From the NCBI GenBank assembly GCA_003220345.1, contig QHSC01000111.1:1-45567 (forward strand): DNA of 45,567 nucleotides, written 5' to 3'. The notes below the pieces were generated by a model. That model had not been told where the DNA came from. It searched no databases and worked only from the letters and a program-made list of their open reading frames with translations. A program made the position numbers and the translations under genes. The stretch is from Candidatus Rokuibacteriota bacterium. Lineage in GTDB: Bacteria > Methylomirabilota > Methylomirabilia > Rokubacteriales > CSP1-6. Shown here in pieces: positions 1 to 45,567 of the stretch. Within the stretch, counting starts at the first letter, position 1. The number at the start of each line of letters is the position of its first letter.

Positions 1-516
1 GGGCGGGTGGAGGTCAGCAGCGAAGGGCTGGGTCGAGGCTCCGAGTTCCGCGTGTCCCTCCCCTGTGTTCCCGTTGCCGATGCGAATGCCGTCCCCGACC
101 GATCCGCGGGCGAGGCGCACGGCGGGCCCGTCCGAGTGCTCGTCGTCGATGACAACGCTGACGTGGCCGAAGGGCTGATGATGCTGCTCGAGCTGCTCGG
201 GCACCGGGTTCGTGTCGCTCACGACGGCCTGGCGGCCCTGGAAGCGGCGCGCACGAGCGCGCCCGATCTCATGCTGGTCGATATCGGGCTTCCGGGAATG
301 GACGGTTACGAGGTGGCCCGGAGCGTCCGTCAGGATTCCCGGCTCAAGGGCGTCGTGCTCGTGGCCCTTACCGGATACGGACGCGACGAGGACAAGCGGA
401 AGGCCATCGAGGCCGGGTTCGACGACCACCTCGTGAAGCCCTTGACCGTCGAGACCTTCCAGAAACTGCTCGGGCGGCTCGAGCAGCGGAAAGGACCTTC
501 GGGCGCCACCGGGTAG
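1..516 (+). CDS. Hybrid sensor histidine kinase, C-terminal part (5' truncated by window edge)
   Basis: The frame is open from base 1. The first residues (GRVEVSSEGLGRGSEFRVSLP region) are the typical last strand of a HATPase_c kinase domain, including the G-x-GS-x-F motif. A linker of about 20 residues leads to a complete response-regulator receiver domain. Counting from the GTG at base 7, the acidic pair is Asp48/Asp49, the phospho-acceptor is Asp92 (LVDIGLPGMDG), the switch Thr is Thr122 and the conserved Lys is Lys144 (LVKPL). A kinase ending in its own receiver domain implies an internal phosphorelay or feedback; such proteins often hand phosphate to a separate Hpt protein or regulator. 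No partner regulator is visible downstream, where the next gene is convergent. The sensor portion lies outside the window, so the signal is unknown. Domain assignment is firm. Confidence 0.9.
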   Translation, partial: GRVEVSSEGLGRGSEFRVSLPCVPVADANAVPDRSAGEAHGGPVRVLVVDDNADVAEGLMMLLELLGHRVRVAHDGLAALEAARTSAPDLMLVDIGLPGMDGYEVARSVRQDSRLKGVVLVALTGYGRDEDKRKAIEAGFDDHLVKPLTVETFQKLLGRLEQRKGPSGATG

Positions 517-543
517 GCCGGGTGACGAATCAGCATCCGACGC

Positions 544-1746
544 TCACTGCGTCCAGCTCAAGGCCTTGAAGGCGAGGACCTCGGCCTCGCGTCCGTTGAG
601 ATCCAGAGGGCCGAGGGTCGCCAGCGTTCGCCACGCTCCCGTGCCGAGGTTCATCGCGCGAATCTTCACCCCGTCCTTGGCCACCGCGATCACGGCCACC
701 TGCGTCTCGTCGGGCGCCCATTCGATCGCCGCGATCAGCTCTTCCGTCGGGAAGGTGGCGAGTGGCTTGTCCGTAACGAGGCTGTCAGGCGCCGCGCCGA
801 TGGCGTAGACATTGAGCCTCCCCGAGTCTCCGGCGCCGGAGCCGAAGGCGACGGCCAGCTTCGTGCCCGCGGGGGAGAGTGTCATGACGCCGAGGACGAC
901 CCTGGCGGTGACGGCCAGCCCCATGAAGCTGAGCTGCTGCTGATCCAGGAGTTTTGTGGGCGGCGTCCCCGACCCCAGCGTCGCGCGATAGAGTCCCGCC
1001 AGGGTCGGACCCCTGTCGCGATTGATGACGTCGAGGTAGTAGATGGCGTCGCCGCCGGGCGCCCACTCCGCGACGATCGGCCCTCCCGGCAACAGCTCAA
1101 AGGTCCCGCTCTTGGTATCGAGCACCGCGGCCGATTCCCAGGAGATGAGAATCCTGCGGCCATCCGCGGACCAGCGGAGCTTGTTGGGCGGGGTGGAGTA
1201 AGACGGGATGTTCGTCACGCCTCGAGGAATCGCGAATCGGGACTGGATTTTCTTCGCTGCCACATCGATGAGCGCGATCGACATCTTGAGCGGACCGGTG
1301 GCCCCCGGCACGAAGGTCAGGGCCGCGATCTGCTTGCCGTCCGGCGACCACGCGGGTTGCCAGAGGTAGAGCTGCTCGCTCTGGTCGCCCTGGAAGAGCA
1401 CCGTCTCCCGTCCCACCCGATCCCGCAGCCTCAGCGCGAGCTGGGTATCGAAGAAGGCGAAGCCTGTCCCGTCGGGAGCCCACGTGGCGCCAAGACCGAC
1501 CACGAGGGGTCCGAGCGTGCGGCCCTCGGGAAAAACCCCGGCGGTGACGAGCCGCCGATTCGCCCCCGTTCCCACCACGTCCACGTGCAGGATGGCCCGC
1601 GAGCCCGTGGCCGCGTCGGTGATGGCGGCGGGTGGCTTGGACGCGGGCTGACCGTGCAGGCTGCTCGCGAAGCCCGCGGCAAGGATCAGGACGCCGCAGA
1701 AGGCGATGAGCGGGCGATGAGCCGGTGCGCCAGGCGGTTTGGACAT
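544..1746 (-). CDS. Exported PD40 / TolB-like beta-propeller protein
   Basis: A 400-residue protein starting at the ATG at 1746, chosen because a clean signal peptide follows at once (basic start, then LIAFCGVLILAAGFASS, cleavage near Gly-Gln-Pro-Ala). The reading frame stays open further upstream, but those codons precede the signal peptide. The mature part carries about six PD40-type blades recognisable by the W-(S/A)-x-D/G-G core: WAPDGTG, WSPDGKQ, WSADGRR, WAPGGDA, LSPAGTK and WAPDETQ. Such propellers are scaffolds for protein or ligand binding in the periplasm. There are no tol-pal genes nearby, so it is not TolB itself. It converges on the kinase fragment with a gap of only 27 bp. The exact function is unknown. 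Confidence 0.8.
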   Translation of the reverse strand: MSKPPGAPAHRPLIAFCGVLILAAGFASSLHGQPASKPPAAITDAATGSRAILHVDVVGTGANRRLVTAGVFPEGRTLGPLVVGLGATWAPDGTGFAFFDTQLALRLRDRVGRETVLFQGDQSEQLYLWQPAWSPDGKQIAALTFVPGATGPLKMSIALIDVAAKKIQSRFAIPRGVTNIPSYSTPPNKLRWSADGRRILISWESAAVLDTKSGTFELLPGGPIVAEWAPGGDAIYYLDVINRDRGPTLAGLYRATLGSGTPPTKLLDQQQLSFMGLAVTARVVLGVMTLSPAGTKLAVAFGSGAGDSGRLNVYAIGAAPDSLVTDKPLATFPTEELIAAIEWAPDETQVAVIAVAKDGVKIRAMNLGTGAWRTLATLGPLDLNGREAEVLAFKALSWTQ

Positions 1747-1848
1747 GTCAGGAGCCCCCTTGGTCGGATCGATCCTCCCCGCGACCGCGATGGTCGAGCC
1801 TAGCATCGGGAGGCCCATGGGCAAGGACAAATGGGCGGGCATGTCTGC

Positions 1849-1854
1849 TAAACT
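1849..1854 (+). promoter_or_regulatory. -10-like hexamer TAAACT, 7 nt before a start codon
   Basis: TAAACT is followed by seven bases and then the ATG at 1862, so a transcript started at the usual distance would begin on or next to the start codon (leaderless). No convincing -35 box is seen. The same geometry recurs at 9954, 17151, 37583 and 44260. Confidence 0.4.
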
Positions 1855-1861
1855 CTCGACC

Positions 1862-2167
1862 ATGAGCGGCGACGGACCCAAGAGCGCCTACGAGCTGGCC
1901 ATGGAGCGCCTCCGGCAGAAAGACAAGGAGGCCAGCGTCGATGATCGCCCGCTCACCGACGAGCAGAAGGCCGCCATCGCGGACGCCCGCCAGTTCTACA
2001 CCGCGAAAGTCGCTGAGCGCGAGATCCTCCACCAGGCCGCGCTTCCCGGCGTGCGCACCCACGAGGAGCTCGACCGCCTCAACGAGGAGCTGCGTCGCGA
2101 CAGGGAGCGCCTGGCCACCGATCGTGACCGCAAGATCGCCGAGATCCGGGGGAAGAAGCCCTCCTAG
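1862..2167 (+). CDS. Small charged hypothetical protein, helical
   Basis: A 101-residue soluble protein beginning MSGDGPKSAYELAMERL. It is rich in Glu, Arg, Lys and Asp with long heptad-like helical stretches (residues 10-25 and 60-100), suggesting a coiled coil. The N-terminal SAYELAMERLRQKD block resembles a conserved hypothetical family I have seen annotated in delta-proteobacteria and related phyla; no function is known to me. The ATG at 1862 is chosen because homologues of this kind start at this motif and because the -10-like box at 1849 sits just upstream; an open frame before it overlaps the divergent propeller gene. The next gene starts 2 bp after the stop, so the two are probably co-transcribed. 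Confidence 0.65.
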   Translation: MSGDGPKSAYELAMERLRQKDKEASVDDRPLTDEQKAAIADARQFYTAKVAEREILHQAALPGVRTHEELDRLNEELRRDRERLATDRDRKIAEIRGKKPS

Positions 2168-2169
2168 AC

Positions 2170-2541
2170 GTGCGCGTCGGGGTCGTCGCGCTTCTCGTTA
2201 CACAAATCGTGGGTGTGACCGCGTTGGGTGCCGGCATGCCGCGAGCCGATACCATGGTCGATTCCGAGATCCGCGCTCTTGTCCGTGTCGGGCGGGCCCG
2301 GGTGCTCGTTACCCTTCAGGTCGCGGAAACGAGTGACCCGGCGCAGCGCGCCGACGCCATCGGGCGAGCGCAAGACGCCGTTCTCGCGCGGCTGCCTTCG
2401 ACGCATGCGTCCGTGGTGCGGCGCTACGAGTCCATCCCCATGCTCGCCCTCGAGATCGATGCAACGGCCCTGCGGGCTCTCGAGACCATGACTGACCTCG
2501 TCGCCGGCGTGAAACTGGACCGCGCGGTGAAGCCACAATAG
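2170..2541 (+). CDS. Exported stand-alone inhibitor-I9-like (subtilisin propeptide-like) protein
   Basis: A 123-residue protein with a GTG start at 2170 and a hydrophobic signal segment (residues 3-22). The mature part looks like the I9 propeptide that precedes S8 (subtilisin) proteases: a strand RVLVTLQV, a helix with IGRAQDAVLARL, then VVRRYESIPMLALEID and a second helix ALRALETMTDLVAGV. In S8 zymogens this domain chaperones folding and inhibits the enzyme, and the catalytic domain follows directly. Here the frame stops at TAG right where that domain would start, and I see no Asp/His/Ser protease motifs downstream. It could be a free protease inhibitor or foldase of the Pbi/I9 type, or the remnant of a lost protease gene. 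Family recognition is from memory of the pattern. Confidence 0.6.
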   Translation: MRVGVVALLVTQIVGVTALGAGMPRADTMVDSEIRALVRVGRARVLVTLQVAETSDPAQRADAIGRAQDAVLARLPSTHASVVRRYESIPMLALEIDATALRALETMTDLVAGVKLDRAVKPQ

Positions 2542-2610
2542 TGCCACACCCTGTGGATCACCCTGCCTCCCGCGCTGACGGCACTTCAGCAACGGGGGTA
2601 ATCGTCGTTC

Positions 2611-2630
2611 CGTAGAAGATCGCGTCTACG
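2611..2630 (+). terminator. Possible weak terminator hairpin after the I9-like gene
   Basis: CGTAGA and TCTACG form a 6-bp stem with an 8-nt loop, followed by an AT-rich tract (ttgccaaattt). It lies 70 bp after the stop codon at 2541. The stem is short, so confidence is low. Confidence 0.25.
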
Positions 2631-2818
2631 TTGCCAAATTTGCCTGCGTGTTGTATGTCAATATTACTCGCTCGGTGCACGGGCGCGGACGCGCTGTCCG
2701 ACGTGTCGGGATTGCGCGGTCAGATGTCTATCGGGAACGCTCAGCAGATCTAGGTATTTACAGCTGAGGCGGTGTCGATAAGCCCCTCCACAATCGGATT
2801 CAAGGCCCGCCACGTCCA

Positions 2819-2833
2819 TGGCATGGTACTTGC
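2819..2833 (+). promoter_or_regulatory. Sigma-54-like promoter (TGGCAT-N5-TTGC)
   Basis: TGGCAT at 2819-2824, five bases, then TTGC at 2830-2833. This keeps the essential GG and GC at the canonical 10-base spacing and has one change from TGGCAC. Transcription would begin near 2844, which favours a start codon at 2862 or 2874 for the following gene rather than earlier in-frame ATGs. Confidence 0.45.
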
Positions 2834-2861
2834 CATCTCAGTGCCGCCGCTGAGTTCTCGG

Positions 2862-3494
2862 ATGAACACAACCATGCGCCAACTTGCCCAAGCCTTGTGC
2901 CTACCGTGGTGCATTGTCGTCGCTGGCGTTTTCATGCTTGTCGGGGAAGCGCATCTTTCTCCAGTTATTGCTGGCCAACTCGATGCGCTGGTCGCAAGCA
3001 CGCCCTCGCTGGGGGATGGTGGATCCCTCGACGATCTTCAATATCCGGACAAGATCCTGACCCTGGTGCAAGGGAGTTCCGAGAATACCGAGCCTGTATT
3101 CGTTTCCAGTGGCCTGCTCACCGGCGGAGAACTTGAGCATGGCCTCATCTATGCGCTAGACCCCAGCCCAGAGGAGCTCCCGGACGAGTTCGCGGACCGT
3201 ACCGGCAAACCCACGGTCATGGAAGGTATCTGGGCCCTGAGGTTCGACAACAAGGACGACCCTGAGCGGGTCCGTCTCGCCGCGGACGCCGCCGGGCCAG
3301 GCCTCTACAATGACCACGACTGGTTCGAGAGTGCAGCGCTGGTGCTGATCGGCAGCGGGGCGGGTGCAGCCCTGGTGTTCCTCGGGCTCTCTCAGTTTCG
3401 CGTCCTGCGCCGCCATAGGTCCGGCCCAAGACGATCTCACCGGCCACACTACAGTTTTCATCGTTCCCGCCGTCGAGCTTTGCGAGGTCGGTAG
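2862..3494 (+). CDS. Hypothetical membrane protein with one helix at each end
   Basis: I do not recognise this gene. From the ATG at 2862 it is 210 residues long. A hydrophobic helix lies at about residues 10-28 (ALCLPWCIVVAGVFMLVG) and a second at about 158-176 (SAALVLIGSGAGAALVFLGL). Between them is a soluble domain of roughly 130 residues, mostly acidic, with phrases such as TLVQGSSENTEPVFVSSG and VMEGIWALRFDNKDD. After the second helix comes a very basic cytoplasmic tail rich in Arg and His. The topology suggests a periplasmic domain held between two membrane anchors. The start at 2862 is preferred because a sigma-54-like promoter sits at 2819-2833; 2874 is an alternative. GC content is lower than in the rest of the window, hinting at a different origin. 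Confidence 0.55.
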   Translation: MNTTMRQLAQALCLPWCIVVAGVFMLVGEAHLSPVIAGQLDALVASTPSLGDGGSLDDLQYPDKILTLVQGSSENTEPVFVSSGLLTGGELEHGLIYALDPSPEELPDEFADRTGKPTVMEGIWALRFDNKDDPERVRLAADAAGPGLYNDHDWFESAALVLIGSGAGAALVFLGLSQFRVLRRHRSGPRRSHRPHYSFHRSRRRALRGR

Positions 3495-3620
3495 GAGTTA
3501 CTGCGTAAGACCTCCCTAGCCGTCCTCGAAAGTTCGTCATGCCCACATGCTCCAGCGCACCGCCGACACTGGGAACCTTCCAGAGTGCCCCAGGCGTCTG
3601 AAAGAGTGGGAGGTGTGGCC

Positions 3621-3950
3621 ATGAAAAAGCTCGTGCTCATCCTGGCTCTCCTGACTTTCGCATTGGCGCCCGGCTTGGCCCACGCGGGCGGCTTCCACGC
3701 CGGATTCCACGACAATCGATCAAAGGTCCAGGTGCAGTTCTTCTGGCGCCCCTTCTTTTACGCGGGCCCTTTCCTCTACGGCTATCCCGCCGGCTTCGGC
3801 TACGGGTATCCGGGCCCATATTTCAGCGAGGGCGATGGAGACGCCACTCGTTATACGTACGGATATCCCGGGCCCTATACCTATGGAGTCTACGGCTACA
3901 CCCGTCCATCGTGCGCCGCGCAGCTCAACGGCTACTGGGTGTGCAGTTGA
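3621..3950 (+). CDS. Small secreted Gly/Tyr/Pro-rich protein
   Basis: A 109-residue protein starting at the ATG at 3621, with GGGAGG as ribosome-binding site eight to thirteen bases upstream. A classical signal peptide (MKKLVLILALLTFALAPGLAHA) ends with Ala-His-Ala. The mature part is strongly enriched in Gly, Tyr, Pro and Phe with repeated Y-G-Y-P-G-P units around residues 60-95, and ends in a short Cys-containing tail (SCAAQLNGYWVCS) that could form one disulfide. Similar low-complexity exported proteins are common next to stress genes in proteobacteria, and are usually annotated as hypothetical. No function is assigned. It probably shares a transcript with the next small gene, which begins 10 bp after its stop. 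Confidence 0.65.
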   Translation: MKKLVLILALLTFALAPGLAHAGGFHAGFHDNRSKVQVQFFWRPFFYAGPFLYGYPAGFGYGYPGPYFSEGDGDATRYTYGYPGPYTYGVYGYTRPSCAAQLNGYWVCS

Positions 3951-3959
3951 TCGCTGCCC

Positions 3960-4157
3960 ATGAGACCGTATGGATGGATCGTAGCCATTCTTGTCGTCCT
4001 CGCCCTGGTGGGGACGGCATTCGTCCTGGCGTCCCAAAAGCATTCCGGGCCTGACTGCGCGGGCCGCGTGGTCATGATCAGAGGTCTTCACGGAGCGCCC
4101 CTGGAGTGCGTGTGCGTCCAGGGTGTGATCGCGAGCTGCTTCGAACCCGGATCTTGA
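3960..4157 (+). CDS. Small membrane-anchored Cys-containing peptide
   Basis: A 65-residue protein: short N-terminal MRPYG, one hydrophobic helix (residues 6-25, WIVAILVVLALVGTAFVLAS), then a 40-residue exported tail with four cysteines (DCAGR, ECVCVQ, SCFEP) that may form disulfides. It follows the Gly/Tyr-rich gene by 9 bp in the same direction, so co-expression is likely. I do not recognise a family. Its size makes it less certain as a gene, but the helix-plus-cysteines layout and tight spacing support it. Confidence 0.5.
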   Translation: MRPYGWIVAILVVLALVGTAFVLASQKHSGPDCAGRVVMIRGLHGAPLECVCVQGVIASCFEPGS

Positions 4158-4226
4158 GGTCCGCACCGTCTCGGACGGCTCGAGACGATGACGGCCTGAC
4201 GTGTTCATCGAGGGCTTGAGATACTG

Positions 4227-5126
4227 GTGGGCATGGTTCCGGTCAGGTTGGTGCAGCGCTCCCCGGCTCGTGTCGGCTCCGAGGCGCTCGCGCGCATCGT
4301 CGCCAGCCTGAGGGAGCAGATCGACGCGATTCGCGGCCACGCGGGAGGCGCCCGGCGCGGGACCGATCCGGAGGACGTCCACGAGATGCGCACGGCCGCG
4401 CGCCGACTCCGGGCCATCTTGCGCGCCGTCCGGTCGGGCTTCGACCGCGCGTGGGTGGAAGCGCTTCGGAGCGAGCTCGACTGGCTCGGCAGCACGTTGG
4501 GCGCCGTTCGGGACCTCGACGTCCTCCGGGAGCATCTGCGTGACGAGCTGGCAGCGCTCGAAGACTCGACGCGACGATCTGCGTCTCTCCAGCTCTCGGA
4601 GTGCCTTGACGTCGAGCACTCCCGCGCGAGGGCAAAGCTGCTCGCTGCCCTGGACAGCCCGCGCTATAGGGAGCTCTTGCGCCGCCTCGATGAAGCCGTG
4701 CGACAGCCGCGCGTGGCGACCGCGGATCTCTCCCTTCCCCGGATCGCCGCACGGCAATTCAAGAAGCTTCGCAAGGCGGTGAAGGCCTTGCCCGCTGAGC
4801 CGAGCAACGCGGAGCTCCATGCCGTGCGGATCGAGGTGAAGCGCGCTCGCTACGCTGCCGAGCTGGCGGCGGAGGAGGTCGGACGCCCGGCGGCGCGCTT
4901 CGTCGACAAGGCCAAGAAGGTTCAGGACATTCTCGGCGAGCACCAGGATGCCGTGATGGCCGAATCGCGCATCCGGGCCTGGCTCCGGGGCATCCGGAGC
5001 CGCTCCGCGACATGGCTCAGAGACCATCTGATAAAGCGCCAGCGCGCGCGACGTCAGGAGGCCCGCAAGGCTTTCTGGAAGAGGTGGCCCAGGCTCAAGC
5101 GGCGGGGGCGAAAGGCATGGACGTGA
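4227..5126 (+). CDS. CHAD domain protein
   Basis: A 299-residue all-helical protein with the two hallmark CHAD repeats. The first is around residues 50-69 (DVHEMRTAARRLRAILRAVR, His52); the second is around 196-212 (LHAVRIEVKRARYAAEL, His198). CHAD domains are basic helical bundles that bind inorganic polyphosphate, and are often found with CYTH triphosphatases or localised to polyphosphate granules. No CYTH domain is fused or adjacent here. The C-terminus is very rich in Arg and Lys, as expected for polyanion binding. The start is either GTG 4227 or ATG 4233, two codons later; I cannot separate them. The gene converges on pup. Confidence 0.85.
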   Translation: MGMVPVRLVQRSPARVGSEALARIVASLREQIDAIRGHAGGARRGTDPEDVHEMRTAARRLRAILRAVRSGFDRAWVEALRSELDWLGSTLGAVRDLDVLREHLRDELAALEDSTRRSASLQLSECLDVEHSRARAKLLAALDSPRYRELLRRLDEAVRQPRVATADLSLPRIAARQFKKLRKAVKALPAEPSNAELHAVRIEVKRARYAAELAAEEVGRPAARFVDKAKKVQDILGEHQDAVMAESRIRAWLRGIRSRSATWLRDHLIKRQRARRQEARKAFWKRWPRLKRRGRKAWT

Positions 5127-5138
5127 GAGAGCTGAACG

Positions 5139-5157
5139 GTCCGGCCCTTCGCCGGAC
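5139..5157 (+). terminator. GC-rich hairpin after the CHAD gene
   Basis: GTCCGGC, a 5-nt loop and GCCGGAC form a perfect 7-bp stem 12 bp after the CHAD stop codon. There is no U-tract, so intrinsic termination is uncertain. Confidence 0.35.
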
Positions 5158-5163
5158 GACAGC

Positions 5164-5209
5164 GCAGGCTGCGGATGCGCTCGGGTGCGTCGAGCGCAGC
5201 GCAGCCTGC
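5164..5209. terminator. Long two-tier hairpin between CHAD and pup
   Basis: An outer 10-bp stem (GCAGGCTGCG at 5164-5173 with CGCAGCCTGC at 5200-5209) encloses an inner 7-bp stem (GCGCTCG at 5177-5183 with CGAGCGC at 5191-5197), separated by small internal loops of 3 and 2 nt and capped by a 7-nt loop. It sits between convergent genes and works in either strand, so a bidirectional terminator or RNA 3'-end protector is the simplest reading. Confidence 0.45.
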
Positions 5210-5249
5210 TCTCACCGCCTGAGCGAAGCTGCCGTCGCGGCTCCGCCGA

Positions 5250-5444
5250 TCACTGACCGCCGTGCTGGATATAGCCGGCGACGAACTCCTCGGCATTTTC
5301 CTCGAGCACATCGTCGATCTCGTCCAGGACGCTGTCCAGCTTCTTCTTGATGTTCTCGCCTTTGCCCGCCAGCCGATTCTCGACCTCCTCGGGCGCTTCT
5401 TGCGTCTCCGAAGGCCTGATGCGTGTTTTCGTCTGTTCGGCCAT
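5250..5444 (-). CDS. pup: Pup, prokaryotic ubiquitin-like protein (C-terminal GGQ)
   Basis: A 64-residue, acidic, probably disordered protein. The C-terminal half carries the Pup signature: LDEIDDVLEENAEEFV at residues 40-55 followed by AGYIQHGGQ to the end. This matches actinobacterial Pup almost residue for residue, including the helical segment bound by the proteasomal ATPase Mpa and the final Gly-Gly-Gln. In known systems the terminal Gln is deamidated to Glu by Dop and then ligated to target lysines by PafA, and tagged proteins go to the Mpa-20S proteasome. The N-terminal half is variable, as usual. GAGGAGG lies 8 bp before the ATG. Dop, PafA, Mpa and the 20S subunits are not in this window, so the gene stands alone. 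It is not the UBact family, which is a different sequence type. Identification is very confident. Confidence 0.93.
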   Translation of the reverse strand: MAEQTKTRIRPSETQEAPEEVENRLAGKGENIKKKLDSVLDEIDDVLEENAEEFVAGYIQHGGQ

Positions 5445-5731
5445 GATTCTCGCCTCCTCGTGTCGTCACCAGCCTTACCCCAGGCACGCCATCCATCTTC
5501 GCCTTCACGATCACTTTGGTGAGCAACCGGCATGCCAGCGAGGCCAGAAGCTCATTGAATCCGGAGGTTCGTCCCGCTGGACGGGCTCGGCGCGGCCGCG
5601 ACCGCGATCTACCGGGTCAAGACTTCCGAGTCGAGGCCCCATCACGACCGGTTGCAGAACCGATGAGAGGGAGAGAGCATCGAAAACGAGGAGAGGCGCA
5701 CCGTCTCGTGAGACTCACGAAGGAGAAGCCC
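5445..5731. other. Divergent intergenic region between pup and the aldehyde dehydrogenase
   Basis: About 287 bp with no credible gene. It must hold the pup promoter and a promoter for the dehydrogenase operon, but I see no convincing -35/-10 pairs and no sigma-54 motif. The only clear elements are the two ribosome-binding sites at its ends. Confidence 0.4.
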
Positions 5732-7096
5732 ATGAGCATCCACTCCGTCAACCCCGCAACCGGAGAGACCCTCGAAACCTACGAGGAAACCGCCCCGCGC
5801 GAGCTCGAACAGATCCTGGCGCGGGCCCAGGAGGTGTTCCTCGAGTGGCGCACCGTGCCCTTTGCCGACCGTGCCCTCCGGATGCGTAAGGCGGCGGAGC
5901 TCCTCCGGCGGCGCCAGACGGAGCATGCGCGCACCATGACGCTCGAGATGGGCAAGCCCATCGTGCAGGCCGAGGCCGAGGTGGAGAAGTGCGCCTCCGT
6001 GTGCGACTACTACGCAGAGCACGCGGAATCCTTTCTCGCCAAGCAGCCGCGGGCCACGGAGGCGGCCAGCAGCTATGTGCGGTTCGACCCTCTCGGGGCC
6101 ATCCTCGCCGTGATGCCGTGGAACTTTCCTTTCTGGCAGGTCTTCCGATTCGCCGCCCCCGCTCTCATGGCCGGCAATGTCGGCATTCTCAAGCACGCGT
6201 CCAACGTGCCCGGCTGCTCTCTGGCCATCGAGCAGGTCTTTCGCGACGCGGGCTTCCCGCCCGGCGTCTTTGCGAGCGTGCTCATCCCGTCGTCGATGAT
6301 CGCCGGGCTCATCGCGGATCCCCGCGTTGCCGCGGCCACGCTGACGGGAAGCGAGCGCGCCGGGAGCACCGTGGCCGAGCACGCAGGCCGGCACCTGAAG
6401 AAGACCGTGCTCGAGCTCGGGGGCAGCGACCCCTTCATCGTGCTCGCGGATGGCGATGTGGCAGCCGCGGCCCGGACGGCGGCAGACGCGCGGCTGATCA
6501 ACAGCGGCCAGAGCTGCATCGCGGCCAAGCGCTTCATCGTCGTCGAAGCGCTCGCGGATCAGTTCATCGAGAGATTCCGCGGCGAGCTCCAGGGCCGCCG
6601 CATGGGCGATCCCCTGGCGCGCGAGACGCAGGTCGGTCCGCAGGCCCGCGCCGATCTCCGGGACGCCCTCCACCGGCAGGTCGAGGAATCCATCAAGCGC
6701 GGGGCCAAGCGTCTGCTCGGGGGCGAGATCCCGGCGGGCAAGGGGGCATTCTACCCTCCCACGCTGCTCGCGGCCGTGGACAAGGGCATGCCCGCCTTCG
6801 ACGAGGAGACGTTCGGCCCGGTGGCGGCGGTCGTCCGCGCCAAGGACGAGGCCGATGCCGTGCGTCTCGCCAACGACTCGCCGTACGGGCTCGGGGCCTC
6901 TGTGTGGACTCGGGATCGCGCCTGCGCGGAGCGCGTGGCCGCCCAGATCGAGGCGGGCACGGTGTTCGTGAACAGCTTCGTGAAGTCGGATCCGCGCATG
7001 CCCTTCGGGGGGATCAAGCGCTCGGGCTATGGCCGCGAGCTATCGGAGTATGGCATCCGCGAGTTCGTCAACATCAAGTCGGTGTGGATCGCCTAG
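5732..7096 (+). CDS. sad: NAD(P)-dependent succinate-semialdehyde dehydrogenase (Sad/YneI-like)
   Basis: A 454-residue aldehyde dehydrogenase starting at ATG 5732 (ribosome-binding site AAGGAG). It begins INPATGE-like (VNPATGETLETYEET), as in the Sad/GabD branch. The catalytic Cys262 lies in SGQSCIAAKRF and the general base Glu228 in VLELGGSDPF; PWNFPFWQV and the C-terminal PFGGIKRSGYGREL are also present. Overall phrases match E. coli Sad (YneI) closely, for example the EVEKCASVCDYYAEH and ADLRDALHRQVE regions. The expected reaction is oxidation of succinate semialdehyde to succinate, for example in GABA or 4-hydroxybutyrate breakdown. A TPP enzyme gene starts 10 bp downstream, suggesting the aldehyde comes from decarboxylation of a 2-oxo acid. 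Substrate choice is inferred from similarity only. Confidence 0.85.
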   Translation: MSIHSVNPATGETLETYEETAPRELEQILARAQEVFLEWRTVPFADRALRMRKAAELLRRRQTEHARTMTLEMGKPIVQAEAEVEKCASVCDYYAEHAESFLAKQPRATEAASSYVRFDPLGAILAVMPWNFPFWQVFRFAAPALMAGNVGILKHASNVPGCSLAIEQVFRDAGFPPGVFASVLIPSSMIAGLIADPRVAAATLTGSERAGSTVAEHAGRHLKKTVLELGGSDPFIVLADGDVAAAARTAADARLINSGQSCIAAKRFIVVEALADQFIERFRGELQGRRMGDPLARETQVGPQARADLRDALHRQVEESIKRGAKRLLGGEIPAGKGAFYPPTLLAAVDKGMPAFDEETFGPVAAVVRAKDEADAVRLANDSPYGLGASVWTRDRACAERVAAQIEAGTVFVNSFVKSDPRMPFGGIKRSGYGRELSEYGIREFVNIKSVWIA

Positions 7097-7106
7097 CGGA
7101 CCGGTC

Positions 7107-8741
7107 ATGAAGGCCTCCGATCTCATCGTGCAGTGTCTCGAGAACGAGGGTGTGCGCTACGTCTTCGGACTGCCCGGCGAGGAGATTCTGGACATCCTGG
7201 ACTCGCTCGCCGACTCTCGGGTCACCTTCATTCCCACGCGCCACGAGCAGGGCGCTGCCTTCATGGCCGACGCCTACGGTCGGCTGACCGGCACGGCGGG
7301 GGTGTGTCTCTCGACGCTCGGGCCCGGAGCGACCAACCTCGCCACGGGTATCGCCGACGCCAACCTCGACCGCGCGCCCCTCGTGGCCATCACGGGTCAG
7401 GCCGCCCGCGATCGCATCCACAAGGAGTCCCACCAGCACGTCGACATCATCGAGCACCTGCGCCCGTTGACGAAGTGGAACACGCGCCTGGAAACGGCGA
7501 CCGTGATTCCCGAGGTGATCCGCAAGGCTTTCAAGCTCGCGGAGTCCGAGAAGCCGGGCGCCTGCCACGTCGAGGTGCCAGAGGACGTGGCGGGAGAAGC
7601 CGTCGAGGGGACACCGCTGTCCACCGAGCGGGCGAGGCGGCCGTCGCCGGACCGCCCGGCCCTCCAGGCCGCCGTCCGCCTCATCGAGGAAGCCTCACAT
7701 CCACTCATCTTCGCCGGGAACGGAGTCATCAGGGGGCACGCCTCCAGGGAGCTTCGCGAGCTCGCGCGGACTCACGGCATCCCCGTCGTGCACACCTTCA
7801 TGGCCAAGGGCTCGATGCCCTCCGACGACGATCTCTGCTTGCTGTCGGCCGGGCTCCAGGCCCGCGACTATGTCTCGTGCGGGTTCGACAAGGCGGATCT
7901 CATCATCGCCGTCGGCTATGATCCCGTCGAGTACGCCCCGAAGTTCTGGAACCCCGACCGGAAGAAGCCCATCATTCACATCGACTTCACGCCAGCCGAG
8001 GTGGACAGCTTCTACCAACCCGTGGTCGAGGTGGTGGCCGACGTGCGGGAGGCGCTCGAGCTGCTGAACGACATGGTGAGGGGTGAGAAGGATCCGTCGC
8101 CCTACCTCGAGCTCCGCCGGCTCATCCTCGAAGACCTCGAGGAAGGAGCGGATGATCAGACCTTTCCCCTCAAGCCGCAGCACATCCTGCGAGAGCTCCG
8201 GACCCGCATGGGGCGCGAGGACATCCTCATCTCGGACGTCGGTACCCACAAGCTCTGGATCGCTCGGACCTTCCCGGCCTATGAGCCCAACACCGTGCTG
8301 ATCTCCAACGGCCTGGCCGCCATGGGCTTTGCTCTGCCCGCTGCCATTGCGGCCAAGCTCGTGCACCCGGAGCGGAAGGTGGTGGCGGTGAGCGGCGACG
8401 GCGGCTTCCTCATGAATTCCCAGGAGCTCGAGACAGCGCGCCGTCTGGGGCTGGCGGTCGTGAACGTGATCTTCCGCGACGGCGGATACAACCTGATCCA
8501 GTGGAAGCAGCAGACGCGTCTGGGGCGCGAGACGGGGGTGACCTTCGGCAATCCCGACTTCGTCGCACTGGCGGAAGCGTTTGGCGCGAAGGGCTATCCG
8601 GTGGAGTCCCCGCGCGAGCTCGGCCCCGCCCTGACCCAGGCGCTCGCGGAGCCCGGCCCCTCCATCGTCGATGTCCCCGTCGACTACGGGGAGAACGCGA
8701 AGCTGACGGAGCGGCTCGGGCACCTCGTGTGCCCGATCTAG
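7107..8741 (+). CDS. Thiamine-diphosphate-dependent enzyme, acetolactate synthase large-subunit type
   Basis: A 544-residue protein with the three domains of the family. The N-terminal PYR domain has VFGLPGEEI and the TPP-activating Glu47 (TRHEQGAAFMADAYGR). A central domain follows, and the C-terminal PP domain has the Mg/TPP motif starting GDGG at 430 and ending in RDGGYN. Acetolactate synthases join two pyruvates; relatives include AlsS, sulfoacetaldehyde acetyltransferase and 2-oxo acid decarboxylases. No small regulatory subunit (IlvN) is adjacent, so a catabolic rather than biosynthetic role is more likely. It is co-transcribed with the semialdehyde dehydrogenase (10-bp gap), which would oxidise an aldehyde product if this enzyme acts as a decarboxylase. 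The ATG at 7107 is the first plausible start after the preceding stop. Confidence 0.8.
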   Translation: MKASDLIVQCLENEGVRYVFGLPGEEILDILDSLADSRVTFIPTRHEQGAAFMADAYGRLTGTAGVCLSTLGPGATNLATGIADANLDRAPLVAITGQAARDRIHKESHQHVDIIEHLRPLTKWNTRLETATVIPEVIRKAFKLAESEKPGACHVEVPEDVAGEAVEGTPLSTERARRPSPDRPALQAAVRLIEEASHPLIFAGNGVIRGHASRELRELARTHGIPVVHTFMAKGSMPSDDDLCLLSAGLQARDYVSCGFDKADLIIAVGYDPVEYAPKFWNPDRKKPIIHIDFTPAEVDSFYQPVVEVVADVREALELLNDMVRGEKDPSPYLELRRLILEDLEEGADDQTFPLKPQHILRELRTRMGREDILISDVGTHKLWIARTFPAYEPNTVLISNGLAAMGFALPAAIAAKLVHPERKVVAVSGDGGFLMNSQELETARRLGLAVVNVIFRDGGYNLIQWKQQTRLGRETGVTFGNPDFVALAEAFGAKGYPVESPRELGPALTQALAEPGPSIVDVPVDYGENAKLTERLGHLVCPI

Positions 8742-8760
8742 AAGCCCGGGACGCCATCCC

Positions 8761-9096
8761 ATGGCGCAACTCATGAACGCGGAGGCTTACATGACGCTGG
8801 CGGGCGCCCTGGACGAGCTTGCGCGGCGCGGATTCACCGCGCGCTTCCAGGTCTTCGACGGCGGGCTTCGCGCGGCCGGCGGCGAAGAGACCATGCGGCC
8901 GAAAGACCTGGTGGTCCGTGAGTACTATCGCTTCGAGGGCATCTCGGATCCCGACGACATGGCCATCCTCTACGCCATCGAGAGCACGAGCGGGGTGCGC
9001 GGCACCCTGGCCGACGCCTTCGGGGTGTACTCGGATCCCGCCACGAGCGCGGTCATGCAAGACATCCCCATTCGCGCGAACGGCTCCGGCCCCTAG
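8761..9096 (+). CDS. Conserved small hypothetical protein
   Basis: A 111-residue soluble protein. The layout (helix MTLAGALDELARRGFTARF, then KDLVVREYYRFEGISDPDDMAILYAIES, then GTLADAFGVYSDP) matches a widespread small family that databases sometimes mislabel as phosphoribosylpyrophosphate synthetase; it has none of the real PRPP synthetase motifs. No function is known to me. ATG 8761 is used, with internal ATGs at codons 5 and 11 as alternatives; no strong ribosome-binding site decides. It follows the TPP enzyme by 19 bp and its stop overlaps the stop of the convergent regulator by 4 bp. Confidence 0.65.
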   Translation: MAQLMNAEAYMTLAGALDELARRGFTARFQVFDGGLRAAGGEETMRPKDLVVREYYRFEGISDPDDMAILYAIESTSGVRGTLADAFGVYSDPATSAVMQDIPIRANGSGP

Positions 9097-9947
9097 GCTC
9101 GGCTCGCAGACGCTCCCGCCTCGCGGGCGAGACGACGCATCAGCGCCTCGCTCCCCTCGTCGGCCGGGAAGAAGGCTTCCACCCGCAGCTCGTGCAGCGT
9201 GATGTCGTAGGGGACGCCCAGGCTCGTCAGCGTCGAGAAGAACTTCAGGTGGATATCGCCTCGGGCCAGCTCCACGGCGAGAAAGGGCGCGGTGGAGGCG
9301 TCGAGGTCCAGCTTGCGCCAGTGGTGCGGGACGTCCGGGTAGGAGAGCAGCTCGTCGAGGAGCCGGCCGATCTCGGGATCCCCCCGCAGCAGGTCACGAT
9401 GGAGCCACTGGATGAGCGCGGCTGCCGTCGCCTCCCAGTTCACGATGTACGGGCGGACTCCAAGCGGATGATAGAAGAGCCGCATGGCATTCGCGGGACC
9501 CAGAGTCGTCGCCTGCGCGGGATCGAGGAACAGAGCCATGACCCTTTGCATGCCTTCGTTGCTCATCAGGACATTCCAGTGACCGTCGACCACGAGAGCG
9601 GGGAAGGGCTCCTGCTGGCGGAGCATGAAATCGAGGGCGCGGCGCACCTGGCTCATCTCGGGCGAGGCGAGCCCTCGCTCGAGATACACGGGCGCATAGC
9701 CCGCGGCGAGGAGCAGCTCGTTGCGGCCGCGCGGCGGCACCTCGAGCACGCGGGCGAGAAGGAGGACCATTTCCCGGCTCGGCTTCGCCCGCCCGGTCTC
9801 GATGAAGCTCAGGTGGCGCGAGGAGACCTCGGCCTCCACGGCCAAGGTGAGCTGGCTCATCCGACGGCGCTCGCGCCACTGGCGGAGGAGGGGCCCCAGC
9901 GCGCTCTCCGAGGCCGTCTTGCGCTTCGTGCCCGCCGCCCGCGCCAT
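9093..9947 (-). CDS. XRE-family transcriptional regulator with MmyB-like ligand domain
   Basis: A 284-residue regulator. The N-terminal helix-turn-helix is at residues 19-70 (LRQWRERRRMSQLTLAVEAEVSSRH..., then FIETGRAKPSREMV). The remaining 200 residues match the MmyB-like ligand-binding domain, with phrases such as FPALVVDGHWNVLMSNEG, HPLGVRPYIVNWE and DITLHELRVEAFFPADE. Members of this group are usually encoded divergently from the oxidoreductase or detoxification genes they control, and the domain resembles PAS folds that bind fatty-acid-like molecules. Here the divergent gene is a PaaI-type thioesterase, which fits an acyl ligand. A perfect inverted repeat at 9982-9998 lies between them and is a likely operator. 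The -10-like box at 9954-9959 suggests a leaderless transcript. Confidence 0.85.
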   Translation of the reverse strand: MARAAGTKRKTASESALGPLLRQWRERRRMSQLTLAVEAEVSSRHLSFIETGRAKPSREMVLLLARVLEVPPRGRNELLLAAGYAPVYLERGLASPEMSQVRRALDFMLRQQEPFPALVVDGHWNVLMSNEGMQRVMALFLDPAQATTLGPANAMRLFYHPLGVRPYIVNWEATAAALIQWLHRDLLRGDPEIGRLLDELLSYPDVPHHWRKLDLDASTAPFLAVELARGDIHLKFFSTLTSLGVPYDITLHELRVEAFFPADEGSEALMRRLAREAGASASRA

Positions 9948-9953
9948 GCCGGG

Positions 9954-9959
9954 AGTCTA
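9954..9959 (-). promoter_or_regulatory. -10-like hexamer TAGACT of the XRE regulator
   Basis: On the minus strand TAGACT is followed by six bases and the ATG at 9947. The operator-like repeat at 9982-9998 would overlap the -35 position, consistent with autorepression. Confidence 0.4.
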
Positions 9960-9981
9960 CACCGCTCGCCGGTGCTGGGAC

Positions 9982-9998
9982 ATTACCTCGAAGGTAAT
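9982..9998. promoter_or_regulatory. Inverted repeat ATTACCT-N3-AGGTAAT, likely XRE operator
   Basis: A perfect 7-3-7 palindrome located 35 bp upstream of the regulator start and 60 bp upstream of the divergent thioesterase start. It is conspicuously AT-rich for this region. Position and symmetry fit a dimeric helix-turn-helix regulator controlling both genes; binding itself is inferred. Confidence 0.55.
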
Positions 9999-10057
9999 TG
10001 AACTCGGTGGGAGACCGTTCCATCATGTCCCGCGATCAACGAAAGGAAGGTGCCCTG

Positions 10058-10459
10058 ATGCCGATGGACGCCGCCGCCGTCTCCGACCTCTTCAGAGGAA
10101 CCCTCGCCGAGCTGTTGGGTATCCGTTTCGTCGAAGCGACCCCGGACCGGGTGGTCGCCGAGCTCGACTACAGAGACGAGCTGACCACCGTGGGGGGGAG
10201 CCTCCACGGTGGCACCCTCATGGCCTTCGCCGACACGATCGGCGCGGTGGCCACCGTGCTCAACCTGCCGGAGGGCGCCAGCACCACCACTCTCGAGTCC
10301 AAGACCAACTTCTTCGCGGCGGGGCGCTCCGGAACGGTGCGGGCGGAGACGACGCCACTTCACCGCGGCAAGCGGACCATGGCGTGGCAGACGCGCGTCA
10401 CGAACGACGCCGGGCGCCTCCTCTCGCTGACGATTCAGACCCAGATGGTCCTGACATGA
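10058..10459 (+). CDS. PaaI-family hotdog thioesterase
   Basis: A 133-residue single hotdog domain. The conserved loop and helix GGSLHGGTLMAFADTIGAVAT (about residues 47-67) provide the HGG turn and the acidic residue (Asp) of the active site, followed by strands TTTLESKTNFFAAGRSG and RTMAWQTRVTN. The expected role is hydrolysis of acyl-CoA or aryl-CoA thioesters, either salvage of CoA or removal of inhibitory thioesters. ATG 10058 is preferred to an in-frame ATG at 10025 because AAGGAAGG sits just before it. Its stop codon overlaps the start of the next gene (ATGA), so the two are translationally coupled. It lies divergent from the MmyB-type regulator that probably controls it. Confidence 0.85.
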   Translation: MPMDAAAVSDLFRGTLAELLGIRFVEATPDRVVAELDYRDELTTVGGSLHGGTLMAFADTIGAVATVLNLPEGASTTTLESKTNFFAAGRSGTVRAETTPLHRGKRTMAWQTRVTNDAGRLLSLTIQTQMVLT

Positions 10460-11424
10460 AGGTTGGCTTCGCCGGGCCCTTCTCTGTCCGGCTCGCGGAT
10501 CGGGTGCGGCGTCACCTGAACGTGGAGTGCGAGATGATCCTGGCCGACGAGTCCGGCGTGGTCGGCCTGCTCCCGGAGGTCGACGTCCTGGTCACGCTCG
10601 GCTTCACGCGCGAGATGGGCGCGGCGGCCGCGCGACTCAAGCTCGTGCAGGTGCCGGGTGCGGGGCTGGACCGGATCGATCGCTCCGCGCTCCCCGCGGG
10701 CACCGCGCTGGCCAACGCCTACAACCACGAGGTCGGCATCGCCGAGTACGTGATGGGCGCCATGCTCGCCTTGAGCCGAGACCTCTGTCGGCTCGATGCG
10801 GCCCTGCGGCGGGGACGCTGGGAGAGCCCGTGGGTGCCGGGAGCCGAGCCGCCCCCGACATGGCCCGAGCTGACGGGCAAGACGCTGGGAATCCTGGGCT
10901 ATGGCCGCATCGGCCAGGAGCTCGCTCGGCGGGCGCGCGCCTTCGACATGACGATATGGGCGATGCGCCAGAGGGTGACGCGAGAGGACGCGCCCGGCCT
11001 CGCTTTTCTGGGGGGACCGGAGGCGCTGGACGAGATCCTGAAGCGCGCGGACTACCTCGCCATCACGCTGCCGCTGACCGAGGCCACCCGCGGTCTTCTC
11101 GGCGCGCGGGAGCTCGGGCTGATGAAGCCCACGGCCGTGCTCGTGAACGTGGCGCGGGCGCTCATCGTGGACGAAGACGCGCTCTATCGGGCGCTCCGCC
11201 AGGGGACCATCGCGGGGGCCGCGCTCGACGTGTGGTATCGATATCCAACGAACGGAGAGCCGGCGTTTCCCTCCCGCCACCCGTTCCACGAGCTGCCCAG
11301 CGTGCTCGCGACACCGCATGTGTCGGGGTGGACGGAAGGCACCATGGAGGGCCGCGCCCGGCTTGTCGCGGAGAATATCGGCCGCGTGGCGCGAGGGGAG
11401 CCGGTGGCCAATATGGTTCCGTAG
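10456..11424 (+). CDS. D-isomer-specific 2-hydroxyacid dehydrogenase family protein
   Basis: A 322-residue NAD(P)-dependent oxidoreductase. The Rossmann motif GYGRIG is at 148-153 (LGILGYGRIGQELARRA), the substrate-binding Arg234 lies in NVARALIVDEDAL, and His288 in ATPHVSGWTEG. At the position where most family members have the catalytic Glu paired to this His (the E in DVFxxEP), this protein has Tyr263 in LDVWYRYPTNGEP. Such variation occurs in some subgroups, so activity may be retained with altered chemistry or specificity. The N-terminal region is short, as in phosphonate or glyoxylate dehydrogenase-like groups. It overlaps the thioesterase stop by 4 bp. The reaction would be reversible oxidation of a 2-hydroxy acid to a 2-oxo acid; substrate unknown. 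Confidence 0.85.
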   Translation: MKVGFAGPFSVRLADRVRRHLNVECEMILADESGVVGLLPEVDVLVTLGFTREMGAAAARLKLVQVPGAGLDRIDRSALPAGTALANAYNHEVGIAEYVMGAMLALSRDLCRLDAALRRGRWESPWVPGAEPPPTWPELTGKTLGILGYGRIGQELARRARAFDMTIWAMRQRVTREDAPGLAFLGGPEALDEILKRADYLAITLPLTEATRGLLGARELGLMKPTAVLVNVARALIVDEDALYRALRQGTIAGAALDVWYRYPTNGEPAFPSRHPFHELPSVLATPHVSGWTEGTMEGRARLVAENIGRVARGEPVANMVP

Positions 11425-11453
11425 GCCGCGCCACCGGGTAGGTCTTGCCGATG

Positions 11454-11470
11454 ACGGAAAATCTTTCCGT
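11454..11470. promoter_or_regulatory. Inverted repeat ACGGAAA-N3-TTTCCGT, possible activator site
   Basis: A perfect 7-3-7 palindrome 84 bp upstream of the -24 element at 11554. Sigma-54 activators typically bind 80-150 bp upstream of their promoter, so this is a good candidate upstream activating sequence. Two TATTCCG direct repeats also lie between it and the promoter (near 11515-11529). Confidence 0.45.
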
Positions 11471-11553
11471 GACCGAGAGGCCTGCCATTTTCGAGACGCC
11501 GTGTAACTGCGGGTATTCCGGATATTCCGCGGGCCGCCATCGCGTGAGCTCGC

Positions 11554-11568
11554 TGGCACATGGGTTGC
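11554..11568 (+). promoter_or_regulatory. Sigma-54 promoter (TGGCAC-N5-TTGC, perfect)
   Basis: TGGCAC at 11554-11559, five bases, TTGC at 11565-11568. Both conserved elements match the RpoN consensus exactly. The predicted transcription start is about 11579, giving a leader of about 34 bases with GAGGAGG before the ATG at 11613. Confidence 0.75.
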
Positions 11569-11612
11569 CTTTCTTCTTGGAAGGCGTGTCGTTCACGCCG
11601 AGGAGGAAAATC

Positions 11613-12149
11613 ATGAGCCAAGTGCTTCGCGCTGGATGGCTGTGCTTCCTGGGTGTGCTCTTCGCCGTCGGCTGCACGGTGGCTCCGCGGCCGGGCTCAC
11701 CGATTCCGCCCGCCGCCGAGGTCCTTCCCGCGGACGCGCGCGCGCTCGCCTATGGCCAGACGGTCGACCAGGTGCTGCAGAACGCGCAGATGGGAGACAA
11801 GATTCGCGCGCTCTTCGGGCCTGACTGGATGCCTGCCGCCCAGGGCGGCGGTCAGCTCATCATGGGCGCCGCCCCTTACTTCGAGCGGGGCGGCCCGTTG
11901 CGGATGGTTCGCATCGGTGGCGAGGACTACATCGCCGTGACCGGGTGCGTGCCGCGCGACTGCGACACGCAGCGAGTGCTCCTTCTCATCCGCGCGGACG
12001 GGTCACAGCTTCTCGCGCGCCTCGACGAAGGCGGCTTCTCGCACTACTACGGATACGGGAGCGAGGCCCTGACCAGGAACACCGCGCCGCTCGTGGTCGA
12101 CAGCGGGCTGCGGGCTTTGAAGCGCACGGGCAATCCGTACCCCGCCTGA
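11613..12149 (+). CDS. Lipoprotein resembling Ivy-type lysozyme inhibitor
   Basis: A 178-residue protein with a lipoprotein signal: hydrophobic residues 9-19 and lipobox FAVGC, lipidated Cys21. After a Pro-rich linker, the domain at about 48-170 has helix VDQVLQNAQMGDKIRALFG, strand MVRIGGEDYIAVTGC, the loop CVPRDC at 112-117, and strand QRVLLLIRADGSQLLARL. Ivy proteins inhibit c-type lysozyme by inserting a loop with the motif CKPHDC, closed by a disulfide; CVPRDC keeps both cysteines, the Pro and the Asp but changes the His that plugs the active site to Arg. I therefore call it Ivy-like with moderate confidence and leave the inhibitory activity open. The strong ribosome-binding site fixes the start. 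A perfect sigma-54 promoter lies 45 bp upstream. Confidence 0.6.
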   Translation: MSQVLRAGWLCFLGVLFAVGCTVAPRPGSPIPPAAEVLPADARALAYGQTVDQVLQNAQMGDKIRALFGPDWMPAAQGGGQLIMGAAPYFERGGPLRMVRIGGEDYIAVTGCVPRDCDTQRVLLLIRADGSQLLARLDEGGFSHYYGYGSEALTRNTAPLVVDSGLRALKRTGNPYPA

Positions 12150-12168
12150 GAGCGGCGCTGCTCACGCG

Positions 12169-12552
12169 CTACGGCGACTGGCGCGATGCCAGGTAGGCGC
12201 GCCAGCCGCCGTGCTGCGTGATCTCGCGCTGTCCCTCGCAGAGCGTCGGCTCCCCGAGCACCCCCAGAACTTCCTCGCCGTCGGCGAGCGTGACCTTGCC
12301 GATGCAGAGACCCGGCGGCTCCCGCAGCAGGATCTGCGCGAGGCCCTCGGGAGGAACCGCCCAGACCTCGAGGGCGATCGAAGCGCCTCCCGAGAGAACG
12401 CGGATCATGGCGGGATGGCGGTCATTGACTGACCACAGCCGGTAGACAGGGGCCGTCGTGGCGTCGCGAAGAAAGGTCGCCTGCGCCTCGAGCATGTTGG
12501 CGTTGAGCTCGAGGCCCCGCATGAGGGTGCCGTTGACCGCGAGCTTCACCAC
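12169..12552 (-). CDS. Stand-alone allophanate-hydrolase C-terminal domain protein
   Basis: A 127-residue protein matching the C-terminal domain of allophanate hydrolase (AtzF/DUR1,2), which has a gamma-glutamylcyclotransferase-like fold. Signature phrases are VNGTLMRGLELNANMLEAQATFL, TAPVYRLWSVND, ASIALEVWAVPPEG, IGKVTLADGEEVLGVL and ITQHGGWRAYLAS. In allophanate hydrolase this domain converts N-carboxycarbamate after the amidase domain cuts allophanate; no amidase-signature gene is present here. It starts at GTG 12552, 39 bp after the aldehyde ferredoxin oxidoreductase stop, so the two form an operon. The partner suggests a role in metabolism of a small carboxylate or amide linked to that oxidoreductase; this is inference. 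Confidence 0.75.
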   Translation of the reverse strand: MVKLAVNGTLMRGLELNANMLEAQATFLRDATTAPVYRLWSVNDRHPAMIRVLSGGASIALEVWAVPPEGLAQILLREPPGLCIGKVTLADGEEVLGVLGEPTLCEGQREITQHGGWRAYLASRQSP

Positions 12553-12591
12553 CGCTGCTCCGACCCTGGACGAGGGCGCGCGACCGGCTGC

Positions 12592-14472
12592 CTACCGTCC
12601 CGCTGCCGCTCCCTCGACGCCGAGCTCCGCGAGCTTCGAGTCGGTCGGCCGGCCGGTGTTGGGGTCCCAGCCCGCCATCTCGTAATACGTGCGCCGGGCG
12701 GCAAAGAACTGGTCGGGGTCGATGAACTGGCCCTTGAGCGCGCCGTTGCCGATGCCTTCGTGTAGGCGCTGGGGCAGGACGTCGTCCTCGGGAGTGAAGC
12801 CCTCGCGGCAGTTGAACTCGCGAGCCAGCGTGTTGTTGCGCTCGCCGACCTTCATGACCTCGTAGATGCTCATGTTCCAGCCGGTGACGGCGTTGATGTA
12901 GTCGACCATGGGCTGGAGCTCGAGGCCATTGAGGGGCGCGCCCACGAAGTCGCACATGCCCACCGAGTTGTAGGCGCTCCACACCTTCTGCGTCTCGAAG
13001 AACGCGCGCACCTTCTTGGAGTCGAGCACGAGCGGGTCGAGCGGCTCGATGAGGCCGAGGACGCCGAGGGGATGTCCCTGCGGGTGGAAGCCGGCGTAGA
13101 GGGGATCGTGGGGCGCTTCCATGTGGTCGGCGCCCGTGGGAGACAGGGCATACGCGAGGGACAGGCCCTTCTTGCCCCGCGGGTCGTGCATGGGCAGCTC
13201 CTGGCCCTTGACGTGAAGGGCGAAGCGCTCCGCGCCCTTGCCCAGCTTGGCGGCGCCGCGCTTGACGCCCTCGCCGAGGAGCTCGCCGATACCCTCGCGC
13301 TTGCCGATCATGTGGGTGAGCTGGATGACCGCGTCCGCGTTGCCCCAGGTCAGCTCGAGGCCGCCCGTCATCTCCTTCGTGATGATGCCGTGCTCGTAGC
13401 ATTCCATGGCGAAGGCGATGGCCGCCCCCGTCGAGATCGAGTCGAGCACGTACTGCGCGTAAAGCTGGTTGATGAGAGCGAGCGCCTTGAGATCACCCAC
13501 GCCGCACAGCGATCCCGACGCCGCGAGCGTCTCGTACTCGGGGCCGCCGTACTTCGGGGTCACCCCCAGCTCCTTGACCTCGACCTCGCGCTTGCAGGCC
13601 ACCGCGCACGCGTAGCAGGTCCCGCGATTGACGAGGATGGTGTCGCGCATGGTCTGGCCGCTGATGGCCTTGGCGTGCTCGAAGGAGCCGTCCCGGAAAT
13701 TGCGGGTGGGCAGGATGCCGGAGGCTTCGAGGGCCAGGACTCCGCCCGACGATCCGACCTGGTGGAAGCGGTCGGTGGCGCGGTCATAGTGCTCCTTGAA
13801 CCACACGAGCTGGCTCTTGGCCTTCTCCTTGTCGCCCGCCACGGGAGGCTTGGAGCCGCGGACCACCACGGCCTTGAGATTCTTGGCGCCCATGACGGCG
13901 CCGAGCCCGCTCCGGCCGTGGAAATGCTTGAGCTGGTTCACGATGGCCGCGAAGCGGACGCCGCGCTCGCCGGAGACGCCCGTCTGCAGGACGCGGACGC
14001 GCTTGTCGCCCAGCTCCTGCTCGATGCCGTCCTGGACCTCACCCGAGAGCTGCCCCCAGTAGCGGCTGGCGTCGCGAAACTCGACCTTGTCGTCCTTGAT
14101 CCACAGATAGACGGGCGAGGCCGCCTTGCCGCGGATCACGAGGCCGTCCCAGCCGGCCGCGCGGAGCTCCGGCCCCCACCAGCCGCCCGCCTCGGACTCG
14201 CCATAGCCACCCGTCAGGGGAGACTTGGCGGCCGCCGTGTAGCGATTGGTGCCCGACAGCGAGAGGCCGTTGATGACGCTGGTGGCGAGGACCAGCACGT
14301 TGTCGGGCCCGAGGGGGTCGACGCCGGGGGGCATGTCGCGCAGCAGGAGATAGGAGGCGAGCGCTCCGCCTCCCAGGAACTTCCGCATCACGGCCTCGGG
14401 CAGCTCTTCGGTGCGGGTCTGGCGAGTCGTCAGATCGATGTGGAGAAGCTTGCCGGTGACCCCCGATGCCAT
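12592..14472 (-). CDS. aor: Aldehyde ferredoxin oxidoreductase (tungsten-pterin family)
   Basis: A 626-residue protein covering the full family length. The N-terminal domain has the pterin-binding region GTNRYTAAAKSPLTGGYGES (74-93). The [4Fe-4S] ligands are the family pattern C286-x2-C289-x3-C293 plus a distal C507 (NSVGMCDFVG). The GRSGLGAVMGAKNLKAV stretch (187-203) is another hallmark. AOR family enzymes use a tungsten bis-pterin to oxidise aldehydes to carboxylic acids with ferredoxin, or the reverse; subfamilies act on formaldehyde, glyceraldehyde-3-phosphate or benzoyl-CoA (BamB). Which subfamily this is cannot be decided by eye. GAGGAGG precedes the ATG at 14472. No dedicated ferredoxin gene is adjacent. 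It heads an operon with the allophanate-hydrolase-like protein. Confidence 0.92.
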   Translation of the reverse strand: MASGVTGKLLHIDLTTRQTRTEELPEAVMRKFLGGGALASYLLLRDMPPGVDPLGPDNVLVLATSVINGLSLSGTNRYTAAAKSPLTGGYGESEAGGWWGPELRAAGWDGLVIRGKAASPVYLWIKDDKVEFRDASRYWGQLSGEVQDGIEQELGDKRVRVLQTGVSGERGVRFAAIVNQLKHFHGRSGLGAVMGAKNLKAVVVRGSKPPVAGDKEKAKSQLVWFKEHYDRATDRFHQVGSSGGVLALEASGILPTRNFRDGSFEHAKAISGQTMRDTILVNRGTCYACAVACKREVEVKELGVTPKYGGPEYETLAASGSLCGVGDLKALALINQLYAQYVLDSISTGAAIAFAMECYEHGIITKEMTGGLELTWGNADAVIQLTHMIGKREGIGELLGEGVKRGAAKLGKGAERFALHVKGQELPMHDPRGKKGLSLAYALSPTGADHMEAPHDPLYAGFHPQGHPLGVLGLIEPLDPLVLDSKKVRAFFETQKVWSAYNSVGMCDFVGAPLNGLELQPMVDYINAVTGWNMSIYEVMKVGERNNTLAREFNCREGFTPEDDVLPQRLHEGIGNGALKGQFIDPDQFFAARRTYYEMAGWDPNTGRPTDSKLAELGVEGAAAGR

Positions 14473-14690
14473 AGTGCCTCCTCGTGCTGCGTGGTCGCGA
14501 TGGTAGGCGAGGGTCGCCAAGCGTCATGCCTGCGCGCCGCCCGTTGCTCCGCCGTTGACGATAGCCGCAGGCCGCCGCCGACGCAAGGGCCAGGCCCCGT
14601 GCGTCATCGCCGTGCTTGACAAGGTGTCCTGGGACGCTTCAGTCTCTGGCCGGACACGTGCCCGGCTTCTCAGCGAAAGGAGACCTGCTC

Positions 14691-15251
14691 ATGGCCACCG
14701 GCGTCGCGGTGTCAGGCATGGAAGGGGTCAGGAAAGCCCGGGGCTGGCTCCTCGGCCTCGGCATCGTCCTCATCCTGGTCGGCACGCTGGCCCTGGGCGC
14801 CGCCGTCTTCGCCACCATCGCCTCGGTGATCTTCTTCGGCTGGCTGCTCCTCGTCGCGGGAGCCATCGAGGTCGGCTATGCCTTCAGCCAGCCGAAGTGG
14901 GGCGGCCTCATCCTCCACGTGGTCAACGGCGTGCTGGGCGTGGTGGCGGGCTTCATCCTCGTGCTGCATCCGGCGGCGGGCGCCCTCACCCTCACCCTTC
15001 TCATGGCGATGTTCTTCATGATCGCGGGTCTCTTCCGCATCGTCACGGCCTTGTTGATGCGCTACCCGCACTGGGGATGGGTGCTGCTGAACGGCCTCAT
15101 CACCTTCGCGCTCGGTGTGCTGATCTGGAGGCAGATGCCGGGCGCCGCGCTCTGGATCATCGGGATGTTCGTGGGCATAGACCTGATCTTCGTTGGATGG
15201 TCCTGGGTCATGCTCGCCCTCGCCCTCAGGACCGAGCGGGGCCAGGCCTAG
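14691..15251 (+). CDS. HdeD-family (DUF308) membrane protein
   Basis: A 186-residue protein with six hydrophobic segments (roughly residues 18-40, 44-62, 68-88, 93-113, 120-140 and 150-172) and only a short cytoplasmic start. Phrases such as ASVIFFGWLLLVAGAIEVGYAF and LVLHPAAGALTLTLLMAMFFMIAGLFRI are typical of HdeD, which is linked to acid stress in enterobacteria; elsewhere its role is undefined. ATG 14691 follows GAAAGGAGA. Upstream at 14616-14621 there is TTGACA, with no good -10 box at the expected place. The gene is divergent from the aldehyde oxidoreductase and is probably monocistronic. Confidence 0.85.
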   Translation: MATGVAVSGMEGVRKARGWLLGLGIVLILVGTLALGAAVFATIASVIFFGWLLLVAGAIEVGYAFSQPKWGGLILHVVNGVLGVVAGFILVLHPAAGALTLTLLMAMFFMIAGLFRIVTALLMRYPHWGWVLLNGLITFALGVLIWRQMPGAALWIIGMFVGIDLIFVGWSWVMLALALRTERGQA

Positions 15252-15279
15252 AGCGCCCGGAGGGGAGCTCCGCCCGAAG

Positions 15280-15930
<651 letters not shown>

Positions 15931-15943
15931 GGTCCCGTCTCCC

Positions 15944-17143
15944 TTAGAGAACGACTTTCCTGTCGCGGAGCTCCTGGATCCTCGCCGGCGTGAAGCCGCA
16001 GGCGGTCAGGATCTCGTCGGTGTGCTGGCCGCGCAGCGGCGCTGCGCGCCTGACCCCGGGGGCCATGCGCGAGAACTTCAGCGGCGTCCCCACCACGGGA
16101 ATCTCGCCGAGGCGCGGATGGGTCACGCGCTGGACGATGCCGCGCTCGACCGTCTGCGGATCGTTCATGACCTGGTCCACGGTGTTGATGGGCGTCGCCG
16201 GCACGTCCGCCTCCGCGAGGATCTTCAGGAGCTCCTCGCGGTCCCGGTCGCCGATCACCTGCTCGAGCAGCGTCTCCAGCTCCACCCGGTTCTTCACCCG
16301 CTGCTGGTTGACGGCGAACTTCGGATCGGCGGCGAGCTCGTCGAGGCCGAGGACGCGGACGAGCTTGCCCCAGAAGCGATCGTTGGCGGCGGCCACGAAG
16401 ATCCACTGGCCGTCGCGGCACTTGAAGTTCCGGTAGGGCGACAGCGACGGGTGCCCGGAGCCCAGCGCTTTCGGCACGGCGCCCGTGAGCAGGTAGCCCT
16501 CGGCGTGAAAGGCGAGCAGGCTCACCGCCGTCTCGAGGAGGGACCCGTCCACGCGCTGGCCGAGCCCGGTCTTGGCGCGCTGGATGAGCGCGCTGCAGAC
16601 GCCGAGGGCGCAGAGGATGCCCGTCGAGAGATCGAGGAAGGAGACGCCGGCCCGCACGGGCTGCCCGTCCGGCTCGCCCGTGATGGACATGATGCCGCTG
16701 AAGGCCTGCATGAGCGCCTCGTACCCCGGGCTGTCCTTGCGGGGGCCGGTACGACCGAAGGCGGAGACGGAGCAGTAGATGAGCCGCGGATTGATCTTCG
16801 CGAGGGCGTCATAGCCGAGGCCGAAGCTTTCCATGGTCCCCGTGCGGAAGTTCTCGATGAGAACGTCGGCGTCGCGGACGAGCGCCGTGACCACCTCCAC
16901 GCCCTCGGGCGCCTTGAGGTCGAGGGCCATGCCGCGCTTGTTGCGGTTGAAGAGGAGATAGGCCGCGGCCTCGCCGTCCTTGTGCGGGGGCCAGGTGCGG
17001 GACTCGTCGCCGCTGCCCGTGTCCTCCACCTTGACGACGTCCGCTCCCAGATCGGAGAGGAGGGCGCCGCACCAGGGGCCGGCGATGACGCGCGAGAGAT
17101 CGATGACACGGATGCCGTCGAGGGCGAGCAGGTCGGGAGTCAT
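15944..17143 (-). CDS. Class III (CaiB/BaiF) CoA-transferase
   Basis: A 399-residue protein with the family layout. It opens with [30 protein letters not shown], and continues with [38 protein letters not shown] in pieces typical of formyl-CoA and succinyl-CoA transferases. The catalytic Asp is Asp171 ([11 protein letters not shown]), which forms the acyl-enzyme anhydride. These enzymes move CoA between carboxylic acids (formate/oxalate, succinate/itaconate, carnitine and others). The donor and acceptor are not predictable here. It is first in an operon with msrA. A TATCAT box ends 7 nt before the ATG, suggesting a leaderless message. Confidence 0.9.
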
Positions 17144-17150
17144 GGGCGCT

Positions 17151-17156
17151 ATGATA
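17151..17156 (-). promoter_or_regulatory. -10-like hexamer TATCAT of the CoA-transferase operon
   Basis: On the minus strand TATCAT is followed by seven bases and the ATG at 17143. No convincing -35 element is found at the expected distance. Confidence 0.4.
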
Positions 17157-17187
17157 CCGCAGCGCCGGGACCTTCAGCGCCGACGTC

Positions 17188-17216
17188 TTGACCCGCTCCG
17201 GGAAAGCCCGTAGTGT
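17188..17216 (+). promoter_or_regulatory. Sigma-70-type promoter TTGACC-N17-TAGTGT
   Basis: TTGACC at 17188-17193 and TAGTGT at 17211-17216 with the ideal 17-bp spacer. Transcription would start near 17223, only a few bases before the ATG at 17230, so the leader would be extremely short. Confidence 0.5.
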
Positions 17217-17229
17217 CCGGCGCAGACCC

Positions 17230-18303
17230 ATGACGGACAGCGATCGCCAGTTCTATCTGCGGGTCTTCTGGGTGGCCGCCGCCGCCCTCCTGGCCATCGG
17301 ACTCTTCGAGGTCCTGCGTCCCTTCGTCGAGTCCATCGTGTGGGCGGCGCTCCTGGCCTTTCTCCTCAAGCCCCTCAACGATCGTCTCACGCGCAAGCTC
17401 GGGGGCCGCCGCGGCGTGGCGGCCATGATGCTGACGGTGGCGGGTTTCCTGTTCGTGCTCGCGCCCATCGGCATGCTCGCGGTCGTCTTCGGCCGGCAGG
17501 CCGCCGATCTGATCGGACGCCTGCAGGCCCTGGCCGAGCGGTACAAGGTCTCGCAGACGAGTGATCTCTTGAACCTGCCCATCGTCCACCGGGTCCTCGA
17601 GTGGCTCAACGATTTCCTGCCCGTGGACACCACGCAGCTCCAGGCCGCGGCCATTGACGCCACCAAGGCCCTCCTCGGCCTCTTCGTCGTCACGAGCGGC
17701 AGTCTCTTCGCCAGCGCCCTCGGCACCCTCTTCAACATGCTCATGACGCTCTTCCTCATCTTCTTCTTCCTGCGCGACTGGGACGTGATGGTCGCCGCCA
17801 CCTCGCGCTTGATTCCGCTCGACCCCCGCCGGAAGGAGAGCCTCGCCGGGCACATCGCCGCCGTCACGCGCGGAGTCGCCCTGGGCTCCATGGTCACGGC
17901 CGCCGTCCAGGGCGCGCTCGTCGGCATCGGCTTCTTGCTCGTGGGCCTGCCCTCGGTCGTGGTCTTCGGCGTGCTCGCCGCGGTGGCCGCGCTCCTGCCC
18001 GTGCCAGGCACGGCGGCCGTGTGGGTGCCCGCGGCCATCGTCCTCTTCGCCCAGGGCCGGATGGGCGCGGCGGTGTTCATGCTGCTCTGGGGCGGCCTCG
18101 TCGTCGTGGGCATGTCCGACAGCTTCATCCGGCCCGCCTTCGTGTCGGGTCAGGCGGAGATGTCGACGCTGCCCGTCTTCCTCGGGCTCATGGGCGGGAT
18201 CGGCGCTTTCGGCGCGGTGGGGATCGTGCTGGGGCCCGTGCTCGTGGCCATCGCGCTCGCGCTGCTGCGCTTCGCGGCGGAGGCGGGGATCGCAGGGCGC
18301 TGA
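17230..18303 (+). CDS. AI-2E family transporter (PF01594 type permease)
   Basis: A 357-residue membrane protein with about eight helices. The paired N-terminal helices (VFWVAAAALLAIGLFEVLRPF, SIVWAALLAFLLKPL) with the short basic segment between them are typical, followed by a soluble amphipathic stretch (residues 100-150), then FNMLMTLFLIFFFLRDWD and the C-terminal ISxSFIRPxF-like signature (SDSFIRPAFVSG). Family members include TqsA (autoinducer-2 export) and sodium/proton antiporters; the substrate here is unknown. The start is ATG 17230 because the promoter at 17188-17216 excludes upstream starts. The gene is followed 19 bp later by a binding-protein gene in the same direction. Confidence 0.85.
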   Translation: MTDSDRQFYLRVFWVAAAALLAIGLFEVLRPFVESIVWAALLAFLLKPLNDRLTRKLGGRRGVAAMMLTVAGFLFVLAPIGMLAVVFGRQAADLIGRLQALAERYKVSQTSDLLNLPIVHRVLEWLNDFLPVDTTQLQAAAIDATKALLGLFVVTSGSLFASALGTLFNMLMTLFLIFFFLRDWDVMVAATSRLIPLDPRRKESLAGHIAAVTRGVALGSMVTAAVQGALVGIGFLLVGLPSVVVFGVLAAVAALLPVPGTAAVWVPAAIVLFAQGRMGAAVFMLLWGGLVVVGMSDSFIRPAFVSGQAEMSTLPVFLGLMGGIGAFGAVGIVLGPVLVAIALALLRFAAEAGIAGR

Positions 18304-18322
18304 CCCCTCGGAGGAGGATCAC

Positions 18323-19621
18323 ATGATCGACCGCAGAAAATTTATCGCTCGTGGCGCGGCGGGGCTGGCCGGCATCCTCGCCTCGCGGCAGGCTCCCGCG
18401 CTCGCGCAGACGATCCGTCTTCATCTCCTCCACCGCGTGGATTTCATCCCGCAGGGCGAGGCCGAGCTCAAGAGGCAGCTCGCCGACTATGGCCGCCAGA
18501 TGAAGATGGACGTCGTGCTCGAGACCATCAACGAGAACGATCTCCAGACGCGGATCACCTCGGCCATCCAGTCGGGCGCGGGCCCGGACATCGTCCAGAT
18601 GCTCCACAACTGGCCGCACCTCTATGCGGGCGGGCTCGTCGACATGACGGACCTGTGCGACTGGAAGCAGCGCGATCAGGGCAAGTTCTACCCGCAATCC
18701 GAGGCCGCGACCCGCGAGGGAAGCCGGTGGCTGGGCCTGCCCCACTGCGTCACCCCCGCCCTCATCAACTACCGCAAGTCCTGGTTTGCCGAGGCGGGAG
18801 CGACGGCGCCGCCCAAGAACCTGGACGAGTACCGCAAGCTCGGCGCCGTCCTCAAGAAGAAGGGCAAGCCCTTCGGCCAGACGCTCGGTCATACCGTCAA
18901 CGACGCGCCCGGCTGGTCGTATCCGCTGACGTGGACGTTTGGCGGCGCGGAGACCGACAAGACGGGGAAGAAGGTGGTGCTGAACTCGAAGAACACCATC
19001 GAGGCGGTCAAGTGGATGACGGCCTTCTGGAAGGAAGCCTGCGACGAAGGCGGCCTGGCCTGGGACGACACGACCAACAACCGCGCCTTTCACGCGGGCG
19101 AGATCGCTGCCACCCTCAATGGCGGAAGCATCTACGTGCTGGCGCGCCGCCGGACCGACATCAAGGACGAGAAGGGCCAGCCCCTCTGGCCCGACATCGG
19201 GCACTTCCGCTATCCCGACGGCCCCCACGGCCCCACGCCGACGTACCACGTGACGTATGCGAGCACGATCATGAAGCACTCGAAGAACGTGGAAGCGGCC
19301 AAGGAGCTCCTCAAGTGGGTCCATTCCAAGGAGCAGTTCGGCAAGTGGTTCGAGCTCGAGGGCGGGTATGCCACGGGTGCGAATCCCGTCTGGGAAGGGC
19401 ACAAGATGTGGACCGAGGTGGACGAGGCGATGCGGCCCTTCAAGACGGCCGCGCAGGGCGCGCGCGCCCTCGGCTACGCGGGCCCGCCCTCGGCCAAGGC
19501 CACCCTCGTCTACACCAAGTACATCATCACCGACATGTACGCCAAGGCCGTGCAGGGGCTCGCGCCCGAGGATGCCGTCCGCTGGGCGGAAGGCGAGCTC
19601 AGGAAGATCTACGAGGTCTGA
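18323..19621 (+). CDS. ABC transporter substrate-binding protein, family 1 (sugar type), Tat-exported
   Basis: A 432-residue protein with a twin-arginine signal (DRRKFIARGAAGLAGILAS; RR at residues 4-5), GGAGGATCAC before the ATG. The mature part is a type-1 extracellular solute-binding protein: QTRITSAIQSGAGPDIVQM near residue 75, then GLPHCVTPALINYRKSWFAEAG and FHAGEIAATLNGGS. Relatives bind sugars, glycerol phosphate or polyamines. Permease and ATPase genes are absent on both sides; the upstream permease is of an unrelated family. It may serve a transporter encoded elsewhere. The Tat signal suggests folding before export. The ligand is unknown. Confidence 0.88.
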   Translation: MIDRRKFIARGAAGLAGILASRQAPALAQTIRLHLLHRVDFIPQGEAELKRQLADYGRQMKMDVVLETINENDLQTRITSAIQSGAGPDIVQMLHNWPHLYAGGLVDMTDLCDWKQRDQGKFYPQSEAATREGSRWLGLPHCVTPALINYRKSWFAEAGATAPPKNLDEYRKLGAVLKKKGKPFGQTLGHTVNDAPGWSYPLTWTFGGAETDKTGKKVVLNSKNTIEAVKWMTAFWKEACDEGGLAWDDTTNNRAFHAGEIAATLNGGSIYVLARRRTDIKDEKGQPLWPDIGHFRYPDGPHGPTPTYHVTYASTIMKHSKNVEAAKELLKWVHSKEQFGKWFELEGGYATGANPVWEGHKMWTEVDEAMRPFKTAAQGARALGYAGPPSAKATLVYTKYIITDMYAKAVQGLAPEDAVRWAEGELRKIYEV

Positions 19622-19684
19622 GCGTCAGGGAGCCCTCTCGGAGCGTGGGCCGAGCGCGCCATCGATGATTGTCAGTCCTGACCT

Positions 19685-20563
19685 CTAGCCTTCCTTCTTC
19701 AGGAGATAGAACACACATCCGTAGCACGACGAGTGCTGCCGGAAGACATCGATCTCCCTTTGCTCCTCGTCGAGGAAGGCGAGCGCGTCGGGACTGTCGG
19801 CATACTTGAGCCGGAGGACCCGGATCTTCATCTCGAGCGGCTCGTAGTAGTCCGTCCACCAGTCCCTCTCGGGGGTGGTGAAGTGGTGCAAGATCTCGTA
19901 TCCGGCGGCCTGGGCCATCGCGCAATTGGAAGCGATGGTGGCCATGGCGGGGTAGTTCCTGCTCCAGAACTGTGTAGGCGCTTCTGGCGGCGCTTCCGTC
20001 AGCCAGCTGATCTCGGTGACGGCCACACATCCGTGCGTCTTGAGAAGTGGCCTCCACGATCTGAGCCCGGCTTCGAATCCCACGATGTAGATGGCACCTT
20101 CCGACCAGATGAGATCGAAGCGGTTGTCCGAGAACGGCAGCGCTCGCATGTCTCCCTGAAGGCTCGCGATCCGCGAGAAAGCCTCGAAGCTTCGGGTCCG
20201 GCGTGTCAGGTCTTTCAGGAAAGGCGCATGGCGGTCCACCGCCATGATGTGCGCCTGAGGGAACGCTCTGGCCAGCGCGAGCGTCTGAGCTCCGGGACCG
20301 CAGCCGACATCGACTACCCGAGCGCCGTCAGAGAGGCGGGGCAGCTTCTCCGCTGCTTCCCGGGTCGTTCTGTTGGAACCCGGGCCTTCTCGGGGCAAGT
20401 CAGAGTGCAGCTCCCAGAAGAGACTCAGAGACCCGGACCGCTTATCCGACGGGAATGGGACGACCGTCGACGGCGGTGGGGCCGGCGCCCGCCACCGCGT
20501 GCTGCCGCCCCTGCGCCTGGCCGAAGTCTCCGCGAACCGGCGTGGCGAGGATTCCCGTGTCAC
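19685..20563 (-). CDS. Class I SAM-dependent methyltransferase
   Basis: A 292-residue protein. Motif I is VVDVGCGPGAQ (83-93), followed by IMAVDRHAPFLKDL (acidic residue of motif II), LQGDMRALPF and FDLIWSEGAIYIVGF. The C-terminal 100 residues include FWSRNYPAM and a Cys-containing end (HSSCYGCVFYLLKKEG). This resembles small-molecule or metabolite methyltransferases of the UbiE/ArsM-like fold, without a metal-binding Cys pattern diagnostic of ArsM. The GTG at 20563 overlaps the preceding stop (GTGA); the first 45 residues look poorly conserved, so the true start may be later. It is last in the long minus-strand operon. Confidence 0.75.
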   Translation of the reverse strand: MTRESSPRRFAETSARRRGGSTRWRAPAPPPSTVVPFPSDKRSGSLSLFWELHSDLPREGPGSNRTTREAAEKLPRLSDGARVVDVGCGPGAQTLALARAFPQAHIMAVDRHAPFLKDLTRRTRSFEAFSRIASLQGDMRALPFSDNRFDLIWSEGAIYIVGFEAGLRSWRPLLKTHGCVAVTEISWLTEAPPEAPTQFWSRNYPAMATIASNCAMAQAAGYEILHHFTTPERDWWTDYYEPLEMKIRVLRLKYADSPDALAFLDEEQREIDVFRQHSSCYGCVFYLLKKEG

Positions 20564-21207
20564 ATCTCCACTTGCCTGAAGACGGTGCCCAGCACGGGAT
20601 GCGGCCCCAGGGGAAGCGAGAGCCGCCGGCGGCTCGCCACCTCTAGCGCGATAGGGCCCTCATCCTGAACGGGGTCGATCTCGACGGCAAGGCGCATGGG
20701 GGAGTCGCTCCAGGAGAAGACGAGCTCGCCGCGCGGACCCCCGGCGGCGGTGCCCTGCAGCACGGTCGTCCACTGAGTCACGGCCCGCTCCATGGACTGG
20801 CCGCGCATCGGCTCGGCGAACTGGACCACGATGCCGAGGGCCTGCTTGGGGTGAAGAAAGGCTTCTTTCCACTCAGGATCGGACTCGTCGCGGCCGATGA
20901 TGTCGTAGCCGGCGGACTCCGCTCGGGCGCAGGCCTCCGCGAGGCTCGGCACCTTGAAGGTGACATGATGGATGCCCGCGCCTCGCTCGGCGAGAAAGCG
21001 ATGGAGGAAGCCCGACGGCCCCGCGGGCTCCATGATCTCGATCGATCCGCCGCCCTCGAAGCGATACGTGCCCCAGGCGAAGACGCCCGAGGGTTGACCG
21101 GCGTCCGGCTCACCGCCCAGCTCTGCGCAGAGAAACGGGGCGGCGTCGGCCATTCGCGGCAGGGCGATGGCGATGTGATCGAAGAGGACGCGGTCGACCA
21201 GGCTCAA
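20560..21207 (-). CDS. VOC (glyoxalase/bleomycin-resistance) superfamily protein
   Basis: A 215-residue protein with the paired beta-alpha-beta-beta-beta units of the VOC fold: FDHIAIALPRMADAAPFLCAELGG, then IEIMEPAGPSGFLHRFLAERGAGIHHVTFKV and GIVVQFAEP. This resembles methylmalonyl-CoA epimerase and related enzymes. Metal-ligand positions appear as His in DHIAI, Glu in IEIMEP and His in HHVTF, but the fourth usual Glu is Gln in VVQFAEP. A C-terminal extension of about 80 residues follows, unlike the 135-residue epimerases. The start is a TTG at 21207 overlapping the upstream stop (TTGA), and the stop overlaps the next gene, so it is translationally coupled on both sides. Substrate unknown. 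Confidence 0.75.
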   Translation of the reverse strand: MSLVDRVLFDHIAIALPRMADAAPFLCAELGGEPDAGQPSGVFAWGTYRFEGGGSIEIMEPAGPSGFLHRFLAERGAGIHHVTFKVPSLAEACARAESAGYDIIGRDESDPEWKEAFLHPKQALGIVVQFAEPMRGQSMERAVTQWTTVLQGTAAGGPRGELVFSWSDSPMRLAVEIDPVQDEGPIALEVASRRRLSLPLGPHPVLGTVFRQVEM

Positions 21208-22238
21208 CCGGTGAAGACCTCCTGGGCCGCCTCGAGCGAGCGCTCGATGCCCTGAGCGCTCACGTCCAGATGCGTGACTGCGCGGATCGTGCGCGGACCG
21301 AGGGCGCCCATGCGGACGCCCCGGGAGAGGAGCCGCTCCACCGCCGCGGGCGCGCCGATCGACCCCGTCAGGTCGAAGAAGACGATGTTGGTCTCGACGG
21401 TGGCGGGGTCGAGGGACACGCCGGGCAGGGTCGCCAGCCCTTCAGCCAGTCGCTTCGCGTTGACATGGTCGTCGGCCAGCCGCTTCACGTGATGGCGGAG
21501 AGCATAGACTCCACCCGCGGCAATGATCCCTGCCTGGCGCATGGCCCCGCCCATCTGCTGCTTGCAGCGCCACGCTTCCGCGATGAACTCCCGCGAGCCC
21601 GCGATGGCCGCGCCCACCGGCGCCCCCAGGCCCTTGGTGAAATCGATCCAGGCCGAGTCGAAGGGCGCGGCCCACTGCTGGGCGGCGATGCCGCTCGCCA
21701 CCACCGCGTTCATCAGGCGGGCGCCGTCCATGTGCGTGCTGAGCCCGCGGCGCCGCGCGACGTCGACCACCGCCCGGATCTTCTCGAGCGGCCACACGGA
21801 GCCGCCGCCCAGGTTGGAGGTCTGCTCCACCCACAGGAGGCGGCTGCGCGGCATGTGACGGTTGTCCGGACGAATGGCCGCCTCGACGGCCGCGAAGTCG
21901 AACTGACCACGCGGGCCGTCGAGCCCCTGCACGTTGATGCCGGCCAGCGCGGCCGGCCCGCCCGTCTCGAAGTGGATAGGATGCGCGGTGCGATGCGCAA
22001 TCATCTCCTCGCCGTGACGGCAGTGCACGCGCATGGCGATCTCGTTGCACATGGTACCCGAGGGCAGAAAGAGCGCCGCGTCCTTGCCCAGGAGCTCGGC
22101 GACCATGTCCTGCAGGAGATTGACCGTCGGATCCTCGTGCTTCTGCTCGTCGCCCACCTCCGCCTCGCACATGAAGCGCCGCATCTCGGCGGTGGGCTTG
22201 GTTACCGTGTCGCTGTAAAGGTCGACCTCGATCGCCAT
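21204..22238 (-). CDS. ltaE: Low-specificity threonine aldolase
   Basis: A 344-residue PLP enzyme of fold type I. The N-terminus VDLYSDTVTKPTAEMRRFM and GDEQKHEDPTVNLLQDMVAELLGKDAALFLPSGTM pieces are diagnostic. The PLP-contacting Asp171 is in THMDGARLMNA, and the Schiff-base Lys202 in WIDFTKGLGAPVG. The reaction is threonine or allo-threonine to glycine and acetaldehyde; some members act on other beta-hydroxy amino acids. Acetaldehyde could be handled by the alcohol dehydrogenase or other oxidoreductases in the same operon. ATG 22238 begins right at the conserved N-terminus, 10 bp after the NIPSNAP stop. Confidence 0.92.
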   Translation of the reverse strand: MAIEVDLYSDTVTKPTAEMRRFMCEAEVGDEQKHEDPTVNLLQDMVAELLGKDAALFLPSGTMCNEIAMRVHCRHGEEMIAHRTAHPIHFETGGPAALAGINVQGLDGPRGQFDFAAVEAAIRPDNRHMPRSRLLWVEQTSNLGGGSVWPLEKIRAVVDVARRRGLSTHMDGARLMNAVVASGIAAQQWAAPFDSAWIDFTKGLGAPVGAAIAGSREFIAEAWRCKQQMGGAMRQAGIIAAGGVYALRHHVKRLADDHVNAKRLAEGLATLPGVSLDPATVETNIVFFDLTGSIGAPAAVERLLSRGVRMGALGPRTIRAVTHLDVSAQGIERSLEAAQEVFTG

Positions 22239-22248
22239 CGGTGCTCGC

Positions 22249-22866
22249 CTATTGCATCGGTGAGAAGGCCGACGGCATGACGATCTTGGTCGCCTGGGTG
22301 AGCAGGCTGTCCGCCCCGCCGCCCGGCGGCCACAGGCCCTCGGCCACGGCCTTCTTCCGCGTGGCCACGCGGGCATCCAGGGTCGGATAGGGCCAGATGT
22401 GGATGAACTTGTTCGCGGTGCCGAATTCGACGTGGCCGACGAGGGCCACGGGCGAAAGCCCGAGACGGCCGGGCAGCTTGGCTTCCCAGCGCTTCATCGT
22501 GTCGGGCAGCGTCCCCGCCCTGAACGTGTAGTAGCGGAACTCGTAGTAGGGGCCGTAGGTGCCGGGCTTGGGCTCGGGGGCGAAGGGGAAGGGGACCACG
22601 ATCTCCACGGACATCGTCGTGATGAACTCCTGGATCTTGGGCGGCCAGTTCGCGTCCTTGGCGGCGGCCGCGCGCACCTTGGCCCGATCGTCCACGCTCT
22701 CGTACTTCCAGATGTGGATGATCTCGTTGAGCGGCCCGATCTCCGTGTGGAAGAAGGCCGCGAGCTCCGAGTACTTCTTGCGGTGCTCGTAGGCTTCGCC
22801 GTAGCGCTTCTCGACCTCGCCGAGGCTGCCGACTTTGACGCCGTAGGTGCGGATCTCGTAGATCAT
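22249..22866 (-). CDS. NIPSNAP family protein
   Basis: A 205-residue protein with two ferredoxin-like NIPSNAP repeats: the first opens MIYEIRTYGVKVGSLGEVEKRYGEAY with IIHIWKYESVDDRAKVR, the second YYEFRYYTFRAGTLPDTMKRWEAK with FIHIWPYPTLDARVATRKKAV. Bacterial members are small dimeric alpha-beta barrels of unknown function often encoded in catabolic operons. GAGAGGAGC precedes the ATG at 22866. It sits between a TAXI binding protein (26-bp gap) and threonine aldolase (10-bp gap), so it belongs to the same operon. Confidence 0.88.
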   Translation of the reverse strand: MIYEIRTYGVKVGSLGEVEKRYGEAYEHRKKYSELAAFFHTEIGPLNEIIHIWKYESVDDRAKVRAAAAKDANWPPKIQEFITTMSVEIVVPFPFAPEPKPGTYGPYYEFRYYTFRAGTLPDTMKRWEAKLPGRLGLSPVALVGHVEFGTANKFIHIWPYPTLDARVATRKKAVAEGLWPPGGGADSLLTQATKIVMPSAFSPMQ

Positions 22867-22892
22867 GGTGCGCTCCTCTCTGGTGTGGAAGT

Positions 22893-23843
22893 TTACGGAA
22901 GCAGGCCGATCTCGCGGAAGTAGCGACGAGCGCCTGGATGGATGAGCTCGGGACGCGGTGCCCCCGCCGCCGTATTGGCCGCCGTCGTCTCGTGCCCCTG
23001 AGGCAGCTTGGCGGCCATCATCGCCTCGCCGCGGTGAAGCGCGCGGGCGAGACGATACGCGGTGTCCTCGGCCAGGGTGGGCGTGACGAGGATGAAGCTC
23101 CACGACCCCACCGACACGATGGGCTCCGTCTGACCTGGATACGCGCCCGCGGGAATGGTCAAGGTCTTGAGGAAAGCGTGCTTGGCCTGGATGCGCGCGC
23201 GCTCGCTCGGAGTGGGGGCGATGAAGCGCGCGCCCTGCGCGCCGCGCGCGACGGCGGTGAAGCCAGGCCACCCCGCGCCGCCACCCCAGAGGGCGGCCGC
23301 GCGGCCGTCCCCGACCATGGCGGGCCCGTCGCCCGCCTGATCGAGGTAGACGGGCTGGAAATCCCGCTCCATGTCCAGCCCGAGCCCGTCCAGCACATAG
23401 CGGGCGAGGACCACGAGGCCGGATCCGCGGGCGCCCCAGGCCACGGTCTTGCCCTTGAGATCGGCGATGGTTCGGTAGGGCTGATCGCCGCGGACCACGA
23501 ACATCCCCGGCGTGGTGTACATGGCCACGAGGATCTGAAGGCGCGCGGGCGGACGGCCGATGCCGCTGAGCGCCTCGTGGGCGACCTCGCCCTGGACCAG
23601 CGCCAGATCGAGTTGGCCCGCCTCGAGGAGCGGCACGTTCTCGGTGGAGCCCTTCGTGTTTCGCGTGCGCACCTCGAGCGAGGGATCGTTGGCGTGGATG
23701 GTCTCGGCCACCGCTTGACCGTAGACGGGAAAGCCGCCGCCCGGCGTGGCCGTGCCGAGCGTGACCACCGTGCGCTGCTCCTCCGCTCGGGCCAGGCCCA
23801 TGGCGAAGAGGATGGTGGCGGCGGCCCCGAACCACTTCATCAT
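22893..23843 (-). CDS. TAXI-family TRAP transporter solute-binding protein
   Basis: A 316-residue exported protein: short signal peptide (MMKWFGAAATILFAMGLARA), then TVVTLGTATPGGGFPVYGQAVAE, the GSTENVPLLEAGQLDLALVQGEV block and KTVAWGARGSG, all typical of TAXI proteins. Such proteins capture carboxylates or amino acids (glutamate in one studied case) for a fused 4TM-12TM TRAP permease. No TRAP membrane gene is next to it; the operon contains enzymes only. It overlaps the LLM gene by 4 bp (ATGA). Ligand unknown. Confidence 0.85.
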   Translation of the reverse strand: MMKWFGAAATILFAMGLARAEEQRTVVTLGTATPGGGFPVYGQAVAETIHANDPSLEVRTRNTKGSTENVPLLEAGQLDLALVQGEVAHEALSGIGRPPARLQILVAMYTTPGMFVVRGDQPYRTIADLKGKTVAWGARGSGLVVLARYVLDGLGLDMERDFQPVYLDQAGDGPAMVGDGRAAALWGGGAGWPGFTAVARGAQGARFIAPTPSERARIQAKHAFLKTLTIPAGAYPGQTEPIVSVGSWSFILVTPTLAEDTAYRLARALHRGEAMMAAKLPQGHETTAANTAAGAPRPELIHPGARRYFREIGLLP

Positions 23844-24757
23844 CGAAGTGCCTGACGCCCGAGATCGACGAGGCGCTCCGCCACGGTCCTCAGGAGCCGC
23901 CAGGCCGGCTCGTGGCTCCGGGTCGCCTCGGGATCATCGAGGTAGGTGTCGAGCAGCACGTACGGCGCGCCCATGGCCTCGAGCTCCCGGAGGTCGCCGC
24001 GCACCTGCTCGACGCTGCCCTGGCCCGCGCTGCGCGTGTCTTCCGGCATCGGCCCGTCCGAGAGCTGCAGCTTGATCCGCGGGCAGAGCGCGGGCACCGG
24101 CCTGTCCTCCTTCTGGGCGATCTCCTTGAGCCTGGGCAGCCCTGCATCCCGCAGCCAGTCCACGCGCACCCTGATCGGGTGCCAGGCGTCGCCATGAAGC
24201 ACCGCGCGCCGGAGCGCACCCTCGCTGGCCCCGCCAACCCAGATGGGCGGGTGGGGCGCGCGGAGCGGCCGGGGAGACGTGTGGACGCCCTGGAAGCGGA
24301 CGAAGCGCCCCTCGTAGCTCGCCACGTCCTGGGTCCAGCAGGCCTTGATGGCGCTCAGATAGTCATTGGTCATGGCCCCACGCTTGTCGAAGGGGAGCCC
24401 CAGCGCCTCGAACTCTTGCTTCGCCCATCCCACGCCGATCCCGAAGATGAATCGCCCGCCCGAGAGCTGGTCGACCACGGCGGTGGCGCGCGCCGTCTCG
24501 AGCGGATGACGATAGGGGACGATGATGACCGTGGTGCCCAGCTCCACCCGCTTGGTCACCCCCGCGAGCCAGCCGAGCACGGTCAGGGGCTCGTAGAAGG
24601 GCGCGGGATAGCGGCCCTCGACGTCGGGCGTGACGGCCACGTGGTCAGAGGTCATGAGCAGGTGATAGCCCAGCTCCTCGACGAGGCGAGCCCACGAGAG
24701 CAAAGCCTCCGGCGTCGCGCCGGGGCCGAAGTTGATGAGGTTGACGCCGATCTTCAT
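23840..24757 (-). CDS. Luciferase-like (LLM) F420- or FMN-dependent oxidoreductase
   Basis: A 305-residue TIM-barrel protein: MKIGVNLINFGPGATPEALLSWARLVEELGY, LMTSDHVAV, GTTVIIVPYRHPLETARATAVVDQLSGGRFIFGIGVGW in pieces, and PPIWVGGASEGALRRAVLHGDAWHP. These are the signatures of the bacterial luciferase superfamily branch that includes F420-dependent dehydrogenases and FMN monooxygenases. Which cofactor is used cannot be read from the sequence with certainty. The gene overlaps both neighbours by 4 bp, so it is tightly coupled within the operon. A role in oxidation or oxygenation of the operon's substrate is likely. Confidence 0.88.
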   Translation of the reverse strand: MKIGVNLINFGPGATPEALLSWARLVEELGYHLLMTSDHVAVTPDVEGRYPAPFYEPLTVLGWLAGVTKRVELGTTVIIVPYRHPLETARATAVVDQLSGGRFIFGIGVGWAKQEFEALGLPFDKRGAMTNDYLSAIKACWTQDVASYEGRFVRFQGVHTSPRPLRAPHPPIWVGGASEGALRRAVLHGDAWHPIRVRVDWLRDAGLPRLKEIAQKEDRPVPALCPRIKLQLSDGPMPEDTRSAGQGSVEQVRGDLRELEAMGAPYVLLDTYLDDPEATRSHEPAWRLLRTVAERLVDLGRQALR

Positions 24758-25254
24758 GGAATGGCCTGCGCCAGGCCCGCGACCACGGTCAGGCTCGGCA
24801 GGCGCTTCAGCGCGTCGGGGGCGATCTTGATCTTCGATGACCGGCTGCCCCCGCCCAGGATGACGTAGTCGAGCGACATGATCCGCTCGTCGACGTAAAC
24901 GGGCAGGTCGGCAGGCAAGGCAAGGAGCGTCACCCCGCCGATCATCATGCCGGTGAGGGCCTGCGTCTCCTCGGCGGTGGCGAAGGAGACTCGCGAGGCG
25001 TCCAGGAGCTTGCGCACGGTGTGGTTGACGTCGAGGCGCGTGGTGGCGAGCACGAGGCAGGCGCAGTACTGCTTGGGCTCCTTCTTCGAGGCCACGATGA
25101 TGGTGTTGCCCGAGTGGTCGAGGGGAATGCCGTACTTCTCGCAGAAGGCCGCGGTGTCGGCGAAGTCCGGGTCGATCCGGAGCAGCTCGAAGGGCGCGCC
25201 CAGCTCCTCGAGGCTCGCCGCCACCTTCCTCTCGACGTCGGCATCGTCGCTCAT
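24754..25254 (-). CDS. YbaK/EbsC-type aminoacyl-tRNA deacylase domain protein
   Basis: A 166-residue single-domain protein of the YbaK/ProX fold. Recognisable parts are NTIIVASKKEPKQYCACLVLA (residues about 50-70, with the conserved Lys pair), then TRLDVNHTVRKLL, SFATAEETQALTGMMIGGVTLLALP and IMSLDYVILGGGSRSSKIKI. Family members hydrolyse mischarged tRNAs (Cys-tRNA-Pro, Ala-tRNA-Pro). Its location inside a catabolic operon, overlapping the LLM gene by 4 bp, is unusual for a quality-control enzyme, so it may act on another small ester. Confidence 0.85.
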   Translation of the reverse strand: MSDDADVERKVAASLEELGAPFELLRIDPDFADTAAFCEKYGIPLDHSGNTIIVASKKEPKQYCACLVLATTRLDVNHTVRKLLDASRVSFATAEETQALTGMMIGGVTLLALPADLPVYVDERIMSLDYVILGGGSRSSKIKIAPDALKRLPSLTVVAGLAQAIP

Positions 25255-25273
25255 CGACCGGGCGGGGGCGGGC

Positions 25274-27496
25274 TCAGGCCGAAGGGGGAGCGGGTTCGAT
25301 CTCGACGAGGCAGGTGTTGTACGTCGGCGCTCCCGCCGGCGTCGCGCTGTCTTCCGTCAGGACATTGGCGCATCCGCGCGTGTCCTCTCCGGAGGCGGCG
25401 GGAGTGAACCACGCGCCCTCCTTGATGGAGACAACCCCGCGGGCGATGCGGTCGGTCACGCGCGCGGGGAGGATGGTCGCGCCACGCTGGTTGAAGACGC
25501 GCACGGGCTGGCCGTGCTCGATGCCGCGGGCGGCCGCGTCCTCGGGATGAATCCACACGTCCTGCGTGTCCGCCCGCGCCAGGATCTCCTGGTTGTCGTG
25601 GGTGGAATGCGTCCGGGCCCGTGACTTGGGCGAGATCAGTTCGAGCGGATGGCGAGGGTCGCCCTCGTGGGGCGGAATCCAGGTCGGGATGGCGGGAACG
25701 CGGCCGAGCCCGTACGGGTCGGGGTTGGCGGCGATCGAGGTCGAGTAGATCTCGATCTTTCCTGACGGCGTCGAGAAAGGATGCCGGGCGGGGTCGCGGA
25801 CTTCTCGCGCGAAGGCCACCGCCTCTTCGGGGGCGGGCAGGCGTGCCAGCCCGTGCTCGCGGAAGGCGTCGAAGTCGTCGATGTCGGTGCCCGCGCAGAC
25901 CTCGCGCAGCCACTCGATGTCATCCGGCCGCTTGTAGCCGTGCAGGCCCAGCCGCCGGGCCAGGTCCGCGCAGATGTCCACGTCGTTGCGGCACTCGTAC
26001 ATGGGCTTGATGGCCTGACGCATGAAGATGGCGTAGTGGCCCGCCCCGCTCCACGGCGTGTGGATGTCGTTCCGCTCCCAGAACGTGGTCGCGGGCAGCA
26101 CGATGTCGGCATGGCGCGCCGTCGGGGTCAGGAAGTGATCGTGGGCGACCATGAACTCCAGACCCTCGAGCCCCGCGGTGATCTTGTTGACGTTGGGGCA
26201 CTGATTGGCGAGGTCGCCGCAGGCGGAGTAGACCATCTTGATGTCGGCGGGATAGCCGCCCGACCGTCCGCGCACGAGCAGATCGGCGAGCAGCGTGGAG
26301 GCGACCCGCGCATTGACGGGATTCGGGGGCGCGCCCTGGCGCTTGATGCCGTGGAACTGGGCGCCGCCGCTGCAGCCGGAATTGCCGCCGGGGATCCCGA
26401 CGTTGCCCGTGATCGCGCAGAGCGCGTACGCCGCGCGGTGGAACTGCTCGCCGTACGCGGTGCGTCCCGGCGCGTAGCCGCAGTGGAGGGCGGCCGGCTT
26501 CATGGTGGCGAACTCGCGGGCCAGCCTTCGTATCGTCTCGGCGGGGACCCCGGTGAGGGGCGCTGCCCACTCCGGGGTCTTCACCACGCCGTCGGAAAGG
26601 CCGAGCAGGTACGAGCGGTAGGAGGAGCCGGGGGGCGCGCCCTCGGGCAGGTGGGCCTCGTCGAAGCCGAGGGCAAGCCGGTCGAGGAAGGCCTGATCGT
26701 GGAGGCCTTCGCTCACGATGACCTGGGCCATGGCGATGAGCATGGCCGCGTCGGTCCCGGGGCGAATGGGCACGTGCTCGTCGGCCATCTTCACGCTCGT
26801 CCGCGTGGCGCGCGGATCGACGGTGACCATGCGGACGCCCTGCTCGCGCGCCCAGTGGACGTACTGGGGCGAGTTGGTCCCGAAGGTGCCGTCGGCGGGG
26901 CTCCAGCCCCAGAGGATCATGAGCCGCGAGTTGACGTAGTCGCTGGGCTCCCGCCCCGCGAACTTGCAATCCACCTTGGCGCCATAGGTGTGGCGGAGGG
27001 CGAAGACCTCCGCCTCGTTCGAGAGGTTCGACCAGAGCTCGGTGCAGCCCCCGAAGAGGTGGAGCAGGCGCTGGACCACGGCGCGATTGTGGATCACCGC
27101 CGTGCTCCCGGTGCGCGAGCAGTCGAGGATGGCCGCGGGCCCGTACGTGTCGCGAATGCGCAGCATCTGGGCCGCGACCTCGTCGAGCGCCTCGTCCCAC
27201 GAGATCCGCTCGTAGGCGCCCGAGCCCTTCGGGCCCACGCGGCGCAGGGGATAGCGCAGCCGGTCGGGGTGATTGATGCGCTCGGCCGCGCCGAAGCCGC
27301 GCACGCAGGCGGTCAGCGGCGGCATCTCGGGGGTCCAGCGGCGCGGATCGGTGCTGATGCGCACGATCTGGCCGTCCTTGACGTGGGCGTTGACCACGCA
27401 GCGCCCGCCGCAGTTGTGGGCGCACGTGCTGGTGACGACCTCTTCGCCCGGGGCACCCGCGCCGCGCGGCGTCTCGTAGACGGTGCGGGATTTCAT
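25274..27496 (-). CDS. Molybdopterin oxidoreductase, DMSO-reductase family, no Tat signal
   Basis: A 740-residue catalytic subunit. The N-terminus carries a [4Fe-4S] motif C25-x3-C29-x3-C33-x30-C64 (STCAHNCGGRC...ACVRG). Downstream are the Mo-bis-PGD domains: SRLMILWGWSPADG, VRMVTVDPRATRTSVKMADEHVPIRPGTDAAM in pieces, ITGNVGIPGGNSG, and the C-terminal cofactor domain DVWIHPEDAAARGIEHGQPVRVFN. It is most similar in style to DmsA/TorA-like and pyrogallol-transhydroxylase-like enzymes; NLSNEA may provide a Ser ligand to Mo, but this is tentative. There is no signal peptide, so it should be cytoplasmic, unlike DmsA. No electron-transfer (DmsB) or membrane subunit is adjacent. The ATG at 27496 overlaps the stop of the alcohol dehydrogenase (TGATG). 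Confidence 0.88.
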   Translation of the reverse strand: MKSRTVYETPRGAGAPGEEVVTSTCAHNCGGRCVVNAHVKDGQIVRISTDPRRWTPEMPPLTACVRGFGAAERINHPDRLRYPLRRVGPKGSGAYERISWDEALDEVAAQMLRIRDTYGPAAILDCSRTGSTAVIHNRAVVQRLLHLFGGCTELWSNLSNEAEVFALRHTYGAKVDCKFAGREPSDYVNSRLMILWGWSPADGTFGTNSPQYVHWAREQGVRMVTVDPRATRTSVKMADEHVPIRPGTDAAMLIAMAQVIVSEGLHDQAFLDRLALGFDEAHLPEGAPPGSSYRSYLLGLSDGVVKTPEWAAPLTGVPAETIRRLAREFATMKPAALHCGYAPGRTAYGEQFHRAAYALCAITGNVGIPGGNSGCSGGAQFHGIKRQGAPPNPVNARVASTLLADLLVRGRSGGYPADIKMVYSACGDLANQCPNVNKITAGLEGLEFMVAHDHFLTPTARHADIVLPATTFWERNDIHTPWSGAGHYAIFMRQAIKPMYECRNDVDICADLARRLGLHGYKRPDDIEWLREVCAGTDIDDFDAFREHGLARLPAPEEAVAFAREVRDPARHPFSTPSGKIEIYSTSIAANPDPYGLGRVPAIPTWIPPHEGDPRHPLELISPKSRARTHSTHDNQEILARADTQDVWIHPEDAAARGIEHGQPVRVFNQRGATILPARVTDRIARGVVSIKEGAWFTPAASGEDTRGCANVLTEDSATPAGAPTYNTCLVEIEPAPPSA

Positions 27497-28590
27497 CAGT
27501 TGAACACCACGACACCGCGGGCGACCTGTCCCGAGGTCAGGGCCTTGAAGCCCTCGTTGATCTCCTCCAACGTGTACGTCCGGCTCACGAGCTGATCGAG
27601 CTTGAGGCGGCCGTCGAGGTAGAGCTCCACGAGCCGCGGAAAATCGATGGGCGGACGCACGGAGCCGTACATGGTGCCTTTGAGGGTCTTTTCCTGGAGG
27701 GCCATCATGTACGGCGTGATGGGCGCGCGGACGGCCATGGCCGCCATGCCGACGATGACGGCAACGCCGCCGGGCCTGATGGCGTCCAGGATCTGCAGCG
27801 TCGTCTGCTCGCCGCCGATGGCGTCGAAGGCGTAGTCGACGCCGCGCCCCTCCGTCAGCTCGCGCACGCGCTCGACGACGTTGTCCTGCTTCGCGTTCAA
27901 GGTGTGGGTGGCCCCGAACTCCTTGGCGTAGCCGAGCTTGCTGTCGAGGAGATCGGCGGCCACGATCATGCCCGCCCCGGCCAGCCGCGCGCCCTGCACG
28001 ACGTTGAGCCCCACGCCGCCGCAGCCGATGACGAGAACCGAGGCGCCGGCTTCCACGCGCGCGCACGAGGTGACGGCCCCCACGCCCGTGGGCACGCAGC
28101 AGCCCACCAGGGCGGCCTGGGGCCACGGCATCTCCTTGCGGATGGGCACGAGCATCTCGGCGGGGCACACGACAAACTCGGAGAAGGTGCCGATGCGCGC
28201 CATCTGGTTGATGTTCTGGCCGTCGCGGCGCAGGCGATGGCTGCCGTCGAGCATGGCGAAGCGCGCGCTCTTGTGCCCGTCGCAGAGGATGGAGCGACCG
28301 AGCGAGCAGTAGAGGCAGCGGCCGCACTGGGGTCGGAACGAGAAGATGACGTGATCGCCGGGCTTGACGTTGGCGACACCCGGGCCGACCTCCTCCACGA
28401 TACCCGCCGCCTCGTGGCCGAGGGCCATGGGCAGGGGCAGCGGCCAGTCGCCGTTCATGATGTGCCAGTCGCTGTGGCAGATCCCCGCGGCCTTGACGCG
28501 CACCCGCGCCTCGCCGGACTGCGGACCCTGCTGCTCCACCTCGACCACCTGGAGCGGCGTGTTCGCCTCGTAGAGAATGGCAGCCTTCAT
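27496..28590 (-). CDS. Zinc-dependent alcohol dehydrogenase (MDR family)
   Basis: A 364-residue medium-chain dehydrogenase. Catalytic zinc ligands are Cys38 (GICHSDWH) and His59-Glu60 ([12 protein letters not shown]), with a Cys in the GCCVPTG turn. The structural zinc loop has four cysteines, C89, C92, C95 and C103. The Rossmann motif is [22 protein letters not shown]. The layout resembles class III-type and mycothiol- or benzyl-alcohol-type dehydrogenases. It oxidises an alcohol to an aldehyde with NAD(P). It is placed between two molybdenum enzyme genes, 13 bp after one and overlapping the other by 1 bp, so it probably supplies or consumes an aldehyde intermediate of their pathway. Confidence 0.9.
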
Positions 28591-28603
28591 GATCGAGCCC
28601 TCC

Positions 28604-30895
28604 TCAGGATTTCCGGGCCGCGCTCATGGCCGCCCAGATCTTCCGCGGGGTGAGGGGCAGATCCACGTGCGTCACGCCCACGGGAGCCAGCGCGTCCATC
28701 ACCGCGTTGGCGATGGCGGGCGTGGAGCCGATGGTCGCGGCCTCGCCGATGCCCTTGACGCCCAGCGGGGTGCGCGGCGAATGCGTGCGCGTGTGGTCGT
28801 TGTCGAAAGAGATGAGATCGATGGTCTTGGGCAGGGCGTAGTCCATGAGGCTCGAGGAGAGGAGCTGGCCGCCTTCGTCGAAGGCCGCCTCCTCCCAGAG
28901 CGCTTGCCCGATCCCCTGGGCCAGCCCGCCGTGGACTTGTCCCTGGACGAGGAGCGGATTGATGAGGAAGCCCGCGTCGTCCACCGACATGTAGCGGAGG
29001 ATGCGAGGCTGGCCCGTGTCCCGGTCGACCTCGACCATGGCCACGTGAGCGCCGAACGGAAAGAGCATGCCGTTGCCCGTCTGGAGATCTTCCTTCGAAT
29101 GCAGGCTGCCCTTGGCGGCCGCGGCGACCTGCTGCCAGGTGACGGAGCGGTCGGGCACGCCGCGCACGGAGAACCTGCCGTCGGCCAGCACGAGGTCGGG
29201 GGCGGCCGCCTCGAGGAGATTGGCGGCGATCTGCTGCGCCTTCTCGCGCACCTTGGTGGCGTTGCCCAGGGCGTGCATCCCACCGCGCGCCGCAGAGCGG
29301 CTGCCGAAGGTGCCGACGCCGTTGCGCACCAGCGCGGTGTCGCCCTGCACGACCTTGACCATGTCCATGGGCACCTGCAGCTCGTCGGCCACGAGCTGCG
29401 CGAAAGCGGTCTCGTGCCCCTGGCCGTGGGAGGCGGAGCCGGTGAGCACGGTGACGCGCCCGTCGTCGGCGACCACGAGGTCGGACACCTCGTCGTCCTC
29501 GAAGCCGCAGATCTCGACATACGAGGCGAGCCCGATCCCCACGAGGCGGCCTTGGGCGCGGGCGGCTTCCTGCTCCTTGCGGAGGGCGGGATAGCCCGAC
29601 TTGGCGAGGGCGTGGTCGAGGGCGCGCGCGTACTCGCCGCTGTCGTAGGAATTGCCCAGCGCGGTGTCGTAAGGGAACTTGTCCGGCGGGATGAAGTTGC
29701 GCTTGCGGACGTCGGCGGGATCGAGCGTGAGCCTGGCCGCCAGCATGTCCATGGCGCGCTCGATGAAGTAGGCGGCCTCGGGCCGCCCCGCGCCCCGGTA
29801 GGGAACGGTGCCCATGGTGTTGGTGAAGCCGCACACCACCTCGGCGCGCACGGCCTGGACCGCGTAGCAGCCTGTGATCATCTGAGCGCAGAGGACGGGC
29901 AAGAGACAGCCGACCTGGTAGAGGCAGAAGCCGACATTGCCGGTGATGCGGACGTCCATGGCCAGGATGCGGCCGGTCTTGTCCGCCCCGAGCTTCATCC
30001 AGCAGCGCATGTCACGCCCATGGCCGGTCGACTGCATGTCCTCGCGTCGCGTGGCCGCCCAGCGCACGGGACGCTTGAGCCGCCTCGCGAGCATGGGCAC
30101 CAGCGTGTCTTCCTGGTACACGGGGACCTTGGCGCCGAATCCGCCGCCCACGCGCCCGGTCCTGAGATGGATCTGCTCGGGCTTGAGCTGCAGGCGCTCG
30201 GCGATCTGGTCGCGCATGCGGTGGGGAGTCTGCGTGTCGCCCCACATGGTCAGCTTCTGCGCCTTGTCGTCCCAGATCGCGCTGCACGCCCGCGGCTCCA
30301 TGCACAGGGGCAGCACGCGCTGGTTCATCATGTCGAGCTCGAGAATGACGTCTGCGGCCGCGAGGCCGGCGTCGACGCCGGCCTTCTCGATCTTGAGCGA
30401 GACGGCGAGGTTGGAGCCGGTCTCGGGATAGAGCAGTGGCGCTCCCGGCTTGAGCGCCTCCTGAGCGTCGACCACGACGGGCAGCGGCTCGTAGTCCACC
30501 ACGACCGCGTCGGCGGCGTCGGTGGCGGCCTGGGGCGACTCCGCGGCGACGACGACAACGGGCTCGCCCACATGACGAACCCGGCCTTCGGCGAGGAGCG
30601 TGTGGCCCTGACGATTCATGGTCTGGAACATCTCGGGGGGGAGCGGCGTGTGGATGACGCCGACTTCCGCATTGACGTCGGCGCCCGTGAGGACGGCGAC
30701 CACTCCCGGCATCTTCCTGGCCGCCGTCGTGTCGATCCGCTTGATCACCGCATGGGCGTGGGGGCTGCGCGTGAAGGCGAGCCAGAGTGCGCCCTCGAGC
30801 CCGCGACGCACGTCGTTGACGTAGGGGTCGCTGCCCGTGATGAGCTTGGGATCCTCGAGCCGCTTGAGGGGGCGGCCCACGTGCTGGATCGGCAT
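28604..30895 (-). CDS. Xanthine dehydrogenase family molybdopterin-binding (large) subunit
   Basis: A 763-residue protein starting at ATG 30895 (ribosome-binding site GGGAGG), opening PIQHVGRPLKRLEDPKLITG as in CoxL and aldehyde-oxidase large subunits. Cofactor motifs are VGGGFGAKVPVYQED (249-263), PYRGAGRPEAAYFIER (365-380) and GVKGIGEAATIGSTPA with the catalytic Glu718. PYRGAGR corresponds to the form II (AYRGAGR) loop and not the AYxCSFR loop of true CO dehydrogenase, so CO oxidation is unlikely; substrates may be aldehydes, purines or N-heterocycles. The FAD (medium) and [2Fe-2S] (small) subunits normally encoded beside it are missing. It is the first gene of the ten-gene operon reaching to 19685. 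Confidence 0.92.
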   Translation of the reverse strand: MPIQHVGRPLKRLEDPKLITGSDPYVNDVRRGLEGALWLAFTRSPHAHAVIKRIDTTAARKMPGVVAVLTGADVNAEVGVIHTPLPPEMFQTMNRQGHTLLAEGRVRHVGEPVVVVAAESPQAATDAADAVVVDYEPLPVVVDAQEALKPGAPLLYPETGSNLAVSLKIEKAGVDAGLAAADVILELDMMNQRVLPLCMEPRACSAIWDDKAQKLTMWGDTQTPHRMRDQIAERLQLKPEQIHLRTGRVGGGFGAKVPVYQEDTLVPMLARRLKRPVRWAATRREDMQSTGHGRDMRCWMKLGADKTGRILAMDVRITGNVGFCLYQVGCLLPVLCAQMITGCYAVQAVRAEVVCGFTNTMGTVPYRGAGRPEAAYFIERAMDMLAARLTLDPADVRKRNFIPPDKFPYDTALGNSYDSGEYARALDHALAKSGYPALRKEQEAARAQGRLVGIGLASYVEICGFEDDEVSDLVVADDGRVTVLTGSASHGQGHETAFAQLVADELQVPMDMVKVVQGDTALVRNGVGTFGSRSAARGGMHALGNATKVREKAQQIAANLLEAAAPDLVLADGRFSVRGVPDRSVTWQQVAAAAKGSLHSKEDLQTGNGMLFPFGAHVAMVEVDRDTGQPRILRYMSVDDAGFLINPLLVQGQVHGGLAQGIGQALWEEAAFDEGGQLLSSSLMDYALPKTIDLISFDNDHTRTHSPRTPLGVKGIGEAATIGSTPAIANAVMDALAPVGVTHVDLPLTPRKIWAAMSAARKS

Positions 30896-30992
30896 CAATA
30901 CCTCCCGGTAGGCTCCTCGGTGCGAGCGCTGGCGGGGCGATGGTACCACGCGGCAACAATCCGCGACAGGACGCCTTGGCCTGCGGTACGCT

Positions 30993-31023
30993 GCATGAGC
31001 CCCGCCCTCGCGGGGCTTCATGC
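30993..31023. repeat. GC-rich inverted repeat in a divergent promoter region
   Basis: GCATGAGCCCCGC (30993-31005), a 4-nt loop and GCGGGGCTTCATGC form a 13-bp stem with one bulged base. It lies 98 bp upstream of the XDH-type gene start and 13 bp before the MFS start. In this position it could be a leader hairpin, an operator, or a stray terminator-like element; no T-tract follows. Confidence 0.5.
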
Positions 31024-31035
31024 TGTTGAGACGCG

Positions 31036-32301
31036 ATGGGACGCACAGGGAGGTGCGCTATTCGGACGGCGGCGGAAGCTCCGGTGGGCAGCCTGAGGCG
31101 TGATGTGCGCATCATCGGCCTCATCGGCTCAGCGCATTTCGTCAGCCACTTCTTCCAGCTCGCCCTGCCGCCGCTCTTCCCGCTCCTCCGCGAGTCGTTC
31201 GGCGTCTCCTACGTCGAGCTCGGGCTCCTGATGAGCCTCTTCTTCGCGGCCTCCGGGTTGGGGCAGACGGGCGCGGGCTTCCTCGTGGACCATCTCGGCG
31301 CGCGGCGTGTCCTCCTGGGGGGCATGGCGCTCCTCTCGGGAGCGACGGCGGTCGCGGGGGTCGTGCCCGCCTTCTGGCTCCTGCTGCCGGTGGCGGTGCT
31401 CCTCGGCCTGGGTAACAGCGTGTTCCATCCTGCGGACTATTCCATCTTCAACACCGCGGTCTCGCCGGAACGGCTCGGCCGCGCGTACGGCGTCCACGGC
31501 ATCTGCGGCACCCTGGGCTGGGTGGCGGCGCCCACGGTCGTGGTCGGGCTGGCGCACGCCTTCAACTGGCGCGTGTCGCTCGTCGCCGTGGGCGCGGCCG
31601 GGCTTGCCGCCACCCTCGCCCTGTCGACGCAGCGACGCACCCTCGATGACCGCGGCGGACGCGAATCGAGGCGCGCGGCCCCCGTGCACGGCCTCGCGGG
31701 GAACATCGCCCTCCTCATGACTCCCTCCATCCTGGCCGCCTTCGCCTACTTCGCCCTGCTCGCGACCTCGCTCGTGGGCATCCAGACCTTTGCCGTCTCC
31801 GCCCTGGTCCAGCTCTACCAGGCGCCGCTGGGTCTCGCCACGGGAGCGCTCACGGGCTTTCTCCTCGGATCGGCGGGGGGCATTCTGCTCGGAGCCGTTC
31901 TCGCGGATCGGACGAGTCGACATCATGTCGTCGCGGCGGGCGGCATGCTGCTGGGCGCCGTCATCACGTTGGTGGTGGCGAGCGCGGCACCCCCTATGAG
32001 CACGCTGCCTGTCATCATGGCGCTGGCCGGCTTCTTCGTCGGCGGCACCTCGCCATCGCGCGACATGCTGGTGCGCTCGGCCACGCCCCCCGGGGCCTCC
32101 GGCAAAGTCTACGGCTTCGTGTACTCCGGTCTCGATCTGGGCTCCGCTCTGACCCCGCTCTTCTTCGGCTGGCTCCTCGATCGTGGCGAGCCGCGGCTGG
32201 TCTTCGTGGTATCGGCAATGCTCATGGTCGTGACGATCGCCACCGTGCTCCAGGTCTCCCGTCGCGTCTCGCCGCACGCAATAATCATCACCGCCCCCTG
32301 A
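31036..32301 (+). CDS. MFS transporter (fosmidomycin-resistance-like exporter group)
   Basis: A 421-residue protein with about twelve hydrophobic segments. The first loop has GFLVDHLGARRVLLGGM, matching the MFS motif G-x-x-x-D-x-x-G-R/A-R. FWLLLPVAVLLGLGNSVFHPADYS and FFVGGTSPSRDMLVRSATPPGASGKVYGFVYSGLDLG pieces resemble the Fsr-type drug exporters and relatives. It probably exports small organic molecules by proton antiport. The start is ATG 31036, or possibly a GTG at 31084 which begins nearer the first helix; no strong ribosome-binding site decides. It is divergent from the ten-gene operon, so it may export an intermediate or analog of that pathway; this is inference. Confidence 0.82.
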   Translation: MGRTGRCAIRTAAEAPVGSLRRDVRIIGLIGSAHFVSHFFQLALPPLFPLLRESFGVSYVELGLLMSLFFAASGLGQTGAGFLVDHLGARRVLLGGMALLSGATAVAGVVPAFWLLLPVAVLLGLGNSVFHPADYSIFNTAVSPERLGRAYGVHGICGTLGWVAAPTVVVGLAHAFNWRVSLVAVGAAGLAATLALSTQRRTLDDRGGRESRRAAPVHGLAGNIALLMTPSILAAFAYFALLATSLVGIQTFAVSALVQLYQAPLGLATGALTGFLLGSAGGILLGAVLADRTSRHHVVAAGGMLLGAVITLVVASAAPPMSTLPVIMALAGFFVGGTSPSRDMLVRSATPPGASGKVYGFVYSGLDLGSALTPLFFGWLLDRGEPRLVFVVSAMLMVVTIATVLQVSRRVSPHAIIITAP

Positions 32302-32620
32302 CGTCTGCCGCTCTTTTCTTGACAGTCCTGAAACATGGGATGACGTCAGGCGTTCTCTACATGACGCGCGATAGTGAAAGCTTTCTCGACAGGCCGTGAA
32401 GAGACTTTCCCATTCGATCTCGTCTCCCCACGATGCGTATGGTTTCCGCCACGAGGCAAATCTTTGAATTACAAGATGCAGCGTCGAGCTTCGCCACACG
32501 TTCGCAGGCTGACAGCGATCGAAATACGAGTGGAACCGCTCTTGCCATGGAAGACGCCCTCAGGCCGCGTAACGAACGCCTCGCCGTCGCGTTCCGGGTC
32601 GGCCTCAAAGAGGGTATCGC
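32302..32620. other. 319-bp intergenic region upstream of the AspT-like gene
   Basis: No convincing gene. It is AT-richer than its surroundings. Visible elements are TTGACA at 32319-32324 without a good -10 box, a TGACGTCA octamer near 32341, and a sigma-54-like site at 32531-32545. The downstream gene has an AGAGGG ribosome-binding site near 32610. Confidence 0.45.
32531..32545 (+). promoter_or_regulatory. Sigma-54-like promoter (TGGAAC-N5-TTGC)
   Basis: TGGAAC at 32531-32536, five bases, TTGC at 32542-32545: one mismatch to consensus, with GG and GC at the correct spacing. The start of transcription would be near 32556, 65 bases before the ATG. Confidence 0.4.
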
Positions 32621-34036
32621 ATGGACTGGACCGTCACGACCCTCCGGGAATATCCAGAGGCCGCGATCTTCCTCGCCCTCGCGCTCGGCTACTGGATCGG
32701 CGGCCTCAGGATCGGGAGCTTCAGCCTGGGGTCGGTCACGGGAACCCTGCTCATGGGTGTCCTCATCGGACAATTGCACGTCACCGTCTCCGCCAACGTG
32801 AAAGCGACCTTCTTGCTGATGTTCCTCTTTGCCGTGGGTTATGGTGCCGGGCCGGAGTTCTTTCGAAGCTTGAAAAACGAAGGCGTGCCCCAGGCGATCT
32901 TCGCGGCCGTGCAGTGCGTGGTGTCCCTCGTGGTCGCGTACGCGGTGGCGAAGGCCCTCGGCTACGACGTCGGCCAGGCCGCGGGACTTCTCGCCGGCTC
33001 CCAGACCATCTCCGGGCTCCTCGGCACCGCCGCCGAGGCCATCAACAAGCTCGCGATCCCGGACGACGAGAAGAAGCGCATGGTCGACGCCATGCCCGTC
33101 GCGTATGCGGTCACGTACATCTTCGGCACGGCCGGGTCGGCCTGGATCCTGTCGTCGTTGGGGCCGAAGCTGGTGGGCGGCGACGTCGAGGCCGCCTGCA
33201 AGGAGTACGAGGCGACGATGGCTCGCCAGGCCCGATCCGCCGAGCTCAGGTTGGTGGCCCAGGTCCAGCCCACGTCCTTGACCGACATGCTTCTGGGCGT
33301 GGAGGCTGTCGGCCCGCACTCCGACACCGTGCTCCACCCGGGTGAGGAGAGCACACGAGGGGGCAGGACCTTCGGCGCTCTTGCCCTTGCCCCGGAGGTC
33401 GACCGCCCCGTCAACGCCGGCGGTCCCGTGCTCACCCTCGTGGAGCCCCGCCGAGGGGACCGCCGCGGCCCCGGCTCCGCCGGTCTCTCCCTCAACATGT
33501 CCGACATCCTGGTCGTCGCGGCCGGCGTCACCATCGGCGCCTTCGTGGGCGCGCTGGCCATCAAGATCGGCGAGGTGCCCTTGAGCCTCAGCACCAGCGG
33601 CGGCGCGCTGATCGCGGGCCTCGTCTTCTCGTGGCTGCGCTCCGTGCGTCCGTCCTTCGGGGCCGTGCCGGAGCCGATCCTCTGGATGATGAACTCGGTG
33701 GGACTGAACATCTTCATGGCGGTGGTCGGCATCAACTCCGGCCCCGGGTTCGTGACCGGCCTCCGGGAAGCGGGCGTGAGTCTCTTTCTTGCGGGCATCC
33801 TGGTGACGACGATCCCCTTGCTCGTCGGCCTGCTCGTGGCCAGGTACGTGTTCCGCTTCCACCCCGGCATCGCCCTCGGCTGCGTGGCGGGGGCGCGGAC
33901 GACGGGAGCGGCGCTGGGGGCGGTGCAGGACGTGGTTCAGAGCAAGGTCCCCGCCCTCGGCTATACCGTCACCTATGCCGTGGGCAACACCATCCTCACC
34001 ATCTGGGGGATCGTGATCGTCATCCTCATGACCTAG
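32621..34036 (+). CDS. AspT-like aspartate-alanine antiporter with a shortened cytosolic loop
   Basis: A 471-residue membrane protein of the aspartate:alanine exchanger family. The N-terminal membrane half (1-181) has AAGLLAGSQTISGLLGTAAEAINKL and GPKLVGGDVEAACKEYEAT at its end. The C-terminal half (295-471) has VPLSLSTSGGALIAGLVFSWLRS and GARTTGAALGAVQDVVQSKVPALGYTVTYAVGNT in pieces. Family members are about 540-560 residues because the cytosolic loop carries two RCK_C (TrkA-C) domains. Here the loop is only about 112 residues (182-294), with just fragments such as GRTFGALALAPEV and PVLTLVEPRRGD left. The frame is intact, so this looks like a deletion rather than a frameshift. AspT exchanges aspartate for alanine when paired with aspartate 4-decarboxylase, which is not present here. 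Confidence 0.82.
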   Translation: MDWTVTTLREYPEAAIFLALALGYWIGGLRIGSFSLGSVTGTLLMGVLIGQLHVTVSANVKATFLLMFLFAVGYGAGPEFFRSLKNEGVPQAIFAAVQCVVSLVVAYAVAKALGYDVGQAAGLLAGSQTISGLLGTAAEAINKLAIPDDEKKRMVDAMPVAYAVTYIFGTAGSAWILSSLGPKLVGGDVEAACKEYEATMARQARSAELRLVAQVQPTSLTDMLLGVEAVGPHSDTVLHPGEESTRGGRTFGALALAPEVDRPVNAGGPVLTLVEPRRGDRRGPGSAGLSLNMSDILVVAAGVTIGAFVGALAIKIGEVPLSLSTSGGALIAGLVFSWLRSVRPSFGAVPEPILWMMNSVGLNIFMAVVGINSGPGFVTGLREAGVSLFLAGILVTTIPLLVGLLVARYVFRFHPGIALGCVAGARTTGAALGAVQDVVQSKVPALGYTVTYAVGNTILTIWGIVIVILMT

Positions 34037-34082
34037 ACGACCCTCCGGCTCCTGACGGGGGTCTGGTGATCCTGAAAGGGAG

Positions 34083-35240
34083 TCAGGCGATCTTCACGCC
34101 GTACTTCTCCAGGGTCTCGTCGCGAAGCGCGAGCCCGAGTCCCGGCGCCTCCGGCAGCGCCATGAAGCCGTCCACGATGGACGGGCGCTCGCGAAAGAGC
34201 TCGAACCACAAGGGATCGCGAGTCGGGTCCGCGAAGGATTCCAGGATGAACCCGGTCGGACTGGCCGCCACCGCGTGGACATGGATCTGCGGATCGTGAT
34301 GGGCGGCCAGCGGCACCTGATAGAGCTCGGCCATGACGGCGGCCTTCCGCCACGTCGTCAGCCCTCCCGCCCAGGTCGAGTCGATGATCAGGTAGTCGAC
34401 CAGCCCCTCGGCCAGCATCGTGCGCAGGCCGAAGGGGCTGTACTCCGTTTCCCCGGCCGCGATGGGGATGTCGACCTCCGCCTTCAGCCGCTCCAGGGTG
34501 TGGCGCTCGTCGTACCAGGGCATCGGGTCTTCCAGTCAGAAGATGTCGTGCTCGGCGCAGAGCTTTGCCGCGCGCACCGCCGTCGGCAGATTCCACCCCT
34601 GATTCGCGTCGAGCATGATGGCGACGTCGCCTCCCACCGCCTTCCGGATCCGGCCGACTCGCTCGGCATCCGCCTCGGGGCTCAGTCCTCCGACCTTGAC
34701 CTTGACCGTGCGATATCCCTGCTCCACGTACATGGCCGCCTCGCGAACGAGATCGTCGGGGCGCTCGCCGTCCCGATAGTAGAAGCCCGTGACATAGGCG
34801 GGCACCCGCTCCCGGAGGGCGCCGCCCAGCAATGCCCAGACGGGGCGATTGATCGACTGGCCCTTGAGATCCCACAGGGCGATGTCGATGGCGCTCATGG
34901 CCGTGACCAGGGGGCGCTGCTGCCTCGCGAGCGTGGGAATCCCGCGCACGCTCGTGTAAGTCAGGGCGAAGAGATCCTGCCAGATCCGCTCCGTGTCGAA
35001 GGGATCCTGTCCCACCACGAGCGGCGTGATGGCGGTCAAGATGTCTTTCACGGTGCGCAGACCGTCCGGGCCCTGCTGGAAGAGGAACGGGCCATGGGCC
35101 TCGCCGATTCCCATCAGGCCCGCGTCCGTGGAAAGCCTGACGATGAGCTCGCTCACGCTCGTGATCCGATGGGTGGACGTGCGGACGGCCTGGGGCAGGG
35201 GCGCGGACAGGAAGTACGTCTCGAGCGAGGTGACCTTCAT
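34083..35240 (-). pseudogene. Mandelate racemase/muconate lactonizing enzyme family, interrupted by in-frame TGA
   Basis: Two adjacent pieces in the same frame form one enolase-superfamily protein of 385 codons. The first 234 residues give the N-terminal capping domain and the barrel start, with KVKVGG (catalytic Lys180, Lys182) and the metal ligand Asp211 (MLDANQGW). Codon 235 (34536-34538 on the plus strand) is TGA where relatives have Trp (F-W-L-E-D/E-P). The frame then continues LEDPMPWYDERH with metal ligand Glu237 and AAGETEYSP with the third ligand. A single TGG-to-TGA change explains it: real nonsense mutation or a consensus error. The start is ATG 35240 with TAGGAG upstream, 10 bp after the binding-protein stop. 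The intact enzyme would abstract a proton alpha to a carboxylate; substrate unknown. Confidence 0.85.
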
Positions 35241-35250
35241 CGCGCGACTC

Positions 35251-36507
35251 CTAGCAGAACCGGCAGGGCGGCTGGTCGCGGTTGTACAGGGGCTGCTTGA
35301 GAAACTCGTCCGGCTTGTATGTCCAGAACTGCGAGACGGCCGGGAAGGTGTGGATGACGGTATTCTGCAGCTCGCCCCCCTTGCGCTCCACCTTGCGGAC
35401 GTAGATGTTCTGGATCGGATTCCCCCAGGCGTCGAGCTTGACGGGCCCGCGGGGGGCGTCCGGGATCTCCACCTTGCGGAACGCCGCCATGAACTTCTCC
35501 CGATCCTCCACATTGCCCCCGACCACGCGCGCCGCCTCGTTGATCCAGCGGCCGGACGTGTAGCACGTCTCCGAGAAGTACGAGGGAATCTTGCCGAAGC
35601 GCTTGCGGTACTCCGCCACGAAGCGCTTGTTGACGGGAGTGTCGAGGGCGGCGCTGTACATGAGCGGCGTGACGATTCCCAGGGCCTCGTCGCCGAAGGA
35701 GGGCAGAATCGACTCGTCCACGATGACGGCGCCGCCGATCACGGGCAGACGGCCCCGCAGGCCGGCGTCCTGATACTGGGCGGGGAAGCGGAGGGCGGAA
35801 GCGGCGACCACGATGATGAAGGCCGCGTCGGCCTCGCGCTTGATCTGGGAGAGGTAGGGGGCGAGATCGGTGGTGCCCAGCGGAGCCCAGAGCTTCTGGA
35901 TGACCTGCCCGCCCGCTTCTTCGAAGGTGCGCTGAAAGCCGCCCACGACCTCGTAGCCGAAGGCGTAGTCCGTGCCGAACACGGCCACGCGCTTGTAGCC
36001 GAGGGTCTTCGCCACGTATTCCCCGAACGGGTGGGAGGGCTGGCTTCCCGTCCAGCCGAGGCGCACCACCCACTTCGAGGTCTTTCGCTGGGTCAGGTCG
36101 TCGGCCGCGATCACCGGGAAGATGGTGGGCATCCGGAACTCCTCGGCCTTGGGGGCGAGGGCGTACCCGATGTGCGCGAATGCCTCGCCCACCACCATGT
36201 CGACGCGGTCGCTCTCCGCGAACTTGCGGAACTTGGTGATGGCCGTGCCCGGGTTGCCCGCGGTGTCCTCGACGATCACCTCGACCTTGCGGCCGGCGAT
36301 CTGATGCCCCGTTTCCTCCAGGTACATCTCGAAGCCGTTGACCATGTCCCGTCCGATCTGGGCGGCCCCGCCCGTGAGCGGCGCCAGGAAGCCGATCTTG
36401 ATGGGCTTCTTCTGCGCCTCGACGGGCGCCAGCACGGTGACGCTGATGGCCAGGAGGGCGAGGACGAGGACGATGATGGAGAACCCGCGTGGTGTCCGCA
36501 TGCTCAT
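35251..36507 (-). CDS. ABC transporter substrate-binding protein, branched-chain amino acid type
   Basis: A 418-residue periplasmic protein with a signal peptide (residues 8-31, ending VEAQ) and the Peripla_BP_6 layout: PIKIGFLAPLTGGAAQIGRDMVNGFEMYLEE pieces, GRKVEVIVEDTAGNPGTAITKFRKFAE, VVGEAFAHIGYALAP and YKRVAVFGTDYAFGYEVVGGFQRTFEEAGG. Ligands of this family include leucine-type amino acids, amides, urea and aromatic acids. Permease (LivHM) and ATPase (LivGF) genes are absent. GGAGGAGAG precedes the ATG at 36507, which overlaps the stop of the transglycosylase (ATGA). The downstream enolase-superfamily gene suggests that the ligand may be an acid sugar or carboxylate. Confidence 0.9.
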   Translation of the reverse strand: MSMRTPRGFSIIVLVLALLAISVTVLAPVEAQKKPIKIGFLAPLTGGAAQIGRDMVNGFEMYLEETGHQIAGRKVEVIVEDTAGNPGTAITKFRKFAESDRVDMVVGEAFAHIGYALAPKAEEFRMPTIFPVIAADDLTQRKTSKWVVRLGWTGSQPSHPFGEYVAKTLGYKRVAVFGTDYAFGYEVVGGFQRTFEEAGGQVIQKLWAPLGTTDLAPYLSQIKREADAAFIIVVAASALRFPAQYQDAGLRGRLPVIGGAVIVDESILPSFGDEALGIVTPLMYSAALDTPVNKRFVAEYRKRFGKIPSYFSETCYTSGRWINEAARVVGGNVEDREKFMAAFRKVEIPDAPRGPVKLDAWGNPIQNIYVRKVERKGGELQNTVIHTFPAVSQFWTYKPDEFLKQPLYNRDQPPCRFC

Positions 36508-37352
36508 CTCTCCTCCGAGGAAAGGGCCACGAACTGCCGCTTCATCGCATTGACCTGTGCGAGATAGCGGCCGACGTCATGGTCGCCGCACCGCTGGCTC
36601 GCGGTAAGCCTGAAGCCGCGACGCGCGTAGGCATCGCCCGCCCCGGCTCCGCACAGGTGGGTGACGGCGGCCAGGTCCTGCTTCTGCCGAGCCGTGGCCG
36701 TGACGATCCGCGAGCGCTGGAGAGTGCTGGTGACGCTCCGATCGAGGAAGGCGGCCGTCAGCTCGACGGCATGGGTGGGCAGGACGCGGATGTAGAGGGC
36801 ATTGAACCAGCAGGATCTCAGGTCGTGCCAGGGCCCCTCCTCGGCTACCACGTGCCGATGGATGCAGTAGCGCTTCGCTTCGCGAAAGGTCGCGTCGGTG
36901 ATCTGGTACATGCCGACCGCGCTCGATGCCGGCCGGTACAAATCGAAGGGATTCGACGTGACGTGCCACCGCCAGTATGTGCGCGCAATGGGATTGCCCT
37001 CGCCTTCGACCTGGGCCAGCGCGGCGAGTAACTCGGGCGTCATGATGGCGGTAGAGTGCTCACGGAAGAGCGGTTCGTATTGCCGCCAGGTCTCGGCCGG
37101 CGTCTTGGCGAGCGCGCCGCTCACCGGAAAGAACAGCTCGCTCGGCTTGCGGATCAGCTGGTACGTCCAGTTCACCGCCGACCACAGAGCGACCACGGCG
37201 ACGGCTGCCACGACGAAACGGATGGCCAGCGGTGCCGCCAGCATGGCACGCAGAGCGTGCCGGCCCCGCCGGCGCGTCCAGAGAGGCGCGTTTCCGGGCC
37301 GGCGCGCGCGTGTCCGTCGAACGGCGGCTCTGGCAGCGATAGAACGTGACAT
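36504..37352 (-). CDS. Membrane-anchored lytic transglycosylase (SLT-like)
   Basis: A 282-residue protein: very basic N-terminal tail (1-36), one membrane helix (about 42-62, LAIRFVVAAVAVVALWSAV), then a lysozyme-like domain. The catalytic Glu is probably Glu116 (LLAALAQVEGEGNP), and SSAVGMYQITDATFREAKRYC (143-163) matches the G-x-x-Q-I motif of SLT domains. Such enzymes cut peptidoglycan between MurNAc and GlcNAc giving anhydro-MurNAc. Later cysteines (RSCWF, THLCGAG, SQRCGD) could form disulfides. The start ATG 37352 is chosen since it precedes the basic tail; earlier in-frame ATGs exist. Its stop overlaps the binding-protein start. Confidence 0.72.
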   Translation of the reverse strand: MSRSIAARAAVRRTRARRPGNAPLWTRRRGRHALRAMLAAPLAIRFVVAAVAVVALWSAVNWTYQLIRKPSELFFPVSGALAKTPAETWRQYEPLFREHSTAIMTPELLAALAQVEGEGNPIARTYWRWHVTSNPFDLYRPASSAVGMYQITDATFREAKRYCIHRHVVAEEGPWHDLRSCWFNALYIRVLPTHAVELTAAFLDRSVTSTLQRSRIVTATARQKQDLAAVTHLCGAGAGDAYARRGFRLTASQRCGDHDVGRYLAQVNAMKRQFVALSSEER

Positions 37353-37582
37353 AGATGACCCGCTCGTACTATGCACCAACCTATCCATCCTTTGCATCAA
37401 CACGCGCGCCGTCGCCCGCTCCTGTTGGTCGAGTGCCCGCACCCATGACGTTGCTCCTGGTGGGCGCAGGTCTCGCCGCCACGGCCGCGCCCCATCGGCG
37501 CCGGGCACCGTCTGGCTGCACCGGCGGCGTTCTCGGCTCCTTGACCGCCCTGATCAGCGAGGTGCCGGGTTGCCGGACCCTG

Positions 37583-37588
37583 TAGAAT
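37583..37588 (+). promoter_or_regulatory. -10-like hexamer TAGAAT of the PIG-L gene
   Basis: TAGAAT followed by six bases and the ATG at 37595; transcription would start at the A of the start codon. There is no Shine-Dalgarno sequence before this ATG, which supports a leaderless message. Confidence 0.5.
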
Positions 37589-37594
37589 CGCGTC

Positions 37595-38344
37595 ATGCCC
37601 ATCGAAGAAGCCGCTCGGAAGCTCGAGGTCGTCACCGATGTTCCCAATCGTGCCATGGTGGTCTTCGCCCATCCCGACGACGCCGAGATCGGCTCGGGCG
37701 GGGTCATCGCCAAGTGGGTGGCGGCGGGCTGTGAGGTCACCTACGTGCTCTGCACGGACGGGGGCGCGGGCACGGCCGATCGCTCGCTCACGCCGGGTGA
37801 GCTCACGGGTCAGCGCGCCCGGGAGCAGCGCGCCGCCGCGGATTTCATGGGCGTGAAGAATCTCGTCATGCTCGGCCATCCCGATGGCGGGCTCCAGGAC
37901 AGCCGCGAGTTCCTGGGAGACGTGGTGCGGGCCATCCGGCAATACCGGCCGCACACGGTGTTCGCCCACGACCCCTACCGGATGAAGGGCTTCCAGCACC
38001 GCGATCACCGCATGGTCGGCATCGTCACCACCGACGCCGTGTATCCTTTCGCCCGCGATCACCTGCACTTTCCCGAGCACATCACGGACGACAAGCTCGA
38101 GCCGCATCGCGTGCGCGAGCTCTGGTACTGGGGCATGGACGAGCCGGAAATCATCGTCGACGTCACGGGGTGGATCGACAAGCAGGTGGCCGCCCTCGTC
38201 CGTCACGAGAGCCAGGTACCGGGCTTCAACGTCCCTCCGGGGGAGACGATCGGCGCCCGCGTGAAGCAGAACGCCGCCGAGCGCGCCCAGGGGTACGGCT
38301 TCGAGCACGGCGCCGTCTTCCGGCGCCTGATCGCCCGGCGGTAA
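37595..38344 (+). CDS. PIG-L family deacetylase
   Basis: A 249-residue protein of the LmbE/PIG-L fold. The zinc motif AHPDDAE is at residues 25-31 (VVFAHPDDAEIGSGG), followed by GLQDSREF and the second zinc site HRDHRMVG. Members deacetylate N-acetylglucosaminyl conjugates (mycothiol, bacillithiol and GPI precursors) or other amides. No thiol-biosynthesis partner genes are nearby, so the substrate is open. The absence of a ribosome-binding site together with TAGAAT at 37583 points to leaderless expression. It appears monocistronic, followed by a strong terminator. Confidence 0.9.
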   Translation: MPIEEAARKLEVVTDVPNRAMVVFAHPDDAEIGSGGVIAKWVAAGCEVTYVLCTDGGAGTADRSLTPGELTGQRAREQRAAADFMGVKNLVMLGHPDGGLQDSREFLGDVVRAIRQYRPHTVFAHDPYRMKGFQHRDHRMVGIVTTDAVYPFARDHLHFPEHITDDKLEPHRVRELWYWGMDEPEIIVDVTGWIDKQVAALVRHESQVPGFNVPPGETIGARVKQNAAERAQGYGFEHGAVFRRLIARR

Positions 38345-38413
38345 CTGCCGCGCGGGCTCGCCGTCTCTCCGAGCGATTTCTCACTCTCTCGCGAGCAAAC
38401 AGTTCCGCTTCGA

Positions 38414-38440
38414 GCGCCGGCTTCGCCGGCGCAATCTTTT
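38414..38440 (+). terminator. Rho-independent terminator after PIG-L gene
   Basis: GCGCCGGC, 3-nt loop and GCCGGCGC form a perfect 8-bp stem followed by aatctttt. It lies 70 bp after the stop at 38344. Confidence 0.75.
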
Positions 38441-38457
38441 CGGGGGGAGGTTTCGGA

Positions 38458-38476
38458 AGGGGGGCGGAGCCCCCCT
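38458..38476. terminator. Second GC hairpin in the convergent region
   Basis: AGGGGGGC, loop GGA and GCCCCCCT give a perfect 8-bp stem just 9 bp beyond the TPR gene's stop codon on the minus strand, so it may terminate that gene. There is no clear U-tract. Confidence 0.5.
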
Positions 38477-38485
38477 CCGAGTTCC

Positions 38486-39151
38486 CTAACGGGTGAGACG
38501 CGCCTCGATGGCCGCGGCCTCCTGGGAGCGATTGTTCGCGCGCAGGAACCGCAGGTAGTGCTGGACGCACTTTCCCGTTGCGTTGCGGAAGCGCGGAGGC
38601 AGCTTGTCGACGATGACGAGGGCGCGCCGGTAGTGGGCATCCGCCTCGGCATTCCGGCCCTGGCGCTCCTCGAGCTGACCGAGCTGTCCCACCACCCTGG
38701 CGACGGCGGCCTGCCGGTGGTCGTCGGACGGCGCGGGCGCTGATTCGGCTATGCCCAGCGTGCGACGCAGGAGTGGCTCGGCCTCCGCGTAGCGCTGCTG
38801 GTCGATGTAGAGAGATGCCAGGCCCATGAGCGCGCTGCCGGCATGGTCGTGGTCCGCGCCCAGAGTCCGCCCGAACGTCGCGAGCACGCGGCGGTAGATC
38901 CGCTCGGCGAAGGCGAGGTCCTCGGCTGGCTTCGCGCTGCCGCTCGCCGCGTCCCGGATGTGGTTGGCCCAGTCCGAGGTCCGGTGCAGGAGAGCGGCGG
39001 TTTCGTCGGCGCGGCCCCGGCGGTAGGCGTCTTCGGCGCGCTGGAGCAGCTCGTCCACCGTCGCGTCGGTGATCTGCGTCTGGGCCGAGACCGGACCGAT
39101 CCCCACGAGGAGACAGGCGGCAACAAGAAGGACGCGCCCCAGATGTCTCAT
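38486..39151 (-). CDS. Exported TPR-repeat protein
   Basis: A 221-residue protein beginning MRHLGRVLLVAACLLVGIGPVSAQ, a signal peptide cleaved after Ala-Gln. Tetratricopeptide-like helices fill the rest: VDELLQRAEDAYRRGRADETAALL, SALMGLASLYIDQQRYAEAEPLLRRTL, ARVVGQLGQLEERQGRNAEADAHYRRALVI and a final CVQHYLRFLRANNRSQEAAAIEARL. TPR units are protein-binding scaffolds; the partner is unknown. An in-frame GTG two codons earlier is an alternative start. It lies 28 bp downstream of the GGDEF-EAL gene on the same strand and may be co-transcribed with it. Confidence 0.8.
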   Translation of the reverse strand: MRHLGRVLLVAACLLVGIGPVSAQTQITDATVDELLQRAEDAYRRGRADETAALLHRTSDWANHIRDAASGSAKPAEDLAFAERIYRRVLATFGRTLGADHDHAGSALMGLASLYIDQQRYAEAEPLLRRTLGIAESAPAPSDDHRQAAVARVVGQLGQLEERQGRNAEADAHYRRALVIVDKLPPRFRNATGKCVQHYLRFLRANNRSQEAAAIEARLTR

Positions 39152-40448
39152 GGTCACCGGTGTGGGCGCGCGGGAGGAGCTAGGCGCGAGCGACTTCCTT
39201 TTCCTTCGGCTGGTCGGAGGCGAGGAGCGGGGCCACCCGCTCCGGGGACACGGGCCGGGCGAAGAGGAAGCCCTGCCAGCGGTCGCAGCCGAGAGCCCTG
39301 AGCTCGGCGAGCTGCGCTTCCGTCTCCACGCCCTCCGCGGTCACGTCCATGTTCAGGCTCTTCGCCACCGTCACCACCGCGCGCACGATGGCGTTGTCCC
39401 CGCCGTCCGGCGAGAGACCCTTGACGAAGGAGCGGTCGATCTTGAGGGTGTCGACGGGGAAGCGCTTGAGGTAGCCGAGCGAGGAGTAGCCGGTGCCGAA
39501 GTCGTCGATGGCGAGGCGAACGCCCAGCTCCTTCAGCTCGGTGAGCTTGGTCAGGGTGACGGGAGCGTCCTGCATGACCGTGCTTTCGGTGATCTCGAGC
39601 TTGAGGCAGGACGCGGCGAGCCCGCTCTCGTCGAGGGCCTGGGTGATCTCCTCCACGAGCTTGGGGTTCTGGAACTGCTTGGCCGACAGGTTGACGCTCA
39701 TGACGAGGGGCGGGGTCGTCGGATACTCGACCTGCCAGACTCGGGCCTGCTTGCACGCCTCGCTCAGCACCCACTGGCCGATGGGGACGATGAGGCCGGT
39801 CTCCTCGGTGAGCCCGATGAACTCGTCCGGCTGGAGCAGCCCCCGCTTCTCGTGCTGCCACCGGATGAGCGCCTCGACCTCGGTGATCTTGCCGGTGTCC
39901 AGACGCAGGATGGGCTGGTAGTGCAGGCGGAACTCGTGCCGCGAGATCGCCGAGCGCAGGTCCATCTCGAGATCCATGCGGTCCAGGGCGGGAGCGCTCA
40001 TGCTGCCGTCGAAGACCTCGTGGCGCGCCTTGCCCTTTGCCTTGGCGTGATACATGGCGAGGTCGGCGTCGCGGAGAATCTCCTCGGGCAGCCCGAGCTT
40101 GGCCGAGGAGAGCGCGATGCCGATGGAAGCGGTCACGAAGACCTCGCGTCCCTCGAAGCGATACGGCTGACCCAGGGATTCCTCGACGCGCACGGCCACC
40201 GTTTCCGCGGTCTCGGCATCGGCCACGTCCTCGAGGAGGATGCCGAACTCGTCGCCCCCCAGCCGGGCCACCGTGTCCCCGGGCCTCAGCGCGGAGGTGA
40301 GGCGTCGGCTGACCTCGACGAGGAGCTGGTCGCCCACCGTGTGGCCGAGCGTGTCGTTGACGACCTTGAAGCGGTCGAGATCGAGGAAGAGCACCGCCAG
40401 ATGCTCGTGGCGCCGCTGGGCGCGGGTGAGGCCGTGCGTGAGACGATC

Positions 40449-40677
40449 CATGAAGAGCGCGCGGTTCGGCAGGTTGGTCAGGGGATCGCGGAAGGCCTGC
40501 CTGGTCAGCTGCTCGAGCCGCTTGGGGAACTGGTTGATCTCGTCGGACTGCTGCTCGATGGTCGCGATCATGCGGTTGAACGAAGCCATCAGGGTGCCGA
40601 TCTCGTCGCTGCGCGACACCGTGGCGGGGTGCGAAGGCTGCGCCGTGGTCACCAGGCTGGCCGTGCGTGAGATCGCG
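40449..40677 (-). repeat. Copy A of a perfect 229-bp tandem duplication
   Basis: Identical base for base to 40678-40906. It covers the end of the HAMP-like linker and the beginning of the GGDEF domain. The period of 229 equals the distance between two 14-bp direct repeats GGCCGTGCGTGAGA at 40430-40443 and 40659-40672. Confidence 0.97.
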
Positions 40678-40906
40678 CATGAAGAGCGCGCGGTTCGGCA
40701 GGTTGGTCAGGGGATCGCGGAAGGCCTGCCTGGTCAGCTGCTCGAGCCGCTTGGGGAACTGGTTGATCTCGTCGGACTGCTGCTCGATGGTCGCGATCAT
40801 GCGGTTGAACGAAGCCATCAGGGTGCCGATCTCGTCGCTGCGCGACACCGTGGCGGGGTGCGAAGGCTGCGCCGTGGTCACCAGGCTGGCCGTGCGTGAG
40901 ATCGCG
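40678..40906 (-). repeat. Copy B of the 229-bp tandem duplication
   Basis: Second copy, directly abutting the first. Because 229 is not a multiple of 3, the host gene is frameshifted at the junction 40677/40678. Confidence 0.97.
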
Positions 40907-41216
40907 CTGGCGAGGTCCCAGACGACATAGCCGCCGCCGGCCATCAGGAGCCCCGTGAAGGCGACCAGGATGGGCAGGGCGAGGAGGTCTTGAAGGCGGC
41001 CCGCGATGATGTTGGCGTTGCCCCCGGGGATGAAATACCCGTGCAGCGTGTAGGTCAGGACCAGGAGCGGGATGACGGAGCAGAGGGCCAGGGCGAAGAT
41101 GACCTTCTGCTTGACCCGCTGTCCCGCGAAGGCGACCTCGCGCTTGATCTCGTCCATGGACTCAGGCTCCCTGTTCTTCTCGTGACATGGGCACAGAAGG
41201 ACTCGTGGGGAGCCGA

Positions 41217-41231
41217 GCAAGCGCGGTGCCA
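41217..41231 (-). promoter_or_regulatory. Sigma-54 promoter (TGGCAC-N5-TTGC, perfect) for the GGDEF-EAL gene
   Basis: On the minus strand TGGCAC (41231-41226), five bases and TTGC (41220-41217) followed by T match the RpoN consensus. Transcription would start near 41206, about 50 bases before the ATG at 41157. Confidence 0.75.
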
Positions 41232-41316
41232 GTCGGGATTGAGCTCAACCTACTGAAAACTAAGCGCCCAGTTTCGAGTCAGCATGGCTCGGGTGACGTT
41301 TCTCGGAGCAAGGCTC

Positions 41317-41329
41317 TGTCAGCCTGACA
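41317..41329. promoter_or_regulatory. Palindrome TGTCA-N3-TGACA, possible activator site
   Basis: A perfect 5-3-5 inverted repeat 86 bp upstream of the -24 element, containing GTCA-N3-TGAC, the type of core seen at NorR-like activator sites. It is nested in a wider repeat (GGTGACG 41292-41298 with CGTCACC 41335-41341), which could alternatively act as a 3'-end hairpin for the TPP enzyme gene. Confidence 0.4.
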
Positions 41330-41379
41330 CTGAGCGTCACCATCGCCCCCGCGGGTAGGGGTGGCTTCCGCGGTTCGCC

Positions 41380-43011
41380 TCAGCGCTTGTACTTCGTCGG
41401 GGCCTTGCACGCGGCGAAAAAAGCGGGCCGGGGCATGCGCCCGACCGGCACCTCGATGAGCACGGGGCGCTCGAGGCCGACGGCCTCCTTCACGAGGCGG
41501 CCGACGTCCGTCGGCTCCTTCGCGCGCATGCCGTGGACGCCGTAGGCATCGGCCAGCTTCATGAAATCGGGATTGTGCAGGGCCGCGCCGAAATTTCCGC
41601 CCCAGTCCTCGTCGAGGTCACGCGCGACGTTGCCGTAGGCGTTGTCGTTGAACACCACCGCGACCACGTTGATCTTTTGCTGCACGGCCGTGGCCAGCTC
41701 CTGAGCATTGAAGAGGAAGCCGCCGTCGCCGATCACGGCCACCACGGGCTTCTCCGGGCGCGCGACCTTGGCGCCGAGAGCCACCGGGTACTCGTAGCCG
41801 AGGTTGCCCGAATACGAGGAGGTGATATAGGTGCGCGGCGAATACGTCGGCCAGAAGGGACGCGAGTAGTAGCCGATCTGAGTCATGCCCGCGATGAGGA
41901 TGGTGTCCTCCGGGCACCCCGACCGCAGGCTCCGGAGGATGGAGGTCTGCGGCTCCTGCGTCATGAGAGCGGCGATCTCGGCGCGCAGCGCCTCGCGCTC
42001 GGCCTTGCGGGAAGGGCGCGGCGCCGCAGCCGCGCGCAGCTTCTCAAGGAGCGCCTCGAGGGTCCGTCGCGCGTCGCCCACGAGCCCCACGGTGTTCTGG
42101 TGATTGCGCCCGATCTCCTCCGGGTCGACGTCGATCTGCACGATGCGCTGGCCCGCCGCGAAGGTCACGAGGGCGAGGCGCGAGCCGACCACGAGGACCA
42201 CGTCGGCGGCGTGAATGGCGGCGCGCAGCGGCGAGTCGCGCCAGAACGCGGCGCCCAGGGAGAGGTCGGAGAGATCGCCGACGGCACCCTTGCCCTCCGG
42301 AGACGACGCCACGCCCGCCTGCAGATGCTCGGCCACGGCACGGAGCGCCTCGTAGGCGCCCGAGAGATTGGCGCCGCCTCCCGCGTAGATGATGGGGTTC
42401 TTCGCCGCGAGCAGAATCTCGACGGCGCGGGCGACGTCGCCGGCGGGAGCGGCGGCGCGCCCCGCCTCCGTGGCGGGGAGGAGATCGGCGTCCCCCTCCT
42501 CTTCCATGGTCTCGGGCGGCATCTCGAGCTCGACGGGCCGGGGTCGGCCCGTCCGGAGCTGGGTGAAGGCCTCGCGCACGGCGGCGGGGATCTCGGCGAC
42601 CTGGAGGACGCGGCGCCGCCACTTCGTGATCGGCGCGATGCAGTCCTGCTGGTCGTTGACCTCGTGCAGCAGCCCCACGTTCTTGCCGATCTGCTCGCGC
42701 GGGATCTGTCCGGAAAGCATGAGGACGGGCGAGGAGGCGGAGTAGGCCGTGCTGAGGCCCGCCGTCGAGTTCAGCAGTCCGGGGCCCGGCACCACGAGGC
42801 CCGTGCCGACATCGCCGCCTGCCCGGGCATAGCCGTCCGCCATGTAGCTGGTGGCCTGCTCGTGGCGCGTGGTGATGAAGCGGATGCGCGGCTCGTCGCG
42901 GAGGGCGGCCATGACGCCGTAGAGCTGGACGCCGGGGAGGCCGAAGACGACGCGGATGCCTTCACGATAGAGGGACTGCACGAGCACTTCGCCGCCGGTC
43001 ATCCGGGCCAT
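41380..43011 (-). CDS. Thiamine-diphosphate-dependent enzyme, acetolactate synthase-like (second copy type)
   Basis: A 543-residue protein with PYR domain (VFGLPGVQLYGVMAAL, activating Glu51 in TTRHEQATSYMADGYARAG), central domain (KNPIIYAGGGANLSGAYEAL) and PP domain (VIGDGGFLFNAQELATAVQ through VFNDNAYGN, the Mg/TPP site). It is only distantly like the TPP enzyme at 7107. It lacks obvious ADP/CoA-binding features of oxalyl-CoA decarboxylase, although the CoA-transferase just upstream recalls the frc-oxc arrangement. AGGAG lies before the ATG at 43011, 33 bp after the CoA-transferase stop. Predicted to decarboxylate or carboligate a 2-oxo acid; substrate unknown. Confidence 0.85.
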   Translation of the reverse strand: MARMTGGEVLVQSLYREGIRVVFGLPGVQLYGVMAALRDEPRIRFITTRHEQATSYMADGYARAGGDVGTGLVVPGPGLLNSTAGLSTAYSASSPVLMLSGQIPREQIGKNVGLLHEVNDQQDCIAPITKWRRRVLQVAEIPAAVREAFTQLRTGRPRPVELEMPPETMEEEGDADLLPATEAGRAAAPAGDVARAVEILLAAKNPIIYAGGGANLSGAYEALRAVAEHLQAGVASSPEGKGAVGDLSDLSLGAAFWRDSPLRAAIHAADVVLVVGSRLALVTFAAGQRIVQIDVDPEEIGRNHQNTVGLVGDARRTLEALLEKLRAAAAPRPSRKAEREALRAEIAALMTQEPQTSILRSLRSGCPEDTILIAGMTQIGYYSRPFWPTYSPRTYITSSYSGNLGYEYPVALGAKVARPEKPVVAVIGDGGFLFNAQELATAVQQKINVVAVVFNDNAYGNVARDLDEDWGGNFGAALHNPDFMKLADAYGVHGMRAKEPTDVGRLVKEAVGLERPVLIEVPVGRMPRPAFFAACKAPTKYKR

Positions 43012-43044
43012 GTCTCTCGCTCCTGCTCGAAGGGTGGAGTCAGC

Positions 43045-44253
43045 TCACGGCGCTTCGACGGCGCCGCATCGGATCAGGGCTTCGATGCGTTCCCGATCGT
43101 AGCCCAGAACCTCGGAGAGCACCAGCCGACTGTGCTCGCCCACGCGATACGGCGCCGGGCCCGCGGGATGGACGGGACGGCCGTCCCAGTGAAAGGGGCT
43201 CGCGGTCACGCGCACGCTCCCGCGCGTGGGATGGGGGACGGCGGGAAACGCCTCGCGTGCGAGGAGGTGCGGATGGGCGGTCACCTCGTGGGGCGTCAGC
43301 ACGGGAGCGCAGGGAATGCGCGCGGCGGTGAGGACGCCGAGCGCCTCGTCCACGGATGTGAAGCGCTCGAGCCAGCCCCCGATCAGGTCGCGAAGCGCGG
43401 GCCAGTTCTCCCGGCGCGCGTCCGGCGTGGCGAAGCGCGGGTCCTCGAGGAGCCCCGGCTGCTCCATCAGGGTGGCCAGGCGCGGCAGGATCTCCACCGA
43501 GCCCGCCGTCTGGAGGGCGAGGAACCCGTCGCCGATCCGGTAGACGGGCATGCCCGGGCGCGGGGCAGTGATCTGATCGCCCCCGTTGAGCACGGCCCCG
43601 AAGGACACGTCGTCGGCCGCGACCAGCGCTTCCAGCATGGAGACGTCGAGCTGCGCGCCCGCGCCCGTTCGCGCGCGCCGCCACAGCGCGGCCAGGATGG
43701 CCCCGAAGGCGTGCGTGCCCGCGAGCACGTCGGCCGCCTGCAGGCTCGCGGCCCGTGGCGCGGGCAGCTCCCCCTGCTCGAGGTGCATGAGACCCGAGGC
43801 GGCCTGGACGATGTGGGCGAAGGCGGGGCGCTCGCGCCACGGTCCCGTCTGGCCGAAGCCGGAGATGGAGCAGTACACGAGGTCGGGTCGCGCGATCACC
43901 AGCGTCGAGTAGTCGCAGCCGAGCCGCGCGGCCACGCCGGGCGCGAAGTTCTCCACGGCCACGTCGGCCACGCGCGCGAGGTCGAGGAGGATCCCCCGAG
44001 ACTCCGTGCGGCCAAGATCGAGCCCGAGACTCTCCTTGCCGACGTTGATGCGGGTGAAGTACGTGCTCTGATCGTCCCGGCCTGGCTCGAGCTGCAAGTG
44101 CCCCTTGCGCATGTCATCGCCGCCGGGCGCCCGCTCGATCTTGATGACGCGCGCGCCGAGGTCGGCGAGGAGCCGTGTGCAGTACGGTCCGGCGAGCACG
44201 CGCGTGAAGTCGAGGACGACGAGGCCGGCGAGGGGAGCAGCCTGGTCACGCAC
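43045..44253 (-). CDS. Class III (CaiB/BaiF) CoA-transferase, second in window
   Basis: A 402-residue protein with the family start LVVLDFTRVLAGPYCTRLLADLGARVIKIE, the ENFAPGVAARLGCDYSTL block, VYCSISGFGQTGPW and catalytic Asp175 (SLQAADVLAGTHAFG). A GTG start at 44253 is used; a TATGCT box ends six bases before it. The two CoA-transferases in the window differ widely, so they are not a recent duplication. It is first in an operon with a TPP enzyme, which suggests that the acyl-CoA made here, or the acid released, is handled by that enzyme. Donor and acceptor acids cannot be told from sequence. Confidence 0.9.
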   Translation of the reverse strand: MRDQAAPLAGLVVLDFTRVLAGPYCTRLLADLGARVIKIERAPGGDDMRKGHLQLEPGRDDQSTYFTRINVGKESLGLDLGRTESRGILLDLARVADVAVENFAPGVAARLGCDYSTLVIARPDLVYCSISGFGQTGPWRERPAFAHIVQAASGLMHLEQGELPAPRAASLQAADVLAGTHAFGAILAALWRRARTGAGAQLDVSMLEALVAADDVSFGAVLNGGDQITAPRPGMPVYRIGDGFLALQTAGSVEILPRLATLMEQPGLLEDPRFATPDARRENWPALRDLIGGWLERFTSVDEALGVLTAARIPCAPVLTPHEVTAHPHLLAREAFPAVPHPTRGSVRVTASPFHWDGRPVHPAGPAPYRVGEHSRLVLSEVLGYDRERIEALIRCGAVEAP

Positions 44254-44259
44254 CGACGG

Positions 44260-44265
44260 AGCATA
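44260..44265 (-). promoter_or_regulatory. -10-like hexamer TATGCT of the CoA-transferase/TPP operon
   Basis: On the minus strand TATGCT, six bases, then the GTG at 44253. Same leaderless geometry as at 1849, 9954, 17151 and 37583. Confidence 0.4.
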
Positions 44266-44281
44266 GCACGAGGCTCCGTGG

Positions 44282-44311
44282 TTGACGGCGCGCGGCGGGC
44301 CCGCCTACACT
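44282..44311 (+). promoter_or_regulatory. Sigma-70-type promoter TTGACG-N18-TACACT for the RidA operon
   Basis: TTGACG at 44282-44287 and TACACT at 44306-44311 with an 18-bp spacer. Transcription would start near 44318, giving a leader of about 50 bases before the triple-ATG repeat at 44370. Confidence 0.5.
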
Positions 44312-44369
44312 CCTTTCCGCACGCCGGCGCCTCGGAGGCGAGAGAGTTCGGGGCAGGGAGGCAGGTCTC

Positions 44370-44420
44370 ATGATCGAGTTCGCCGCATGATCGAATTCGT
44401 CTTATGATCGAGTTCTTCAA
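44370..44420 (+). repeat. Three tandem 17-bp repeats, each opening with ATGATCGA(G/A)TTC
   Basis: Units begin at 44370, 44387 and 44404. The first two units encode 6-residue mini-ORFs, MIEFAA (44370-44390) and MIEFVL (44387-44407), each ending in a TGA that overlaps the next ATG as ATGA. The third ATG starts the RidA gene. The only good ribosome-binding site (GGGAGG, near 44356) is spaced for the first ATG, so ribosomes may reach the real start by two successive stop-restart events. Confidence 0.85.
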
Positions 44421-44796
44421 CCCACCCGACGCGCCCGCCCCCGGCGCCTTCTCGCGCGCGACGAGGGCGGCCGGGCTCATCTTCGTCTCGGGCACGGGCG
44501 CCGGCAACGACATCGGCGGCAAGGCGCGCGAGGGCACCGCAGCCGAGCAGACCCGCTGGGCCCTCGAGAACGTCGCGGCCATTCTCGCCGCCGCCGGCTC
44601 CTCGCTCGAGCGCGTGGTGCAGGTGACGCTTCTCATCCAGGATCCCGCCGACTACCACGAGATCAACGCCGAATACGTGAAGCACTTCCCGAACGGCCTG
44701 CCCGCCCGTCACACTGCGCGATTCGGCGTGCCCACCACGGCCAAGGTCGCCTTCGCGTGCATCGCGCTCGCGTCCGAGGCGGCGAGGGCGCGTTGA
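44404..44796 (+). CDS. RidA (YjgF/YER057c/UK114) family protein
   Basis: A 130-residue single-domain protein: GAFSRATRAAGLIFVSGTGAGNDIGG, AEQTRWALENVAAILAAAGSSLERVVQVTLLIQDPADYHEINAEYVKHF pieces and PARHTARFGV. The Arg in PAR matches the substrate-binding Arg of RidA, but the Glu that follows in classic RidA (IEIEA) is replaced in VAFACIALA, so it belongs to a divergent Rid subfamily. RidA hydrolyses reactive enamine/imine intermediates; other Rid proteins have different catabolic roles. Two mini-ORFs precede it. Its stop overlaps a TTG start of the acyl-CoA dehydrogenase (TTGA), so the pair is coupled. Confidence 0.87.
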   Translation: MIEFFNPPDAPAPGAFSRATRAAGLIFVSGTGAGNDIGGKAREGTAAEQTRWALENVAAILAAAGSSLERVVQVTLLIQDPADYHEINAEYVKHFPNGLPARHTARFGVPTTAKVAFACIALASEAARAR

Positions 44797-45567
44797 AGCT
44801 CCCCGTGCCCGACAGTCATCCGGTGCCCGCCGAGATCGAGCGGCTCCGGGCGGCCCTCTCGCGCTTCCTCGAGGACGAGGTGGGCCCGGCGGAGGATGCG
44901 GCGAGGATCGCCGACGAGGCTGACGCCTCCGCCGCGCTCGAGGGCTGGGTGCGCGCGCGCTCCGCCGCGCTCGGCCTCTATCGCGTGCTCCAGCCCGCCG
45001 ATCTCGGCGGCGGGGGCGTGGGCGCTCTCGGCATGGTCGCCCTGCACGAAGCGGTGGGCCGCTCGGGCTGCGTGCTCGGGCACCTGGCCCTGGGTGGCGA
45101 CGGCGGGCTCCTTCGCTTCTCGTCGGGCGCCCAGCGCGAGCGCTTCCTGGGCCCGGTGCTCCGCGGCGAGTCGACGGCGGCGCTGGCCTTCACCGATGCG
45201 CGCGAGGGCCCGCGCACCACGGCCCGAGGCTGCGGCTAGACCTTCCTCGTCTCCGGCGTGAAGGCCTTCGTCACGGGTGGCGCGCGGGCCGATCTCCTCC
45301 TCACCGTCGCGAAGGTGACGGAGCATCCGCGCGGTGTCACGGGCACCGCGCTCTTCGTGATCCCGCGCCGCACGCCGGGCGTGACGCTGCGCCGCGAGAT
45401 CCGGACCCTCGACGGCGCCGTCCACGGCGAGTTTGCCCTCGACCAGGTCGAGGTGCCGGCTGCGGACATGATCGGGGACATCGGGCAGGGCCTGCCGCGC
45501 GCGCTCGAGAGCATTGCGATCCTGCGGCTGCGCGCGGCGGCGCTGGCCTGCGGCGCGGCGGGCTGGG
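44793..45567 (+). pseudogene. Acyl-CoA dehydrogenase, in-frame TAG, 3' cut by window edge
   Basis: From the TTG at 44793 the frame encodes an acyl-CoA dehydrogenase N-terminal domain: helix IERLRAALSRFLEDEVGPAEDAA, LQPADLGGGGVGALGMVALHEAVGRSGCVLGHLAL in pieces, and FLGPVLRGESTAALAFTDAREGP. Codon 149 (45237-45239) is TAG, after which the same frame continues with the expected middle beta-domain, TFLVSGVKAFVTGGARADLLL, VTGTALFVIPRRTPGV and ALDQVEVPAADMIGD-like text to the window end. Relatives often have Tyr here (G-Y-x-L-x-G-x-K-x-F/W-I/V-T-G), so a TAC/TAT-to-TAG change is the simplest explanation. It could be a true nonsense mutation or a base-call error. It is coupled to the RidA gene. Confidence 0.8.

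Follow-up and report, generated by a model that had tools for sequence, protein, structure and literature searches.

The Pup gene and its neighbours

The window, i.e. the whole stretch of 45,567 nucleotides analysed here (a single contig, C274, of a Candidatus Rokuibacteriota bacterium assembly), carries at positions 5250..5444 on the minus strand an open reading frame, read from 5444 down to 5250, that starts with ATG and encodes a protein of 64 residues, further referred to as Pup2. The plus-strand frame over the same positions bears no relation to Pup. The protein ends in LDEIDDVLEENAEEFVAGYIQHGGQ, and its HGGQ terminus displays the C-terminal G[E/Q] signature of the prokaryotic ubiquitin-like modifiers; the name UBact is used for the Pup-like protein of Gram-negative bacteria. 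The Pfam model for Pup (PF05639) aligned positions 6-69 of its 69 positions with residues 4-64 of Pup2 (E-value 2e-19; 70.7 bits against a gathering threshold of 27), the NCBIfam model TIGR03687 scored 60.9 bits (cut-off 41.45), and in both scans the Pup model was the only one to exceed its cut-off. These scores are far above chance and Pup2 is a genuine, Gln-ending Pup, as had been claimed in an earlier note made from the sequence alone. Its length also lies inside the range of 50-90 residues given for this small protein in the available part of PMC2588565. A ribosome-binding-site-like AGGAGG (5453..5458, minus strand) can be read from the sequence 8 nt before the ATG, and consensus scans of positions 4900-5900 yielded no promoter-like and no terminator-like site.

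A gene for a CHAD-domain protein (4227..5126, plus strand; PF05235, 191.2 bits), a relative of which is found on contig C5 with 70% DNA identity, is convergent with pup2. On the other side follow, on the plus strand, an aldehyde dehydrogenase gene (5732..7096; PF00171, 463.1 bits; protein 88% identical in G003, the genome of a sister species), which is also present in other relatives, and a gene for an acetolactate-synthase-like thiamine-pyrophosphate enzyme recognised with Pfam (7107..8741; 94% identical in G003). Both neighbours named in the earlier note, namely the CHAD protein and the aldehyde dehydrogenase, are thereby corroborated by strong Pfam matches, and neither is dop, pafA or a proteasome gene. 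To the left lie, again on the plus strand, a gene for a 109-residue protein (3621..3950; 90% identical in G003) and an open reading frame of 65 residues (3960..4157; 66% in G003 over 62 residues), both lacking a Pfam match. Three of the five flanking genes tested with Pfam thus gave cellular-type matches and two gave none; no phage gene was recognised among them, and a comparison of the CHAD protein with PHROG gave nothing better than an E-value of 0.094. PF03136, TIGR03690 and TIGR03689 had zero matches on C274.

The CHAD gene and pup2 share an accessory stretch (4151..5611, with an uncertain right edge that lies at the latest at 5718), which has the 65-residue frame at its left edge and is absent from G003. 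That genome is collinear with the window over positions 3572-4150 (84% identity) and 5719-10594 (89%) with a gap of only 169 bp, so that the two genes were either inserted in this genome, on a piece of 1.46 to 1.57 kb, or lost from G003; in a global alignment weak right-hand homology reaches to about 5612. In 11 relatives the region around the aldehyde dehydrogenase gene (L113-L123, covering about 1.5 kb upstream of it) contained neither the CHAD nor the Pup gene, while both were present at the window's own locus. Since G003 is the only one of the 11 that shares the left-hand gene as well, gain is no more than weakly favoured over loss; on this reading the lineage leading to this species probably acquired pup2 and the adjacent CHAD gene together.

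The main Pup and the proteasome gene set of the host genome

The host genome belongs to the Methylomirabilota, the phylum in which GTDB unites Rokubacteria and NC10, and is non-actinobacterial, as the earlier note had supposed. A search of the assembly (5.63 Mb in 429 contigs, 96.6% complete, 7.3% contaminated) with PF05639 returned two Pups, i.e. Pup2 on C274 and an ordinary, main Pup on contig C105, where the gene order is thrB-dcd-pup-fmdB-lysR. The gene that the earlier note described as isolated does stand alone, but it is an accessory second copy; the ordinary Pup encoded elsewhere was outside the view of that note.

A compact cluster mpa-dop-prcB-prcA-pafA is located on contig C402. All five products were assigned by NCBIfam above the curated cut-offs (for instance PafA by TIGR03686 with 629.9 bits, cut-off 551.3, and Dop by TIGR03688 with 562.4 bits, cut-off 492.3), and Mpa ends in GQYL, which we take to be the proteasome-docking end. 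PF03136 matched the assembly in two places only, both on C402, corresponding to one PafA and one Dop, with PrcB and Mpa between or beside them; as the genome has a single copy of each, the two Pups would share both enzymes. A Pup gene hidden between dop and prcB was considered and dismissed, since no Pup match was found there and the prcB frame starts at the dop stop. The cluster is intact and standard and lacks pup alone, and the main pup on C105 is likewise not adjacent to it. The search for Dop, PafA, Mpa and PrcA/PrcB that the earlier note had advised thus recovered every one of them on C402, including the deamidase that a Gln-ending Pup needs, and the genome did not prove to be an actinobacterial one with a standard locus. 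The placement of pup2 away from the ligase and proteasome genes was seen correctly, and only the picture of a dispersed gene set has to be given up.

The DNA identity to G003 amounts to 90-92% for C402, 83-90% for C105 (94% for one piece of 128 bp) and 84-89% for C274, and the identity to genome G002 to 74-78% for C105 and 79% for C274. Such similar distances to congeners imply that the three contigs fit together and that contamination is unlikely.

Divergence of Pup2

When aligned with the main Pup of its own genome, Pup2 is identical at 34 of 64 positions and different at 30, whereas 46 main Pups of the family show pairwise identities of 71-100% (median 85%). Pup2 has diverged in its first half and, close to the C-terminus, at two positions that are basic in other Pups. 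Position -4, counted from the end of the protein, is histidine in Pup2, the sole exception to the K/R found in 148 of 149 Pup genes, and position -9 is alanine, where 145 of the 149 have K/R; the other three exceptions (L043, L053 and L059) each come from a genome with two Pup matches. The main Pup on C105 has both basic residues, lysine at -9 and arginine at -4. These residues are a pattern seen in this gene set rather than a criterion taken from publications. In the available text of PMC8599861 the second helix of Dop-bound Pup spans N57-S64 and the last residue is Q71; counting back from the end, -9 falls inside that helix and -4 in the tail. Given where it has diverged, the affinity or the recycling of Pup2 could be unlike that of the main Pup.

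Over the 43 C-terminal codons, the comparison of Pup2 with the main Pup gave dN 0.27 and dS 0.75, that is a dN/dS of about 0.36 on few sites, against dN and dS of 0.05 and 0.49 (L001-L024) or 0.03 and 0.24 (L001-L033) for pairs of main Pups, also on few sites. The higher ratio would be in line with a relaxed constraint on Pup2, as far as so few sites can indicate.

Pup genes across the Methylomirabilota

A search with the window Pup (E-value 0.001 or better) found matches in 83 of 95 genomes of the phylum, PF03136 being matched in 78 and missing from 17. Eleven of the 95 have two or three Pup matches, from which it follows that extra copies recur, and among these eleven, G026 and G059 have a fragment as their second match and G052 has a fusion. 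For the comparison of sequences and flanks we compiled 149 Pup genes in which the GG[QE] end is intact, identical DNA having been removed, of which 77 are actinobacterial (chosen by their similarity to the window Pup) and 72 stem from Methylomirabilota, the window gene included. The motif pattern left -9 and -4 free, and broken, fused and partial genes (including L062-L065, L067 and L068) as well as L073, which did not fit the pattern, were filtered out.

All 77 actinobacterial Pup genes have a proteasome or ligase hit nearby. The flanks scored for the 72 Methylomirabilota genes (between 1.5 and 8 kb, or less where a contig ended) present a different picture: 58 genes have a relative of thrB, dcd, fmdB or lysR nearby but lack any proteasome or ligase hit, seven have a hit to a proteasome or ligase query, and another seven have neither type of neighbour (the window gene, L039, L055, L059, L060, L061 and L066). 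The order dop-pup-prcB-prcA is found in L016, L070 and L071 and continues into pafA in the latter two; the PafA hit of L016 is the dop gene itself, and PF03136 matches again further along that contig. In L049, L058 and L195 pup is paired with fmdB, and the beginning of mpa is found on the same stretch. In L053 (G054, contig C150) a match to the final 45 residues of Mpa precedes Pup by 53 bp, and a further AAA ATPase comes after Pup on the opposite strand, an order unlike dop-pup-prcB; the second Mpa hit of L053 corresponds to a different AAA protein. The arrangements suggest that pup passed from an operon position, via a pup-fmdB pair near mpa, to detachment, although the order of these events is our inference.

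Two more general readings were considered. An orphan Pup without a ligase was suggested by the 17 genomes that PF03136 did not match; in six of these (G033, G035, G092, G015, G088 and G061) mpa runs into a contig end, so that the assembly explains the missing PF03136. A rule of one ligase per Pup is contradicted by G030, which has three Pup matches and two PF03136 places. A separate case among the 17 is G014 (L218 on contig C5; L056), which has a Pup and, inside a long contig, a full mpa: its assembly gave neither a PF03136 gene nor a PrcB above the cut-off, and the 12 kb after mpa contain no Dop, PrcA, PrcB or PafA.

Some single genes deserve mention. In G052 (contig C54, L064:3383-3979, plus strand) the Pup domain (PF05639, 57.4 bits, residues 5-51) belongs to a frame that runs past GGGQ into a tail of 148 residues, a natural Pup fusion that has no Pfam match beyond Pup and whose tail occurs in no other of the 95 genomes. 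The match to the main pup ends about five residues early in G025 (L062, which goes out of frame into fmdB after KSY), in G009 (L063, which goes into a run of N) and in G092 (contig C259, known from a match row alone); this may reflect loss or an assembly fault. The extra Pups of G030 (L061) and G009 (L060), two species of one genus, are both near a NADH dehydrogenase-like gene and the same small gene (Pfam having been applied to L061), and these common neighbours suggest that this extra copy may be kept.

Phage-borne Pup genes

Pup genes are present on phage contigs. A scan of IMG/VR with an alignment of Pups returned 45 loci that encode a relative of Pup (L225-L269), overlapping the eight that were found with the window Pup. 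Some of the viral Pups carry rare letters of Pup2 (L226, EEFVAGYIQKGGQ; L229, EEFVAAYIQKGGE; L241, QEFVAGFVQRGGE), and a non-basic residue at -9 occurs in 9 of 21 viral rows as opposed to 3 of 76 cellular rows (Pup2 left out), the 21 rows being those that remained of 30 loci read out of the 45 after the removal of copies, partials and two misfits.

Some phage Pups sit in DNA-replication modules. Among six viral loci for which the neighbours were read, three have Pup among phage replication genes, as in L272 and L273 (helicase, exonuclease, thymidylate synthase, DNA polymerase) and L233 (an exonuclease and a Sak4-like protein), and one, L274, has a gene for the terminase large subunit no more than 0.7 kb away; the neighbours in L228 include a ribonucleotide reductase and a glycosyltransferase, and few neighbours were recognised in L271. 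Streptomyces phage Dagobah (L270, MT711977.1) has an annotated Pup (QMP84414.1) after its endolysin gene, followed by one hypothetical gene and then a primase/polymerase. A search of phage and plasmid records with the window Pup gave two phages and one plasmid, the record of which is 11.85 Mb long, and three viral Pups used as queries gave none. PHROG had no convincing match for the six Pups tested (including Pup2 and the main Pup; best E-value 0.014), nor for the Pup of L272. A search that reaches close relatives only found none of this genome's PafA in the viral contigs, so that such phages may depend on host enzymes. The available part of a 2025 review (PMC12288473) contains no word beginning with 'phage'. 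Pup genes on phages would be the weightier finding if phages use them to direct the degradation of proteins in the host.

Position of Pup2 among other Pups

In a tree of 77 rows Pup2 pairs with the extra Pup of G033 (support 99/83) inside the Methylomirabilota family. With viral rows added the pair persists (96/86) but falls outside the branch of main Methylomirabilota Pups (87/95), among some viral rows and a single actinobacterial row whose branching order did not resolve; in this tree, which has many long branches and an unsettled bootstrap, all 28 Methylomirabilota-type rows, together with Pup2, and viral row L225 lie on one side of a branch that is itself unsupported (78/0). Compared with the free search, the likelihood was 4.4 log units higher when the pair was constrained to the family clade (p 0.60), 20.3 lower when the pair was constrained with viral rows (p 0.10) and 19.4 lower when Pup2 was constrained with three viral rows (p 0.22), so that neither viral grouping was rejected. 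A transfer from actinobacteria was considered and rejected, as Pup2 does not group with actinobacterial rows; the highest identity of Pup2 in a 64-row alignment, 56%, is nevertheless to one actinobacterial row.

A common origin of Pup2 and the G033 extra Pup is possible in view of their pairing, but both have long branches, and they share four derived columns, while Pup2 has as many in common with the extra Pup of G054 and five with that of G038; their gene neighbours also differ. For the G033 locus, its two congeners showed no collinear flank from which an empty site could be read, and this genome, with the extra Pup nearest to Pup2, showed no PafA or Dop, although its contig ends inside mpa. 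In G030 and G009 the extra Pups fall within the main Pups, from which it seems that extra copies have arisen more than once.

A probable functional alternative Pup and its rivals

The most likely reading, which we consider reasonably probable, is that Pup2 is a real, accessory second Pup that serves as a functional alternative, used by the shared enzymes alongside the main Pup. The passing of the Pup models, the AGGAGG, the full enzyme set, the main Pup elsewhere in the genome, three contigs that fit together, the recurrence of extra copies and a dN below dS speak for this reading. Against it stand the non-basic residues at -9 and -4, the raised dN/dS, the scans that gave no promoter-like or terminator-like site, the weak preference for gain and G033, whose extra Pup is the nearest one and whose assembly showed no PafA or Dop. 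The single Dop would deamidate the GGQ end to GGE, the single PafA would then join the terminal glutamate to substrate lysines, and the tagged substrates would be delivered via Mpa to the 20S proteasome, in parallel with those of the main Pup. Expression of pup2, conjugation and degradation, like gain rather than loss, are predicted from sequence.

The main rival holds that pup2 is a decaying duplicate, still open, that has been drifting since its move next to the CHAD gene. The raised dN/dS, the loss of both basic residues and the accessory nature of the gene, which the sister species lacks, all agree with it, as does an extra-Pup fragment without GG[QE] in G026 (contig C52); yet the frame, the GGQ and the core motif are intact, the AGGAGG precedes the ATG and synonymous change still exceeds non-synonymous change, so we regard decay as rather unlikely. 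That a phage-carried Pup was left behind in this chromosome is disfavoured and appears improbable. The viral-contig Pups with rare letters of Pup2, the commoner non-basic -9 among them and the position of Pup2 and the G033 extra outside the main-Pup branch lend it some substance, but no phage gene was recognised beside pup2, the stretch carries a CHAD gene, and the viral constraints fit less well than the family clade, on whose side of the (unsupported) branch the Methylomirabilota-type rows are all found with Pup2. As to a contaminating contig that brought in pup2 from another organism in the bin, the contamination estimate of 7.27% and the divergence of the gene would be compatible with it; it is nonetheless very improbable in view of the distances of C274, which resemble those of C402 and C105 for G003 and that of C105 for G002, and of flanking genes that are collinear with G003.

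Beyond the functional alternative stands a wider conjecture, to which we attach little credence: Pup genes might form an exchangeable pool, from which phages use their own Pup with the PafA, Dop and proteasome of the host, perhaps tagging host proteins, and of which accessory Pups with a non-basic -9, such as Pup2, would be chromosomal survivors or counterparts that act as a second tag of different fate.

Comparison with known systems

Pup occurs in most Methylomirabilota genomes examined, the tag gene often lies apart from its enzymes, and about a tenth of the genomes have a second Pup match, which raises the question whether one ligase may serve two Pups of different fates. The occurrence of Pup outside actinobacteria has long been known (PMC2588565, as far as available), and PMC8223512, in the part at hand, describes the Pup-proteasome locus as characteristic of actinobacteria. 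Deamidation by Dop, as well as degradation brought about by genetic fusion to Pup, is treated in the accessible sections of PMC12288473. Our literature search found no paper on pupylation in Rokubacteria, and the first 300,000 characters of PMC7203096 contain neither Methylomirabilis nor pupylation.

Overall, pup2 is a known kind of gene in an unusual setting. It resembles actinobacterial Pup in its 64 residues, GGQ end and LDEIDDVLEENAEEFV core, and the host has Mpa, Dop, PrcB, PrcA and PafA in one cluster as at the actinobacterial locus, but here pup is outside the cluster and present twice. With the Methylomirabilota main Pup it shares the family and 34 of 64 positions, whereas it lacks the K at -9 and the R at -4. 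Phage-borne Pups, i.e. those of Dagobah and IMG/VR, likewise have the core and the GG[QE] end, some with a non-basic -9, yet no phage gene was recognised near pup2 and the trees do not favour a viral grouping. A precedent is formed by the organisms with two pup genes in one genome mentioned in PMC3511204; compared with these, as described in the portion available, the present genome differs in that both Pups end in Gln and neither is encoded in the proteasome cluster.
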